64,000 bases of DNA. Source: Candidatus Babeliales bacterium (GTDB taxonomy: Bacteria > Babelota > Babeliae > Babelales > UASB340). Below the pieces are notes generated by a model, which worked only from the letters and a program-made list of their open reading frames with translations, ran no database searches and was not told where the DNA came from. The stretch covers positions 92,806-156,805 of the forward strand of contig JAGLWI010000002.1 in NCBI GenBank assembly GCA_023133515.1. Direction: 5' to 3'. Position numbers and translations under genes: made by a program. Shown here one piece after another: positions 1 to 64,000 of this stretch. The first letter of the stretch is position 1. Each line of letters opens with the position of its first letter.

Positions 1-367
1 AATAAATTTTTGACTCTTTTAAATTATAAAAATTGATATTCCAAACTACAACCATAAAACAATTATCTTTATCTGTTTCAGAATAAGTTAATAAAAAATC
101 ATTTTCATTATGCCATTTAATATAATCAACAATATATGAATGCTTTTTTAAAACTACTACAAAATCGTTGTCTATGTTTGTTAATAAAACTTTACCGTCC
201 TCTAACGCAATTGCTCTAATATTTTTTTTTGTAGGATGTTTCTCTACACGATCAGGATGAGTTTTCATATAATCATGTAAATTAAAATTTTTCATAGAAA
301 AAAGAAAGATATTATTTGAAAAAATAAAAATTAGAAAAAATGATAACATAAGAAACTTTTTCTTCAT
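1..367 (-). CDS. Secreted WD40-repeat protein, 3' part missing at window edge
   Basis: The reading frame starts at ATG 367 and runs off the left edge of the window, giving about 122 residues. Residues 1-25 form a hydrophobic signal peptide beginning MKKKFLMLSFFLIFIF. The rest shows degenerate WD40 blades: an AIALEDGKVLLTN-type strand and a VDYIKWHNENDFLLTYSE...VVVWNINF unit, the same sequence style as the secreted WD40 proteins at 422, 42334, 61462 and 62456. It lies just upstream of nothing else on this strand within the window and follows the 422-1507 gene by 54 bases, so the two are probably one transcript. WD40 propellers are protein-interaction scaffolds; the partner is unknown. The missing C-terminus prevents counting blades. 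Confidence 0.75.
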   Translation of the reverse strand, partial: MKKKFLMLSFFLIFIFSNNIFLFSMKNFNLHDYMKTHPDRVEKHPTKKNIRAIALEDGKVLLTNIDNDFVVVLKKHSYIVDYIKWHNENDFLLTYSETDKDNCFMVVVWNINFYNLKESKIY

Positions 368-421
368 TTATCTACCTTTCTCTAATTAAATATTTAATCA
401 ATTATTTTTTATCAACCAAAA

Positions 422-1507
422 TTATCTTACAAATTTAATTTCAAATACAAGAACAGAACCATTATTCAACCCAATACATAAAAGCCACGGCTTATCTACA
501 TTCCAAGATAAACATCTAACATTACCTTCCAATTTTTCTAGTTTAGTCAAAATTTGTACTTTATCATTATAAGTATTCCATATCTTAACGCAATTTTCAT
601 TTTCACAAAATGTTGCTATTACATGTTCATATTTTGGATTCCAAGATACATGAGTTCTCCCAATATTATTTTTTTTAGAATTACTATGCATAAAAGAATT
701 AAAGCATTCTCCATTTTCACAATTCCATATTTCTATATTTCCATCAGGATAAGAAACTGCTAAAACATCTTTATTTTTATAGTTCCAATTAATATCAATA
801 AATTCAAAATGATTTTTATAATAACAATCGATTAACATTTTTACACATTTTCCATTTTTATAATTGAATATTCCTATTGAACCATCATTAAAAACTGTAG
901 CAAATAAATCTTGATTATTACAATTCCATGCCATTGACATTACATCTCTACGCTGCTTTATCAAATATATTAGTTTAATCATCATGTTATTTTTAATATT
1001 TTTAATGCTCCAAACCATTATATTTCTATTTAATGAATATGAACAAAATAAATTTTCAGAAGGATGTAATAATATATTTTTAACTTTTATAAGATGTAAT
1101 GAATGATTTAACATTTCTTCAACATGGAAATCAAAAACATGGAAATCATAATTCCAAATTTTTAAACGGGAAAAAGAATCAAATGTTATTAATTGATTAT
1201 TTGTACCTGCATACCAAGATAAAAAAACAAACTCACTTTTTTCATTTTCTTCTCCTGATGGTTCTATTTTATAAACTATCTTCTTATTTGTAACATTCCA
1301 AATTTCAATTTTATAATCAAAACCAATAGCTAATAGAATTTCATCATTTTTTTTATTCCATTTCAAAAATCTAATATCAGAATCACGAGATTTTTTATCC
1401 TTTAAAACAAAATAATTTATTCTTTTTATTTTTACACATTTTAAAAAATAAAAATTTGAAAAAATAAACAAAATAAATACTAAACTTGAAATTAAATTTC
1501 TTTTCAT
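422..1507 (-). CDS. Secreted WD40-repeat beta-propeller protein
   Basis: 361 residues. An N-terminal hydrophobic segment (about residues 5-22) is followed at once by a Cys-containing stretch (YFLKCVK), so it is a signal peptide or possibly a lipoprotein signal. At least six imperfect WD40 blades follow, recognisable by units such as NKDVLAVSYPDGNIEIWN, NVRCLSWNVDKP and HVIATFCENENCVKIWN (SWN...IWN spacing about 40-45 residues). Such a propeller would act as a binding platform outside the cytoplasm; no catalytic motif is visible. It is the first gene of a minus-strand pair with the truncated WD40 gene at 1-367, and a decayed third copy lies just upstream at 1576-1782. Paralogues elsewhere in the window make this a family expanded in this genome. 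Confidence 0.85.
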   Translation of the reverse strand: MKRNLISSLVFILFIFSNFYFLKCVKIKRINYFVLKDKKSRDSDIRFLKWNKKNDEILLAIGFDYKIEIWNVTNKKIVYKIEPSGEENEKSEFVFLSWYAGTNNQLITFDSFSRLKIWNYDFHVFDFHVEEMLNHSLHLIKVKNILLHPSENLFCSYSLNRNIMVWSIKNIKNNMMIKLIYLIKQRRDVMSMAWNCNNQDLFATVFNDGSIGIFNYKNGKCVKMLIDCYYKNHFEFIDINWNYKNKDVLAVSYPDGNIEIWNCENGECFNSFMHSNSKKNNIGRTHVSWNPKYEHVIATFCENENCVKIWNTYNDKVQILTKLEKLEGNVRCLSWNVDKPWLLCIGLNNGSVLVFEIKFVR

Positions 1508-1575
1508 ACTATTAAAATTTCAAAAACCAAACTAAATTATATTAATAATAAAAAAACAAATATTTAATAAAAAAA

Positions 1576-1782
1576 TTAAATATCAAATTCAATTATTTTA
1601 ACAATATTTTTAGTAACAGAACCAACAACCAAAATATACTTTTTTGAATATCAAGAAAGAAAACTAACTAAACTATTATCATTATTAGCATATACTTTGA
1701 CTTCGCACAAGCACATTTTATCATCATCAATATTCCATATTTTAATATTTCCACAATCACATGCTAGTGAATAATTTCTCAT
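1576..1782 (-). pseudogene. Decayed WD40 gene fragment with in-frame TGA
   Basis: Reading the minus strand from 1782 gives 43 codons of a WD40 blade (LACDCGNIKIWNIDDDKMC...VSFLS), then TGA at 1653-1651 (codon 44), then a further 24 codons (YSKKYILVVG...) up to TAA at 1576. In intact paralogues the blade reads LSW followed by variable residues and an LAVG-type strand, so the TGA sits exactly where TGG (Trp) is expected. There is no signal peptide and no upstream extension, because another stop lies eight codons before the ATG. It is best read as the remnant of a third WD40 gene in this cluster, now untranslated or making only a short peptide. Confidence 0.6.
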
Positions 1783-1890
1783 GATGCAAAAGATAACACT
1801 ATTTCAAAAAAACAAAAAAATGTTAACAATAAAACTTAATATGTCATATTCTAGTGATGTAACTTTACTTTATTAAATTAAGGATATTTT

Positions 1891-2316
1891 ATGAAAATTT
1901 TATCTTTAGATCTTGGAGACCAATGGATTGGAAGTGCAATATCAGATTCACTTGGTATAACTTGCCGCCCATTAAAAACAATTAAATCTGACGAATTAAA
2001 TTCTTTTCTAGAAAAAATCTTAAAAGAAGAAAACATAAAAAAAGTTGTTGTAGGACTTCCAATAACAATAAAAGGAAAAGAAAGCGAACAAACCAAAAAA
2101 GTTAAAACTAAAGCATTAGAATTAAAAAAACAATTTTACATAATCAACGATAAAAAAATCGAATGGATATTGTGGGATGAAAGATTAAGCAGCAAAAGAG
2201 CCGATCATTTAAAAAAAACGCTTAAATCTAAAAAAGCAAAACAAGAAAATCATTCAATAGCTGCGGCTTTTATCCTTCAGAGCTACCTTGATAGCCTTGT
2301 ATTCGACATAAAATAA
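1891..2316 (+). CDS. ruvX: Putative Holliday junction resolvase / pre-16S rRNA nuclease (YqgF/RuvX)
   Basis: 141 residues, the normal size of the YqgF/RuvX family of RNase H-fold nucleases, which act in 16S rRNA 5'-end maturation or junction resolution. The N-terminal block LSLDLGDQWIGSAISDSLG matches the family start with the first acidic ligand at D7. The VVVGLPIT block (residues 52-59) and WDERLSS block (E97) are present. In the last motif, where most members have an Asp before the AA-ILQ-YLD helix, this protein has His121 (ENHSIAAAFILQSYLD). The gene is preceded by AAGGATATTTT-ATG and is not tightly linked to its neighbours. Confidence 0.9.
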   Translation: MKILSLDLGDQWIGSAISDSLGITCRPLKTIKSDELNSFLEKILKEENIKKVVVGLPITIKGKESEQTKKVKTKALELKKQFYIINDKKIEWILWDERLSSKRADHLKKTLKSKKAKQENHSIAAAFILQSYLDSLVFDIK

Positions 2317-2492
2317 AACCCTTACTCTTGATTCTATCTCCCAAAACATATTTTGCCATATATTTTTTTAAAGCATTGTTATTATCAAAAAAAATCTTCT
2401 TTTGCAATTTACTAAAAAATGTTTAAATTGATAAAAAAAGAAGTAAGGATACATTTAAAGTATTTTAAATAGATAAAGGAGGGTATAAAATT

Positions 2493-2675
2493 ATGAAGTG
2501 CCCGAAGTGCGATGGTTTAATGGTGTTACAATCGTTCTTTGACCACTTTATAAACTTTGAAGGTTGGAAATGCCTAAATTGTGGTAAAATTATAGAAAAA
2601 AAAGAGAACACTATTAAAGATAACGCTTTTAGCATATTTTATCAACACCAAAAGATAAAAAAACAAAACAACTAA
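2493..2675 (+). CDS. Small zinc-ribbon protein
   Basis: 60 residues. Two Cys pairs, CPKC at residues 3-6 and CLNC at 27-30, separated by about 20 residues, form a zinc ribbon; the tail is Lys/Asn-rich. The start is well set by a strong AAAGGAGGG ribosome-binding site at 2476-2484. The stop is followed after two bases by the ATG of tsaB, so the two genes are translationally linked. Small zinc ribbons of this type often bind nucleic acid or regulate transcription, but nothing in the sequence specifies the role. Confidence 0.8.
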   Translation: MKCPKCDGLMVLQSFFDHFINFEGWKCLNCGKIIEKKENTIKDNAFSIFYQHQKIKKQNN

Positions 2676-2677
2676 AA

Positions 2678-3430
2678 ATGAACATCCCAATTTTTTTAAG
2701 CATCCAAGGTAGTTATAACAAATTACAAATATCATTATTTAAAGGAGATATTTGTTATAAATCAATAACCGAAAATAATAGATTAGCAAGTAGCATCTTA
2801 ATTCCATTAATAAAAAATCTTTTAAATAAAAATTCAATAGAACTTTCAAAAATTAAATTTATTGGTGTTGATCAGGGACCTGGAGCCTTCACTTCATTGC
2901 GTGTCATAATATCAACTATCAATGGAATAAGTTTTTCAAGCAAAATTCCATTGATAGGAATAGATGGTCTTGATGCCTTGGCACAAGAAACAATCACAGA
3001 TCGTAAATCAAATCAAAATAAATCACAAATTCTTATTCCACTTCTTAATGCATACAATAACGAAGTTTATTATGCCTTTTATAAAATTTCTGAAAATAAA
3101 AAATTAGAACTTTTAAAAAATTTAAAAAATTTTAAAGGATATAAAAAAATAGATATGTTATTGGAACAAATAAAAATCAACTTTCCAAATCAATCACTAC
3201 TTTTTAGTGGAAATGGAACTGAATTACATAAAAACCTTATTCAAAAAAAATTTGAAAATCAAAAAATAACAATTGCTAAAAATGATACCTGCTCTTCAAA
3301 ACAAATTGCCAAAATGGCTCTTGAAAAATATCAAAAAAAAGAAGGGCTCAAATATAAATTGTATCCGTTATATTTAAAGTCTCAACATTTTGCAATAAGA
3401 TCACTGCCACATACTTCTAACACTTCCTAA
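2678..3430 (+). CDS. tsaB: tRNA N6-threonylcarbamoyladenosine (t6A) biosynthesis protein TsaB
   Basis: 250 residues. TsaB is the dimerising partner of TsaD in the complex that makes t6A37 on ANN-decoding tRNAs. The ASKHA-type fold is seen in the N-terminal strand IFLSIQGSYNKLQISL, the I-GVDQGPGAFTSLRV block (the family G-GPGSFTGLR signature) and the following IDGLDALAQE segment. Length is usual. It begins two bases after the zinc-ribbon gene, and its last 30 bases overlap the 3' end of the convergent rsmE. No tsaD, tsaC or tsaE lies in this window. Confidence 0.9.
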   Translation: MNIPIFLSIQGSYNKLQISLFKGDICYKSITENNRLASSILIPLIKNLLNKNSIELSKIKFIGVDQGPGAFTSLRVIISTINGISFSSKIPLIGIDGLDALAQETITDRKSNQNKSQILIPLLNAYNNEVYYAFYKISENKKLELLKNLKNFKGYKKIDMLLEQIKINFPNQSLLFSGNGTELHKNLIQKKFENQKITIAKNDTCSSKQIAKMALEKYQKKEGLKYKLYPLYLKSQHFAIRSLPHTSNTS

Positions 3431-4174
3431 GCCAACCGATATTGCTTCAACTGAACGTAATGTGGTTGGTGTAAGTTTGTAAAATTCAAAAGAATGATTT
3501 TTCAAAAGTTCAAGCTCTTGATCTGTAAAACCACCTTCTGGACCAAACATTAAAACAAGTTTTTTTATTAATTTTTCATGCAAGTTTTTAAGTAAATCAA
3601 ATAACGGCATACCGTTAGTATCAAAAACAACTTTTTTAATATTTTTATTTTGAACGATTTTTAAAAAATTTGATAACTCCATAGAAGTATTCAATTGTGG
3701 TATAAAAAAATTCTTAGACTGCTCACAAGCAGAAATAATTATTTTTGATAGTCTGTTATTTTCTTTTATATCACCAAATCTTCTTTTAACTTTCTCAGTT
3801 TCTATAGGATTTATTTGACTTACTCCTATTGAAGATGCTGTATAAACAATATTTTCAAATGAACTTTTTTTTAACATAGAAGGACAAAAAATAATCTGGG
3901 GACTTAGTGGTTTATTTTTATTAATCTTTAAAATTTTTGCAAAAATGATATTTTCTTTTTCAAAACTTTTTTCAAGTAAAACAAGCTCAGTATTTATATT
4001 TTTATCGAATAAAATAAAATGTTCATCACATTTTAATCTTAAAATATGAAACAACCTTTTATACAAAATTTTATTTTTGCAAACAAAATCCTGATCAACT
4101 TTTAAATTAAGGATAAGATCAGAAAAGTTTTCAAAATATATTGAAAAAAGATGTTTATCTTTTTTATTTTTCAT
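3401..4174 (-). CDS. rsmE: 16S rRNA m3U1498 methyltransferase RsmE
   Basis: 257 residues, typical for RsmE, a SPOUT-class (trefoil knot) SAM-dependent methyltransferase that modifies U1498 in 16S rRNA. The N-terminal PUA-like part (KILYKRLFHILRLKCDEHFILFD) is followed by the SPOUT domain with the diagnostic MFGPEGGFTDQELELL motif and the C-terminal LTPTTLRSVEAISVGLGSV block that forms the knot. Start ATG at 4174. The gene is convergent with tsaB and overlaps it by 30 bases, a sign of strong compaction. Confidence 0.93.
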   Translation of the reverse strand: MKNKKDKHLFSIYFENFSDLILNLKVDQDFVCKNKILYKRLFHILRLKCDEHFILFDKNINTELVLLEKSFEKENIIFAKILKINKNKPLSPQIIFCPSMLKKSSFENIVYTASSIGVSQINPIETEKVKRRFGDIKENNRLSKIIISACEQSKNFFIPQLNTSMELSNFLKIVQNKNIKKVVFDTNGMPLFDLLKNLHEKLIKKLVLMFGPEGGFTDQELELLKNHSFEFYKLTPTTLRSVEAISVGLGSVRSMWQ

Positions 4175-4193
4175 AAAATTTAGAATTTAAAGA

Positions 4194-4577
4194 TCACCAT
4201 AATAAGGGAACAAGATTCCACAAAACATATAAACTAATCAATGTACCACCTACCGATAAGTAGATTTTTTCATTATTCTTAAAATGATTAATTAGAGTCT
4301 CCTTTAACATTCCTGATTTTAATTTAAGTGCAAAAAAGATTAATGCCAATTTATCTTTCAAAGTCAAATCTTTATCAACATCTTCCGAAAGATCTGAAAA
4401 ATCCAAACTATCTAAACAATCTAAAAATTCTTCTTCCAACTCTAAATCTGAAAATAAATTCTTTTCTAAAATTTGTTCCTCTTTTTTCTCATCTTTTAAT
4501 TCTATTTTTTCTAAACAAAAAATAGAATTAAACAATAAAAAACCAAGTAAACCTAAAAATAATAACTTTTTTTTCAT
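4194..4577 (-). CDS. Small exported acidic protein with C-terminal membrane segment
   Basis: 127 residues, no family recognised. Residues 1-21 form a signal peptide (MKKKLLFLGLLGFLLFNSIFC), whose final Cys could be a lipid-attachment or cleavage site. Residues 22-70 are highly acidic (runs of E, D and L such as DLELEEEFLDCLDSLDFSDLSED). A hydrophobic helix at about residues 107-126 ends the protein. It lies 19 bases upstream of rsmE on the same strand and may share its transcript. The layout (signal, acidic linker, C-terminal anchor) suggests a small envelope protein. Confidence 0.7.
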   Translation of the reverse strand: MKKKLLFLGLLGFLLFNSIFCLEKIELKDEKKEEQILEKNLFSDLELEEEFLDCLDSLDFSDLSEDVDKDLTLKDKLALIFFALKLKSGMLKETLINHFKNNEKIYLSVGGTLISLYVLWNLVPLLW

Positions 4578-4735
4578 AATAATAAATCCTTTTTCTATCT
4601 CAAACTAAACCTTGCAAAATATTCATTTATTTACAAAACTCTATCAAAAAGGCTGCCATTAGAACACAATTAGTGTAACAAAAAATAAAACTTATAAAAA
4701 TATCATATTTATATAATAAAAAAAGGAATCCCAAA

Positions 4736-6349
4736 ATGCCCAAAAATAAAAAAGAACCACCTACGATACTTATAATTTTGGATGGTTTTGGATATAGAAA
4801 AGAAGAGAGTGGTAATGCGGTTAAAGCTGCCAACATGCCAAATTGGAAAAAATGGCTCAAAATTTATCCAAGTACTCTGCTAAACGCTTCGGGAGAAGCT
4901 GTTGGTCTCATGCCTTTCTATATGGGAAACTCTGAAGTTGGCCATACATGTTTAGGAAGTGGAAGAATTGTAAAAACAGCCCTTATAAAATTTCATGAAG
5001 CGGTTATGGATGGAAGTTTTTTTAAAAATAAAATGCTTCTAGAAAATTTTAAAAAAATAAAAAAACATAATTCTTCTCTACATCTTATGGGATTAATTTC
5101 TGACGCCGGAGTTCATAGTCATCAAGAAAATCTTTATTCTATTTTAAAACTTGTGCATAAAAATGGTTTGAAAAAAGTTTTTATTCACGCCTTTTTAGAT
5201 GGAAGAGATACCCCTCCAAAATCGGCAAAAAAATTTTTAATGGCTCTAGAAAATCTTTGTCGCCAACTAGATTGTGGTCAAATTGCCAGTTTACATGGAA
5301 GATTTTATGCCATGGACCGAGATAATAATTGGGAAAGAACCAAAAAGTCTTATGATGTTTTATGTAAAGCTCCTCATGATTTTAAATCAGAAAGTTGGCA
5401 AAATGAAATTGAAAAATCTTATCTAAATGAAATTACAGATGAATTTTTTGAACCACATCTACTATTAAAAGATGGAATTATTAAAAAAGAAGATGGTATA
5501 TTCTTTTTTAACTTTAGACCAGACAGGGCAAATCAGATAACAGAACCATTTATAAATCCTAATTTCGACAAATTTAAAACAGAACAACTCAATTCTACAA
5601 CAAGTTCACTTTCATTTTTTGTAACAACCACAAGATATAAAAAAGAATTTGAAAAATTTAACAATCAAATTCTTTTTGAAAAAGAAAAAATAGAACATAC
5701 TCTTCTGGATGAAATCTCAGAACAAACATTTGGTAAAAAAATTTTTGTAATTGCTGAAACCGAAAAATATGCACACGTAACATATTTTTTTAGAGGAATG
5801 GTAGAAAAACGATTACCAAACGAAAGTTTTACTTTAATTCCATCAATTAAAGTAAAAAATTATATAAATCATCCAAAAATGTCTGCAGAAAAAATTACTA
5901 ATTCAATTTTAGAATCATTAAAAACAGATCCTGCCTATTTTTATCTTGTAAATTATGCTAATCCAGATATGGTCGGCCATTCAGGAAATTTTAATGCAAC
6001 AGTAAAAGCATGTGAATTTTTAGATAAACAATTAGCTGAACTTTATAAACAAGTTATAGAAAAGCAAAATGGAACAATTTTCATAACAAGTGATCATGGA
6101 AATGCAGAAGAAATGATAGATGTTAAAACTGGCAAACCAAAAACCTCACACACAAATAACCCAGTAATTTTTATAATAATTAATAAATCTTCGCCAAGAC
6201 TTCGATTCATAAATAAAAAACTTAAAACAAATAAAAAAGAAATTCAATATGATAAGCCCACATTGAGCATCGCCAATATCGCTCCAACAATTTTGAAATA
6301 CTTAGGATTAAAAATTCCAAAAGAAATGATACAAAAAACAATTTTTTAA
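4736..6349 (+). CDS. gpmI: 2,3-bisphosphoglycerate-independent phosphoglycerate mutase
   Basis: 537 residues. This alkaline-phosphatase-superfamily, Mn-dependent enzyme interconverts 3- and 2-phosphoglycerate in lower glycolysis. The N-terminal metal site is ILIILDGFGYRKE; the catalytic Ser lies in YMGNSEVGH. HAFLDGRDTPP, FNFRPDRANQI, AETEKYAHVTYFFRG and FITSDHGNAEEM are all present, so both metal sites and the substrate site are intact. Insertions rich in Lys/Asn near residues 490-515 are in line with the base composition. Start ATG 4736 follows AAAAGGAATCCCAAA. Confidence 0.96.
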   Translation: MPKNKKEPPTILIILDGFGYRKEESGNAVKAANMPNWKKWLKIYPSTLLNASGEAVGLMPFYMGNSEVGHTCLGSGRIVKTALIKFHEAVMDGSFFKNKMLLENFKKIKKHNSSLHLMGLISDAGVHSHQENLYSILKLVHKNGLKKVFIHAFLDGRDTPPKSAKKFLMALENLCRQLDCGQIASLHGRFYAMDRDNNWERTKKSYDVLCKAPHDFKSESWQNEIEKSYLNEITDEFFEPHLLLKDGIIKKEDGIFFFNFRPDRANQITEPFINPNFDKFKTEQLNSTTSSLSFFVTTTRYKKEFEKFNNQILFEKEKIEHTLLDEISEQTFGKKIFVIAETEKYAHVTYFFRGMVEKRLPNESFTLIPSIKVKNYINHPKMSAEKITNSILESLKTDPAYFYLVNYANPDMVGHSGNFNATVKACEFLDKQLAELYKQVIEKQNGTIFITSDHGNAEEMIDVKTGKPKTSHTNNPVIFIIINKSSPRLRFINKKLKTNKKEIQYDKPTLSIANIAPTILKYLGLKIPKEMIQKTIF

Positions 6350-6437
6350 AATAAATAACATATTGAAAAACAAAAAAAATAATGTTATTGTTCTGTTTTT
6401 AACATAACATCTTTATAATTTGTTTGGGGGATTCTGG

Positions 6438-7952
6438 GTGAAAAAATCATTTCAACATGTTATTTTAATATTTTTTTCTATAATCTTTTGTATAACATTT
6501 ACAACATATATTAATTCATCATTATTATATAAAAATCACCAAAAAGTAATCAATTTTTATGACATCAAAAAACTTGAATACATCATAGAACCAAAATTTG
6601 AAAAAAATTCTACAAAACTTAATGTAGATTTGTATATTGAATTAAAAAATAAGCCCAATATTCTAAATATGCTCTATCTACATATTCCAAATAAATTTGG
6701 TTTTGCTGAAAATTTACATCGTGATATAAAAAATTTAAACATTGTAGAATCAGAAGCAATAATAGTTCATACTAACGAACCTTATACTAAAATAATAAAA
6801 AATATTTTAACAAATATTATTCATATAAATTACACAGTAACTTGTTCTGTAAAAAATCTAAAAAATATGAATGGACAAAATGATTACTATAGACCAATAC
6901 TTACCAAAAACTATTTTCATCTTATTGGATATAATTTTATAGTTTTCCCATGTTGGAAATATGAAAATCAGAAAAGATACTATACTGAAAATGATAACCT
7001 AAATATCATATTAAAATGGAAAAACATGCCCACAAATTGGAAATTCGCAAATAGCCACGGGATAAATAATCCAGAACAAAATCTTTTCATATCTATAAGC
7101 AATTTTATTTACTCAATTTATATTGCAGGAGATTTTATAATTAAAAAGTTTACTTGTAAAAATTATCCAGTTTTTTTGGTTATGCTCGGAAAATCTTCTT
7201 TTCAATATAAAGAATTTGTAGAAATAGCAAAAAAAGCAATTAATACACAAAGAGAATTTTGGAATGATTATAATTTTCCACACTTTCTAATTACGATACT
7301 ACCATTAGGCAAAAATCATAACTATGGAGGAGTTAGCCTTTTAAATTCATCTGTAATATTTCTAGGTGAAAAAAAAGAACTAAAATCCATAGATTCAATC
7401 TATTGCATTAATCATGAATGTTTTCATACATGGAATAAAGGCAAAATTGCTAATTATACGCTTCCATGGTTTTCTGAAGGTTTTACAGATTACTATGCGT
7501 ATAATTTTGCATTAAATACAAAATTGCTAACATTCCACCAATACATAAATATATATAACAAAACTTTATATAATCTTTATATATCTTCTTTTAAAGATGA
7601 AAAATTTCCATATTATCTTGGCCATGTTTTAGCTCACAATTGGAACTCAAAAATAAAAAATAAAACAAATGGCAAATTTTCACTAGATAATATAATGCAT
7701 GACATTATTAACAAATCAAAAAACAATAACAAAAAAATTACTACAAAACTAATAAACGATATAATTAAAAATTATATTAAAGAAGGAATAAATGAAGATA
7801 TAAAAAAATATATTGAAAAAAAACAAACAATAATTCCAGATAAAAATGCCCTAGGATCATGTTACACTTTAAATTGGATCAAAATAAAAAAAGGAAATAA
7901 AGAATTTGATATTCCACAATATATCCTAAAAAGTAATCCCCTTATTTATTAA
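6438..7952 (+). CDS. Membrane-anchored M61-like zinc metallopeptidase
   Basis: 504 residues from a GTG start at 6438, chosen because a strong GGGGGA ribosome-binding site (6426-6431) sits just before it; a TTG at 6420 in the same frame lacks one. An N-terminal hydrophobic segment (residues 5-25) is a signal peptide or anchor. The catalytic core is HECFHTWN (H326, E327, H330), followed by LPWFSEGFTDYYAYN, where E347 is the expected third zinc ligand; this pair of motifs is characteristic of family M61 (glycyl aminopeptidase-type gluzincins). No PDZ domain is evident at the C-terminus, unlike many bacterial members. Likely a periplasmic or surface peptidase. Confidence 0.82.
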   Translation: MKKSFQHVILIFFSIIFCITFTTYINSSLLYKNHQKVINFYDIKKLEYIIEPKFEKNSTKLNVDLYIELKNKPNILNMLYLHIPNKFGFAENLHRDIKNLNIVESEAIIVHTNEPYTKIIKNILTNIIHINYTVTCSVKNLKNMNGQNDYYRPILTKNYFHLIGYNFIVFPCWKYENQKRYYTENDNLNIILKWKNMPTNWKFANSHGINNPEQNLFISISNFIYSIYIAGDFIIKKFTCKNYPVFLVMLGKSSFQYKEFVEIAKKAINTQREFWNDYNFPHFLITILPLGKNHNYGGVSLLNSSVIFLGEKKELKSIDSIYCINHECFHTWNKGKIANYTLPWFSEGFTDYYAYNFALNTKLLTFHQYINIYNKTLYNLYISSFKDEKFPYYLGHVLAHNWNSKIKNKTNGKFSLDNIMHDIINKSKNNNKKITTKLINDIIKNYIKEGINEDIKKYIEKKQTIIPDKNALGSCYTLNWIKIKKGNKEFDIPQYILKSNPLIY

Positions 7953-8006
7953 AAAAACCAATAAAAACTATAAATTTTCACGCTTTTACCCTTAAAATCA
8001 ACTTTA

Positions 8007-8035
8007 TTGCAATATTCACAAAATGATGATATCAT
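8007..8035 (+). promoter_or_regulatory. Possible sigma-70-type promoter for the RRM protein gene
   Basis: TTGCAA (8007-8012) and TATCAT (8030-8035) are separated by exactly 17 bases, in the 215-bp gap before the RNA-binding protein. It implies a 5' leader of roughly 125 nt. In DNA this AT-rich such matches arise easily, so this is only a candidate. Confidence 0.3.
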
Positions 8036-8112
8036 GATAAAAGTTAAAAATGAGATGGTTTTTAAAGGAATATCCTAAAATAATCTTTAAACTTTTTACT
8101 AATGATAGTTAA

Positions 8113-8130
8113 AGTTCCAACTATGGAACT
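8113..8130 (+). promoter_or_regulatory. Perfect hairpin in the 5' leader of the RRM gene
   Basis: AGTTCCA (8113-8119), loop ACTA, TGGAACT (8124-8130) form a perfect 7-bp stem 25 bases upstream of the AAAGGA ribosome-binding site. RRM proteins of this small type often regulate their own messages, so this could be a binding site; that role is inferred. Confidence 0.35.
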
Positions 8131-8167
8131 GGTGTATTTTTTTATTTATTTTTCAAAGGACTTTTTT

Positions 8168-8479
8168 ATGAATATTTACGTAGGCAATTTGTCTTACGAC
8201 GTAACAGAAGAAGAGCTAAAAGAAAAGTTTGAAGCTTTTGGACCTGTTGTTTCAGCTCGAATTATTACAGACAAATTTAGCGGAAAACCAAAAGGATTTG
8301 CTTTTGTTGAAATGGCAAACCAAAATGATGCTCAATCTGCAGTTGATGGTTTAGATGGACAAGAATTAAAGGGAAGAAAACTTAAAGTTAACAAAGCCCA
8401 TGATCGTCCTAGTAGACCACCACGTGGTTCATTTGGTGGACCAAGTGCAGGTGGTAGCAGAGGAAGAGGTCGATATTAA
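8168..8479 (+). CDS. Small RRM-type RNA-binding protein (glycine-rich tail)
   Basis: 103 residues from ATG 8168, chosen because AAAGGA (8155-8160) precedes it and the RRM starts immediately. A single RRM fills residues 1-80, with RNP2 (IYVGNLSY) near the N-terminus and RNP1 (KGFAFVEM) near residues 40-47. The tail (residues 80-103) is rich in Arg, Gly, Ser and Pro. Such cold-shock-type RRM proteins are common in cyanobacteria and some other bacteria and act as RNA chaperones or regulators. A strong terminator follows. Confidence 0.93.
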   Translation: MNIYVGNLSYDVTEEELKEKFEAFGPVVSARIITDKFSGKPKGFAFVEMANQNDAQSAVDGLDGQELKGRKLKVNKAHDRPSRPPRGSFGGPSAGGSRGRGRY

Positions 8480-8516
8480 ATAATTGATATTAAATAATTA
8501 TTAAATATAATTTTTT

Positions 8517-8556
8517 AGCCCCGATTTTTTATTTTAAAAAATCGGGGCTAAATTTT
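8517..8556. terminator. Bidirectional intrinsic terminator
   Basis: AGCCCCGATTTTTT (8517-8530) and AAAAAATCGGGGCT (8536-8549) form a perfect 14-bp stem with a 5-nt loop and A/T tracts on both sides. It sits between the convergent RRM gene and the ATAD3-like gene and can serve both. Confidence 0.9.
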
Positions 8557-8589
8557 TATCAATACTTTTTATTAATTTTTCATACTAAT

Positions 8590-17479: not shown

Positions 17480-18694
17480 ATGAAAATAACTATTCTAAAA
17501 TTAGGCTGGGAATTTCCTCCAAATAGCTGGGGAGGATTAGGAAATGCTTGTTATGGATTAGTCAAAGGACTAATCTATAATGGAATAAAAGTAAAACTAG
17601 TTTTACCAAATAAACAAAAAAGTTTTTTAAATGATTGTAAAATAATTCATGCTCCTGCAATAAAACACAATATAGAAAAAAAATATTCAAAAGAAACATC
17701 TATCAAAAAAAAAATATATAATACACTTTATACAAATCTTTTTAAAAGAGTTTCCCATTACACAACTTCTTGTAGAAATATTTCAGATGTAGAAAATTTT
17801 GATATTATTCATGCACATGATTGGATGACTTTTAAAGCAGCTATAAAAATTAAAAAATCTAAAAATAAACCATTAATTGTTCATGTTCATTCAACAGAAG
17901 TAGATAGACAAGGAATAAACAATATAAAAAAAGAAATCTACAATATTGAAAAAAATGGAATGGAAATTGCCGATAAAATTATTGCTGTGAGTAATTTTAC
18001 AAAAAAAAGAATCATCAAGTATTATAAAATATCTCCAAAAAAAATAGAAGTCATTCATAATGCCATAACATTAAAAAGAAGTGGTTGTAATAAAAAAGAA
18101 ATTGATAAAATTAAAAATTTAATAAAAAAACAATCTGAAAAAATTAATACTAATAAAAAAAAATTCAAAGTTCTTTTTTTAGGAAGGCTTACTGCTCAAA
18201 AAGGCCCTGGATATTTTATTGATACTGCACATAAAATTTTGCAATCCAAAAATAACGTTGAATTTATTGTTGTAGGTGACGGTGACATGAAAAATAAAAT
18301 CATTAAAAAAGCAACAAAACTAGGCATAAGTAAAAATATAATATTTACAGGCTATCTACAAGGTTGTCAGATAGATTCTATTTATAAATTAGCAGATGTT
18401 TACGTTATGCCTTCTGTGTGTGAACCTTTTGGGCTTGCTCCTCTTGAATCTATGAAAAATGGAACCCCTGTAATTCTTTCAAAAGATGCAGGTGTTTGTG
18501 AAATAATTAAAAACTGTTTAAAGGTTAACTATTGGAATATTAATCAAATGGCAAAAAAAGTTATTCAACTTTTAGAATCACCTTTATTACATAAAAAACT
18601 TTCAATAAATGGGAAAAAAGAAATAAAAAAAATAAGCTGGAATAAAACAGCACAAAAATGCAAAGTTTTATATAAACAAATTCTTCAAAATTAA
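17480..18694 (+). CDS. Glycosyltransferase, GT4/GT5 glycogen-synthase-like
   Basis: 404 residues, GT-B fold. The N-terminus LGWEFPPNSWGGLGNACYGLVKGL carries the GGLG loop seen in glycogen/starch synthases, and IIHAHDWMTF is the matching HAHDW block. The C-terminal half has VLFLGRLTAQKGP, VVGDGDMK and the nucleotide-sugar site PSVCEPFGLAPLESMKNGTPVI with the conserved E-x7-E. Placed between a glucoamylase and a glucokinase (gaps of 65 and 16 bases), it most likely builds an alpha-1,4-glucan. The exact donor (ADP- or UDP-glucose) cannot be read from the sequence. Confidence 0.85.
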   Translation: MKITILKLGWEFPPNSWGGLGNACYGLVKGLIYNGIKVKLVLPNKQKSFLNDCKIIHAPAIKHNIEKKYSKETSIKKKIYNTLYTNLFKRVSHYTTSCRNISDVENFDIIHAHDWMTFKAAIKIKKSKNKPLIVHVHSTEVDRQGINNIKKEIYNIEKNGMEIADKIIAVSNFTKKRIIKYYKISPKKIEVIHNAITLKRSGCNKKEIDKIKNLIKKQSEKINTNKKKFKVLFLGRLTAQKGPGYFIDTAHKILQSKNNVEFIVVGDGDMKNKIIKKATKLGISKNIIFTGYLQGCQIDSIYKLADVYVMPSVCEPFGLAPLESMKNGTPVILSKDAGVCEIIKNCLKVNYWNINQMAKKVIQLLESPLLHKKLSINGKKEIKKISWNKTAQKCKVLYKQILQN

Positions 18695-18710
18695 AAAAAG
18701 GAGAGAAATA

Positions 18711-19817
18711 ATGAAGGCTTTTTCAAAACAATCACCAGTAAGCCTTTCATTTAAAGATATTTCTTTTAAAAATCTACAACTTATAATTTATAAAAAAAAT
18801 ATTTCACCAAAAAAAAATTATATTCTTGCCGCAGATATTGGTGGAACAAAAAGTAATTTTGGGCTTATACAAATACAAAAAGATAAACCTACTCTGGTTT
18901 TAATAATCAAAATTGCCAGTAAAAAGATTACTGATTTTTCTCAAACCATAAATCAGATTCTAAAAATTTTAAATGATAAGTACAAAATAAAACCTACCAA
19001 AGCTAGTATTGCTGCAGCCGGAAAAATATCTCCAAATAAAAAATATGTAAATTTGACAAATCTAAAAATAAAGATCGATTCTAAAGACATTTTAAAAAAA
19101 ACAAATTTAAAAAAAATAGTTCTCTTAAATGATTTTGAGGCGATTGGCCATGCGTTACCTTATATCAATAAAAAATCCTTACTTCAAATAAACAAAACAA
19201 AAATAATTCATAAAAATAATTTTAATAAAGTTATTCTTGGCGCCGGCACAGGTCTTGGCAAAACTTTTTTGATATGGAACGAACAAATGAAAAAATACAA
19301 TGTCATGGCCAGTGAAGGTGGTCACGGTGATTTTGCTTCACAAAATCAAGAAGAATTAGATTTGATTGAATTTATCAGAAAAAAATCAAAACCCGTTGAA
19401 TGGGAAGATTTGCTTTCTGGAACAGGAATTAAAAATATATATAAATTTTTAAAAAGCACAAAAAAATATAAACCAACAAAATACTCAAAAGAAATAGACA
19501 AAAATGATTATTCACCGCTTTTGATCTCAAAATATGGAACAAAAACTCCTCTTTGCAAAAAAACTTTTGAACTTTTTGCAAAATTTTATGCACGATCCGC
19601 CAAAAACTTTGCCCTTGAAATTTTAGCTACAGGAGGCGTTTACCTTGCTGGAAAAATTGCAACAGAAAATTTAGAAATCTTCAAACAAAAACTATTTATA
19701 GAAGAATTTGCTAATAGTTACAAATCAAAAAAAATTTTAACTAAAATTCCTGTTTATATAATAACAGATTACAATATTGGATTATTAGGAGCAGCTGTTT
19801 TTGCTTATTCTTTTTAA
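18711..19817 (+). CDS. glk: Glucokinase
   Basis: 368 residues, ROK-independent bacterial glucokinase (Glk) type. The phosphate-1 loop is ILAADIGGTKSNFGL, the substrate loop LLNDFEAIGHALP holds the catalytic Asp, GAGTGLGKTFLI is the phosphate-2 loop, and ASEGGHGDFA contains the glucose-binding Glu/His. VEWEDLLSGTGIKNIYKFL is diagnostic for the family. An extra N-terminal stretch of about 35 residues precedes the fold. Start ATG 18711 follows AAAAGGAGAGAAATA. It ends the glucan operon and feeds glucose-6-phosphate into glycolysis. Confidence 0.93.
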   Translation: MKAFSKQSPVSLSFKDISFKNLQLIIYKKNISPKKNYILAADIGGTKSNFGLIQIQKDKPTLVLIIKIASKKITDFSQTINQILKILNDKYKIKPTKASIAAAGKISPNKKYVNLTNLKIKIDSKDILKKTNLKKIVLLNDFEAIGHALPYINKKSLLQINKTKIIHKNNFNKVILGAGTGLGKTFLIWNEQMKKYNVMASEGGHGDFASQNQEELDLIEFIRKKSKPVEWEDLLSGTGIKNIYKFLKSTKKYKPTKYSKEIDKNDYSPLLISKYGTKTPLCKKTFELFAKFYARSAKNFALEILATGGVYLAGKIATENLEIFKQKLFIEEFANSYKSKKILTKIPVYIITDYNIGLLGAAVFAYSF

Positions 19818-19837
19818 TCTTTAAAATATCTTAAATT

Positions 19838-20275
19838 TTACTTTAAAACTTCCACAATCTTATTTTCTAAAACATTAACCTCAACTCCACCTTCTATTCT
19901 TCCAACAATCTTACCATCTTTAAAGAATAGAAAAATAGGAACTCCGGTTATCTCATATTTTTTTGCTATCTCACCTATCTTGGAAATATTTACTGTTGCA
20001 AACTTCATCTCATTATTATACTTTTTAGCCAATTCAGAATATATAAGGGCTATCGATCTACAAATACCACACCATTTTGTTTCAAATTTTACAACTACAG
20101 GTAGTTTGGAATCTAGAATATTTTTTTTAAACTCATCTTCATTCTCTATATTGATAACATACTTCTCTTCTATAAACTTTTCTTTCTTTTCTGTTCCAAA
20201 CCAATCTTTCACCCATTTACAACCACTAAAAAGTGGTAAAACTATCATAACAAGAATTAATGCAGTTTTTTTCAT
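19838..20275 (-). CDS. Thioredoxin-like lipoprotein
   Basis: 145 residues. The signal ends LPLFSGC, a lipobox with Cys at 19, so the protein is lipid-anchored outside the cytoplasm. Residues 40-145 are a thioredoxin fold with active site KWCGIC, cis-Pro in TGVPIFLFF and the usual GKIVGRIEGG end. It is convergent with glk. It may be reduced by the DsbD-like protein at 14201 and in turn keep envelope proteins reduced. Confidence 0.9.
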   Translation of the reverse strand: MKKTALILVMIVLPLFSGCKWVKDWFGTEKKEKFIEEKYVINIENEDEFKKNILDSKLPVVVKFETKWCGICRSIALIYSELAKKYNNEMKFATVNISKIGEIAKKYEITGVPIFLFFKDGKIVGRIEGGVEVNVLENKIVEVLK

Positions 20276-20421
20276 GTTTTATTCCTTTATTTAAACAATA
20301 AAAAGTAGATATTAGAACTAAAATTAATAATATCTAGAAAAAATTATCTTGTATATATAATATAAAATTTGAAATAAAATTATTTATTTTTAATCATAAG
20401 AATAAAATTTGGAAAAATATC

Positions 20422-20715
20422 ATGACTAGAAGAAAATTTTTTGCAACGTTATTTATAACAACTCTTATTTTTATTTTTATAAAAATTTATCAACATAATC
20501 TTCTTATAAAACTTAGTTATCAAAAACAAAGATCCGAAAATAAAAAAAATCTATTAAAACGACATAAGAATAAATTATTAGTAAAATTATCTAAATTAAA
20601 AAATTACGGAAAAATAAAAAAAATGGCTCAAGAAAAATTTGGGATGGTTGCATTAAAACCTAGTCAAATCATAACTGTTAGCAAAAATAAAATAAAAAAA
20701 ATAAAATATGATTAA
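20422..20715 (+). CDS. ftsL: FtsL-like cell division protein
   Basis: 97 residues. A membrane helix at about residues 7-24 is followed by a basic coiled-coil-prone region (30-75) and a C-terminal KMAQEKFGMVALKPSQIITV segment typical of FtsL. FtsL bridges FtsB/FtsQ and the FtsW-FtsI septal synthase. Sequence similarity alone is weak, but its size, topology and position, overlapping the start of the ftsI-type gene by eight bases, support the call. The usual rsmH and mraZ are not adjacent. Confidence 0.75.
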   Translation: MTRRKFFATLFITTLIFIFIKIYQHNLLIKLSYQKQRSENKKNLLKRHKNKLLVKLSKLKNYGKIKKMAQEKFGMVALKPSQIITVSKNKIKKIKYD

Positions 20716-22372
20716 AAAAAATTATAAACCAAGAGTTTTTATAATCTTAATAATTTTTTCAATTTTGTTTTTTACAATCTTAACACGACTTTATTTGATT
20801 CAAATTCATAGAAAAGATTTCTTCAAAATCTTGGCCGAACAACAATATAAGGTCGAGTTAAAAATAAATCCACCACGTGCAAAAATCTACGACTCTATAG
20901 GAAAAGTTGCACTTACAATAAACAGAGAAGTCGATTCTACCTTTATTCTTCCAAATCAATTTGAAGAACCTAAAAAAATTAGGTCTTTTTTTAAAAAATA
21001 TTTCAAAAAAATATATAAAAAAATCAAACGTGACAAAAATAAAAAAATAAAATTTTTATGGTTAGAAAGAAGGCTATCTAAAGAAAAATTGGAATGGTTT
21101 AAAAATTTTAAACTTAATGATATTCATTTTTTAAAAGAGCCAGCCCGTTTTTATCCATTTCCTGCAAGTTCAACTATCTTAGGTTTTACAGATATTGATA
21201 ATTTTGGACTAGCAGGAATTGAAATGCAATTTAATAGCCGTTTATCTGGAACACCAACAACCTTAGAACTTAAAAAAGATGCCCGTTCGGGAAAATTCTA
21301 CTTTGAAAAAAAAATAAAAGAAAAAGGGAAAAAGGGCCAACCTGTTTTTTTAACTATAGACAGAAAATTGCAATTCCTAGCCTATGAAGAACTAAAAAAA
21401 ACTGTAGATAAATTTGAGGCCAAATCTGGTTCTGTTCTTATTATAGATCCTGATAGTGGCAAAATTCTTACAATGGCAAACTATCCAGATTTTGATCCAA
21501 ATAAAAAAGAAATTGAACAAATAGAAAATACAAAAAATCGAATAATTACAGAATGTTATGAACTAGGATCTGTCATGAAAACATTCAGTGCCCTTGCCGC
21601 TCTAGAAGAGGAGGTTGTAACACCTGAAGAAGAAATTGATTGTGAAGGGAAAAAAACCTATATAGATAAATTTAAGATAGAAAATTGGAAATCTGTTGGC
21701 GTAGTTCCTTTCACAGACGTAGTTCGTCTTTCAAGTAATGTTGGAATCGCAAAGATTGCAAAACGTTTAGGTCCAAAATTGTATACACATTTAAGACGTT
21801 TAGGCTTTGGAAATAAAACAAATATACAATTTCCAGGAGAAAGAAGTGGTTTTGTAAATCCACCACACAAATGGTCTCGACCATCTCTTCTTGTACTTTC
21901 ATTCGGATATGAATTAATGGGAACAATCTTACAATTAGGAAAAGCATTTTGCATAATATCAAATGATGGTTATGATGTTTGTCCACAACTTATAACAAAA
22001 CCTAAAAAATTTAGATCAACCTTTAGAAAAAAAATATATAAAGACAAAACAATAAAACAAATAAAAAAAATTTTGCAAACAATAGGAAACAACTACAAAC
22101 AAAACCTCGAAGGTTTTCGTGTTATGGGAAAAACAGGAACTGCACGAAGTGTTAAAAATGGAAAATATTCAAAAAAACATCATGTTTATTTTTTTGGAGG
22201 AATTGTTGAAAAAGGACCATACAAAAGAGTTATTGTAACTTCAGTAAATGAACCAAAAGGCGCACATTGGTGGGCATCACAAATTACTGCACCATTATTT
22301 AATCAAGTTGCTCAAAGAATGGTAATTCACGATCTAACTCAATTAGGACTTTCTGCGTCAAAAGATTTTTAA
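20708..22372 (+). CDS. ftsI: Penicillin-binding transpeptidase, FtsI/PBP3 type
   Basis: 554 residues. An N-terminal membrane helix (about 10-28) is followed by the PBP dimerisation domain (PPRAKIYDSIGKVALTINRE, FYPFPASSTILGFTDIDNFGLAGIEMQFN) and the transpeptidase domain. Active-site motifs are SVMK (S288-K291), SSN (342-344) and KTG (475-477), so the enzyme should be active in septal peptidoglycan cross-linking. It overlaps the ftsL-like gene by eight bases. There is no C-terminal PASTA domain. Other dcw genes (murE, murF, mraY) are not linked here; murG lies at 60383. Confidence 0.92.
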   Translation: MIKKNYKPRVFIILIIFSILFFTILTRLYLIQIHRKDFFKILAEQQYKVELKINPPRAKIYDSIGKVALTINREVDSTFILPNQFEEPKKIRSFFKKYFKKIYKKIKRDKNKKIKFLWLERRLSKEKLEWFKNFKLNDIHFLKEPARFYPFPASSTILGFTDIDNFGLAGIEMQFNSRLSGTPTTLELKKDARSGKFYFEKKIKEKGKKGQPVFLTIDRKLQFLAYEELKKTVDKFEAKSGSVLIIDPDSGKILTMANYPDFDPNKKEIEQIENTKNRIITECYELGSVMKTFSALAALEEEVVTPEEEIDCEGKKTYIDKFKIENWKSVGVVPFTDVVRLSSNVGIAKIAKRLGPKLYTHLRRLGFGNKTNIQFPGERSGFVNPPHKWSRPSLLVLSFGYELMGTILQLGKAFCIISNDGYDVCPQLITKPKKFRSTFRKKIYKDKTIKQIKKILQTIGNNYKQNLEGFRVMGKTGTARSVKNGKYSKKHHVYFFGGIVEKGPYKRVIVTSVNEPKGAHWWASQITAPLFNQVAQRMVIHDLTQLGLSASKDF

Positions 22373-22394
22373 TACCTAATTTATACTTCTAAAA

Positions 22395-24944
22395 TTAAAT
22401 GCTTTTACCGCAACACTTTTTATACTTTTTACCAGAACCACATGGACAAGGATCATTTCTTCCAATTTTTTTACCTTCTCGCTTTACAGTTTTATGCTCT
22501 TTTGCTCCTGATTCATCACCACCCATCTGCAAAGATGCAAGCTCCTTTTCTCTTTCTTGCTCTATTTCATGTATACTAGCCACAGAAAAACTATCTGGTT
22601 TCATTTTGAAAATGCTGTTTATAATATCCCACTTAATCTGATACATCATGTCTTGAAATAACGAAAAAGCTTCTTTTTTATATTCGATTAATGGATTTTT
22701 CTGCCCATATCCACGCAAACCAATTCCCTCTTTTAAGTGATCGATATTTTGTAAATGGTTTTTCCACGCCTTATCAACAGTTTCAAGCAACATCCATTTT
22801 TCTGCTTCTTTTAACATTTCTTGAGGAAAAAGAGTGCGATACTTTTCATACATGTAATTTAAAAATTCGATAATCTTGTTTTCAAAAACCTCGCTACGCC
22901 CAGGATTAAGACTTGCATTTCTAAATTCTGAAACACTAATATTTGTAAGTTTTTCCAAAGAATTAAAAATAGAATTCTCACTCTCAACATCACATTGAGC
23001 TTTAGAACAATATATTGTAAAAAGATTGTGTACTATATCGGTAATCATATTTTGGATCAAACCTTTAAGTTGTTCTTCACCTTCTAAAATACTACGTCGA
23101 TAATCATAAACAACAGTTCTTTGTTGATTTAAAACATCGTCATATTCTAAAAGATGTTTTCGTATTTCATAATTATGCTTTTCAACTTTCTCCTGCGCTT
23201 TTTCAATACTGCGTGAAATCATTTTATGCTCAATACTTTCACCAGGCTTCATTCCAATTCGTATCATAGTTTTTTTTAATTTTTCTCCACCAAAAACTCT
23301 TATCAAATCATCATCCAAAGAAATATAAAATTTTGAAGATCCAGGATCTCCTTGACGACCTGATCGACCACGAAGTTGATTATCTATTCGTCTACTTTCG
23401 TGACGTTCAGTTCCAACAATTCTCAACCCTCCACATTCAATTACACCACCACCAAGTTTTATATCAGTACCACGACCAGCCATGTTCGTAGCAATAGTAA
23501 TTTTACTTTGCTCTCCAGCCTCTTTTACAATTTCAGCCTCTCTTATATGTTGTTTTGCATTCAAAACATTATGTGGAATATTCTCTTTATTTAAAAGATA
23601 ACTTAAATGTTCAGACGTTTCGATAGCAATTGTTCCTACTAAAACCGGCTGTCCTTTTTTATAACAATTTTTTAAATCATCAATTACCGATTTAAACTTA
23701 TCTTCTTTTGTCAAAAATATTATGTCAGATTCATCTTTTCTTATCATCGGTTTGTTGGTAGGAACTACAATAACACCAAGTTTATAAATATTGTGAAATT
23801 CAACCGCCTCAGTCTCTGCAGTACCTGTCATACCAGCAAGTTTTTTGTACATTCTAAAATAGTTTTGCAATGTTATTGTAGCAAGGGTCTGATTCTCTCT
23901 TTCAATCTTCGCCCCTTCCTTTGCCTCAAGAGCCTGGTGTAAACCATCACTATATCTTCTTCCAGGAAGAATTCTCCCCGTAAATTCATCAACAATTAAA
24001 ACTTGATCGTCTTTTACAACATAATCAACATCTTTTGTAAAAAGAGTCTTCGCTTTAAGTGCCTGCTGCAAATGATGTAAAATTAAAATATTTTCTGGAG
24101 CATAAAGATTTCCAACACTCATTGAATTCTCAAGTTTGTCCATACCAGATTCATTAAGATGAACAGATCTAGCCTTCTCATCAACTTCATAATCAAGATC
24201 TTTTTTTAAAGGAAGAACAACTTTGTTGGCTCTAATATAAAGATCACTTCCTTTTTCACTTGGACCAGAAATTATAAGAGGAGTTCTTGCTTCATCAATA
24301 AGAATAGAGTCTACTTCATCTACAATTGAATAATGAAGATCACGTTGAACATATTCTTCGAGATTAAACTTCATATTATCTCTTAAATAATCAAATCCAA
24401 ATTCATTATTAGTTCCATATGTAATATCTGCATTGTAAGCCTTTTTTCGAGATTCATCATTCATCTGATTCTGAATAACACCAACTTCTAAACCAAGATG
24501 ATTATAAATAGGACTCATCCATTCAGCATCACGACGAGCAAGGTAATCATTAACTGTTATAAGATGAGCACCTTTTCCTGTAAGCGCATTTAAATACAAA
24601 GAAAGTGAAGATGTTAAAGTTTTTCCTTCACCAGTCTTCATTTCTGCAATTTTTCCTTCGTGAAGCACTACACCACCTACCAACTGAACATCATAATGTC
24701 GCTCACCAAGTTTTCTTTTTGCAACTTCACGTACAACAGCAAATGCCTCTGGTAAAATACTATTCAACGATTCCCCATGATCAACCCTCTCCCTAAAAAT
24801 ATTTGTCTTCTCAGTTAGCTGTGCATCACTCAATTCAATCATATCTTGCTCTAAAAAATTTATTTTTTGAACAAGTGGACGCATTCGTTTTAATTCACGC
24901 TCATTTTTTGTTCCAAATATTTTTGCAAGAATATTTTCTATCAT
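22395..24944 (-). CDS. secA: Protein translocase ATPase SecA
   Basis: 849 residues. SecA drives export through SecYEG. The helicase-like core includes VVLHEGKIAEMKTGEGKTL (Walker A), SIVDEVDSILIDEARTPLIISG (DEVD Walker B), the preprotein cross-linking region, and VLVGTIAIETSE plus ATNMAGRGTDIKLGGG and RQGDPGSSKFYISLDDDL in the second motor domain. The C-terminus ends with a complete zinc-binding SEC-C motif (CPCGSGKKYKKCC), which interacts with SecB or ribosomes. It is the window's only Sec component and fits the large set of signal-peptide proteins here. Confidence 0.97.
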   Translation of the reverse strand: MIENILAKIFGTKNERELKRMRPLVQKINFLEQDMIELSDAQLTEKTNIFRERVDHGESLNSILPEAFAVVREVAKRKLGERHYDVQLVGGVVLHEGKIAEMKTGEGKTLTSSLSLYLNALTGKGAHLITVNDYLARRDAEWMSPIYNHLGLEVGVIQNQMNDESRKKAYNADITYGTNNEFGFDYLRDNMKFNLEEYVQRDLHYSIVDEVDSILIDEARTPLIISGPSEKGSDLYIRANKVVLPLKKDLDYEVDEKARSVHLNESGMDKLENSMSVGNLYAPENILILHHLQQALKAKTLFTKDVDYVVKDDQVLIVDEFTGRILPGRRYSDGLHQALEAKEGAKIERENQTLATITLQNYFRMYKKLAGMTGTAETEAVEFHNIYKLGVIVVPTNKPMIRKDESDIIFLTKEDKFKSVIDDLKNCYKKGQPVLVGTIAIETSEHLSYLLNKENIPHNVLNAKQHIREAEIVKEAGEQSKITIATNMAGRGTDIKLGGGVIECGGLRIVGTERHESRRIDNQLRGRSGRQGDPGSSKFYISLDDDLIRVFGGEKLKKTMIRIGMKPGESIEHKMISRSIEKAQEKVEKHNYEIRKHLLEYDDVLNQQRTVVYDYRRSILEGEEQLKGLIQNMITDIVHNLFTIYCSKAQCDVESENSIFNSLEKLTNISVSEFRNASLNPGRSEVFENKIIEFLNYMYEKYRTLFPQEMLKEAEKWMLLETVDKAWKNHLQNIDHLKEGIGLRGYGQKNPLIEYKKEAFSLFQDMMYQIKWDIINSIFKMKPDSFSVASIHEIEQEREKELASLQMGGDESGAKEHKTVKREGKKIGRNDPCPCGSGKKYKKCCGKSI

Positions 24945-25026
24945 TTTTCTTCCTTAGTTATTTTAATTTCTATTTATTAGATATAATTTTAACACAAAAA
25001 AGAAGTGTGATGAAAAAGTTACAAAT

Positions 25027-26154
25027 TTAAACTAATTTTTTTGGTATTTGTTTTTTAAGATTTTCAAAATTAGTAAAAGAATAAGAAAAATCATGAAAAA
25101 TAAATTTCAAATCATTTCCTTCTTTTTTGATATTCAACTCAATGTTATTAGTATCAGAAAAATTAGAATCAATAAAATTTACAATTAATGGAGTAAAAAT
25201 AGAAACTGGAAAAGGATTTAACCCAAACTTTTTTCTGTATAAAAAATTATCTTTTCCCTTCAAAAACCATAATTCATTATGCAATGGACCCTTTTTACCA
25301 ACTTCAATCTCTATTTGTTTTAGTTTTGAAAGGTTCAACGAAAAACGTCTTTTAGAAAAACTATCTTTAGTAGAAATAATATCAACTACTTGAACCGGAT
25401 CTGATTTTGAATAAATATTATAAACATATTTAAAAACGTCAGAATTTATAAAACCACTTGTCTCACTCTGAATAGGGGTTCCAAATAATACCAATTTATC
25501 TATAACAAGCCCCTTTTTTAAAATCTCTTCTGATTTTGAAAGATTTAAAGCAACATTTCCTCCATGACTATGCGCCAAAACATGAATAATCAATTCGATG
25601 TTTGGCATCTTCTTTTTTAATTCCTCTATTTTATCTATCAATTCTTTATATAATCTATTTCCCCATTCTTCTCTTTTTTTTGAATCCAACCTACCATCCC
25701 AACCAAAAGTATAAAAAGAAAATAAAATATTATTATCATTTTCAACATACTTACATAAAAACTTATACAATTTAGCTATAAGCAAATTACGTTCTCCATT
25801 TGTATTATCTTCATTAATTTCCAATAAACCAAAATCACTTATAGGTTGTAGTTTATATATTAATTCGTATCTTAAATTTTTTAAATATTTAGAATAAAAA
25901 CTTTTTTTATCTTGATTTTTTTGATTTTTTAAAGCCTTTTTAAAAACTTTATAAGAAGGATATGGAAGTATTGTCCCATGAATAAAAACGGTTATAATAT
26001 GTTTCTTATGAGATGTATGATTATTTACACAATTATTTTTTTCTTCTAAAGTAAATTTAGTCTTTTTCGGTATTATTACAAGTTTTCCAAGCAATATTAC
26101 CGATGATATAAAAGAAAAAATTATTAAAAATTTTTTGATATTTTTTATCTTCAT
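25027..26154 (-). CDS. Membrane-anchored alpha/beta hydrolase, lipase-like
   Basis: 375 residues. A single N-terminal hydrophobic helix (about 8-30) anchors or exports the protein. The hydrolase core begins with HIITVFIHGTILPYPSY (oxyanion strand with HG), has the nucleophile elbow HVLAHSHGGNVAL (Ser in AHSHGG) and then DKLVLFGTPIQSETSG and YVYNIYSKSDPVQVVD, a lipase-like strand carrying the likely catalytic Asp. The final His is probably in PLHNELWF. A similar nucleophile-to-YSK stretch occurs in the 898-residue protein at 55223. The substrate is unknown. Confidence 0.8.
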   Translation of the reverse strand: MKIKNIKKFLIIFSFISSVILLGKLVIIPKKTKFTLEEKNNCVNNHTSHKKHIITVFIHGTILPYPSYKVFKKALKNQKNQDKKSFYSKYLKNLRYELIYKLQPISDFGLLEINEDNTNGERNLLIAKLYKFLCKYVENDNNILFSFYTFGWDGRLDSKKREEWGNRLYKELIDKIEELKKKMPNIELIIHVLAHSHGGNVALNLSKSEEILKKGLVIDKLVLFGTPIQSETSGFINSDVFKYVYNIYSKSDPVQVVDIISTKDSFSKRRFSLNLSKLKQIEIEVGKKGPLHNELWFLKGKDNFLYRKKFGLNPFPVSIFTPLIVNFIDSNFSDTNNIELNIKKEGNDLKFIFHDFSYSFTNFENLKKQIPKKLV

Positions 26155-26223
26155 CTTTAAAGTATCTTTTACATGATTAATACAACATCAACTTTATTTA
26201 TATTTTAACATAAAAGGCCTATA

Positions 26224-27372
26224 ATGAAAGTGCTTCATCTTATTACAAGCCTTAAAATCGGTGGTGCTGAATCAGCTTTAGTAAATCTTTTAAAAAAATT
26301 CAAAGAAGAAAATAAAAACAATCATTTTATAGCCCATTTTTACAATGGCCCAAACGTTGAAAAAATAAAAGCTCTAGGTTTTCCAGTTTTTAAAATCAAA
26401 GGGATAATTCATAAATACGATCCTATAGCCTATATCCAACTAAAAAAACTAATAAAAAAAATAAAACCAGATATTATCCACTCATCACTTTGGTCAGCAA
26501 ATTTTTTTGGAAAATTAATTGCAAACAGTCTTAAGATTCCAATTTTATGTGATTTACATAGCAATTTTTCTCATGATGGTAAAATACGTGCCTTTTTAGA
26601 AAGGATAACAGCCAACATGGCACAAAAATATATAGCTATATCAAAAACTTCATATCAAGGATTTATCAATACAATCGTAAATAAAATAAAAAATGAAAAT
26701 AAAAGAAAAAATTTAAAATCAAAAATTTTAATCATACAAAATGGAATTGATGTAAAAAAAGTCAGAAAACAATTTTTCAAAAATCCATTATCAAAAATAG
26801 AATTAGGCTTTAAAAAAGATGATTTTATTATAGGAGGAGTAGGAAGGCTAGAACCAATCAAGTCTTTTGACTTACTAATAAAGGCTTTTTCAATTTTTGT
26901 AAATAAAATACAAACAGACAAAAAAAACATCAGGCTCTGTATTGTTGGAGATGGTTCACAGAGAAAAAAGCTTGAAAATCTTGTAAAAAAATTAGATCTG
27001 ACCAACAAAGTTTTATTTGTTGGTCAAAGAATAGATGCACAACGATTCTATCATATTTTTGATTGTTTTGTTCTCTCATCAATTAGTGAAGGACTTTCAA
27101 TTTCGTTATTAGAAGCATTATGTTTTGGTTTGCCAATAATCACAACTCATAATAGCTTCAATCACGACGTTATTATTAACAATAAAAATGGATTTTTGAT
27201 TCCAATTGGAGATAAAAATAAACTAGCACAGGCCATAGAAAAATTATATTCCTCAAACTTGCTTTGTAAAAAAATAAAAAATGAAAACTTGAAACTAGTA
27301 AAGGCTAAGTTTGATATTGAAAAAACGAAAAACGCTTATCAGAAGGCATATTCAGATATGCAAATCTTGTAA
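26224..27372 (+). CDS. Glycosyltransferase family 4
   Basis: 382 residues, GT-B fold. The N-terminus VLHLITSLKIGGAESALVNLLKKF is typical of GT4 enzymes acting on lipid-linked or surface glycans. IIHSSLWSANFFGKLIA, IGGVGRLEPIKSFDLLIKAF, IVGDGSQRKKLENLVKKLDL and SSISEGLSISLLEALCFGLPII mark the acceptor and nucleotide-sugar domains with the E-x7-E pair. It stands alone and is divergent from the hydrolase at 25027. A role in capsule, LPS or exopolysaccharide synthesis is likely but not determined. Confidence 0.88.
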   Translation: MKVLHLITSLKIGGAESALVNLLKKFKEENKNNHFIAHFYNGPNVEKIKALGFPVFKIKGIIHKYDPIAYIQLKKLIKKIKPDIIHSSLWSANFFGKLIANSLKIPILCDLHSNFSHDGKIRAFLERITANMAQKYIAISKTSYQGFINTIVNKIKNENKRKNLKSKILIIQNGIDVKKVRKQFFKNPLSKIELGFKKDDFIIGGVGRLEPIKSFDLLIKAFSIFVNKIQTDKKNIRLCIVGDGSQRKKLENLVKKLDLTNKVLFVGQRIDAQRFYHIFDCFVLSSISEGLSISLLEALCFGLPIITTHNSFNHDVIINNKNGFLIPIGDKNKLAQAIEKLYSSNLLCKKIKNENLKLVKAKFDIEKTKNAYQKAYSDMQIL

Positions 27373-27425
27373 TTTGGACGCAAAAATAACTAGCTCTAAA
27401 AAAATTTGATTTTTATTTCCAGGTC

Positions 27426-27501
27426 GGTTATCATAATAACAACTTTAAAGTTGATCGATAACCTCCATTTCCCCTGTCCTAGACTTCTGTCTGGACGGGG
27501 G
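27426..27501 (+). other. Two consecutive stable hairpins before truA
   Basis: Hairpin 1 pairs GGTTATC (27426-27432) with GATAACC (27457-27463) and encloses the 14-nt palindrome CAACTTTAAAGTTG (27440-27453). Hairpin 2 pairs CCCCTGTCC and AGAC (27471-27484) with GTCT, GGAC and GGGGG (27489-27501), with one bulged T and a TTCT loop. The second lacks a following T-run, so it is not a standard terminator. It ends 26 bases before the truA ATG and is strikingly GC-rich for this DNA. It may be a leader structure or a small RNA. Confidence 0.5.
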
Positions 27502-27527
27502 TATTCCTTTATTTAAGGGCTCTATTA

Positions 27528-28304
27528 ATGCAAAATTTTAAAATAATTGTTGCTTATGATGGTACAGATTTTTCCGGATGGCAAATTCAACCTAATACGG
27601 TTACAGTCTCTTCAACTCTTCAAAAAACCTTCAAAAAAGTATTTGCTAAGCCAATTATATCATTAATAGGGGCATCTCGAACAGATTCTGGTGTCCATGC
27701 TCTTCATCAAGTAGCAAGATTTAAAGCAAAACTTAACATTCCACTAGAAAAAATCCTTAAAGCCTGGAATGCTCAGCTTCCAAAAAATATTTTGATAAGA
27801 TCACTTCAAAAAGTTAATATTGATTTTCATCCTTGTGCTAATGTTCATCAAAAAACATATTACTATCATCTTTTTTTAAAAAAACCACTACCGTTTATCG
27901 CACGTTACGGATGGTTTTATGATATGATCAAACTTGTTAATTGGCAAAAATTTGAAAAATCATTGCAATTATATATTGGAAAACATGATTTTGCATCATT
28001 CTGTAAAATTGATCCAGGAGAAAAAAAAGATACAGTTAGAATTATTAACAGCATTAAAATCAGAAAAATAAAAAGATTTGAAACTTTTCAAGTTATTATT
28101 AAAGGAAAATCTTTTTTGAGATTTCAAATAAGACGAATGATTGGATATGCTCTAGATGTTGCTAGAAGAAAAGATTTAAAAATTGACTATTTAAAAGAGA
28201 TATTAGATAATCCTAATCCTAAACAAAAACTTTTAAAAGCAGAAGGGTGTGGATTAGTATTACGAAAGATTATTTATAAAAATGAATTCAATTTTAAAAA
28301 ATGA
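27528..28304 (+). CDS. truA: tRNA pseudouridine(38-40) synthase TruA
   Basis: 258 residues. TruA makes pseudouridine at positions 38-40 of the tRNA anticodon arm. VAYDGTDFSGWQIQP and GASRTDSGVHALHQVARF contain the catalytic Asp (in RTDSGVHA); HPCANVHQKTYYYHLF, YIGKHDFASFCK and FLRFQIRRMIGYALDVARRK are all family blocks. Length is normal. The last 23 bases overlap the start of cdsA, and the stop is TGA, which confirms TGA as a stop codon here. Confidence 0.95.
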   Translation: MQNFKIIVAYDGTDFSGWQIQPNTVTVSSTLQKTFKKVFAKPIISLIGASRTDSGVHALHQVARFKAKLNIPLEKILKAWNAQLPKNILIRSLQKVNIDFHPCANVHQKTYYYHLFLKKPLPFIARYGWFYDMIKLVNWQKFEKSLQLYIGKHDFASFCKIDPGEKKDTVRIINSIKIRKIKRFETFQVIIKGKSFLRFQIRRMIGYALDVARRKDLKIDYLKEILDNPNPKQKLLKAEGCGLVLRKIIYKNEFNFKK

Positions 28305-28974
28305 GCTTTTTAACCGAAGTATTTCAGGTATTATATTAGGTTTTTGTTTTTTTGGTGCCTATCTGCATTCTGCAATTTTATTCTCTTTCATTTTATTTGC
28401 TATTTTGTTAATAATTCTTTTTTTCGAATGGCCAAAACTTATAACAACAAAAGGTTTCAAATTTTGGTTTATATCTTTTTTTTATCCATCTTTACCCATA
28501 TTAACTTTAATTTTTTTAAACTTATATTACCGTTCGGTAGATATTCTGTTTCCATTGTATCCTTTTATTGTCTCATGGACCGGAGATACTGGTGCTTTTA
28601 TAATTGGAAAACTTACTGGAAAACATAAAATTTGTCCTGAAATAAGTCCTGGAAAATCTTGGGAAGGATTAATTGGTGGATTTTTTGGAATTTTTATTTT
28701 TAATATTATATTTTTACCAGGAATAAAAATCTTTCCATTTATTATCTATCTTCAAGGAATTTTACCAATTCTTCTTCTATCTTTTTTATTAACAATAGTT
28801 GGCTTTCTTGGAGACATTTTTGTATCATTTTTAAAAAGAAAAAAAGATTTAAAAGATACCGCTGACTTGCTACCTGGCCATGGGGGACTTTTAGATCGTT
28901 TTGATTCTGTTTTATTTAATTCGATTCTAATTCTTTTAATAATTATTGCATCTTTGATAAGTCAAAAAATTTAA
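28282..28974 (+). CDS. cdsA: Phosphatidate cytidylyltransferase
   Basis: 230 residues, multi-pass membrane protein that makes CDP-diacylglycerol for phospholipid synthesis. The C-terminal half has SWTGDTGAFIIGKLTGKHKICPEISPGKSWEG and the CdsA signature in VGFLGDIFVSFLKRKKDLKDTADLLPGHGGLLDRFDS with all the conserved acidic residues. It is shorter than typical CdsA (about 260-280) because the N-terminal helices are reduced. ATG 28282 lies within the end of truA, so the two are coupled. Confidence 0.93.
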   Translation: MNSILKNELFNRSISGIILGFCFFGAYLHSAILFSFILFAILLIILFFEWPKLITTKGFKFWFISFFYPSLPILTLIFLNLYYRSVDILFPLYPFIVSWTGDTGAFIIGKLTGKHKICPEISPGKSWEGLIGGFFGIFIFNIIFLPGIKIFPFIIYLQGILPILLLSFLLTIVGFLGDIFVSFLKRKKDLKDTADLLPGHGGLLDRFDSVLFNSILILLIIIASLISQKI

Positions 28975-29585
28975 AAAATATCTAACTTTTTTAATTTATC
29001 AAAAACATAATTATGATCTTTACAAACAATGCCATCTATACCAAATTTTTTTGCTCCTTCAATATTAATTTTCATGTCATCAATAAAAAAAGATTCCTTT
29101 GGTTTTAATGCATAATTATCAAGAAGCGTTTTATATATTTTTGGCTCTGGTTTCATAGATTTTACCTGATAAGAAAAAACTGCACCATCAAAATCTTTTA
29201 AAAAATGATATTGAGATTTAACACTCTCAAAAATCTCCTTCTGAAAATTAGAAAGGATATATGTATTATATTTTTCTTTTTTAATTTTATTAAAAATTTT
29301 AAGACCCATTTGAAGTGGATAAAGATACATATGAACATTGTTAAAAAAATATAAAAGATGATCCTTATTATATTTTTCTGGCAAAAGATTTGTGGCCTGA
29401 TTTCTTGAAATAATTCCACGTTCTAAATCTCTTACAATATCAGAGTAATAAAATTCTTCCCAATGTTGAATTGGCATTGTTTTTTTGTTTTTAAAAATTT
29501 CATATACAATTTCTCTAAAATTCCAATTGACTAAAACTCCACCCATATCAAAAATTATATTTTTATATTTTTTATTTTTATTCAT
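28971..29585 (-). CDS. HAD-superfamily hydrolase (subfamily IA)
   Basis: 204 residues from ATG 29585, chosen because longer in-frame starts would lie within the upstream gene and the fold begins here. Motif I is IIFDMGGVLVNW, motif II YILSNF, motif III includes KSMKPEPKIYKTLL and motif IV FIDDMKINIEGAKKFGI. GVLVNW and the helical cap between 40 and 110 resemble the YihX/haloacid dehalogenase-like group of small-molecule phosphatases, often acting on sugar phosphates. Convergent with cdsA, overlapping it by four bases; starts seven bases after the Memo-AMMECR1 gene. Confidence 0.85.
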   Translation of the reverse strand: MNKNKKYKNIIFDMGGVLVNWNFREIVYEIFKNKKTMPIQHWEEFYYSDIVRDLERGIISRNQATNLLPEKYNKDHLLYFFNNVHMYLYPLQMGLKIFNKIKKEKYNTYILSNFQKEIFESVKSQYHFLKDFDGAVFSYQVKSMKPEPKIYKTLLDNYALKPKESFFIDDMKINIEGAKKFGIDGIVCKDHNYVFDKLKKLDIF

Positions 29586-29592
29586 AGAAAAA

Positions 29593-31242
29593 TCACTCTT
29601 CTTGTATTTGATACGTTTCAAAAATTTCAAAAACACAATCTTTTTTCCAATCTTCTCGTCCAAATCCTGCTTTAAGACTAAGTTGCTGCAAAGTCATTTC
29701 AACATTCCAACCCAAAGATGTTGGAATATTGGGTAAAAATACAGATGATATCCAATCTTTGTTATCATTTTGTTTATTTAATATAATCCCATGTTTTCCC
29801 AACTTTATATCTCCATAACTTTTTACAGTTTTCGGAGGTGTAAGTACTGAAATATCAATTTTAACATCATTAAGCTCTTCCTTTTTAAAAGGACTAAACC
29901 TTTTGTCATTGAATGCAGCCATATCACTCATATTTTGAACTGTTTTATAAAGTGGATCTTGTGAATATATTCTTCCCATACAACCTTGTAAACAACCATT
30001 CTTTGTATGCAAAGTTACAAAAGAACCACCGCTTTGACGTATCCCTTCTCCCAAAATAGGCCATAAAAGAAATTGCGGAATTTTTTCGTTTTCAAGTCTA
30101 AAATAGTTTGATATTGTTCTGCGTGACAATGTTAACAATGATTTTTTTTCATATTCTGTAAGCCTATCTTCCTTTTTCAAATCTTCTATTTTTTGAGATG
30201 TAAAAATTAACCCTAAATAGCTAACACTGTTTGAAATCTGATCATCATCAACATTTTCTAACAAAAGATTGATGTCAATATCAATTTTATCTTTATTATG
30301 CGCCTTTTGAAGCTGAGAAGTAGTATAATAACTTGCCACACGTGTATTTACATTTCCAAAAACATCTTCTTCCAAAAGTTTTAATAGAATTTTTATTGGG
30401 ATTTGCCCACATATAGTAGATCTTTGATTTTTTGTATATTCATCAAAAATTTTGAACGACTTTAAAATTATTGCCTGCAAGAAAACAGAATCCATAAAAC
30501 GTACATTATCTAAAATATTTTTTTTGAAAATTTCATAATTATAAATTTTACCATGATGTGTAAAATCTGAACTTATAACAACTAACGTTTTATCATCAAT
30601 GATATCTTTTAAAGAATCAACTATAGTAGAATAATCCTCGGTTTGAAGAGATCCACATATCAACGGAATAATAGAAAAAGATTCAATTGTTTTCTGCAAA
30701 AAAGGAAGTTGGACTTCTATCGCATGTTCATAACAATGCGTTTCTAAAATATTTTTAAAAATATTTCTTTTTTTTAAAATTTCTATTGATTCATTGTCAA
30801 CTTTTATATTTCCCAAAACTGTTTGATAAATATCATAATCAGGTAAACATATTCCACTGAATGATTTTACATGAGAAGGACATAGAATTATGACACGTTT
30901 AATTTTTTTATTTTTCTCAAATTTTTCTTTATTTTTAAACAAAGTTTGATATGCACTAGCTGCACAAAATCCAGAAAAATAAATTCCCGCATGAGGAACA
31001 ATTAACGCCTTAATACTGCCTGGATCCACAACAACATCAAAATCTTTTTTTGCAATGTCAAAATATATCTTCAAAATACCATCAAGAATATTTTTATCCT
31101 GATAATACCAACCTGTTGAAAGATGCGCCTTGTGAATTATAAGTTTATGATTTTTTATATCTAATTCTTTTGCTTTGAAAAATATTGGAATCAAAAAAAT
31201 AAAAACTAGAAAAAATATAAATTTAACTTTCTTTTTAATCAT
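29593..31242 (-). CDS. Memo-AMMECR1 fusion (AmmeMemoRadiSam proteins B and A) with N-terminal membrane signal
   Basis: 549 residues. A hydrophobic signal or anchor spans about residues 5-23. Residues 35-330 are a Memo-like domain (LIVPHAGIYFSGFCAASAY, ILCPSHVKSFSGICLPD, EHAIEVQLPFLQ, VVISSDFTHHG), related to class III extradiol dioxygenases with His metal ligands. Residues 350-545 are an AMMECR1 domain (GSFVTLHTKNGCLQGCMGRIYSQDPLYKTVQNMSDMAAFNDKRF is its core region). Fusions or clusters of these with a radical SAM protein form the AmmeMemoRadiSam system, whose reaction is not known. No radical SAM gene lies in this window. Confidence 0.88.
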   Translation of the reverse strand: MIKKKVKFIFFLVFIFLIPIFFKAKELDIKNHKLIIHKAHLSTGWYYQDKNILDGILKIYFDIAKKDFDVVVDPGSIKALIVPHAGIYFSGFCAASAYQTLFKNKEKFEKNKKIKRVIILCPSHVKSFSGICLPDYDIYQTVLGNIKVDNESIEILKKRNIFKNILETHCYEHAIEVQLPFLQKTIESFSIIPLICGSLQTEDYSTIVDSLKDIIDDKTLVVISSDFTHHGKIYNYEIFKKNILDNVRFMDSVFLQAIILKSFKIFDEYTKNQRSTICGQIPIKILLKLLEEDVFGNVNTRVASYYTTSQLQKAHNKDKIDIDINLLLENVDDDQISNSVSYLGLIFTSQKIEDLKKEDRLTEYEKKSLLTLSRRTISNYFRLENEKIPQFLLWPILGEGIRQSGGSFVTLHTKNGCLQGCMGRIYSQDPLYKTVQNMSDMAAFNDKRFSPFKKEELNDVKIDISVLTPPKTVKSYGDIKLGKHGIILNKQNDNKDWISSVFLPNIPTSLGWNVEMTLQQLSLKAGFGREDWKKDCVFEIFETYQIQEE

Positions 31243-31413
31243 TATTTCTCCTTCTTAAATCACAATAAACTAAAAATTAAAAAAAACTTTATCTAAAACA
31301 GGATACTATATTAATTATTTTTTTGAAACATTGACTATTTGAATATGAATTACTTATTCTATAAATAGAAATATTTAAAAATAAAAAATATTACATTGGT
31401 TTTGGGGGAAGTT

Positions 31414-33489
31414 ATGAAAATAAAAAATCTTAATTTTTCAATATATTTAATATTACTACATCTAATGTTAAATACATCGCTTTCTGGAAAAATAATAAAA
31501 CTTGGAATTTTTGATACGTGTCATAATGAAAAATATAGATATCAACATTTTATTGATATAGCCCAATCAACAAATTTTAATGTTGAATACAAATCGATAG
31601 GCCAAGTTCTTGATTTTGACTTTAAAAAATCTGATCTTAAAAAATATGATGGAATATTATTTATCTTTGATACAGAATTTTTAATTAGTGGAATAAAAAA
31701 TAATTCTGTTGTTGTAAATAAAATATTAAAAATTTTAAATATATTTTCATCCATTCCAAGAAAACTTATTTATCTAGCATTTGATACATTCTTAGCTCCA
31801 AGAATATTAAAACAAAACATAAATATTATCTTAAATAAAATTTTTTATAATAGCAGTCTTCATAAAATTTCAAACCCAATTTCAAATTCACTAAACAGTT
31901 TCTTTAAAATCCCAATGGAAGCAAGGAGCAGAGCATATCATACAACACTTTCAAATCCCTCATTCAAAGTTCATCAAATAAAACCATTAAAATCATTTAA
32001 CGCAATAACTCTTCCAATAAAAAAAGAAGATATATCTCCAACAATAAAATATACTTTGCCATACGGTCTTTACATTTATAACAAAGAAAAACAAAATCAT
32101 ATTTTTATAACTAGTAAAACAATTCTATCAGGCTTTGGAGTAACAGAAAATTTTCGTTTCTGTCCAATGGATTTTGATCTAAGAAAACAAATATATAATT
32201 CAATACAACAAATGATGTGGGAACTTAATAAAATTATTACATCAAAAGAAATTGCTTGGAAATTAGAAGAACAATTCAAAAAACCTATAAAAAATGATAT
32301 CAGGAAAATTAAATTTACAAAAAAAATAAGCCTTCCTAAAAGTTTAGAGGAAATTGGACATATAACAAAAGAAAAAAAAGATAAACTTACAAAGGTTTCA
32401 TGGATGCAAATTAACTTTTTTGAACATCCAGAAAAAAATGTAGAAAAAATAAACCGTTTGATTAAAAGTATTTTAAAATCCGGAAGCAATAACTATCTAT
32501 GGATCTCTTCTAAGATTAATATGATATTTTCTGATATTGCAATCTACGGCAGTCAAAATGACAAAAATAATTTGGTTAAATCTTTTAAAAATTTCACCAA
32601 AAAATTATCAAAAAAAGCAAAAGAATTAAAAATTGAACCTCCAAAAATTTTGATTGGATTTGAAATAGCAAATAACATTCGTAAAGCAAATAAAAAAATC
32701 ACTCAACCAATGATTTTATCAAAATATACTATTTGTGACTTATACGGAAATATATTTCCATATTGCACTAATCTTATAAATGAAAATTTTTGGGAACAAG
32801 AAATAAAACAACCATTATCTAAATTTTTAGATAAATTAGAAAAATCGCAAATAAATAACGATGTAAAAATTGCTGGAATAGCCTTAGATTTTGAACCATA
32901 TTTTGGACAATTCCCCTCACACTTTTTTGGAACAGTTGGGTTTAATCATCAAAATCTTATAACGTTTGATAAAACCATCAAATGGAAAATTCTTCCACAA
33001 AAAACTCAAAATAATATCATAAAACTTATGAAAGAAAAAAATGTAGAAAAATATTTTAATTTTATTGAAGATAAAGCAAACTCTATTGGAAATAATCTAA
33101 AAAATTTCGTTAATAAAAAAATACCAGGTGGTATTATAGGATGCTACATACCACAATTTTTAATAGAACCATTTTATAAAGGCTTCTATAAAGGTTTAGG
33201 CGATAAAGAAAAACCGTTTCTTCTTATGACATTTAATGTAGAACCACATAAAAAGTGGTTAGAAAAAAATAAAATTTATGCAAAACATCTTACAGCTCTA
33301 ATGCTAGGAAAATTAAATGATAAAGAATTCGAATTCTGGCTTAATTATTTTGATAAACATCAACTAAATTTCTGGCTTAATCGTTTTTCAAAATTTATGG
33401 ATATTAAAACAAAAGGCACAGACAATGAACAGCCTTACATATCCGAAAAAAAAAGACCCAATTTTTTTAATCTTCTTAAAAAGATGTAG
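31414..33489 (+). CDS. Large exported protein of unknown function, possible glycosidase-like C-terminal half
   Basis: 691 residues from ATG 31414, which follows TTTGGGGGAAG; a longer frame opening at 31396 lies upstream of that site. Residues 1-25 form a signal peptide ending near LSG. The N-terminal third (IKLGIFDTCHNEKYRY, KKYDGILFIFDTEFLI, ITLPIKKEDISPTIKYTLPYGLYIYNK) looks like an alpha/beta domain. The C-terminal half contains IYGSQNDKNN, PKILIGFEIANNI, IAGIALDFEPYFGQFPS and IIGCYIPQF, regularly spaced strand ends with acidic residues, as in TIM-barrel glycosidases. That resemblance is only suggestive. It stands alone in the plus direction. Confidence 0.7.
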   Translation: MKIKNLNFSIYLILLHLMLNTSLSGKIIKLGIFDTCHNEKYRYQHFIDIAQSTNFNVEYKSIGQVLDFDFKKSDLKKYDGILFIFDTEFLISGIKNNSVVVNKILKILNIFSSIPRKLIYLAFDTFLAPRILKQNINIILNKIFYNSSLHKISNPISNSLNSFFKIPMEARSRAYHTTLSNPSFKVHQIKPLKSFNAITLPIKKEDISPTIKYTLPYGLYIYNKEKQNHIFITSKTILSGFGVTENFRFCPMDFDLRKQIYNSIQQMMWELNKIITSKEIAWKLEEQFKKPIKNDIRKIKFTKKISLPKSLEEIGHITKEKKDKLTKVSWMQINFFEHPEKNVEKINRLIKSILKSGSNNYLWISSKINMIFSDIAIYGSQNDKNNLVKSFKNFTKKLSKKAKELKIEPPKILIGFEIANNIRKANKKITQPMILSKYTICDLYGNIFPYCTNLINENFWEQEIKQPLSKFLDKLEKSQINNDVKIAGIALDFEPYFGQFPSHFFGTVGFNHQNLITFDKTIKWKILPQKTQNNIIKLMKEKNVEKYFNFIEDKANSIGNNLKNFVNKKIPGGIIGCYIPQFLIEPFYKGFYKGLGDKEKPFLLMTFNVEPHKKWLEKNKIYAKHLTALMLGKLNDKEFEFWLNYFDKHQLNFWLNRFSKFMDIKTKGTDNEQPYISEKKRPNFFNLLKKM

Positions 33490-33578
33490 CTTCATGTAGA
33501 CAAAGTTTCTATGATTGATAAATTATATTTTATAATCAAATTTTAACAATTTAACACAAATCAAAAAGGAGCTTAATA

Positions 33579-33899
33579 ATGACCGTCATAATAAACTCTG
33601 AAAATTTCGAAAAAGAAATAAAAGAATCAACTCTTCCTATTGTAATTGATATTTTTGCAACATGGTGTGGACCTTGCCAACAAGTTGGACCTATATTTGA
33701 AGAACTCGCAAAAGAATTATCAAACAAATATAAATTTGCAAAATTAAATATTGATGAAGAAAGAGATTTAGCAATACAATATAGTGTCTCATCTGTACCA
33801 ACTTTTATTTTTATAAAAAAAGGTAAAGTTGTAGGTAGAGAACAAGGATATATGGACAAAGAAACATTGAAAAGCAAAATTGAAAGCTATTTTGGATAA
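33579..33899 (+). CDS. trxA: Thioredoxin
   Basis: 106 residues with no signal peptide, so cytoplasmic. The active site is ATWCGPCQQVGP, the cis-Pro loop is SVPTFIFI and GKVVGREQGY is near the end; all thioredoxin features are present. A strong AAAGGAG ribosome-binding site precedes ATG 33579. It is the natural cytoplasmic electron donor for the DsbD-like carrier at 14201 and for thiol enzymes. Confidence 0.96.
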   Translation: MTVIINSENFEKEIKESTLPIVIDIFATWCGPCQQVGPIFEELAKELSNKYKFAKLNIDEERDLAIQYSVSSVPTFIFIKKGKVVGREQGYMDKETLKSKIESYFG

Positions 33900-33934
33900 A
33901 AAAAATTTAAAAACATAATCTTAAGTCAAAAAAA

Positions 33935-35287
33935 CTATTTCTCAATTTTTTCATCTTGAATTTCATAACCGATTTTTCGTAACTGCTCTCGAATCTCATC
34001 TGCAAGTTTCCAATCATTTTCTTTTCGTGCCTGTTCTCTTTTTTTAATTAAATTTTCAATTTCAGGAGTAACTTTTGGTAGATCTTTTTCTACAGGTTTA
34101 AATATTAATCCCAAAATATTTCTCAAAAAAATCTTAACCAAATTTCTAATATTTTTATTCCCTTTAATCTCATCAATATTTTCGAATAAAATTCCTAAAA
34201 CTTTTGGAGTATTCATATCATCACATAAAGCATTAAACATGCTCTTTATAAGCGTACAATCCATAACCTCATCTAATGTTAGATTTTTCTTTTCATTAGA
34301 TTCGTCATCCAAAAAAATATTTGCTAATCTTTTATATGCAGCTTTAGAAGACATTATAACATCCAAGCTAAATTCAATAGGCATCCTATAATGATGCTGA
34401 AGAAAAAAGAAACGAAGAATCATTGGATCTATCTCTTTAAAAATAACTCTTAAAGTAAAAAAGTTACCCAATGATTTTGACATTTTCTCCTTGTTAACAT
34501 TTATAAATTCATTATGGATCCAATACCGAACAAAAGTTTTTCCTGTAAAACTTTCTGCTTGTGCAATCTCATTTTCATTATGAGGAAAAATAAGATCCAC
34601 ACCACCACCATGAATATCAATTGTATCTCCAAGATATTCTCTTGCCATCACAGAACATTCAAGATGCCATCCAGGTCTACCATATCCCCAATCAGTTTTC
34701 CAAAACTCTTTGTTATCATTCCCTTTCCATAAAACAAAATCAGCTGGATGTTTTTTCCTTTTATCAACTACAATTCTTGCTCCAGCCATCAAATCATCCA
34801 ACTTTTTTCCAGAAAGATTCCCATACTTAGGAAATGATTGAACCTCAAAATATACGTCACTATTGATTATATAAGCATGTTTTTTCTCTATTAAGCTTTT
34901 TACAAAATTTATCATCTGAGTAATATGTTCTGTTGCCTTTGGTTCAATATCTGGTCTTAAACAATTTAATGAATCCATATCTTGATCATAATATTCTGTA
35001 TATTTTTCTGCAATTTCTTTATATTTCATCTTATCACCCAACTCTTTTTGGGCCCTTTTCAAAAGTTTATCATCAATATCTGTAATATTTCGTACATATA
35101 TGACATCATATCCTAAAAATTTTAACGTTCTATATAAAACATCAAAATTTACATAAGAACGACCATGTCCTACATGAGAATAATCATAAGGAGTAATACC
35201 ACAAACATACATTTTAACTTTGTTGTTTTGAAAAGGTTTAAATAATTCTTTTTTTCTACCAAATGTATTAGTTAACTTTAAATCCAT
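33935..35287 (-). CDS. cysS: Cysteinyl-tRNA synthetase
   Basis: 450 residues, class I synthetase. MYVCGITPYDYSHVGHGRSYVNFDVLYR contains the first zinc Cys and the HIGH-equivalent block; GWHLECSVMAREYLGDTIDIHGGGVDLIFPHNENEIAQ carries the remaining zinc ligands, and EKMSKSLGNFF is the KMSKS loop. The C-terminal DALR-like helical region is somewhat short, and the end (REQARKENDWKLADEIREQLRKIGYEIQD) is the usual CysS tail. Convergent with trxA. Confidence 0.96.
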   Translation of the reverse strand: MDLKLTNTFGRKKELFKPFQNNKVKMYVCGITPYDYSHVGHGRSYVNFDVLYRTLKFLGYDVIYVRNITDIDDKLLKRAQKELGDKMKYKEIAEKYTEYYDQDMDSLNCLRPDIEPKATEHITQMINFVKSLIEKKHAYIINSDVYFEVQSFPKYGNLSGKKLDDLMAGARIVVDKRKKHPADFVLWKGNDNKEFWKTDWGYGRPGWHLECSVMAREYLGDTIDIHGGGVDLIFPHNENEIAQAESFTGKTFVRYWIHNEFINVNKEKMSKSLGNFFTLRVIFKEIDPMILRFFFLQHHYRMPIEFSLDVIMSSKAAYKRLANIFLDDESNEKKNLTLDEVMDCTLIKSMFNALCDDMNTPKVLGILFENIDEIKGNKNIRNLVKIFLRNILGLIFKPVEKDLPKVTPEIENLIKKREQARKENDWKLADEIREQLRKIGYEIQDEKIEK

Positions 35288-35362
35288 GATATTCCCTATG
35301 TTTTAATATTATTTTCTACAAGAAATATTTTAAATTAAGAAAGATTATATATCAAGAAAGAG

Positions 35363-36658
35363 TCACATTTGTGCAATTTTCATAAAGGTTTTTTGTTTTT
35401 TATTTTCATTAACCTCCTCTTTTTTATTCATACATTCAATATAAAGCTCCTTAGCTTTTTTTAAAAGACTGCGCTTTTTCTCATCTGAATATTCTTTTGT
35501 TTCAAAATATTTTTCAAGCAATTCATCAATTTCCATATTAATCTTTAAAATCGCCCGCTTTTCTCTAACAATTGTTTTTCTTATCGGAATTATTGAAACT
35601 ACTTGAATAGCATCACAACATTCTCTTTGAATAACTTTGAGATCAACCTTATCAGATTTTCCATCTGGTATATAATATACTATTTTTACTATTGCATCTT
35701 TTAAATCGTGTTTTTTAACTTCTAGTAAAACTTGTTCTGTCTGATCTTTTCCATCTTCAAGAACAACATCTATTTGAATCATTGGTCTAGTTTTAAGTTT
35801 GATAAATTCAAAAGAACATTTTTTTTCTTTTTCAGTTTTGTCATTTATTTTTACATAACAAAAACCTTTTTCTTCCTTTCTTTCTCCAAAATCAATTCTC
35901 TCTATTGATCCAGAATAAACAATTGGAGGAGAACCATTTTTATTAAGATTTTGATGTCTATGTAAATGGCCAAGTGCAACATAATCAAACTCTTTTAAAG
36001 AAAGCTGAGATGGAAGTAAAACTGGGTCATTACCAAAAACTGCACACTTTTCTGAGCCAGAAAAAATTCCAGTGCCCACAGTCAAATGGCCTGTCAAAAT
36101 TGCAGGAATTTTTGGATCTAACTTTTTAGCAAAATTTTTAATAATATTTCCCACAGCTTCAGACAAATATTTTGTAATCTCATCAGAACTTTTAAGATGG
36201 AAACCTTGAGTCGTAATAATGTTATTTCGAGTTGGCCAAGGAATTCCTACAATTTGAATTGGCCCACTTTTCGTATCTAAATTTAAAATTTCTGGCCTAC
36301 AAAAAACATAAAATTCTTTTGGTAAAAGATAATTAAAAACCTCAATAGAGTTTATTTTTCCAAAACTTAGTGGATGATCATGATTGCCAACAACATTTAT
36401 TACAGGAATCCGTGCCTCTTTTAATTTTAAAAAAAGTTGAATTAAAATTTTTTGTTGAGTAGGTGTTGGATATGCAGTCTTGTACGCATCTCCACAAAAA
36501 AGAAAAAAATCTATTTTTTTTTCAATTGCAAGATCAATACATTGCTCGAGACTACTTTTAAAATCTAAAAGACGGGAATGAATTCCCGTCTTTGGATCAA
36601 CTTTGCCGTAATTTTCAATACCAAGATGAATATCCGAAATATGAAAAAATTTTATCAT
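35363..36658 (-). CDS. sbcD: DNA repair nuclease SbcD/Mre11 family
   Basis: 431 residues. Calcineurin-like phosphoesterase motifs are complete: FHISDIHLG, FFLFCGDAY, VVGNHDHP, AILTGHLTVG and YVALGHLHRH. The C-terminal capping region is followed by a basic tail. SbcD pairs with the SbcC/Rad50 ATPase to cut hairpins and blocked DNA ends; sbcC is not in this window. The start overlaps the glmU stop by four bases (ATGA). A perfect 11-bp hairpin lies within codons 22-31. Confidence 0.9.
   Translation of the reverse strand: MIKFFHISDIHLGIENYGKVDPKTGIHSRLLDFKSSLEQCIDLAIEKKIDFFLFCGDAYKTAYPTPTQQKILIQLFLKLKEARIPVINVVGNHDHPLSFGKINSIEVFNYLLPKEFYVFCRPEILNLDTKSGPIQIVGIPWPTRNNIITTQGFHLKSSDEITKYLSEAVGNIIKNFAKKLDPKIPAILTGHLTVGTGIFSGSEKCAVFGNDPVLLPSQLSLKEFDYVALGHLHRHQNLNKNGSPPIVYSGSIERIDFGERKEEKGFCYVKINDKTEKEKKCSFEFIKLKTRPMIQIDVVLEDGKDQTEQVLLEVKKHDLKDAIVKIVYYIPDGKSDKVDLKVIQRECCDAIQVVSIIPIRKTIVREKRAILKINMEIDELLEKYFETKEYSDEKKRSLLKKAKELYIECMNKKEEVNENKKQKTFMKIAQM
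36568..36593 (-). repeat. Perfect inverted repeat inside the sbcD coding region
   Basis: AAAGACGGGAA (36568-36578) and TTCCCGTCTTT (36583-36593) form an 11-bp perfect stem with a 4-nt loop. On the coding (minus) strand it is followed by TTTTAGATTTT, so it looks like an intrinsic terminator or attenuator placed about 65-90 bases into sbcD, right after glmU. The protein frame passes through it as PKTGIHSRLL. Confidence 0.55.
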
Positions 36659-38136
36659 ACATTTTCTTGAATCTTATCAGTCTTTACAGCACCAATAAAA
36701 TTTATTTTCAAATTATTGTTAGATTTCTCATTCTTATTTTTATTACTACTTTGATTTTGTCGTTTTTTATCTTTCAATTTTTTTGTATATCCAACTTTGT
36801 TTTTTTGTCGTGATCTTCCTATTGCAAGTGTATTTTGAGGCACATCACCACTGATCGCTGATCCACCAGCAGTATAAGAATTTTTACCAATTTTAACAGG
36901 AGCAATCAATGTATTATTACTACCTATAAAACAATTATCTTCTATTATTGTTTTATTTTTTTTAACACCATCAAAATTACAAGTAATAGTTCCTGCACCA
37001 ATGTTGACATTTTTCCCAACACTTGTATCCCCCAAAAAAGTCAAATGTCTTGTTTTAGTATTATCATCTATTTGTGTATTTTTTATCTCAACAAAATTTC
37101 CAATCGTTGAATTATCCCCCAAAATTACATTATTACGTAACCTTGCAAAAGGACCAACGTGAACATTTTTTCCTATAACACTATCTTGTATTACAGAATG
37201 TGAATGAATATGAGAATTATCATCAATTTTTGTATTTTCAATTATCGAAAAAGCATTTATTGTACATTTTTTACCAATTTTTGTACCTCTTAATACATGA
37301 ACACCTGTTCCAATAAATGATTCTTCACCTATCTGAATATCAAGATCCAAATGTATATTTTGAGCTAATTCAAATCTAACTCCCCTTGACATCCAATACT
37401 TTATCATCTGCGAACGTTTAATCTGTTCTGCAACCCACAATTCTTCTAAATTATTTACTCCTCGCACATTATCATAAGGAACCTGAATAGTTTGAACATT
37501 TACATTCTGTTTTGATGCTACTTCCACAAGATCAGTTATATAATATTCTCCGGAAACTGGATTCTTTTTTATTTTATCAAGATTGTTTGCAAGAAAATCT
37601 TTTGACACCAAATATATTCCTGCATTTATAAGAGTTATGGTTCTTTGCTCATCAGTACAATTTTTTTCTTCAACAATAAAAAGTTTATCCTTGTCTTTTA
37701 TAACTCTTCCATATCCTGAAGGATTAAAACAATGAGCTGAAATGAATGTAAGTGTAGCCTTTTTCTTATTATGCTCCTCTACCAATTCTTTAATAATCTC
37801 ATCTGTAATCAGTGGAGCATCACCATTTATAATCAGAATATTATCTCTATCCCATGTTTTTTGAGAAGATTTTACAGCATTTCCAGTTCCCATTTGATTT
37901 TCTTGAACTACAAAATCAATACTATTAATTCCTGATTTTTTAATTTCTGATTTAATCTCATCCTTTTTAAAACCGAGAACAACAGTAATTGGAATATTGA
38001 AATCTTTAAGAATTTTTATCGGAAACAAAATCATTGGCTGACCACAAACTGTAAATATAAGCTTACACTTTTCTGTTTTAAATCTGGTAGATTTTCCTGC
38101 TGCCAAGATTACGCCTCGTACATTAGAAATAGCCAT
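36655..38136 (-). CDS. glmU: Bifunctional UDP-GlcNAc pyrophosphorylase / glucosamine-1-P acetyltransferase
   Basis: 493 residues. The N-terminal nucleotidyltransferase has GVILAAGKSTRFKTEKCKLIF, VVQENQMGTGNAVKSS, ILIINGDAPLI and GEYYITDLVEVA. The C-terminal left-handed beta-helix runs from about 250 with hexapeptide repeats (IGTGVHVLRGTKIGKKC, VHVGPFARLRNNVILG, TSVGKNVNIGAGTITCNFDG) and the acetyl-CoA region. It supplies UDP-GlcNAc for peptidoglycan and LPS. After about residue 450 there is an unusual Lys/Asn/Ser-rich tail (KDKKRQNQSSNKNKNEKSNN) of about 40 residues. Confidence 0.96.
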   Translation of the reverse strand: MAISNVRGVILAAGKSTRFKTEKCKLIFTVCGQPMILFPIKILKDFNIPITVVLGFKKDEIKSEIKKSGINSIDFVVQENQMGTGNAVKSSQKTWDRDNILIINGDAPLITDEIIKELVEEHNKKKATLTFISAHCFNPSGYGRVIKDKDKLFIVEEKNCTDEQRTITLINAGIYLVSKDFLANNLDKIKKNPVSGEYYITDLVEVASKQNVNVQTIQVPYDNVRGVNNLEELWVAEQIKRSQMIKYWMSRGVRFELAQNIHLDLDIQIGEESFIGTGVHVLRGTKIGKKCTINAFSIIENTKIDDNSHIHSHSVIQDSVIGKNVHVGPFARLRNNVILGDNSTIGNFVEIKNTQIDDNTKTRHLTFLGDTSVGKNVNIGAGTITCNFDGVKKNKTIIEDNCFIGSNNTLIAPVKIGKNSYTAGGSAISGDVPQNTLAIGRSRQKNKVGYTKKLKDKKRQNQSSNKNKNEKSNNNLKINFIGAVKTDKIQENV

Positions 38137-38383
38137 TTTGTCTCCTTGTTTTTTTTGAATAAATAATCTATTTAATTTTTACTATCTATACTTCAAGTTA
38201 GGGTTGTAATTCTTTTATCAAAGTTGCGAGTTATTTTCAATAAAAACTTAATTATTATAAAGATCAAGTTACTGACATGTGATATAATGTAAATAAATCA
38301 ATTCATTTTAATAAAAAGAAAAGACAAATTACAAAAAATTTAATTTTTTTTTCGGTTTACCTTTTCATTAGAGCATATCGCGT

Positions 38384-38475
38384 GGAGAGATGGCTGAGTG
38401 GACTAAAGCGACCGCCTCGAAAGCGGTTATTCCGGGAAACCGGAATCGTGGGTTCGAATCCCACTCTCTCCTCCA
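38384..38475 (+). tRNA. tRNA-Ser(CGA)
   Basis: The 92-nt sequence folds as a class II tRNA. The acceptor stem is GGAGAGA/TCTCTCC, the anticodon arm ACCGC-CTCGAAA-GCGGT gives anticodon CGA (codon UCG), a long variable arm is TTCCGGGAAACCGGAA and the T arm GTGGG-TTCGAAT-CCCAC. CCA is encoded. The discriminator base is T. A GC-rich hairpin begins within the CCA end, and a decayed second copy of the T arm and acceptor end lies about 270 bases downstream. Confidence 0.97.
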
Positions 38476-38508
38476 GTCTTCGCCCTTCGGGCTTCGCCTG
38501 GCACGGCC
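38473..38508 (+). repeat. GC-rich hairpin abutting the tRNA-Ser 3' end
   Basis: CCAG (38473-38476, includes the tRNA CCA) pairs with CTGG (38498-38501), and inside it GCCC (38482-38485) pairs with GGGC (38489-38492) around TTC. GCACGGCC follows. Its composition contrasts strongly with the surrounding AT-rich DNA. It may be a tRNA transcript terminator or the edge of an inserted element. Confidence 0.6.
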
Positions 38509-38850
38509 AATTTTTCAAAGAGAATGTATTAAAAAAATTAATATCGATAGCAAAGTATGAAAACTGTGCGGCGAAGCATCTATGCCTTTAAGTTTTTTCT
38601 TTATTTAAAATTACCATTTTAATAAAATCTAAGTTTAATAGAAAAGGCGAAGACGTACTTTTTCTGTGATAGACTTACATCATTACTAACTCATAAGGAA
38701 AAAATATAACAATTTAATTTGAAATTGCTAGAAAAAATCGAAGGATGGATTCAAATCCCATTCTCTCCTTCAAAATATTGACACTATATATTCTGTTCAG
38801 CATAATAAAGTAAGTAAAAACATCTCAAATATCTTAAAAAAGGAGAAAAT
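38476..38850 (+). other. Non-coding stretch between tRNA-Ser and small membrane protein
   Basis: No gene is supported here. It holds the GC-rich hairpin at 38473-38508, a second GC-rich patch near 38566-38584 (GTGCGGCGAAGCATC), and the tRNA-Ser-like 27-bp repeat at 38746-38772. The frame across 38549-38591 reads ...KYENCAAKHLCL and stop, which could be the eroded end of a gene, but this is weak. Confidence 0.5.
38746..38772 (+). repeat. Imperfect copy of the tRNA-Ser 3' end (possible attachment-site relic)
   Basis: These 27 bases (TGGATTCAAATCCCA and then TTCTCTCCTTCA) match the T arm, acceptor strand and CCA of the tRNA-Ser gene (38449-38475) at 23 of 27 positions; all four differences are G-to-A or C-to-T transitions. 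The two copies are direct repeats about 270 bases apart. Confidence 0.7.
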
Positions 38851-39051
38851 ATGAGATTATTCGATTGGATCCTAGCCTTCTTTGAAATAATTTTTTGGTA
38901 TGGCTTTATATATGTAGGTCTATTCTGTATAAAAAATCCTATTGTTTTATGGCAAAGCGCACTCGTTTTGACGATATTAGCTTGCGCTGCTATTCTATGT
39001 TGTCCATGGTTAAGATACACGGATGGCTGGAAAAAAATGTGGAAAAAGTAG
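38851..39051 (+). CDS. Small two-helix membrane protein
   Basis: 66 residues with two hydrophobic helices (about 5-26 and 32-53) and a basic C-terminus (WLRYTDGWKKMWKK). A good AAAGGAG ribosome-binding site precedes ATG 38851 and an intrinsic terminator follows at 39101, which supports it as a real single gene. No family is recognised. Several longer antisense frames overlap it but lack such signals. Confidence 0.65.
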   Translation: MRLFDWILAFFEIIFWYGFIYVGLFCIKNPIVLWQSALVLTILACAAILCCPWLRYTDGWKKMWKK

Positions 39052-39100
39052 GATTTTTTGTATATTTGTATCCAAAAAAATAATAACAGTAATATTTGAA

Positions 39101-39137
39101 ATATCTCCTGTTTAATAAAGACAGGAGATATTTTTTT
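39101..39137 (+). terminator. Intrinsic terminator after the small membrane protein
   Basis: ATATCTCCTGT (39101-39111) and ACAGGAGATAT (39121-39131) form an 11-bp stem with a 9-nt loop, followed by TTTTTT. It separates the small membrane protein from the FKBP gene. Confidence 0.85.
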
Positions 39138-39170
39138 AACAAAAACATATAAAACTCTAAAAGGAAAAAC

Positions 39171-39602
39171 ATGAAACAGGCAAAATCGGGAGATATGGTC
39201 AAAGTTCACTACACAGGCAAATTGGATAACGGTACTATATTTGATTCTTCAGAAAAACGTGAACCTTTACAATTTAAAATAGGAGAAGAAAAAGTTATTC
39301 CTGGTTTTGAAAAAGCTGTTATAGGAATGAGCATCGAAGAATCAAAAACCATAAAACTTATGCCTGAAGAAAGTTACGGCCCACATCGCAAAGAACTAAT
39401 TGTAATTGTTCCTAAAAAAAATATTCCTGGAGATATAAATTTGCAAATTGGACAACAATTACAAATTAAACAAGAAAATGGACATCCTCTTATAGTAATC
39501 GTCATTGAAATAACAGAAGATAATGTAACTTTAGATGCAAATCATCCTTTGGCTGGAAAAGATTTAACTTTTGAAATCAAGTTAGTAGAAATAAACGAAT
39601 AA
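39171..39602 (+). CDS. FKBP-type peptidyl-prolyl isomerase, SlyD-like
   Basis: 143 residues, cytoplasmic. VKVHYTGKLDNGTIFDSS begins the FKBP fold, LQFKIGEEKVIPGFEKAVIGM is the catalytic part, and the IF-domain insertion (EESYGPHRKELIVIVPKKNIPGDINLQIGQQLQIKQENG) replaces the flap as in SlyD. VTLDANHPLAGKDLTFEIKLVEI is the standard end. The His-rich metal-binding tail of enterobacterial SlyD is absent. It helps folding and has chaperone activity in the family. Start ATG 39171 follows AAAAGGAAAAAC. Confidence 0.93.
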   Translation: MKQAKSGDMVKVHYTGKLDNGTIFDSSEKREPLQFKIGEEKVIPGFEKAVIGMSIEESKTIKLMPEESYGPHRKELIVIVPKKNIPGDINLQIGQQLQIKQENGHPLIVIVIEITEDNVTLDANHPLAGKDLTFEIKLVEINE

Positions 39603-39683
39603 TATAATAGCCAATTGATTTATCTATTCTTTATGATATTCTAATCGTAATATTTATTATAATTTATCTAAAGGAGTATGGTT

Positions 39684-39722
39684 ATGTTAACTATAATTTT
39701 TACTAAATTTATAGCTGTCTGA
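39684..39722 (+). CDS. Possible 12-codon leader peptide before the ABC exporter
   Basis: AAAGGAG (39670-39676) is followed seven bases later by ATG 39684 and a 12-codon frame MLTIIFTKFIAV ending in TGA 39720-39722. The stop codon lies at the start of a long inverted repeat (39714-39793). This could be a translated leader of an attenuator or the beginning of a gene interrupted by a small palindromic insertion. Confidence 0.35.
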   Translation: MLTIIFTKFIAV

Positions 39723-39793
39723 CCTAAGTTTTTCACAACTTATTCATAAAAAATTTTTCTAAAAAATGCGTTGTTAAAGTTTATTCAGACAGC
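39714..39793. repeat. 80-bp imperfect palindrome with terminal inverted repeats
   Basis: GCTGTCTGA (39714-39722) and TCAGACAGC (39785-39793) are perfect inverted repeats, and the next bases inward (CCTAAGTTTTTCACAAC against GTTGTTAAAGTTTAT) continue the pairing imperfectly, giving ends of about 25 bp around a short AT-rich centre. The form suits a MITE-like insertion or a long regulatory hairpin. The rest of the 300-base gap before the ABC gene holds nothing else clear. Confidence 0.55.
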
Positions 39794-39904
39794 GTTCTAT
39801 AATTTTCACATTTTAATACAAAATAATTTATTACGTAAAAATTTTTCTATCACAATTTACAATCATTGCAATTTTTGCGTGTACAATTTTTTAAAGGGAC
39901 ATTC

Positions 39905-40654
39905 ATGAACAATATTTTTGTTAAAATCATAAACCTAAAAAAATATTACCAACAAAAAAATGGTGTTGTTAAAGCTTTGGATAATATTTCTTTTGATATT
40001 AATAAAGGAGAAGTTATAGGGCTTCTTGGAATTAATGGTGCTGGGAAAACCACTCTTTCATCTATACTTGCAACATTACATCCCCCAACGGGTGGAGATA
40101 TTATTTTTAAAGATAAATCAATATACAAAGATATAAATGAATACAGAAAATTCATTGGTTATTGCCCACAAAAACCAAATTTAATAATGGATCTAACTGT
40201 AAAGCAAAATCTTATTTTTGCAGGTAAATACTATGGCCTTTGCAAAAATGCTATCGAAGAAAGATTTGAAAAACTAGTAAAAAAATACGCATTGCAAAAA
40301 TATTTGTATGAAACACCAACATCTTTATCTGGCGGCTATAAACAAAGAGTTATGATTGCAAGAACTCTTATGCATCAACCAAAATTTATAATACTTGATG
40401 AGCCAACTGTTGGTCTTGATCCACATATCAGACACCAACTTTGGGAAACAATAAGAGAATTAAAAAAAGAAGAAATAACAATTCTTCTTACAACGCATTA
40501 CATCGAAGAAGCAGAAATCCTTGCCGATAGAATTTGTATTCTTGATAAAGGAAAAATCAAATTAATTGATACACCAGAAAACTTAAGTTCCATTTATCAA
40601 AAAAGTAGATTAGAAGAGGTGTTTTTACAACTAATGCACGAGGAGACAGAATGA
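39905..40654 (+). CDS. ABC exporter ATP-binding protein (ABC-2 type)
   Basis: 249 residues from ATG 39905 after AAAGGGA; longer in-frame starts lack a ribosome-binding site. Walker A is GINGAGKTTLSS, the signature LSGGYKQRVMIARTL, Walker B FIILDEPTVGLDP and the switch His is in TTHYIEEAE. The sequence style matches the NodI/DrrA group that exports lipids, drugs or polysaccharides with ABC-2 permeases. The stop overlaps the first permease start (ATGA). Confidence 0.93.
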   Translation: MNNIFVKIINLKKYYQQKNGVVKALDNISFDINKGEVIGLLGINGAGKTTLSSILATLHPPTGGDIIFKDKSIYKDINEYRKFIGYCPQKPNLIMDLTVKQNLIFAGKYYGLCKNAIEERFEKLVKKYALQKYLYETPTSLSGGYKQRVMIARTLMHQPKFIILDEPTVGLDPHIRHQLWETIRELKKEEITILLTTHYIEEAEILADRICILDKGKIKLIDTPENLSSIYQKSRLEEVFLQLMHEETE

Positions 40655-41442
40655 ATAAAAAATTAAAATCATATTTAAAACTGTTACTCCAACTTTTAAA
40701 AACAGATTTTATCATTCTTAAGAAAAATATATTTAACTCAATAATAAATATATTCATTTCTATCAGCCTTCTTTTATTTGTTTTTGCATACATTTATCCA
40801 CAGCTTGGAATGACTAAATTTTTTGGACCATTATTTGTGGTAAGCGCAATGGTAAGCTTTTGTATTTTTGAAATATGGGCAACAACTGCAGATTTTATAT
40901 CTGATCTTGAAGGAAATAAAACAATATCTTATCCACTCACACTTCCAATACCAAGTTGGTTATATTTTGTAAAACTTGCAATTTATTATGCCTGTAAAAC
41001 AATGATATCTACCGCAATTATTATTCCATTAGGCAAACTTTTATTATTAAACAGAATGGACCTAAGCCATTTTTCTCCAATTAAATTTTTAATAATTTTT
41101 GTAAATATTAATATATTTGCGGGATTTTTATCTTTATTTATTTCTGGCGTAACAAAAAACATTTCAAATATCCGTAGAGTTTGGACAAGATTTTTATTCC
41201 CACTATGGTTTTTAGGTTGTGCTGATTTTCCATGGAAAATTGCTTATAAATTCTCACCAAAATTTTCTTACATACTTTTGATAAATCCAATTACATCTGC
41301 GATGGAAGGAATAAGAACAGCTGTTTTAGGCCAATCACGTTTTATAAATTTTTGGTTATGTTTTTTAATTCTTTCTATTTTTACTTTCATTTTCGGGTTT
41401 TTAGGAATTAAAAAATTAAAAAAAAGATTGGATTTTGTATAA
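40651..41442 (+). CDS. ABC-2 type exporter permease 1
   Basis: 263 residues, about six membrane helices starting with an amphipathic N-terminus. Features such as GPLFVVSAMVSFCIFE, the NIFAGFLSLFISGVTKNISNIRRVWTRFLFPLWFLG region and the LLINPITSAMEGIRTAVLG motif are typical of ABC-2 permeases (NodJ/DrrB-like). It is paralogous along its whole length to the next gene, so the exporter is probably a heterodimer made after tandem duplication. It overlaps the ATPase gene by four bases. Confidence 0.9.
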   Translation: MNKKLKSYLKLLLQLLKTDFIILKKNIFNSIINIFISISLLLFVFAYIYPQLGMTKFFGPLFVVSAMVSFCIFEIWATTADFISDLEGNKTISYPLTLPIPSWLYFVKLAIYYACKTMISTAIIIPLGKLLLLNRMDLSHFSPIKFLIIFVNINIFAGFLSLFISGVTKNISNIRRVWTRFLFPLWFLGCADFPWKIAYKFSPKFSYILLINPITSAMEGIRTAVLGQSRFINFWLCFLILSIFTFIFGFLGIKKLKKRLDFV

Positions 41443-41458
41443 AATAGGAAAAAATACC

Positions 41459-42250
41459 ATGATTAAAAAAATTATATCTCAATTAAAAATATTTTTTCAG
41501 TTAATAAAAACAGATTTAATTATTTTCAAAAAAGATGCTTTAGGTGGAATTATTGATACTATCATATGGGTTTCAATATTACTTTTTGTAACATCTCATC
41601 TTTATCCTAAATTAGGAATGCCATTAAATTATGGCGTAATATATCTTTTAGGAACAATTGTCAGCTGTTCACTATTTGAAACAGAAAGTAATGTTGTATC
41701 AATAATTTCAGACATCGAAGGAAACAATAATATTTCTTATCAAGCAACACTTCCTATAAAATCAAATTTTGTATTTTTAAAAAATGCCATATCTTCTGCT
41801 TGCAAAGCAATGACACTTGCAATTGTAATTATCCCTTTAGGAAAAATATTTTTATGGCAAAGATTAAACCTATCACTTTTTTCACCAATAAAATTTTTAA
41901 TAATGTTTGTAACTATAGGAATTTTTGCAGGAATATTTTCTATATTTATGTCAAGCCTTGTAAAAGGAATGAAACAAATAGATATTGTATGGTTCAGAGT
42001 CTTGTTTCCTTTATGGATGTTAGGAGGCACGTTTTTTCCTTGGTATGCTGTTTATAAATTATCTCCAAAATTTGCTTATCTTTTCTTATTAAATCCAGTA
42101 ATTTATGCATCTGAAGGCATGAGAGTAGCTATTTTAGGTCAACAAAATTACATAAATTTTTGGTTATGCTTGAGCGCTATGTGGTTTTCTGTCTTCATTT
42201 TTGGATTTTTTGGAATTAAAAGACTAAAGAAAAGATTGGATTTTATATAA
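41459..42250 (+). CDS. ABC-2 type exporter permease 2
   Basis: 263 residues from ATG 41459; an earlier TTG in frame at 41435 overlaps the previous gene and has no ribosome-binding site. Six predicted membrane helices. It mirrors permease 1 closely (FLIMFVTIGIFAGIFSIFMSSLVKG, FRVLFPLWMLGG, FLLNPVIYASEGMRVAILGQ, FGFFGIKRLKKRLDFI). It ends the three-gene exporter set; the substrate is unknown. Confidence 0.9.
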   Translation: MIKKIISQLKIFFQLIKTDLIIFKKDALGGIIDTIIWVSILLFVTSHLYPKLGMPLNYGVIYLLGTIVSCSLFETESNVVSIISDIEGNNNISYQATLPIKSNFVFLKNAISSACKAMTLAIVIIPLGKIFLWQRLNLSLFSPIKFLIMFVTIGIFAGIFSIFMSSLVKGMKQIDIVWFRVLFPLWMLGGTFFPWYAVYKLSPKFAYLFLLNPVIYASEGMRVAILGQQNYINFWLCLSAMWFSVFIFGFFGIKRLKKRLDFI

Positions 42251-42333
42251 TAATTTTAAATGAAAAAAATCTTCCCAAAATTGATTTTGATAAAGGAATT
42301 ATTATTCTTGTTTTAAATAAAAGGAAATTTTAG

Positions 42334-43467
42334 ATGTATAAACGTTTTATTTTACTATTTTATTTATTCTTTTCTGTTTTTATAAATTATACAAATTTAC
42401 ATGCTTTAAAATATCAAAGTTACATTTTGTTAGAAACAAAACCAGGTGAAAAAATCAGTAAAATATCTTGGCATCCAACAAATCCCAATGTTATTGCTGT
42501 AGCTTTTGATTCATATGAAATTAAAAAAGATTATTATAAATATAAAAGACCTTATTGGATTGTCAAAATTTTTAATATTAAAAATAACAAAACCATTTTA
42601 ACTTTACCAAAGTTCTCATTTCCAATTACACGCTTACAATGGCATCAATCAAAACCTAACATTCTAGCTATTATTGAAGAAAGGCCCTTTGGTTTTGAAA
42701 AACTAACTATATGGAAAACTAATTTAAACAGACCTCTCACAATTTTTGGCAATAATCCTCTGTTATATAAAAAAAATTTTATGTCTTGGAGCATTGTTAA
42801 CCCAAATATAATAGCAACAGCAGAAAGCTACTTAGGAAGCACAATTTGGATATGGAACATTGCAAAAGAAAAATGGATAAAAAATATAAACACAAACAAA
42901 AAATATTGCACCTGCGCACTTTGGCATCCTAAAAAAAATAATATCTTGGCAATAACATATCTTGATGGAACAATTTTAATAATTAATACAAAAACAGGAA
43001 AGATTATAAATACATTAAACGGACACAGTAAAAAAATAATAACAGCGCAATTTAATCATATAAATTTCAATCTTTTGGCAACATCATCAGAAGATAAAAC
43101 AATCAAAATATGGAATTGGACAACTGAAGAATGTATACAAAATTTAAGTAATATAAATTATGAAAACTGTGATATCTTATCCTGGCATCCAAAAAATCCG
43201 GATATTCTTTTAATGTGTTTTTCTTCAAATGAAAATCAAAAAGATTCAGAATTAATTTTTTATAATATTCAAACAAAAGAACAAATAAAAATTAAAACTC
43301 CATATGTTATTGAATCTTTATCATGGAATCCTCAAGACCCAAGTTTAATAGTGTTAAGTATAAAACACCATATGGAAGACATATATAAAATATTAATGTG
43401 GAAAACTTTCCAATCAAAAATTAATTTTACAGATTTTTTTGACTGTACAATAGAGTGCGAAAATTAA
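42334..43467 (+). CDS. Secreted WD40-repeat beta-propeller protein
   Basis: 377 residues. A signal peptide covers residues 1-25. Blades are well marked: KISKISWHPTNPNVIAVAF, ITRLQWHQSKPNILAII, TCALWHPKKNNILAITYLDGTILIINT, ITAQFNHINFNLLATSSEDKTIKIWNW and SLSWNPQDPSLIVLSI, spaced about 40-50 residues, which suggests a six- or seven-bladed propeller. It is preceded by TAAAAGGAAAT and is not in an operon with the ABC genes. Its end overlaps the convergent sensor kinase gene by four bases. Confidence 0.87.
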   Translation: MYKRFILLFYLFFSVFINYTNLHALKYQSYILLETKPGEKISKISWHPTNPNVIAVAFDSYEIKKDYYKYKRPYWIVKIFNIKNNKTILTLPKFSFPITRLQWHQSKPNILAIIEERPFGFEKLTIWKTNLNRPLTIFGNNPLLYKKNFMSWSIVNPNIIATAESYLGSTIWIWNIAKEKWIKNINTNKKYCTCALWHPKKNNILAITYLDGTILIINTKTGKIINTLNGHSKKIITAQFNHINFNLLATSSEDKTIKIWNWTTEECIQNLSNINYENCDILSWHPKNPDILLMCFSSNENQKDSELIFYNIQTKEQIKIKTPYVIESLSWNPQDPSLIVLSIKHHMEDIYKILMWKTFQSKINFTDFFDCTIECEN

Positions 43468-45701
43468 ATATTCAACAGAATCTGGAAAACAGCCCCTTCT
43501 TTTGATGGAAGTAATTTAATGCTTCCACCAAGTTGTTTTATTATTTCATATACAATTGCAAGACCAAGCCCCATATTTTTTTTCTCTCCAGATACATACG
43601 GAAGAAAAAGTTTATCTTTTACATTAGGTGGAATTCCTGGGCCATTATCACAAATTAAAAGTTCAATTTGATTCAACCCTGTTTTAAAACTAGTCTTAAT
43701 CTTTATAAATCTTTTATCATTCATCCCTAATATAAGTTTATCTTCATCAGATCTAATTGTCATATTCTTTAAAATCCTAATACTGTTATCAAGTAAATTT
43801 ACAATAACCCTTTTGATGTTTTTCTTATCTATCTTTACCAAAGGAATAAACTCTCCTAACTCGTAAATAAACTTTATATCTGGATAACTATGTTCATAAA
43901 GGCAAACAACTTCTTTTATAACTTTGTTTATATCTAATGATTCAATGTTACTTGTTGGCATTTTGGCAAACTCAGAAAAATGAGTAACTAAATCTTTAAT
44001 TATTTTTACATGGTTTAAAATTGTTCCAGTACACTCTAAAAAAATCTTATCATCATTAAGAACCTGATGAAATTTTCTTTGTAATCTCTGAGTTGCAAGC
44101 TGAATCGGCGTTAAAGGATTTTTTATTTCATGTGCCATCTGTTTTGCAGCTTCTTGCCATGTCTTCATTTTATTTACTTTTACAATATCAGTTAAATCTT
44201 CTATAAGAATAAGTAATCCACGTTGAGGCTTTTTAAAATTCAAAACTCGTTCAAAATAATCTATAAATGTCATATGAACCAATAATGTTTTTATTTCTGA
44301 ATTAAATGAAAAAACAAGTTCTTTTGTAATACTTGTTTTTTCTTCTTTTTTTAATTGACGAATCAATGTAAAAAATCTTTCTGTTATATTGTTTCCAAAA
44401 AAATTAATTTTTTTATTTTTGAATCTACTTAAACCAAGATACTTTTCAACCAACTCTTTTGATGCCATATTATATGTTAAAATTCTTCCAAATTTATTTA
44501 CAAAAAAAACTGCCTCTTTAATATTCTCCAAAATCATCATCATTTCTTTATTTTTCTGCTCCAACTGTGTTCGAGTGTGTTTTAATACCTTTGTCATTTG
44601 ATTAAAACCAAGCACAAGATTTTTCAAATCACTTGAAGATTCAAAACCAACCTCCACATCAAAAAATCCTTTACGAACCTTTTCAGTCGCTTTTAAAAGA
44701 TCTTCAATTGGTTTACTTATTCCTTTAGCAAGATAAAATGCACACCAAATAGCCAAAAAAAGAATAAGAAGAGTAATCAAAATTAAAGTAAAAAAATAAT
44801 TATAATAAATAGGATTTCTTATTAACCGTAATTGATCATAATCAAAAATTGCATTTTGAATATAGATAAGAGGATAACGAATTGCATCATTATAACGATA
44901 AACTATAACAAGGTACAAATTTTTGAATATTTTTTCATCTACTTTTAAATTAATATTTTTTACAAAATACAAAGAACCATAAAAGTCAAAAATTTTATAA
45001 AACTTATCAAGGGATTTAAAATTAGAAAAAAATCTTTTTTTTAAACTTTTTACACTTCTGTCATTAAGACGCCTAAACTTTCTCCAAATATTAGCCTCAT
45101 CGCTCAAACTACCAAAACACTCTTTACCACAATCTTTCCATAAATAAACTTTGTACTTTTTAAATATAGAATCCTGCTTTATAAATTTATTTATTTTTAC
45201 AGAAAAATTTTGCTTGTCTCCATTTAATTCTTGATTTAACTTTTCTGATAATTTTTTTCCAACCTTTTCCAAGTTTTTTCTTATATCTATAGTATGATTT
45301 TTGTGTAAGTCTAATGTTTGTTTTAAAGACATTCTTATTCTTGCAGAAAACCAATCATTAATACTTGTTGTTATTAACTTTCCAAAAATAAAAAAAATAA
45401 GAACAGCCGGAATTATAGAAAAAACTGAAAAAGCAACAAGAAGATTTTTTTTAAAATTACTACCTGGTTTTTTTCTGGAGAGTTCAACAAAAAGTTTTAT
45501 TGTATTTCTTACAATAAGATAAAAAAGAACAATGATAACTATGATATGAAAATTTATTAACAAAAAAAGAAAAACCCTATTAATACCTCCACCAATAAAA
45601 TATTGTTTTTTTTGTAAAAATATCTCTAACCAAATTATTACAAGAAGAGCTATAAAACTTATCAGAAGTGTTTTAAATCTTTTTCGAACATTAGGGATCA
45701 T
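43464..45701 (-). CDS. NtrY-like membrane sensor histidine kinase
   Basis: 745 residues. Three N-terminal helices (about 11-28, 45-65, 88-112) precede an extracytoplasmic loop, a further helix near 305-325, a HAMP linker (LAKGISKPIEDLLKATEKVRKG), a PAS domain (ILENIKEAVFFVNKFGRILTYNMASKELV), the phospho-acceptor HisKA (MAHEIKNPLTPIQLATQRLQRKF) and HATPase (NLLDNSIRI, DNGPGIPP, GLGLAIVYEIIKQLGGSI). Overall order matches NtrY. No response regulator is adjacent. Its first 87 coding bases are duplicated at 45970-46061, next to aspS. Confidence 0.92.
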   Translation of the reverse strand: MIPNVRKRFKTLLISFIALLVIIWLEIFLQKKQYFIGGGINRVFLFLLINFHIIVIIVLFYLIVRNTIKLFVELSRKKPGSNFKKNLLVAFSVFSIIPAVLIFFIFGKLITTSINDWFSARIRMSLKQTLDLHKNHTIDIRKNLEKVGKKLSEKLNQELNGDKQNFSVKINKFIKQDSIFKKYKVYLWKDCGKECFGSLSDEANIWRKFRRLNDRSVKSLKKRFFSNFKSLDKFYKIFDFYGSLYFVKNINLKVDEKIFKNLYLVIVYRYNDAIRYPLIYIQNAIFDYDQLRLIRNPIYYNYFFTLILITLLILFLAIWCAFYLAKGISKPIEDLLKATEKVRKGFFDVEVGFESSSDLKNLVLGFNQMTKVLKHTRTQLEQKNKEMMMILENIKEAVFFVNKFGRILTYNMASKELVEKYLGLSRFKNKKINFFGNNITERFFTLIRQLKKEEKTSITKELVFSFNSEIKTLLVHMTFIDYFERVLNFKKPQRGLLILIEDLTDIVKVNKMKTWQEAAKQMAHEIKNPLTPIQLATQRLQRKFHQVLNDDKIFLECTGTILNHVKIIKDLVTHFSEFAKMPTSNIESLDINKVIKEVVCLYEHSYPDIKFIYELGEFIPLVKIDKKNIKRVIVNLLDNSIRILKNMTIRSDEDKLILGMNDKRFIKIKTSFKTGLNQIELLICDNGPGIPPNVKDKLFLPYVSGEKKNMGLGLAIVYEIIKQLGGSIKLLPSKEGAVFQILLNI

Positions 45702-45706
45702 TTTTT
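45615..45706. repeat. 92-bp direct repeat, copy 1 (5' end of the sensor kinase gene)
   Basis: This 92-bp segment covers the kinase start codon and the first 29 codons. It matches 45970-46061 at 88 of 92 positions, all four differences being transitions. Copy 1 is the functional gene start. Confidence 0.9.
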
Positions 45707-45875
45707 ACCTCCCAAAGCTGACCAGGTTGCGCAAAAACACCGGTAATCTCTTTTTTGTATAACAATCACATAATCCTAATTTATGCTCAGTTATTCTTTT
45801 TTCTATATTATCGGTATGACCGGTATAATAAGAATCATCATTACATTTTAAAATATAAATATAAAAACTTGGCAT
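45705..45875 (-). CDS. Truncated GIY-YIG nuclease-like protein
   Basis: 56 residues from ATG 45875 to TAA 45705. MPSFYIYILKCNDDSYYTGHTDNIEKRI is the GIY-YIG signature (here YIY...YTG), followed by TEHKLGLCDCYTKKRLPV, which is typical of small UPF0213-type GIY-YIG proteins of 80-100 residues. After RLPV the sequence turns into FLRNLVSFGR and stops, so the C-terminal half, including the catalytic Glu region, is missing. It lies in the segment between the two 92-bp repeats. It is a probable pseudogene or a remnant of a mobile gene. Confidence 0.7.
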   Translation of the reverse strand: MPSFYIYILKCNDDSYYTGHTDNIEKRITEHKLGLCDCYTKKRLPVFLRNLVSFGR

Positions 45876-45969
45876 CTTTTTTCACTATAGTTACAAACTT
45901 ATTTATTTTTACTTTTCTACCCATTCAACTTCGCGCTTATAGCGCTACGCTCAGGGCGAACGGCAGGAT
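45707..45969. mobile_element. Segment between the 92-bp repeats: candidate inserted element
   Basis: The 263-bp region separates the sensor kinase start from the aspS end. It contains the truncated GIY-YIG frame and a GC-rich palindromic patch (45921-45963). The flanking 92-bp duplication implies that it arrived together with, or caused, a duplication of the kinase 5' end; before that, aspS probably ended in an ATGA overlap with the kinase start. It also provides the kinase's present ribosome-binding site (GGAGG, 45708-45712). Confidence 0.5.
45921..45963. repeat. GC-rich palindromic element with CCATTC...GAACGG ends
   Basis: CCATTC (45921-45926) and GAACGG (45958-45963) are near-inverted termini around a core containing GCGCTTATAGCGC, an inverted repeat. 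The inside reads CTCAGGGCGAACGG at the right end. Its termini match those of the element at 53536-53622. Confidence 0.5.
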
Positions 45970-46061
45970 TAAAAATATCTCTAACCAAATTATTACAAGA
46001 AAAGCTATAAAACTTATCAGAAGTGTTTTAAATCTTTTTCAAACACTAGGAATCATTTTTT
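45970..46061. repeat. 92-bp direct repeat, copy 2 (at the aspS 3' end)
   Basis: 88 of 92 bases equal copy 1 at 45615-45706. It carries a former kinase start (AAAAAATGATTCC), whose TGA now ends aspS at 46055-46053. The rest is not translated here. Confidence 0.9.
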
Positions 46062-47822
46062 GCTAATTATTTTTATCCCAAGTTCCTGCAACTGCCCTGC
46101 ATCAACTCTCGATGGTGTTTGCATCATTGGACAATTTCCACTTTGAGTCTTAGGAAAAGCAATCACATCTCTTATTGAATCTGTTTTTAATATCATCATT
46201 ATCAATCTATCAAGCCCCAACGCAATTCCTCCATGTGGAGGAAATCCAAACTCTTGGGCTTCAAGCAAAAAACCAAACTTATCTATTATTTCATTTTTAG
46301 ATATTCCTAAAAGTTCAAACATTTTTGTTTGAGTTTTTATATCATGAATACGTATAGAACCACCCCCTAATTCCTCTCCATTACAAACAATATCATAAGA
46401 TTTTGCTTTTATTTGTTCTGGTTTTAAATTTTCCCAACCTTTTTGTGGAGACGTAAAAGGGTGATGTTTTGCACCCCAACGTTTTTCATCCTTATCCCAT
46501 TCAAGAAGTGGAAAATCTGTAATCCATAAAAATTTGAAATCGTTATTTGAAGATAAATTCAATTTGTCAGCAATTAATACACGTAATTTTCCCAATGCCA
46601 ACCAAGCATCATAATAATTGTCTGCAATAAGAAAGAGGGTATCGGCTGGCATAATATCAGAAATTATTTCTCGTGCTTGTTTTAAAAAATCTGTTGGTAA
46701 AAATTTTGATATAGGTGATAAAGGAGTTCCATCCTCTTTAAACTGTATAAATAATAAACCTTTTGCGCCAAGCTTAGTTGTTGCAAAATCAATAAACGAA
46801 TTTAATTCTGCTTTACCAAATTTTTTATTTTTTACACAAATTCCACCAACTTTTCCATCCTTATCAATAACAGACTTTAAAAATTTGAGTTCAGTATGCT
46901 CAAATGTTTTTGTAAAATCCTTTATTTCCATATCAAAACGCATATCAGGTTTATCAGTCCCAAATCTTTTAAAAATTTGCTGATATGTGTATTTTGGTAT
47001 AGGTAATTTTAGTGTAGCACTGAAGATTTTCTCCCAAATTGCATTCAAAACGCCTTCGCACATTTCTTGTACATCAGATTGATTCACAAACGACATTTCA
47101 ATGTCCAATTGAGTAAATTCGGGTTGTCTATTGGATCGCAAATCTTCATCTCTAAAACAACGAGCAAGTTGAAAATATTTTTCCATCCCAGATGCCATCA
47201 AAAGCTGTTTGTAAATTTGAGGAGATTGTGGAAGAGCATAAAATGTTCCAGGTTGCAATCGTGATGGAACTAAAAAATCTCTAGCTCCTTCTGGTGTACT
47301 TTTTGAAAGTATAGGAGTCTCAATTTCATAAAAATCATTTTTGTTTAAATATTCTCGTATCGCAAATATAATTTTGTGACGCAACTTTATAATATTATGC
47401 ATTTTTTTACGACGTAAATCGATATAACGATATTTCAAACGTAAACCGTCATCAACATTATCAGCTTCTTCTAATTGATAAGGTAAAGCTTTTGAAGGAT
47501 TTATTATTGAAAGATCAAGAACTTTTAATTCAAAATTACCAGTTTCTATTTTTTCATTTACAGAATCAGCAGCTCTTTTAATAACTTCACCACGCACACT
47601 TATCACAAATTCAGCACGAATAGATTTTGCATTCTCAGTAACAATTTTATTTATTTGCGGATTTATAACAAGTTGCATAATGCCTGTTCTATCACGCAAA
47701 TCAATAAAAATTAAATTTCCATGATCTCTTCTTTTGTTAACCCAACCACACAAAAAAACTTCTTTACCTAAAAAACTTTCGTTTATCTGACCACAGTAAG
47801 CAGAACGCTTAAATAACTGCAT
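46053..47822 (-). CDS. aspS: Aspartyl-tRNA synthetase
   Basis: 589 residues, class IIb, bacterial type. The N-terminal OB fold has VFLCGWVNKRRDHGNLIFIDLRDRTGIMQLV; FYEIETPILSKSTPEGARDFLVPSR is motif 2 vicinity, RCFRDEDLRSNRQPEFTQLDIEMSF follows, the GAD insertion domain runs about 290-420, and GGIALGLDRLIMMIL is motif 3. The end of the gene lies within the 92-bp repeat: the last codons AGC AAA AAA TGA come from the duplicated kinase start region. It may charge Asn-tRNA as well in organisms lacking AsnRS; that cannot be judged here. Confidence 0.96.
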   Translation of the reverse strand: MQLFKRSAYCGQINESFLGKEVFLCGWVNKRRDHGNLIFIDLRDRTGIMQLVINPQINKIVTENAKSIRAEFVISVRGEVIKRAADSVNEKIETGNFELKVLDLSIINPSKALPYQLEEADNVDDGLRLKYRYIDLRRKKMHNIIKLRHKIIFAIREYLNKNDFYEIETPILSKSTPEGARDFLVPSRLQPGTFYALPQSPQIYKQLLMASGMEKYFQLARCFRDEDLRSNRQPEFTQLDIEMSFVNQSDVQEMCEGVLNAIWEKIFSATLKLPIPKYTYQQIFKRFGTDKPDMRFDMEIKDFTKTFEHTELKFLKSVIDKDGKVGGICVKNKKFGKAELNSFIDFATTKLGAKGLLFIQFKEDGTPLSPISKFLPTDFLKQAREIISDIMPADTLFLIADNYYDAWLALGKLRVLIADKLNLSSNNDFKFLWITDFPLLEWDKDEKRWGAKHHPFTSPQKGWENLKPEQIKAKSYDIVCNGEELGGGSIRIHDIKTQTKMFELLGISKNEIIDKFGFLLEAQEFGFPPHGGIALGLDRLIMMILKTDSIRDVIAFPKTQSGNCPMMQTPSRVDAGQLQELGIKIISKK

Positions 47823-47894
47823 GATCTTTTCCCTATTTTTATTTTAAATTTTTTATAAACCCCGATAAGATCTTCATTCTAGCATTTTTTTAGA

Positions 47895-47928
47895 CAAAAA
47901 AATACGGCACCCAAATTTGAGTGCCGTA
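47895..47928 (-). terminator. Intrinsic terminator of the outer-membrane protein gene
   Basis: TACGGCAC (47903-47910) and GTGCCGTA (47921-47928) form an 8-bp stem, extended by the flanking A/T bases, around CCAAATTTGA. On the minus strand a run of seven T (47902-47896) follows. It lies 26 bases after the stop of the barrel protein. Confidence 0.85.
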
Positions 47929-47953
47929 ATATAAAAACTTTTAATTTTTATTA

Positions 47954-49969
47954 TTAAAACTTATATAATAATATAATCTTTCCAAAGATTGCATTATCAG
48001 TTCCAAGCCTATAATTCTCAATATTAGAAGAATTTATTCCATATCGTTGTCTCTGTTCTAATGTTAAACTATCAAGATAAAAATCTTTTTTAATAGGAAC
48101 ACCTTTTACATCATGATAAAAACCTCCAGGGAAAAACATTGCTATTGTTCCTTTAAGTGTTAAATCTTTTAACAAATTGTAGCTAGCATTCAAATTTATC
48201 TCTGTTCCAATAAATTTTTTAGCTTTTTCTGTATCTGAAGTACCATTATTACTTTCATCACTTAAATCTATAATATATTTATAAGAATCATGATCTTTCC
48301 AGAAAAACAAAATATTTGGATTAAGTTCAAACTTTCTCTTTTTCAATCTTTCAGGAGACCATGTAACACTAAATCCAAAAATATGCATATCTGTTAATGT
48401 TGAATTATTCCTTGCTCTGAACTTATCTCTAACTTCTCTCTTTCCTGCTGGCAAACTTTCAGGAATCATAATAGAACGTTCACCACCAATTATCGCACTC
48501 TTAACTTTATTACCAGTATAAAGTTCATGCAATCCAACAAACCCTTTATAGCTCTTATCAACTTCACTATCGTGAGGATTTACATCTCCAGATGCATAAA
48601 TATATTCTGTACCAAACTTTAAATTCCAATTTTTGATTGTGTACGCCGCATCAACAACAGCCATCCATCCATTAAATTTATTTTTAAATTGTGGACGAAA
48701 ACGATTGTCAGAATTGTAAATACCACTACCAATTTCAATTTCTGATCCATTTGTATAATTATTTGACAACTCTACTATTTGTCTGTTATCACTTGTTCTC
48801 CAAACATTCTTTGAATCAGCATCCAAAACATAAGTATATTGTTCACCTAAATATCCATTTTCATCTCTTGTAATTTCTATTTTATTTCTATCTATATTAT
48901 AAAGTTTTTCACTTCCATAATTAAATGCAACTTCACCACCACATTCAAAATTTCCTTTTTGATATTCCAAAGCTAAACCATATGCACCTAGTTTAGTTTT
49001 AGTATCATTTTTAACCTCAACTTCTTGATCAGAAGCTTCATTAAAATATATGTAAGGTTCAAATTCTAATTTTCCTAATTTTTCACCTTCAATTTTTGCT
49101 TTTAATCTTGCAGCCCATAATTCATCATCTTTTGCAACACCTCTCCAAGGAACTCCAGCAACATGATGCAGTTTTACAGTATTAAAAATATCACTGATCC
49201 AAGCACTTTTATCTTCAAGTTTTGAATAATAAAGATCGTATGAAAGCTTATCTTTTATAAGTTCTCCATTAATATTTATTCCTGGTGCTCCAGCCTCAGA
49301 AGGATAACTAAAAAGCCCAAATTCTTCATAAACCGTAGCATAAAAAGGACCAAAACCTATTCCACGTCCAAAATGAAATGGAAACCATCCTAATTTAAAA
49401 TTATGTATTTTTTTTGAATCTATACCAAGAACAGAATTAAAACTAAACTGCATCCATGCCTCTTTAAACCATGGAACCGGTCTGCTACTTTTATGCTCAT
49501 GTTCTCCTAATGAAACTTCATTCAATTTTATTTCAACAGGAGAAGTATTTCGATAATTACCAACAATACCCCACTTCTGCTTACTTCTTAAATCTGAATG
49601 AAATTCAAAGGCTTTATGGCCATATTTTTTCTGACCATAAGCAATATTAAAAATAAAATCTATTGTCTCTTTAAAATAACCAAACTCACCAGGAATCTCA
49701 TTATTCAAAAACGACATATCTTTATAACAAAGATATTCTGTTTTAGATTCACCAGCAAAATATGCTTCAAAATCATTTTTTTTAAATGTTAAAAGATGTT
49801 CATCATTGGTATTTTCAATTTGACTTTTTACTTCTTCTAAATTTTCAATAGACTTTTTATCGTCATACAAAAAATCTCCAGCACTTAAATTTACAAAAAA
49901 GAGAAACAAAAAGGTTCCAATAGTCGCACCTTTTTTAAAATTAACTACAATATTATTTAACAACCACAT
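47954..49969 (-). CDS. Outer-membrane beta-barrel protein, porin-like
   Basis: 671 residues. A signal peptide covers about residues 14-31 (ATIGTFLFLFFVNLSAGD). The rest is a succession of amphipathic beta strands separated by turns rich in Asn, Gly, Asp and Lys (AFEFHSDLRSKQKWGIVGNYRN, KLGAYGLALEYQKGNFECGGEVAFNYG, IFGFSVTWSPERLKKRKFELNPNILFF), ending in IILLYKF with a C-terminal Phe, the usual signal for BAM-dependent insertion. Size suits a barrel of about 16-18 strands. The precise family (possibly alginate-export-like) is uncertain. It shows the organism has an outer membrane. AAAGGA precedes ATG 49969. Confidence 0.8.
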   Translation of the reverse strand: MWLLNNIVVNFKKGATIGTFLFLFFVNLSAGDFLYDDKKSIENLEEVKSQIENTNDEHLLTFKKNDFEAYFAGESKTEYLCYKDMSFLNNEIPGEFGYFKETIDFIFNIAYGQKKYGHKAFEFHSDLRSKQKWGIVGNYRNTSPVEIKLNEVSLGEHEHKSSRPVPWFKEAWMQFSFNSVLGIDSKKIHNFKLGWFPFHFGRGIGFGPFYATVYEEFGLFSYPSEAGAPGININGELIKDKLSYDLYYSKLEDKSAWISDIFNTVKLHHVAGVPWRGVAKDDELWAARLKAKIEGEKLGKLEFEPYIYFNEASDQEVEVKNDTKTKLGAYGLALEYQKGNFECGGEVAFNYGSEKLYNIDRNKIEITRDENGYLGEQYTYVLDADSKNVWRTSDNRQIVELSNNYTNGSEIEIGSGIYNSDNRFRPQFKNKFNGWMAVVDAAYTIKNWNLKFGTEYIYASGDVNPHDSEVDKSYKGFVGLHELYTGNKVKSAIIGGERSIMIPESLPAGKREVRDKFRARNNSTLTDMHIFGFSVTWSPERLKKRKFELNPNILFFWKDHDSYKYIIDLSDESNNGTSDTEKAKKFIGTEINLNASYNLLKDLTLKGTIAMFFPGGFYHDVKGVPIKKDFYLDSLTLEQRQRYGINSSNIENYRLGTDNAIFGKIILLYKF

Positions 49970-50290
49970 AAAAATCCTTTCTTTATAAAATTACAATTGT
50001 TTTAACTATTATTCTTTTTAATTTTTTTAAAACCATTTAATAAAACGGCTTATTGTAACTATACCTCTTGCACAAAAAATATTAAATAAAATTTGCAAGT
50101 CAGGAAACGTTAAATTACATAGAAGGTAAATGATTCTATTAAGAATAAGTATTTTGTCAACAACTAAATTATGCTTTTCAATAACAAATTTTTTGGTTCA
50201 TTTATTATCCAAATATGTAATAATATGAAAAAACATAAAAAAATCTATTTAACATCAAAATATTTTTAAAAAACAAAAAAGGTCTTTTAA
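49970..50290. other. Divergent intergenic region
   Basis: The 321 bases between the outer-membrane protein and the PAF-acetylhydrolase-like gene hold the promoter at 50133-50160 and a CTTGCA...TGCAAG inverted pair (50067-50072 and 50094-50099) that could be an operator within the leader. No gene is seen. Confidence 0.5.
50133..50160 (-). promoter_or_regulatory. Sigma-70-type promoter for the outer-membrane protein
   Basis: On the minus strand TTGACA (50160-50155, perfect -35) is followed after 16 bases by TAGAAT (50138-50133, one mismatch from TATAAT). The start point would be near 50126, giving a leader of about 155 nt. Confidence 0.55.
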
Positions 50291-51577
50291 ATGTTATCAG
50301 TTATTACAAGCCTTTTTTATACTATTACATCATCAAAATGGAAACGAAGAATAACTTCTTTAATCCTTTTTTTATTCTTTGTATCATGGTGGAGGATGAA
50401 AACAATATTCGAATTTCCAAATCCAACAGGAAAATATTCTGTAGGCATCATTTCCTATTGGTTAAAAGATTTAAAAAGAAAAGAAGCTCATGCTCTAAAT
50501 GATAATGTTTTTAGAGAATTATTAATTCAAATTTGGTATCCAAGCGATAAAGAAAAAAATAATTCTAATTATCCTTATAACTTAAAAGAACTTTCTTTTA
50601 TGAAAGACTCAATGCAAAAAAATTATTTTTATTATTTTCCACGATTCCTATTCGACTACTTTTTATCTGAGATTTACACACACGCTATTCCAAATCTTAA
50701 ACTTTCCAAATCTCAAGAAAAATATCCTATATTAATTTTTTCACATGGCTATGCAAGTTTAAGTAGTTTTAATTCTACTCAATTAGAAGAACTTGCAAGC
50801 CATGGATACGTTGTTGTGGGAGTCAACCATACATATGATTGTCACGTAACAATATTTCCTGATGGAAGAATTATACCTTTAAGTGATGATTGGAAAAAAG
50901 GAGAAATTCAATATCTATCAAAAGAAATAGATACATGGATAAATGATGTAACTTTTGTCCTTGATGAGTTAGAAAAAATAAATAAAAATGATCCAAAAAA
51001 CATTTTTACTAGAAAATTAAATTTTGACCAGATAGGAATTTTTGGACATTCAATGGGAGGAGCAACAGCAACACAGGTTTGCCGTATAGATAACAGAATA
51101 AAAGCTGGAATAAATATGGACGGTCCCTTGTTTGGAAAAAATCCAACAAAAGTTTTTTCAAAACCTTTCATGTTTCTTTTGGCTCAAAATACTTTAGAAA
51201 AATTAAATAAACCTCTTGATAAAAAAGAATTAGATTATAGAAAAATGTCTCAGGAAGAAGGGCTTTTACTTAAAAAGTTATACCAAGAATATATACAAAA
51301 ACTTTTTTGCAAAATGAAAAAGGACTCCTATTGCATAGTTCTTAAAGGAGCAGGCCATTTTACATTTTCTGATATGCCATTTATCAAAAAAATATCTTTA
51401 TTTTTAAAACATTTTGATTTTGAAATAGGAACAATTGATCCATATAGAGCAATTAATATCACTAACGAATATATTCTTTCATTTTTCAATAAATATTTAA
51501 AAAAAGAAAAAAATCCTCTTTTTGATGGAAATAGAAAATATCCAGAAATGCAAAACCTCCATGGACGTAAAATTTAA
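50291..51577 (+). CDS. Membrane-anchored platelet-activating-factor acetylhydrolase-like esterase
   Basis: 428 residues. A hydrophobic segment at about residues 20-38 anchors or exports it. FPNPTGKYSVGIISYWLKD and LLIQIWYPSDKE, then YPILIFSHGYASLSSFNSTQLEELASHGYVVVGVNHTYD, are typical of the PAF-AH family. The catalytic triad can be placed: Ser254 in FGHSMGGA, Asp277 in INMDGPLFG and His356 in GAGHFTFSD. PAF-AHs remove short or oxidised acyl groups from phospholipids, so it may act on host or own lipids. Start ATG 50291 follows AAAAAAGGTC. Confidence 0.87.
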   Translation: MLSVITSLFYTITSSKWKRRITSLILFLFFVSWWRMKTIFEFPNPTGKYSVGIISYWLKDLKRKEAHALNDNVFRELLIQIWYPSDKEKNNSNYPYNLKELSFMKDSMQKNYFYYFPRFLFDYFLSEIYTHAIPNLKLSKSQEKYPILIFSHGYASLSSFNSTQLEELASHGYVVVGVNHTYDCHVTIFPDGRIIPLSDDWKKGEIQYLSKEIDTWINDVTFVLDELEKINKNDPKNIFTRKLNFDQIGIFGHSMGGATATQVCRIDNRIKAGINMDGPLFGKNPTKVFSKPFMFLLAQNTLEKLNKPLDKKELDYRKMSQEEGLLLKKLYQEYIQKLFCKMKKDSYCIVLKGAGHFTFSDMPFIKKISLFLKHFDFEIGTIDPYRAINITNEYILSFFNKYLKKEKNPLFDGNRKYPEMQNLHGRKI

Positions 51578-53466
51578 ATAAAGTCATTAACAATTCTCAC
51601 AATGCTTTGACAATCAATTTGAGCATATTTTAAAAGCTCATCTTTCGTTCCAGACCGTGGTAAAATTTTGACAGACAAATTTTTAATTTTAATATTATCA
51701 TTTACAACAATACTGTTTACAGCTTCCCCCATTCCTCCTTGTAAATAATGATCTTCGACTGTTACAATTTTATTATCAGATTTTTTTGAAATTTCTCTTA
51801 TTGTTTTTTCATCTAAAGGTTTTACCGAATAAAGATCAATTACCGAAACTAAAACACCTTTACTTTTTAATTCTTCATATGCTTTTAAAGATTCTATCAA
51901 AGTTATTCCTGCAGCAATTATGCAACATTTATCGTTATCACTTTGTTTTAAAACTTTGCATCCACCAATTTTAAACTCTTCGTTTTTATCATAAATAATT
52001 GGAGTTGAGGGCCTGGAAGTTCGCAAGTATGAAATTCCATCATGATAATTTGCCATCAATTCTGTTAATTTATATGCACTTACACCATCACTGGGGTACA
52101 AAACAATTGAATTTGGAATAACACGAATCATAGCAATATCTTCAAGCCCCATCTGAGATGGTCCGTCTGCACCAATCGAAACACCACAATGTGAACCCAC
52201 AAGACGTAACGCATTACATCCAATTCCTGCCATACGAATCTGATCATAAGCACGAGTAAAAAATGCTCCGAATGTTGCAGCAAAAGGAATTTTGTCTCTC
52301 AATACTAATCCTGTTGAAATTCCAACCATGCTTTGTTCTGCTATAAAACACTGAATAAAACGTTCTTGAAATTTTTCTTCAAAAATTTCTGTAAATGTTG
52401 AATTTTTAACATCTCCGTCAAGAACAAAAATGTTTTTACTTTCACAACCCAAAGCTTCAAGAGCATAACCAAAAGCTTTTCTTGTAGCAATTTCTTTACC
52501 ATTATCAAAAATAGAACTATTTGAATCTTTGTTTAAATCTAATGTAATTTTCTTTATAGAAACTTTTACTGCTTTTTGTTCATTTAATTTAGGCTTATAA
52601 ATTTCAGAAGGCTCAAATTGAGCAGCCTGTGGAAATTTATTTTTTAATTGATCAATGATTTTATCAAGATCTTCTTTTTTAAAAGGTTTACCATGAAAAC
52701 CAAGTTTATCTTGTATCTTTTCAAGACTATAACCCTTAAATGTTTTTGCAATAATAACTGTAGGTTTATATTTTATTTCAAAAACATCTTGAATAGTTTC
52801 AAAAATTTGCTCAATATTATGTCCATCAATTACATAAGTTTTAAAACCAAATGCTTCAAATTTTTTTGCAATTTTTTCTACCTCGTGACCATGAAGACTA
52901 CTTCCTGACTGTCCTAAACGATTACAATCAACAATTGCAATAAGATTATCTAATTTATAATAAGCAGCAAGTTCACAAGCTTCCCAAACAGATCCTTCTG
53001 CAATCTCACCATCACCTAACATTACATATGTTTTATAATCCAAGTTTTCATGTTTTGCATTGATTGCCATACCAACACCAATCGCAAGTCCTTGGCCCAA
53101 AGAGCCTGTTGCAGCTTCATTATATTTAAATCTACTTGTTGGATGACCTTCTAAAACAGAATCAAATTTTCGAAGATTTAATAACTCCTCATCTGATATA
53201 ACGCCAAGACCTTTCCATGCAGCGTAAACTACAGGAATTGCATGTCCCTTTGAAAGAATAAAACGATCATTATTTGGATTTTTAGGATTTTTAAGATCAT
53301 ATTTTAAAAAATGAAAAAATATTGTTGAAATAAGATCTGCCGCCGACATACAAGATGTTGGATGTCCAGATTTACTTGCAGTTGTTGCACGAATTGAATC
53401 TATTCTTAAATTTAATGCCTTATTTTTCAAAAAAAGAAGTTTTTCTTTGGTAAGTTCTTCATTCAT
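51574..53466 (-). CDS. tkt: Transketolase
   Basis: 630 residues from ATG 53466; a GTG directly before it is too close to the AAAGGA site. The thiamine diphosphate domain shows KSGHPTSCMSAADLI, LSKGHAIPVVYAAW, GSLGQGLAIGVGMAI and YVMLGDGEIAEGSVWEA with the GDG...N(28) motif ending VDCNRLGQSG. The Pyr domain has FIQCFIAEQSMVGISTGL and VGSHCGVSIGADGPSQMGLEDIAMIR, and the C-terminal domain is complete. It links sugar phosphates of the pentose phosphate pathway and glycolysis. Slightly shorter than the usual 660. Confidence 0.93.
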   Translation of the reverse strand: MNEELTKEKLLFLKNKALNLRIDSIRATTASKSGHPTSCMSAADLISTIFFHFLKYDLKNPKNPNNDRFILSKGHAIPVVYAAWKGLGVISDEELLNLRKFDSVLEGHPTSRFKYNEAATGSLGQGLAIGVGMAINAKHENLDYKTYVMLGDGEIAEGSVWEACELAAYYKLDNLIAIVDCNRLGQSGSSLHGHEVEKIAKKFEAFGFKTYVIDGHNIEQIFETIQDVFEIKYKPTVIIAKTFKGYSLEKIQDKLGFHGKPFKKEDLDKIIDQLKNKFPQAAQFEPSEIYKPKLNEQKAVKVSIKKITLDLNKDSNSSIFDNGKEIATRKAFGYALEALGCESKNIFVLDGDVKNSTFTEIFEEKFQERFIQCFIAEQSMVGISTGLVLRDKIPFAATFGAFFTRAYDQIRMAGIGCNALRLVGSHCGVSIGADGPSQMGLEDIAMIRVIPNSIVLYPSDGVSAYKLTELMANYHDGISYLRTSRPSTPIIYDKNEEFKIGGCKVLKQSDNDKCCIIAAGITLIESLKAYEELKSKGVLVSVIDLYSVKPLDEKTIREISKKSDNKIVTVEDHYLQGGMGEAVNSIVVNDNIKIKNLSVKILPRSGTKDELLKYAQIDCQSIVRIVNDFI

Positions 53467-53469
53467 CAC

Positions 53470-53925
53470 GTAATCCTTTCTGTGTCAAAACTGACGAGCC
53501 TATGTAAAAAACGTTATAAAAATTTTTTAATCCAACCGTTCGTGGTGATGATTTTTGCGTCAGCAAAAATTGTACTGAATAACCGCATAGCGACGTATCG
53601 AAGGATTGAACCATTTGAACGGCCTTTCCAAATTTTTTACAATGTATAAAATTAAAAAAATTTGACTTAAGACTCGTTTTATTTTTGAGTAATTTCCTCT
53701 ACAAATTTTATTTCACTTATTAATAAAAAACAACAATTTTTACCTAAAAATCGGCAAAAGACCCGTTTTACTTAACCATATAAATTTGCTATTTTTAATA
53801 AAAGCACTCTACGGCGCAAAACAAATTTAATATTTTTAATTGTTTTTCACGGGTCATACAAAGTTTAGGCTCTGAAGAATTATACGGTTTTTTAGTGTTT
53901 AAGTAAAAATTATAGGTATAATAAA
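53470..53925. other. Long intergenic region with palindromic element
   Basis: 456 bases without a supported gene. It contains the GC-rich palindromic element at 53536-53622, then two similar 12-14-base direct repeats (AAGACTCGTTTTA at 53669 and AAAGACCCGTTTTAC at 53757) and an inverted ACGGGTC at 53849. TATAAT at 53917-53922 lies too close to the next start codon to be its promoter in the ordinary way. Confidence 0.5.
53536..53622. repeat. GC-rich palindromic element with CCGTTC...GAACGG ends
   Basis: CCGTTC (53536-53541) and GAACGG (53617-53622) are perfect inverted termini of an 87-bp element. Inside, ATTTTTGC (53551-53558) and GCAAAAAT (53563-53570) form an 8-bp hairpin with loop GTCA. 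The ends match the element at 45921-45963, which suggests a shared family of small mobile or repeat sequences. Confidence 0.55.
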
Positions 53926-55167
53926 ATGATTTGCTTGATCAGAAAAGAAAAAGCTAAATGGTTTTTTCTGAAAACATGTTTTTTATTATTATTATCGTTT
54001 TTCGCAACATCACATGTATGCGCAACATTCATAGCATTGGATGAGGCTAATAATTATAACTATAACCAACTCGAATACAATATTTTCTTATTTTCGGACT
54101 ATCACGGAAAAAAGTTAGAAAAGTACGATAAACAACAATTAGAAGCGCTGGAGTATTCGTTGGTAGAAAACCAGAATCAAAAAACAAATCCTAAAGAAAT
54201 GCTTATTTTAGTTGAAGATCCAGCCGACTTATATAAAGATATCAAAGCAAACGTTTTGGAAAAGGGAAATGGTTTATTAATTGGCCTTATTAAAAAATTA
54301 AGATCTCTCACATTAAAAAACACAAAAATCAAAAATTGTGACATTAGAGATGTCTGTGGAAAAGCATGTGGTTTTTTTAATTGGTGTTATCCTCCTGCTT
54401 CTTTTGCTTATTCTCCAAATAAAATTATTAAGGAAAAAAAAATAAATCCTTATTCCTTTTCATTTGCTGATCTTTTTGAAGAATTAAATAAACTTTTAAA
54501 TGAGAGTAAAAAGATCAAGAAAAATTTAGAAACAGATCAATGTCAAAATGTGTCATCAGTAATAGATGTCTATTTGTTGATTACCAATGTTTTTGAAAAG
54601 AAATTGCAGCAAGCTCAAATTCTATATGAAAAATTACTTTTAAAACTAAAAGAATCTAATATTAATTCTGATGAAAGTATTTTAGATAAAGCAACACAAT
54701 TTTTTTTGGATGATCTTACATTTTACGATTATGAAAATAATTACACCAAAAAAATAAATAATTTGAAAAAAGATTTAAAAACATTTGCTCAGGTATATCC
54801 AAATTTTTCTCATCAAGAATGGAAAACACTAAAAAAACAATACGAAAGAGAAAGAGATAATCTTATAGAAAACATTCTAACTAATAATTCACATTATACT
54901 AACGAAAGCATCTTACATACAAATCGATACACAATATATGAACCATTATACAAATTAACAAATATCCTACTTGAGCTTTTTCTTTTGTATCAAATAATTA
55001 CAAATATTTCTAAAAAAATTATTGTTTTTGCGGGAGCTAAACATACAAAATCTATAGTAGAAATGATGGACTACCTAGGAATTAAGTTTAAAAGCTTTGG
55101 AGAGGATAATACAAAAAATCCAACTCTGGCTCTTGATAAAAAATATATTGATAAAATTTATTCCTGA
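53926..55167 (+). CDS. Secreted protein, possibly Tiki/TraB/EreA-superfamily-like
   Basis: 413 residues. A signal peptide ends near residue 34 (LLLLSFFATSHVCA). Three spaced motifs stand out: NIFLFSDYHGKK (about 49-60), EMLILVEDPADLY (about 87-99) and KKIIVFAGAKHTKSIVEMMDYLG (about 368-390), with a long charged helical insert between the last two. A strand ending in a His turn, a strand ending in E-D-P and a strand ending in GAxH is the pattern of the Tiki/TraB/ChaN/EreA hydrolase-like superfamily, but this assignment is tentative. The start lacks a clear ribosome-binding site. Confidence 0.75.
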   Translation: MICLIRKEKAKWFFLKTCFLLLLSFFATSHVCATFIALDEANNYNYNQLEYNIFLFSDYHGKKLEKYDKQQLEALEYSLVENQNQKTNPKEMLILVEDPADLYKDIKANVLEKGNGLLIGLIKKLRSLTLKNTKIKNCDIRDVCGKACGFFNWCYPPASFAYSPNKIIKEKKINPYSFSFADLFEELNKLLNESKKIKKNLETDQCQNVSSVIDVYLLITNVFEKKLQQAQILYEKLLLKLKESNINSDESILDKATQFFLDDLTFYDYENNYTKKINNLKKDLKTFAQVYPNFSHQEWKTLKKQYERERDNLIENILTNNSHYTNESILHTNRYTIYEPLYKLTNILLELFLLYQIITNISKKIIVFAGAKHTKSIVEMMDYLGIKFKSFGEDNTKNPTLALDKKYIDKIYS

Positions 55168-55173
55168 ATTAAA

Positions 55174-55218
55174 AATAATATAAGCCATGCATGTTATTGT
55201 AGCATGGCTTATATTATT
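55174..55218. terminator. Bidirectional intrinsic terminator
   Basis: AATAATATAAGCCATGC (55174-55190) and its exact complement at 55202-55218 form a perfect 17-bp stem with an 11-nt loop; T-tracts follow on both strands. It lies between the convergent genes at 53926 and 55223. Confidence 0.92.
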
Positions 55219-55222
55219 TTTT

Positions 55223-57919
55223 CTATTTTTTACTGAGCAATGATTCTAAAGATTTGTATGCATTATTTATCTCGCCAAACTTTAAGGTGAAATACTCCTT
55301 TTCGTATTCCTCTTTGTACTTGTCTGGATGAAACTTAGCACTAAGTTTTTTATATGTTTTTGTAAGCTCTTTAAGCGTATTAGGCCTTTTTTTTAACTCT
55401 AATACAACAAGATCTATTGTATATTTATATTTTTTCCAAAAATCCTTTTGTTGATTTTTCAATATTCCTATCTCAGCGCTAAATTTTTGTAAAATGCTCT
55501 TCATAACAAATAACATAATTGAATAATCAATCTTATAATCTTCTTTCTTCAAAATTTCTAACAGCTTTTCTAATATATTCAATACTTTTAACCTATGAAT
55601 CGAGATTCTTAGCATCTTTTTAAAATAATTTTCTTCATTTGAGAATTTATTTTTACCAAACTTTTTATAATCATATTCTGCTAACCTCTGCCATACATTC
55701 ATGCAATCTATTGCCTCTTCTATCAACTTTTTAATTTTATTGTTTTTCTTGTTATAAAAAAGAGAAGATATAAATTCTAAATCTGTTAAAATAACTTCTC
55801 GACCATATCTGTTTTCAGCATAATCGTATTTAAATTTTAACCATTCATAAAACGTTCTAAATCCTTTGCCTTTTTCCCCAAACTTTTTTCTTATCTCTCC
55901 AAGCATAAACTTAATATTATATTTTTCTTTTCCGATAACATCAACTTTAGACACCTTTCTAAAATATGTCTGTTCTCTTTTTGGAACCCTCTCTTTTCTA
56001 AAGTTTGGAACATCATCAGGAGCATCTAAAGTGGGATCTATATATTTGGCCCATTTCTTTTTTAGTTGAGATTTTATCAAATTTAGTCCGTGGTAAGGAA
56101 CCTCGTATTTATAAATTCCATTATGCTCGAATTTTATAAATAATGATTCCCCTTTTTCAATTTTACCAAAAAGAATATGTCGCTTTTTGGCAGGAAGCAA
56201 AGACAAGGCAGAACTATATTGTGTAAAACGAATATCGATACCAAAATGCTGCATTTTTTCTTTGCCTTCAAATTCAAAGTGAGATGATTTTCTTGGATAA
56301 GCAAATGGATTTGAACTGATTGTTCCTCTCAATATACCTGTTCCTTCAAATGCAGTTGTCCCAAATTTTTTCACATAAGTATGCAAGAATTCAAAAATTC
56401 TTGAAAATTTTTTATTTCTAAAAATGAAAGTTCCCTCATAAAACCCCTGATCTTTATTTATAGCCTCCGCAAAAAAATACCACATCAGAGCAATTATGTT
56501 ATTAAGATACTCTGGACGATTATATCTTTGACAATGCTGGACAAATCCTTGATAATCTTTTGGCTTTGAATAAGTAAGAAAATAAGCAAATTTTCCTCCC
56601 TTATTAATCAGGCTTTTTATATGCTCAAAATCAAAATCTGGATAATTTTCGGTAAAATACTCTTTTAACTTTTTTTCATTGATGATAATCTTAGGTCTAG
56701 ATTCATATAACTCGCTTTTTCTGGCTATTTTATAGCGTTCTTTAATGCTATCTATATCCAAAGTCAATCCTTTACCAAAAAACCCTGTAGCAACCTCACC
56801 CCATGTTTTACCAATTTTTAAATTTAAAAGATTCATATAACTTCTACGGCTTACATTTAGTTCTTTAGTAAACAATTCTTTAAATTTATTTTTCATTGAA
56901 CTCAGAAAAGAAAGACAAGTTTGTATCTTATCACCGGTAGGAAAACATATTGTCTCTCTCTTCAAAAATACCGGCCTGTTTATTGCTACCAAAGGTTCGA
57001 TTTTTTCTTTTCCTAGTTTTGATATAAAATCAAAGTTCAATTTATAATCTCTCTCAATCACTTTTAAAAGAGTAGGAATTTGTAATAAAACTTTTTTTCT
57101 AAGCATCTTCTCGTCAGAAACATCTACCAATTTTCCCTCTTTTTCCCCTTCTATCTTTTCTATTTGTAAAACACGTATATTTTTTACCGGCATCCCAATA
57201 TCTTCTTTTATATATCTTTCAAGATTAAAAGTTTTTTGTTGTTGATATTTTCTCTCAAAGATCTCCTCCCCTTTCCAAAAACGCCCGGCCAAATCCCATA
57301 CCTTAGTTGGAGCTGCATACTTACTATAAACATTAAATAACTTATTAAATTTTTGCGGTTTAAATCTCTCTGCTTTTTCTGCTACCCTAGGATTAAAAAA
57401 TATTATCGTGTCTAAATAATGTCCATCTTTAAGTTTTCTAGATGCACTGGTTACAACATTTGCACTTTCTCCAATCGCAAAAGTCATAACTGCAAAGCGA
57501 TCTGGGCCTCCTTTAGCATTTACTGTATCAATAATTTTTTGTGCTAAATCTTTCCCTGAAGGCTCTCTTTTCCCACTCCATTCACATAAAAAAAGGTCTA
57601 TATCCTTGAGCTCTGGCAAAGGTAACTGCTTTTTTTCCTCGTAAGGCGGACGAGCAATGCGAGTTTCTTCAACCTCTTTGACTCTTTTTTTTGCTACAAC
57701 TTCTAAGACAAATTGTTCTACAAATTGTTTTAGTACATCAGCACCAACTATCTCTTCTCCTTTTTTGTAGACATAGAAAAAGATCACGTTTTTCTCAAGC
57801 GAAATCCTACTTGGTTGCTTGAATGTTTGTTGCACTGTTATTACAGAATGAACATCGAACATGTAAAAAATAGATATGAAAAGAAAAACACTTATTTTCC
57901 AAAAAAATAATAATTTCAT
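55223..57919 (-). CDS. Large exported protein with lipase-like N-terminal part and C-terminal J domain
   Basis: 898 residues from ATG 57919, where a signal peptide starts (MKLLFFWKISVFLFISIFYM); an earlier ATG at 57964 would put 15 residues before it. The N-terminal 200 residues look like an alpha/beta hydrolase: FAVMTFAIGESANVVTSA (GxSxN nucleophile elbow), then LDTIIFFNPRV and FNVYSKYAAPTKVWDL, paralleling the hydrolase at 25027. The middle part has no recognised family. The last 60 residues are a J domain: LKELTKTYKKLSAKFHPDKYKEEY with the HPD motif (H864) and FGEINNAYKSLESLL. J domains stimulate Hsp70 ATPase; an exported one could act on host Hsp70. Confidence 0.8.
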   Translation of the reverse strand: MKLLFFWKISVFLFISIFYMFDVHSVITVQQTFKQPSRISLEKNVIFFYVYKKGEEIVGADVLKQFVEQFVLEVVAKKRVKEVEETRIARPPYEEKKQLPLPELKDIDLFLCEWSGKREPSGKDLAQKIIDTVNAKGGPDRFAVMTFAIGESANVVTSASRKLKDGHYLDTIIFFNPRVAEKAERFKPQKFNKLFNVYSKYAAPTKVWDLAGRFWKGEEIFERKYQQQKTFNLERYIKEDIGMPVKNIRVLQIEKIEGEKEGKLVDVSDEKMLRKKVLLQIPTLLKVIERDYKLNFDFISKLGKEKIEPLVAINRPVFLKRETICFPTGDKIQTCLSFLSSMKNKFKELFTKELNVSRRSYMNLLNLKIGKTWGEVATGFFGKGLTLDIDSIKERYKIARKSELYESRPKIIINEKKLKEYFTENYPDFDFEHIKSLINKGGKFAYFLTYSKPKDYQGFVQHCQRYNRPEYLNNIIALMWYFFAEAINKDQGFYEGTFIFRNKKFSRIFEFLHTYVKKFGTTAFEGTGILRGTISSNPFAYPRKSSHFEFEGKEKMQHFGIDIRFTQYSSALSLLPAKKRHILFGKIEKGESLFIKFEHNGIYKYEVPYHGLNLIKSQLKKKWAKYIDPTLDAPDDVPNFRKERVPKREQTYFRKVSKVDVIGKEKYNIKFMLGEIRKKFGEKGKGFRTFYEWLKFKYDYAENRYGREVILTDLEFISSLFYNKKNNKIKKLIEEAIDCMNVWQRLAEYDYKKFGKNKFSNEENYFKKMLRISIHRLKVLNILEKLLEILKKEDYKIDYSIMLFVMKSILQKFSAEIGILKNQQKDFWKKYKYTIDLVVLELKKRPNTLKELTKTYKKLSAKFHPDKYKEEYEKEYFTLKFGEINNAYKSLESLLSKK

Positions 57920-58249
57920 GTTAACTATACCCCAAATCCAACGAATTTTACTATAAATTACCAATATTTTTTATTTTATTACAAAGTGAAAAATAAAAAC
58001 AACAAATTTCTTTAATTTGCATAAAAATTTTTAAATCAAAAAACAAGATTTTCCAAAAAGCAATGCAAACCTACCTCAATACTTCCATGAAAATAACAAA
58101 TGGTAACAAAAAAATTACGTAATAAATGGCACACTATATGTTTTTGGCATACTTTTTCTGCAAAAATCACCTCATTATCCAAATTTATTACATTTAAGAT
58201 AAACTTGTGATAAGAAATGTAGAATAAAAATATCTTATAAAAAGGTAAA
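57920..58249. other. Divergent intergenic region without a gene
   Basis: About 330 AT-rich bases between the J-domain protein and dciA. It must hold both promoters, but I see no clear -35/-10 pair, no hairpin and no reading frame with coding character; a minus-strand frame across 58036-58371 overlaps dciA and is not supported. Confidence 0.5.
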
Positions 58250-58732
58250 ATGGTGGCAAAAAAATTATCTGAATTCTTAAAAAACATCATAGACAAAAAT
58301 AACCGTTGGAAAATAAAATTATTAAAAAATTGGGACAAAATCATAGGATCCTTTAAAAATAATGTCATCATCCTAAAAATAGAAAGAAATCTTCTAGTCT
58401 TAGGAGTATCTCATCCAACATTATCACATGAATTATTTATGTTATCTGATATTTTAAAAAAAAAGATTAATTCATTGTTTGATCATGAACAAATAAAATA
58501 TATTAGATTTAGAATACTTGATATAAAACCCAAAAAAAACATTCTAAAAAAAATAAAAAAAGAAAAAACAGAAGGAAAAAAAAGTTATACAAAAAAATTT
58601 TGTTTAAACAAAGTAGAATATTTATCTTTGAAAAAAATACAAGATCAAGAATTAAAAGAGTGTTTAAAAAATTTTTATCTATCATGCAAAAGGGAGAAAA
58701 GTGAGAAAAAAAAATTTTATAAAAACAAATAA
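58250..58732 (+). CDS. dciA: DciA-like replicative helicase loader (DUF721)
   Basis: 160 residues. The N-terminal 95 residues match the DciA/DUF721 fold: LKNWDKIIGSFKNNVIILKIERNLLVLGVSHPTLSHELFMLSDILKKKINSLF followed by KYIRFRILD. DciA loads or regulates DnaB helicase in bacteria that lack DnaC/DnaI. The C-terminal 65 residues are Lys-rich and unique. It overlaps the following TPR gene by 32 bases and heads the dciA-TPR-murG set. Confidence 0.8.
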   Translation: MVAKKLSEFLKNIIDKNNRWKIKLLKNWDKIIGSFKNNVIILKIERNLLVLGVSHPTLSHELFMLSDILKKKINSLFDHEQIKYIRFRILDIKPKKNILKKIKKEKTEGKKSYTKKFCLNKVEYLSLKKIQDQELKECLKNFYLSCKREKSEKKKFYKNK

Positions 58733-60365
58733 GAGTTTTTATTTATTCTTTGTTATTACAATCTTTTTCATTACCACTAATAGTATTTGCAAAAAAAGTA
58801 GAATTGAATTAATTGAACAACACAACTCACAAAATGATCAAAAATATCTTTTATATTCAAATGCATGTTATCATCATTTCTCTGGAAAAATTGACAAATC
58901 TCTAAAACTATTTCAAAAGAGTTTTTCCAACAATTTTTCTGTCTATATTTACGAAGGTTTTTTCAGATTACTATTTGACATTGGCCAATTTACAAAAATT
59001 ATTGATCTTGAAAAAAAAGTAAAAGGTGTTTTTGACAATAATTTGGATATACAACTTATTTTTGCAAAAGCCTTTTTTGGAGCAAACATAATTGATCAGG
59101 CCGAAAAACTATTCGAAAAACTTGTTAAAAAATACCCATATAATGAACCATGCACTTATTATATGACAATCTGTTATATCAAAAACAATAAAATTGATAA
59201 AGCTTTACAATTCATAGAAAAATGTATTAAAAATCCATCTTTAAGAAGCAAACATTTTCTTTTCTATTTTCTTGCATCACGTATCCATCTACAGTCTGGA
59301 AACAATCAAAAAGCACTTGAATTAATCAAACACAGTCTAAATCTATATCCACGTTTTGAAAAAGGATGGTTATTTAAGGCATTACTCGAAGAACAATTAG
59401 GAAGAGTTAAAAACGCAATCTCTGGATACCAAAAATTTTTAGATATCGTAGGAAGAGATCTTATTGTAGAAAAACAGTTGATAAATCTTTTATACTCTTC
59501 TGGAGAATTTAATCAAGCTGCTGATCTTTTAAGAAAAATAAAAGCAAATACAACAGAACACTTTTCTGATCTTGCACTTCTTGAATGGAAAGCAGGAAAT
59601 TATAAAGAAGCTTTAAAAAATATAAATAAGTCTTTGCAAAAAAATCCTCAGTTTAGAAAATCAAAACTTCTTAAAATAGAAGTATTACTATCACAAAATA
59701 AAAAAGATGAAGTATTAGAATTTTTAAAAAATTGGATATCAAGAGAACCACAAGATATTTCTATAATTCGAATACTTCTTTTGCTCAACAAAAATCAAAA
59801 TCCCATTTCAAAAGACTCCATATTAAATGTCTTAGAAAATATTTCCAAAAAAATTAAAAACCCAACTTTAGGAATTTTATCTGCACTCATAGATCTTTAT
59901 CTTGAAAAAGAAGAACACAAAAAAGTTATATTAACTTGTCAAAAACTTTTAATGATTACAAATGACGAAGAAATAAAATCCAAAATACTATTTCAAATTG
60001 GTTACACATATTTTGTAAAAAATGAATACGATAATGCTAAAACAGCTTTAAAAAAAGCAATCAAAACGAAAAATCCATATCTTTCAGCTTTTAATCTTCT
60101 TGCATACATAGAAAAAGATTTGGTTTATGCAGAAAAATTAGCAAGAATTGCTGTAAATGCACAGCCCAATTGTTATTATTATTTAGATACATTAGGGTTT
60201 GTTTTGTTAAAACAGAAAAAAATAAATGAGGCTACTAGTAATTTTAAAAAAGCTTTACGTATTGCAAAGTCACAATTAGATATCAAAGATGAAAACCTTA
60301 TTTTAAAAGAACAAATAAAAGAAATAAATCAACATTTAAAAAAAGCTGAATTATTTAATAAATAA
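58701..60365 (+). CDS. Exported TPR-repeat protein
   Basis: 554 residues from GTG 58701, set by AAGGGAG (58690-58696). A hydrophobic signal or anchor spans about 12-29. At least ten TPR-type helix pairs follow (LLYSNACYHHFSGKIDKSLKLFQKSFS, IQLIFAKAFFGANIIDQAEKLFEKLV, YYMTICYIKNNKIDKALQFIEKCI, FQIGYTYFVKNEYDNAKTALKKAIK, YYYLDTLGFVLLKQKKINEATSNFKKAL). It is a scaffold probably facing the periplasm; the position next to murG hints at envelope assembly. Confidence 0.88.
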   Translation: MRKKNFIKTNKSFYLFFVITIFFITTNSICKKSRIELIEQHNSQNDQKYLLYSNACYHHFSGKIDKSLKLFQKSFSNNFSVYIYEGFFRLLFDIGQFTKIIDLEKKVKGVFDNNLDIQLIFAKAFFGANIIDQAEKLFEKLVKKYPYNEPCTYYMTICYIKNNKIDKALQFIEKCIKNPSLRSKHFLFYFLASRIHLQSGNNQKALELIKHSLNLYPRFEKGWLFKALLEEQLGRVKNAISGYQKFLDIVGRDLIVEKQLINLLYSSGEFNQAADLLRKIKANTTEHFSDLALLEWKAGNYKEALKNINKSLQKNPQFRKSKLLKIEVLLSQNKKDEVLEFLKNWISREPQDISIIRILLLLNKNQNPISKDSILNVLENISKKIKNPTLGILSALIDLYLEKEEHKKVILTCQKLLMITNDEEIKSKILFQIGYTYFVKNEYDNAKTALKKAIKTKNPYLSAFNLLAYIEKDLVYAEKLARIAVNAQPNCYYYLDTLGFVLLKQKKINEATSNFKKALRIAKSQLDIKDENLILKEQIKEINQHLKKAELFNK

Positions 60366-60382
60366 AAATGGAGAAATTAATT

Positions 60383-61450
60383 ATGAATAATTCAAAAATA
60401 TTATCATTGGTTGCAGGCTCTTCTGGTGGTCATATTTTGCCAGCAATTCAAATTGGCAAAAAATGGCTACAAAAAAACCCAAAAGGTAAAATTATATTTT
60501 TCTGCAGTAAAAAAAATATTGATAAAAAAATATTAAATAAAACATCTTTTATAAATCACATAATATTTTTAAATCTTTGTAATTTTCCAAGTAAAAAAAT
60601 ATGGCTTTATCCAAAATTTATTTTTCAGTTCATAATCGTTTTTTTTAAAAGTCTCTTTTATATTTTCAAATACAAACCATATAAAATTATAGGAACTGGT
60701 GGTTACATTTCTATACCAGTTTGTATTGCAGCAAAATTGATAAAAAGTAGAATAGAACTTTACGAACTAAACGTAGTTCCAGGAAGAGCAATAAAGGTTC
60801 TTACTAAAATTGCAAACAAGATATTTATCACATTTGAAGGAAGTAAGTTTTTTTTACAAAATCGTGTTAAAAATTTTGCACAACGATGCGAACTTATAGA
60901 TTATCCAATCAGATTTAAAAAACAAAACAAAATCTCTGATAAACAAACAATAATCAAAACTATGAACAAAAATTTTGAGACAACTTTTTTTAGAGACAAA
61001 AAAACAATATTTCTATTAGGTGGATCGCAAGGCTCCATTTTTTTAAACAGACTTTTAAAAAAATGGATTCATAAAAATAAATATCTTTTAACTAAAATAC
61101 AAATAATTCATCAAACTGGCATCAAAGATAAAACTGATTGGAATAGTTTTTACAAAAATTTAGAAATTCCTTCAATTATTTTTAGTTATGACGAAAACAT
61201 TAAAAATTATTATTTAATCTCTGATTTAATAATTTGTAGAGCAGGAGCAGGAACATTATTTGAAATAGAGTTCTTCAAAAAACAAAGTCTTGTTATCCCG
61301 TTAAAATCAAAACAAACTGATCATCAGGTTGATAATGCATTAGAAATGCAATATAAAAATCCTAATCTTTTTACTTTACAAGATCAGAATTTAATAACTA
61401 AAAATTTTAATTTGTTTTCAGATGAGATTATTAAAATTTTGAATTTATAA
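60383..61450 (+). CDS. murG: UDP-GlcNAc:lipid I N-acetylglucosaminyltransferase MurG
   Basis: 355 residues from ATG 60383, chosen because the GGAG site (60370-60373) lies ahead of it; an ATG at 60368 has no ribosome-binding site. The GT28 fold shows the lipid I loop SLVAGSSGGHILPA (usually GGTGGH), GTGGYISIPVCIAAKL, ELNVVPGRA, IFLLGGSQGS and the UDP-GlcNAc site ICRAGAGTLFEIEFFKKQSLVIPLKSKQTDHQVDNA. It makes lipid II for peptidoglycan. It is separate from the ftsI region. Confidence 0.93.
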   Translation: MNNSKILSLVAGSSGGHILPAIQIGKKWLQKNPKGKIIFFCSKKNIDKKILNKTSFINHIIFLNLCNFPSKKIWLYPKFIFQFIIVFFKSLFYIFKYKPYKIIGTGGYISIPVCIAAKLIKSRIELYELNVVPGRAIKVLTKIANKIFITFEGSKFFLQNRVKNFAQRCELIDYPIRFKKQNKISDKQTIIKTMNKNFETTFFRDKKTIFLLGGSQGSIFLNRLLKKWIHKNKYLLTKIQIIHQTGIKDKTDWNSFYKNLEIPSIIFSYDENIKNYYLISDLIICRAGAGTLFEIEFFKKQSLVIPLKSKQTDHQVDNALEMQYKNPNLFTLQDQNLITKNFNLFSDEIIKILNL

Positions 61451-61461
61451 TTTTGGACTTT

Positions 61462-62451
61462 TTAAATTATGACTTTCCAAACAAAAATATTTCCTGCGAT
61501 ATCTCCACTTGCCAAAAAATCTCCTTTTTTACTAAAAGATAAGCAAGTAATCTTACTTTTATGTTGTTTCAAAATATTAACACATTCTAATATATTAATA
61601 TCCCATATTCTAATTTCAGTATCATCTGATCCACTTACCAAAATTCTAGAAATACTAGGATGAAAAGATAAACAAGAAACACTAGACTTGTGTCCTTTTA
61701 AAATACCAATACATTTTTCTCTTTTTATAAGATTCCAAAGTCTTATTGTGTTATCTCTTGAACCACTAGCTAAAACAGTTGGATAAAAAGGATTCCAAAA
61801 AATACACAAAATTTTATCAAAATGACCAGCTAAAGAAAAAATACACTTATCAGTTTTAAAATTCCATATTTCTATTATGTTATTTAAGCATCCACATGCT
61901 AAATTGTTATCATATAGGTCATGCCATTTCAAACAAGAAATATTACTTTTTTTTAGCTGTAAAAGATAATATCCTTTAAGTTTATTACCATCTTTTTCCC
62001 AAACTTCAATTTTATTAGAACTATACAAACATCTAGAAAAAAAAGAAGGATTCAAATAATTAAAAGAAAAACAATAATTATGATTAGTATTTGGTAAAGA
62101 AAAAATATCACCTTCAAAAGAATTTATTTTAAGAAACAAAACATATTCATCTGAATGAGCGATACTAACTAAATCATCTTTACATGATAAAGAAACAACT
62201 TTAGATTGAGAATTCTCGTATATAATGTCATATTTTGTTTTTGAAATATTCCATCTTAACAACTGTCCTGAAGAACATCCGACTAACAAAATATTTGAAT
62301 CTTTAGGATTAAATTCTAAACAAGTAACAGATGAATAGTTTGGAATTTTCAAAGTTTTATATAATTTAATATCTAAAGAATTTAAATCTTTAGAAAATGA
62401 AAGAAAAAAAATTATAAAAACTAAAAATTTCAACGAAAAAGAAAATTTCAT
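61462..62451 (-). CDS. Secreted WD40-repeat beta-propeller protein
   Basis: 329 residues from ATG 62451, five bases after the upstream stop; a signal peptide (MKFSFSLKFLVFIIFFLSFSKDLNS) starts here. Seven blades are visible, the last three nearly canonical: ILCIFWNPFYPTVLASGSRDNTIRLWN, VSCLSFHPSISRILVSGSDDTEIRIWD and ITCLSFSKKGDFLASGDIAGNIFVWK, each with the GH...SxD...W pattern. It is the most eukaryote-like of the family in this window. It follows the 62456 WD40 gene as a tandem pair. Confidence 0.9.
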   Translation of the reverse strand: MKFSFSLKFLVFIIFFLSFSKDLNSLDIKLYKTLKIPNYSSVTCLEFNPKDSNILLVGCSSGQLLRWNISKTKYDIIYENSQSKVVSLSCKDDLVSIAHSDEYVLFLKINSFEGDIFSLPNTNHNYCFSFNYLNPSFFSRCLYSSNKIEVWEKDGNKLKGYYLLQLKKSNISCLKWHDLYDNNLACGCLNNIIEIWNFKTDKCIFSLAGHFDKILCIFWNPFYPTVLASGSRDNTIRLWNLIKREKCIGILKGHKSSVSCLSFHPSISRILVSGSDDTEIRIWDINILECVNILKQHKSKITCLSFSKKGDFLASGDIAGNIFVWKVII

Positions 62452-62455
62452 AAAC

Positions 62456-63496
62456 CTATTCATTAATAATATTCCAAATAATAACATGTCCATTTTCAAA
62501 ACCAACAGCTAAATATTTTCCATTTTTACTCCATTTAATTGAATATGTACTATATTTACATGGCTTATTAATAATATATTCATCCCCTGTTTTATAATTC
62601 CATATCATAACCATGCCATTTTTATATCCAATCGCTAATAAACTTGAATTCCAAGGACACCACTCCAAATCCCTAGGAATAAAAATTTTTTTATAATCAT
62701 AGTTATAACGATAGCTATTGGAATTAATACTTATACAATTTAATTCATTGTTTTTTTCAATATCATATACTATAACATTCCCATCTTTACAATTTACAGC
62801 ATAACCTACAGCTAAAATATTATTAGGATTACAAACAGACCATGCTAATCCAACAATTTCTATAGAATTAGAACAATTAAATTTTCTAGAAGTCTTTTCT
62901 TTTAAATCATTAATTAAAATATTTCCATCATCAGCAATCTTTGCAAACATGAATGTATGACTTCCGGCAAAAGGCTCATTTCCATAAAACTCAAATATCA
63001 CCTTTCCTGTTTTTACTTCAAATACTTTCCAAGAATATGTTTTATATTCATATCCAATAGCATACAATCCATTTTTCAACCAATCAATCCTATGGATAAA
63101 CACTCCAGGCCAATTTATAATATCTTTTAATTTTCTTTTATTTTTAATATCAAAAATCTTAACAACCTCTTTTTTATCATGATAATCACCTACTGCTAAA
63201 ATATTTTTATTGAAAGGATTCCAAGACAAACATAAACATTCAGAAATATTAAAATCAGAAAAATCAATACAACAATTTTTATCTAAATTAAATATTTTGA
63301 AATCTTTTTTAAAAAAATTTCCAAATATTAAAAGACTATCGTCACAATTCCAAGCCATCAATATTGGTGAATTACCACATTTAAATTTTTTAAATATCTT
63401 AAAATTTAAACCTTTTAAAGAAACAAAAATAAAAAAGAAAAATAACGGAAAAATAAATTTTATTAAAAACTTAGAACGAACTGAAAAATATTTCAT
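62456..63496 (-). CDS. Secreted WD40-repeat beta-propeller protein
   Basis: 346 residues. The signal peptide covers residues 8-30 (SKFLIKFIFPLFFFFIFVSLKG). Blades include PILMAWNCDDSLLIFGNFFKKDFKIFN, CLCLSWNPFNKNILAVGDYHDKKEVVKIFD, RDLEWCPWNSSLLAIGYKNGMVMIWNY and YSIKWSKNGKYLAVGFENGHVIIWN. The middle blades are degenerate. It is the first gene of a tandem pair with 61462-62451, and resembles the pair at the left edge of the window. Confidence 0.88.
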   Translation of the reverse strand: MKYFSVRSKFLIKFIFPLFFFFIFVSLKGLNFKIFKKFKCGNSPILMAWNCDDSLLIFGNFFKKDFKIFNLDKNCCIDFSDFNISECLCLSWNPFNKNILAVGDYHDKKEVVKIFDIKNKRKLKDIINWPGVFIHRIDWLKNGLYAIGYEYKTYSWKVFEVKTGKVIFEFYGNEPFAGSHTFMFAKIADDGNILINDLKEKTSRKFNCSNSIEIVGLAWSVCNPNNILAVGYAVNCKDGNVIVYDIEKNNELNCISINSNSYRYNYDYKKIFIPRDLEWCPWNSSLLAIGYKNGMVMIWNYKTGDEYIINKPCKYSTYSIKWSKNGKYLAVGFENGHVIIWNIINE

Positions 63497-63662
63497 ATTA
63501 AAATCCTTTACTAATAAACACTAAATCAGAAAACATCAAAAACTCTTCAATCTTCTCTTTTAATTTTATTTCCTGTATGATTTATGAAAATCAAAAAGAA
63601 TATTTAAGATTGCTTGAAGCATTGATTTGAAAACACAAAGCTCGCTCATATAGAATTTAATC

Positions 63663-64000: not shown

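What the first reader, a model, noticed from the sequence alone, without database searches (positions are those of the whole stretch)
55223..57919. Exported giant protein joining a lipase-like domain to a J domain
A signal peptide, a GESAN nucleophile elbow followed by an NP strand and a YSK strand (as in the hydrolase at 25027), and a C-terminal J domain with intact HPD occur in one 898-residue protein. J domains are normally cytoplasmic partners of DnaK. An exported one, in a genome with other eukaryote-like secreted proteins, could recruit host Hsp70.
Basis: partly seen in the sequence, partly recalled or inferred. Interest (0 to 1): 0.7.

Follow-up and report, generated by a model that had tools for sequence, protein, structure and literature searches.

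The report
Exported J-domain protein, dead hydrolase
A bacterium of a protist-parasite phylum encodes an export-tagged protein that carries a chaperone-recruiting J domain behind what looks like a dead enzyme domain, and its relatives carry dozens of unrelated export-tagged proteins with the same kind of tag, which suggests they borrow the host's Hsp70 chaperones.

Summary
The frame is real: 898 aa, minus strand, a signal-peptide-like start and a C-terminal J domain over Pfam's cut-off with HPD intact. The 'lipase-like' part is probably related to the PGAP1-like hydrolases of this phylum (one lies at 25027), but catalysis looks lost: Ser aligns to Gly150, Asp to Ala202, and no His lies between 168 and 432, so GESAN is probably no working nucleophile elbow. 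J domains outside canonical DnaJ are common in this phylum: of 121 usable frames in 101 genomes, 98 begin signal-peptide-like against 0 of 33 DnaJ, though random frames score high too (140 of 242). The 98 fall into 72 sequence groups; some carry ankyrin repeats. No Hsp70 other than DnaK and short MreB-like matches was listed. Best reading: a modular exported effector that recruits host Hsp70. Export and Hsp70 binding are inferred, not shown. Known analogues: HopI1 and exported Plasmodium J proteins.

The parts
55223..57919 (-). whole gene, 898 aa, ATG at 57919
57845..57919 (-). residues 1-25, signal-peptide-like segment (K2, K8, then a hydrophobic run; cleavage point not determined)
   Evidence: passes the hydropathy heuristic (2.55) and the stricter one with a cleavage-like motif; no SignalP available
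57290..57583 (-). residues 113-210, core of a probably alpha/beta-hydrolase-derived domain that looks catalytically dead
   Evidence: BLASTP to P0002 E 1e-5 (0 of 1000 shuffles as good) and to a relative's hydrolase-like protein L267 E 2e-5, which the N-terminal profile had itself found (E 2.5e-7); a family profile without L267 does not single it out
57458..57472 (-). residues 150-154, GESAN, at the nucleophile elbow; Gly150 aligns to the nucleophile Ser
57308..57334 (-). residues 196-204, NVYSKYAAP; Ala202 aligns to the conserved Asp of YSxxD
55754..56614 (-). residues 436-722, domain so far seen only in Dependentiae, invariant G441 F493 G496 R543 H547 K596 E598 G601 H610 R704 G706 E708 in 17 sequences
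   Evidence: no convincing Pfam, NCBIfam or PDB sequence match
55406..55753 (-). residues 723-838, predicted helical linker
   Evidence: secondary structure of a low-confidence model
55244..55405 (-). residues 839-892, J domain (Pfam PF00226)
   Evidence: 31.3 bits, cut-off 27.8; 33.9 bits in the genome search
55322..55330 (-). residues 864-866, HPD motif
58701..60365 (+). nearby TPR gene with a signal-peptide-like start; a relative lies beside the closest homologue in Noda2021
   Evidence: 31% identity over 249 aligned positions, E 2e-35; TPR by Pfam; strict heuristic passed

Best explanation
It is a modular protein exported by Sec and probably passed over the outer membrane by a secretin-based (type II) machine into the protist host. 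There its C-terminal J domain binds and stimulates host Hsp70 through HPD, while the N-terminal pseudo-hydrolase and the middle domain bind or modify a host target, so that Hsp70 activity is brought to that target. Shown here by sequence: frame, J domain, HPD, conserved middle domain, signal-peptide-like start, phylum-wide recurrence. Probable: hydrolase ancestry with loss of catalytic residues. Inferred: secretion beyond the periplasm, host Hsp70 as partner, any target.
For: J domain over cut-off with HPD. Signal-peptide-like start; 14 of the 16 other middle-domain proteins of alignment A1 also pass the strict test. Own genome: DnaK is the only full Hsp70 match, the other being a partial match in a 350-aa frame. 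Recurrence: 98 of 121 accessory J frames signal-peptide-like in 55 genomes, HPD in 85 of 98; 72 sequence groups; of 90 scanned, 7 carry ankyrin repeats and 1 an LRR, and no DnaJ C-terminal, zinc-finger or DjlA-type family appears. Three secretin matches in the genome. Precedents: HopI1 binds and stimulates plant Hsp70 by its J domain (PMC8150971, passages read); exported P. falciparum J protein PFA66 needs HPD, and its authors favour a human Hsp70 (PMC8544838, passages read). Described members of the phylum live in protists (PMC6561590 and PMC4378268, passages).
Against: No experiment shows export or Hsp70 binding. The signal-peptide heuristics have a high background: loose, 140 of 242 random frames, 43 of 69 frames next to J genes and 21 of 38 window frames; strict, 110 of 241 random frames. 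Accessory J frames of 200 aa or more give 92 of 109 and 74 of 109, so the excess is modest. The closest relative, in Noda2021, lacks the J domain, so conservation of the J domain in this lineage could not be tested. The J score is modest. Full-length AlphaFold model pLDDT 43, J region 34-40. Hydrolase ancestry is not certain: hhalign probability 42%, and the 27-sequence family profile ranks P0001 only 4th of 264 frames at 3.5 bits, with the Noda2021 relative not among the matches listed. The genome is 84.55% complete, so an exported Hsp70 could be missing.
Confidence: 0.48

Rival explanations
1. The J domain works inside the bacterium: it recruits cytoplasmic DnaK to its own precursor and keeps the long protein unfolded until SecA exports it. 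No host partner is involved.
For: DnaK and DnaJ are present; SecA is encoded in the window; a J domain anywhere in a precursor could do this, as seen at N-terminal, middle and C-terminal places in relatives (28, 29 and 41 of 98).
Against: 7 of 90 exported-looking J proteins also carry ankyrin repeats, which papers on this phylum link to host manipulation (PMC6561590, passages). Here the J domain is made last. Both points are indirect.
Confidence: 0.2
2. The protein stays in the periplasm or outer membrane and the J domain is a relic or a plain protein-binding hairpin without Hsp70.
For: Only a Sec-type signal is seen; no proof of passage over the outer membrane; a family of 9 relatives has a J-like domain without HPD, so relics exist in this phylum.
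Against: HPD is intact here and in 85 of 98 signal-peptide-like accessory J frames; H, P and D are three of the four columns kept at 90% or more in 90 of them.
Confidence: 0.18
3. One reading: an active secreted lipase carrying a J domain.
For: Likeness of residues 113-210 to hydrolases; Ser152 lies close to the elbow.
Against: Ser aligns to Gly150, Asp to Ala202 and no His lies between 168 and 432, whereas 27 of 27 aligned members of the 25027 family keep S196, D252 and H292.
Confidence: 0.06
4. The N-terminal hydrophobic run is a membrane anchor, so the protein sits on the bacterial surface or in the periplasm facing outwards.
For: The run is long and strongly hydrophobic; no cleavage site was determined; no second membrane segment.
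Against: The strict heuristic finds a cleavage-like motif, which is weak evidence.
Confidence: 0.08

Closest known systems
HopI1 of Pseudomonas syringae
   Same: bacterial protein with a C-terminal J domain; as an effector it binds host Hsp70 and stimulates its ATPase (PMC8150971, passages)
   Different: type III effector of plants; here a Sec-type signal, a pseudo-hydrolase and an unrelated middle domain, in a protist-associated phylum; common descent not tested
Exported J-domain proteins of Plasmodium falciparum (PFA66 and others, 19 in the predicted exportome)
   Same: expanded set of exported J proteins acting in the host cell; HPD needed (PMC8544838, passages)
   Different: a eukaryotic parasite that has an Hsp70 of its own for this (PfHSP70-X); no exported Hsp70 was listed in Dependentiae
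The three DnaJ-domain proteins specific to Babela massiliensis
   Same: same phylum; extra J proteins already noted (PMC4378268, section 13 read)
   Different: that section treats them as part of a chaperone excess, tentatively tied to cell division, and does not discuss their export (the figure is not held)
PGAP1-like hydrolases of Dependentiae, such as P0002 at 25027
   Same: likeness over about 100 aa of the core
   Different: the aligned relatives keep Ser, Asp and His (27 of 27) and the HGT His (26 of 27); P0001 does not
Ca. Dependentiae bacterium Noda2021, 906-aa protein (L092:4438-7155)
   Same: shares the N-terminal and middle domains, 29% identity over residues 119-752, and a related TPR gene nearby
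   Different: no J domain

Membership tests
J-domain proteins (Pfam PF00226) | profile match over the curated cut-off | tested here: met
   31.3 bits against 27.8
J-domain proteins (Pfam PF00226) | HPD tripeptide between helices II and III | tested here: met
   864-866
J-domain proteins (Pfam PF00226) | helical hairpin in the structure | tested here: inconclusive
   helices 848-861 and 877-896 flank HPD, but pLDDT is 34-40
J-domain proteins (Pfam PF00226) | stimulates Hsp70 ATPase | not testable with these tools
   needs an assay
Canonical DnaJ (type I) | zinc-finger and C-terminal substrate domains | tested here: not met
   no such Pfam family at E up to 1; NCBIfam DnaJ models far below their cut-offs
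Alpha/beta-hydrolase, PGAP1-like | Pfam match over cut-off | tested here: not met
   no hydrolase family at E up to 1
Alpha/beta-hydrolase, PGAP1-like | sequence relatedness to members | tested here: inconclusive
   for: BLASTP to P0002 E 1e-5, 0 of 1000 shuffles as good, the N-terminal profile's only other find in 101 genomes is a hydrolase-like frame (E 2.5e-7). Against: hhalign 42%; family profile without that find, rank 4 of 264, 3.5 bits; rank 2 with it is partly circular. I lean to yes
Alpha/beta-hydrolase, PGAP1-like | Ser-Asp-His triad | tested here: not met
   Gly150, Ala202, no His in 168-432; 27 of 27 relatives keep all three
Alpha/beta-hydrolase, PGAP1-like | alpha/beta-hydrolase fold in the structure | tested here: inconclusive
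   strand 141-147, helix 152-158, strand 167-174 fit, but pLDDT is about 35-38
HopI1-type J effectors | delivered into the host cell | not testable with these tools
   only a signal-peptide-like start was seen
HopI1-type J effectors | binds host Hsp70 | not testable with these tools
   needs an assay
HopI1-type J effectors | common descent with HopI1 | not tested
   HopI1 was not fetched

The most novel reading that the evidence does not exclude
Dependentiae use the J domain as a portable tag, put onto dozens of unrelated exported proteins much as they use ankyrin repeats, so that host Hsp70 serves as a common engine for their effectors. It might refold them after secretion, pull them over host membranes, or turn them into substrate-specific chaperones. 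This protein is one case, built on a dead hydrolase plus a phylum-specific domain.
Probability: 0.3. Interest if true: 0.8.

Novelty: new variant of a known kind. Interest (0 to 1): 0.57.

Why it matters
If true, a whole phylum of mostly uncultured protist parasites has converged on hijacking the host's Hsp70 with a set of exported co-chaperones, as a plant-pathogen effector and malaria parasites do. It turns the unexplained excess of chaperones noted in Babela into a testable host-interaction hypothesis, gives a simple marker (signal peptide plus J domain) for finding effectors among otherwise unrecognisable secreted proteins, and adds a conserved domain of unknown function to study.

Tried and rejected
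Full-length AlphaFold model (6 sequences): pLDDT 43, unusable. Middle-domain model: pLDDT 64, pTM 0.66; Foldseek against PDB gave nothing under E 0.7, the VIA second look nothing over Z 3.9, so no fold is assigned. The viral library gave one borderline match, an uncharacterised 397-aa protein of Chrysochromulina ericina virus (E 1.7e-3, probability 0.99, but TM about 0.3 and rmsd 13.4). I could not test it by sequence: three viral-contig scans found no relative, and tblastn in the phage collection none.

One of 17 middle-domain members matched phrog_4541 at E 2.8e-4; not followed, probably chance. Pfam and NCBIfam scans of the 17 proteins at E up to 0.5 gave, J models apart, only scattered single-member matches. 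PDB profiles gave three matches at E 1 or worse and none.

Hydrolase profile: I first took P0001's second rank of 264 as support, but that profile included L267, which P0001's own profile had found. Without L267 P0001 ranks 4th at 3.5 bits, among decoys. I therefore lowered the ancestry claim to probable and the best explanation from 0.50 to 0.48.

The idea that the neighbour P0003 (53926-55167) is related to two genes beside the Noda2021 homologue: one was compared and pairwise BLASTP fails, the other was not; only likeness by eye, dropped. P0003 also fails the strict signal-peptide test.

Enrichment of signal peptides in J proteins: the loose test looked strong, but random frames score 58% on it. 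The strict test gives 74 of 109 against 110 of 241, and without further membrane segments 61 of 87 against 79 of 161, p 0.002. The claim rests on absolute numbers and on DnaJ being 0 of 33 and 0 of 35, not on a large enrichment. A first DnaJ control (1 of 31) used wrong positions for some loci and was replaced.

Rows left out: 7 of 128 accessory J matches had no usable start or were under 60 aa. One further match at the cut-off (27.8 bits, G068), those that reach it only with neighbours, and those below it were not fetched. Of the 98 signal-peptide-like frames, 9 over 760 aa were left out of the Pfam scan, but P0001 was added back, hence 90 of 98. L023 and L028 (middle-domain hits, cut or without the N-terminus) are not in alignment A1.

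Full report
What is there. The minus-strand frame 55223-57919 encodes 898 residues from an ATG. The genome (1.03 Mb, 13 contigs, 84.55% complete) belongs to the Dependentiae: G082, a genome of the same order, has the contig length (1,222,284) of AP025250.1, Candidatus Dependentiae bacterium Noda2021, which a named-collection search returned with the same gene. Members of this phylum described in print are parasites of protists (PMC6561590 and PMC4378268, passages read).

The J domain. Pfam DnaJ matches residues 839-892 with 31.3 bits against a curated cut-off of 27.8. The genome search finds only one other J match, the canonical DnaJ on another contig. HPD is at 864-866. By phmmer the nearest solved chains are J domains named DnaJ homolog subfamily A member 1 and C member 5, then bacterial DnaJ, all weak (best E 0.0065), so origin from a eukaryote or a bacterium cannot be told. 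The AlphaFold model has helices at 848-861 and 877-896 on either side of HPD, as a J hairpin would, but at pLDDT 34-40 this counts for little.

The N-terminal part. Residues 114-210 align with the PGAP1-like protein at 25027 (BLASTP E 1e-5 for a single comparison; 0 of 1000 shuffles reach its score). A profile of the N-terminal parts of P0001 and its Noda2021 relative, run over 101 genomes, found one further frame, L267 (E 2.5e-7), whose protein has hydrolase-like motifs and weak sub-cut-off Pfam hydrolase matches; it aligns with residues 113-199 (E 2e-5). Other tests are weaker: profile-profile probability 42%, P 0.00026; the 27-sequence family profile ranks P0001 only 4th of 264 frames at 3.5 bits, and 2nd at 11.6 bits once L267 is added, which is partly circular. 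I take hydrolase ancestry as probable. In 27 of 27 aligned members of the 25027 family S196, D252 and H292 are kept, and H59 in 26; I read the first three as the catalytic triad from motif and order (recalled knowledge of the fold). In P0001 both BLASTP alignments run without a gap through AHSHGGNV and AIGESANV, so the Ser falls on Gly150, not on the Ser of GESAN. Asp252 falls on Ala202, and P0001 has no His between 168 and 432. A two-residue shift would bring Ser152 to the elbow, but acid and His would still be missing. The domain is most likely a pseudo-hydrolase, perhaps kept for binding.

The middle domain. Residues 436-722 are what most relatives share. A profile of 17 sequences finds it in 27 of 101 genomes of the phylum, own genome included, in up to five copies. 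G441, F493, G496, R543, H547, K596, E598, G601, H610, R704, G706 and E708 are invariant in the 17, and Y541, S545, G560, P576, E643 and P646 nearly so. Such a set suggests an active or binding site (inference). Pfam, NCBIfam and PDB sequences give no convincing match, and the viral-contig and phage collections no relative. The model (pLDDT 64, pTM 0.66) matched no solved fold convincingly. One giant-virus protein is a borderline structural match and remains open. Of the 16 other proteins in alignment A1, 14 pass the strict signal-peptide test. Of those 17 proteins only P0001 matches DnaJ.

Setting. In Noda2021 the 906-aa relative lies between two further middle-domain genes, and a relative of the window's TPR gene lies to one side (31% identity, E 2e-35). 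In the window that TPR gene is at 58701, with a DciA-like gene between it and the J gene. So the place is probably the same locus (inference), and the J domain was gained here or lost there.

The wider pattern. I listed the J matches in the 101 held Dependentiae genomes. Setting aside one canonical DnaJ per genome, I took 128 matches over Pfam's cut-off; 121 lie in a frame with a start and at least 60 aa, 121 different proteins. By a loose signal-peptide heuristic 98 of 121 pass, in 55 genomes; HPD is exact in 85 of 98. Nine of the 13 without HPD form one family, eight of 682-768 aa and one of 361 aa. The J domain is C-terminal in 41, N-terminal in 28 and internal in 29. Canonical DnaJ does not pass: 0 of 33 and 0 of 35 (strict test). 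Controls matter here: random frames from 20 stretches of 12 genomes pass the loose test in 140 of 242 cases, and 92 of 109 accessory J frames of at least 200 aa do (p 8e-7); frames next to J genes pass in 43 of 69. With a stricter test that gives a background of 110 of 241, close to the 44% of proteins with signal sequences reported for Chromulinavorax destructans (PMC6561590, passages), 74 of 109 pass. So J proteins here are mostly exported by this measure, in a phylum where much is exported anyway. With the J domain masked, the 98 fall into 72 groups, 63 of them single. In an alignment of 90 of them only four columns are kept at 90% or more, three of them H, P and D. All 90 match DnaJ in Pfam, 7 also ankyrin repeats and 1 an LRR; no DnaJ C-terminal, zinc-finger or DjlA-type family appears.

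Partner. An exported J domain needs an Hsp70. The own genome has DnaK and a partial match in a 350-aa frame, probably MreB. In 101 genomes the listed Hsp70 matches are DnaK-sized frames, fragments of such, and short partial matches of that second kind (two genomes show two full frames; the tail of the list was not shown). Of 11 DnaK frames fetched, 0 pass the strict signal-peptide test. No Hsp70 with an export signal is apparent. Three secretin matches leave a type II-like route open; B. massiliensis is reported to have type II as its only secretion system (PMC4378268, passages).

How it most likely works. Sec export, passage to the host, J domain engages host Hsp70, and the two other domains bind or act on a target. 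The first step is suggested by sequence; the rest is inference from anatomy, recurrence and precedents: HopI1 (PMC8150971, passages) and exported malaria J proteins (PMC8544838, passages). The main rival is that the J domain recruits the bacterium's own DnaK to the precursor before export.

Known or new. A J-domain effector that recruits host Hsp70 is a known kind. Three DnaJ-domain proteins specific to B. massiliensis were noted in 2015 as part of a chaperone excess linked tentatively to cell division (PMC4378268, section 13 read). 'DnaJ' does not occur in the main text of PMC6561590 or PMC12172432 (term search). Searches for Dependentiae with DnaJ, Babeliae with DnaJ domain, TM6 with J domain, and J or DnaJ domain with effector and intracellular or endosymbiont terms listed no paper that by title discusses an exported J repertoire; the library holds only open-licence papers. 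What seems new is the scale and modularity in this phylum, the probable pseudo-hydrolase, and the middle domain.

Noticed in passing
window 53926-55167 (+): 413-aa protein without any Pfam match, convergent with the J protein; likeness by eye to two genes beside the Noda2021 homologue, but BLASTP with one of them fails and the other was not compared; fails the strict signal-peptide test.
   Followed up: partly
window 422-1507, 61465-62505, 62459-63496 (all -): Three WD40/beta-propeller proteins of eukaryotic look.
   Followed up: no
window 50291-51574 (+): Platelet-activating-factor acetylhydrolase type II-like protein, well over cut-off.
   Followed up: no
window 29596-31242 (-): Memo and AMMECR1 domains fused in one protein.
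   Followed up: no
L152, L168, L173, L195, L200, L208, L210, L212, L216: Nine-member family of exported-looking proteins (eight of 682-768 aa, one of 361) with a J-like domain that has lost HPD, in nine genomes.
   Followed up: partly
middle-domain model (window 55655-56692), viral structure library: Borderline structural match of the middle domain to an uncharacterised protein of Chrysochromulina ericina virus.
   Followed up: partly
phylum-wide, P0002 family: Relatives of the PGAP1-like protein at 25027 are found in 99 of 101 Dependentiae genomes, often several per genome.
   Followed up: no
window 55223-57919: The mature J protein is strongly basic, net charge about +57 over 873 residues; no control for the AT-rich composition was run.
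   Followed up: no
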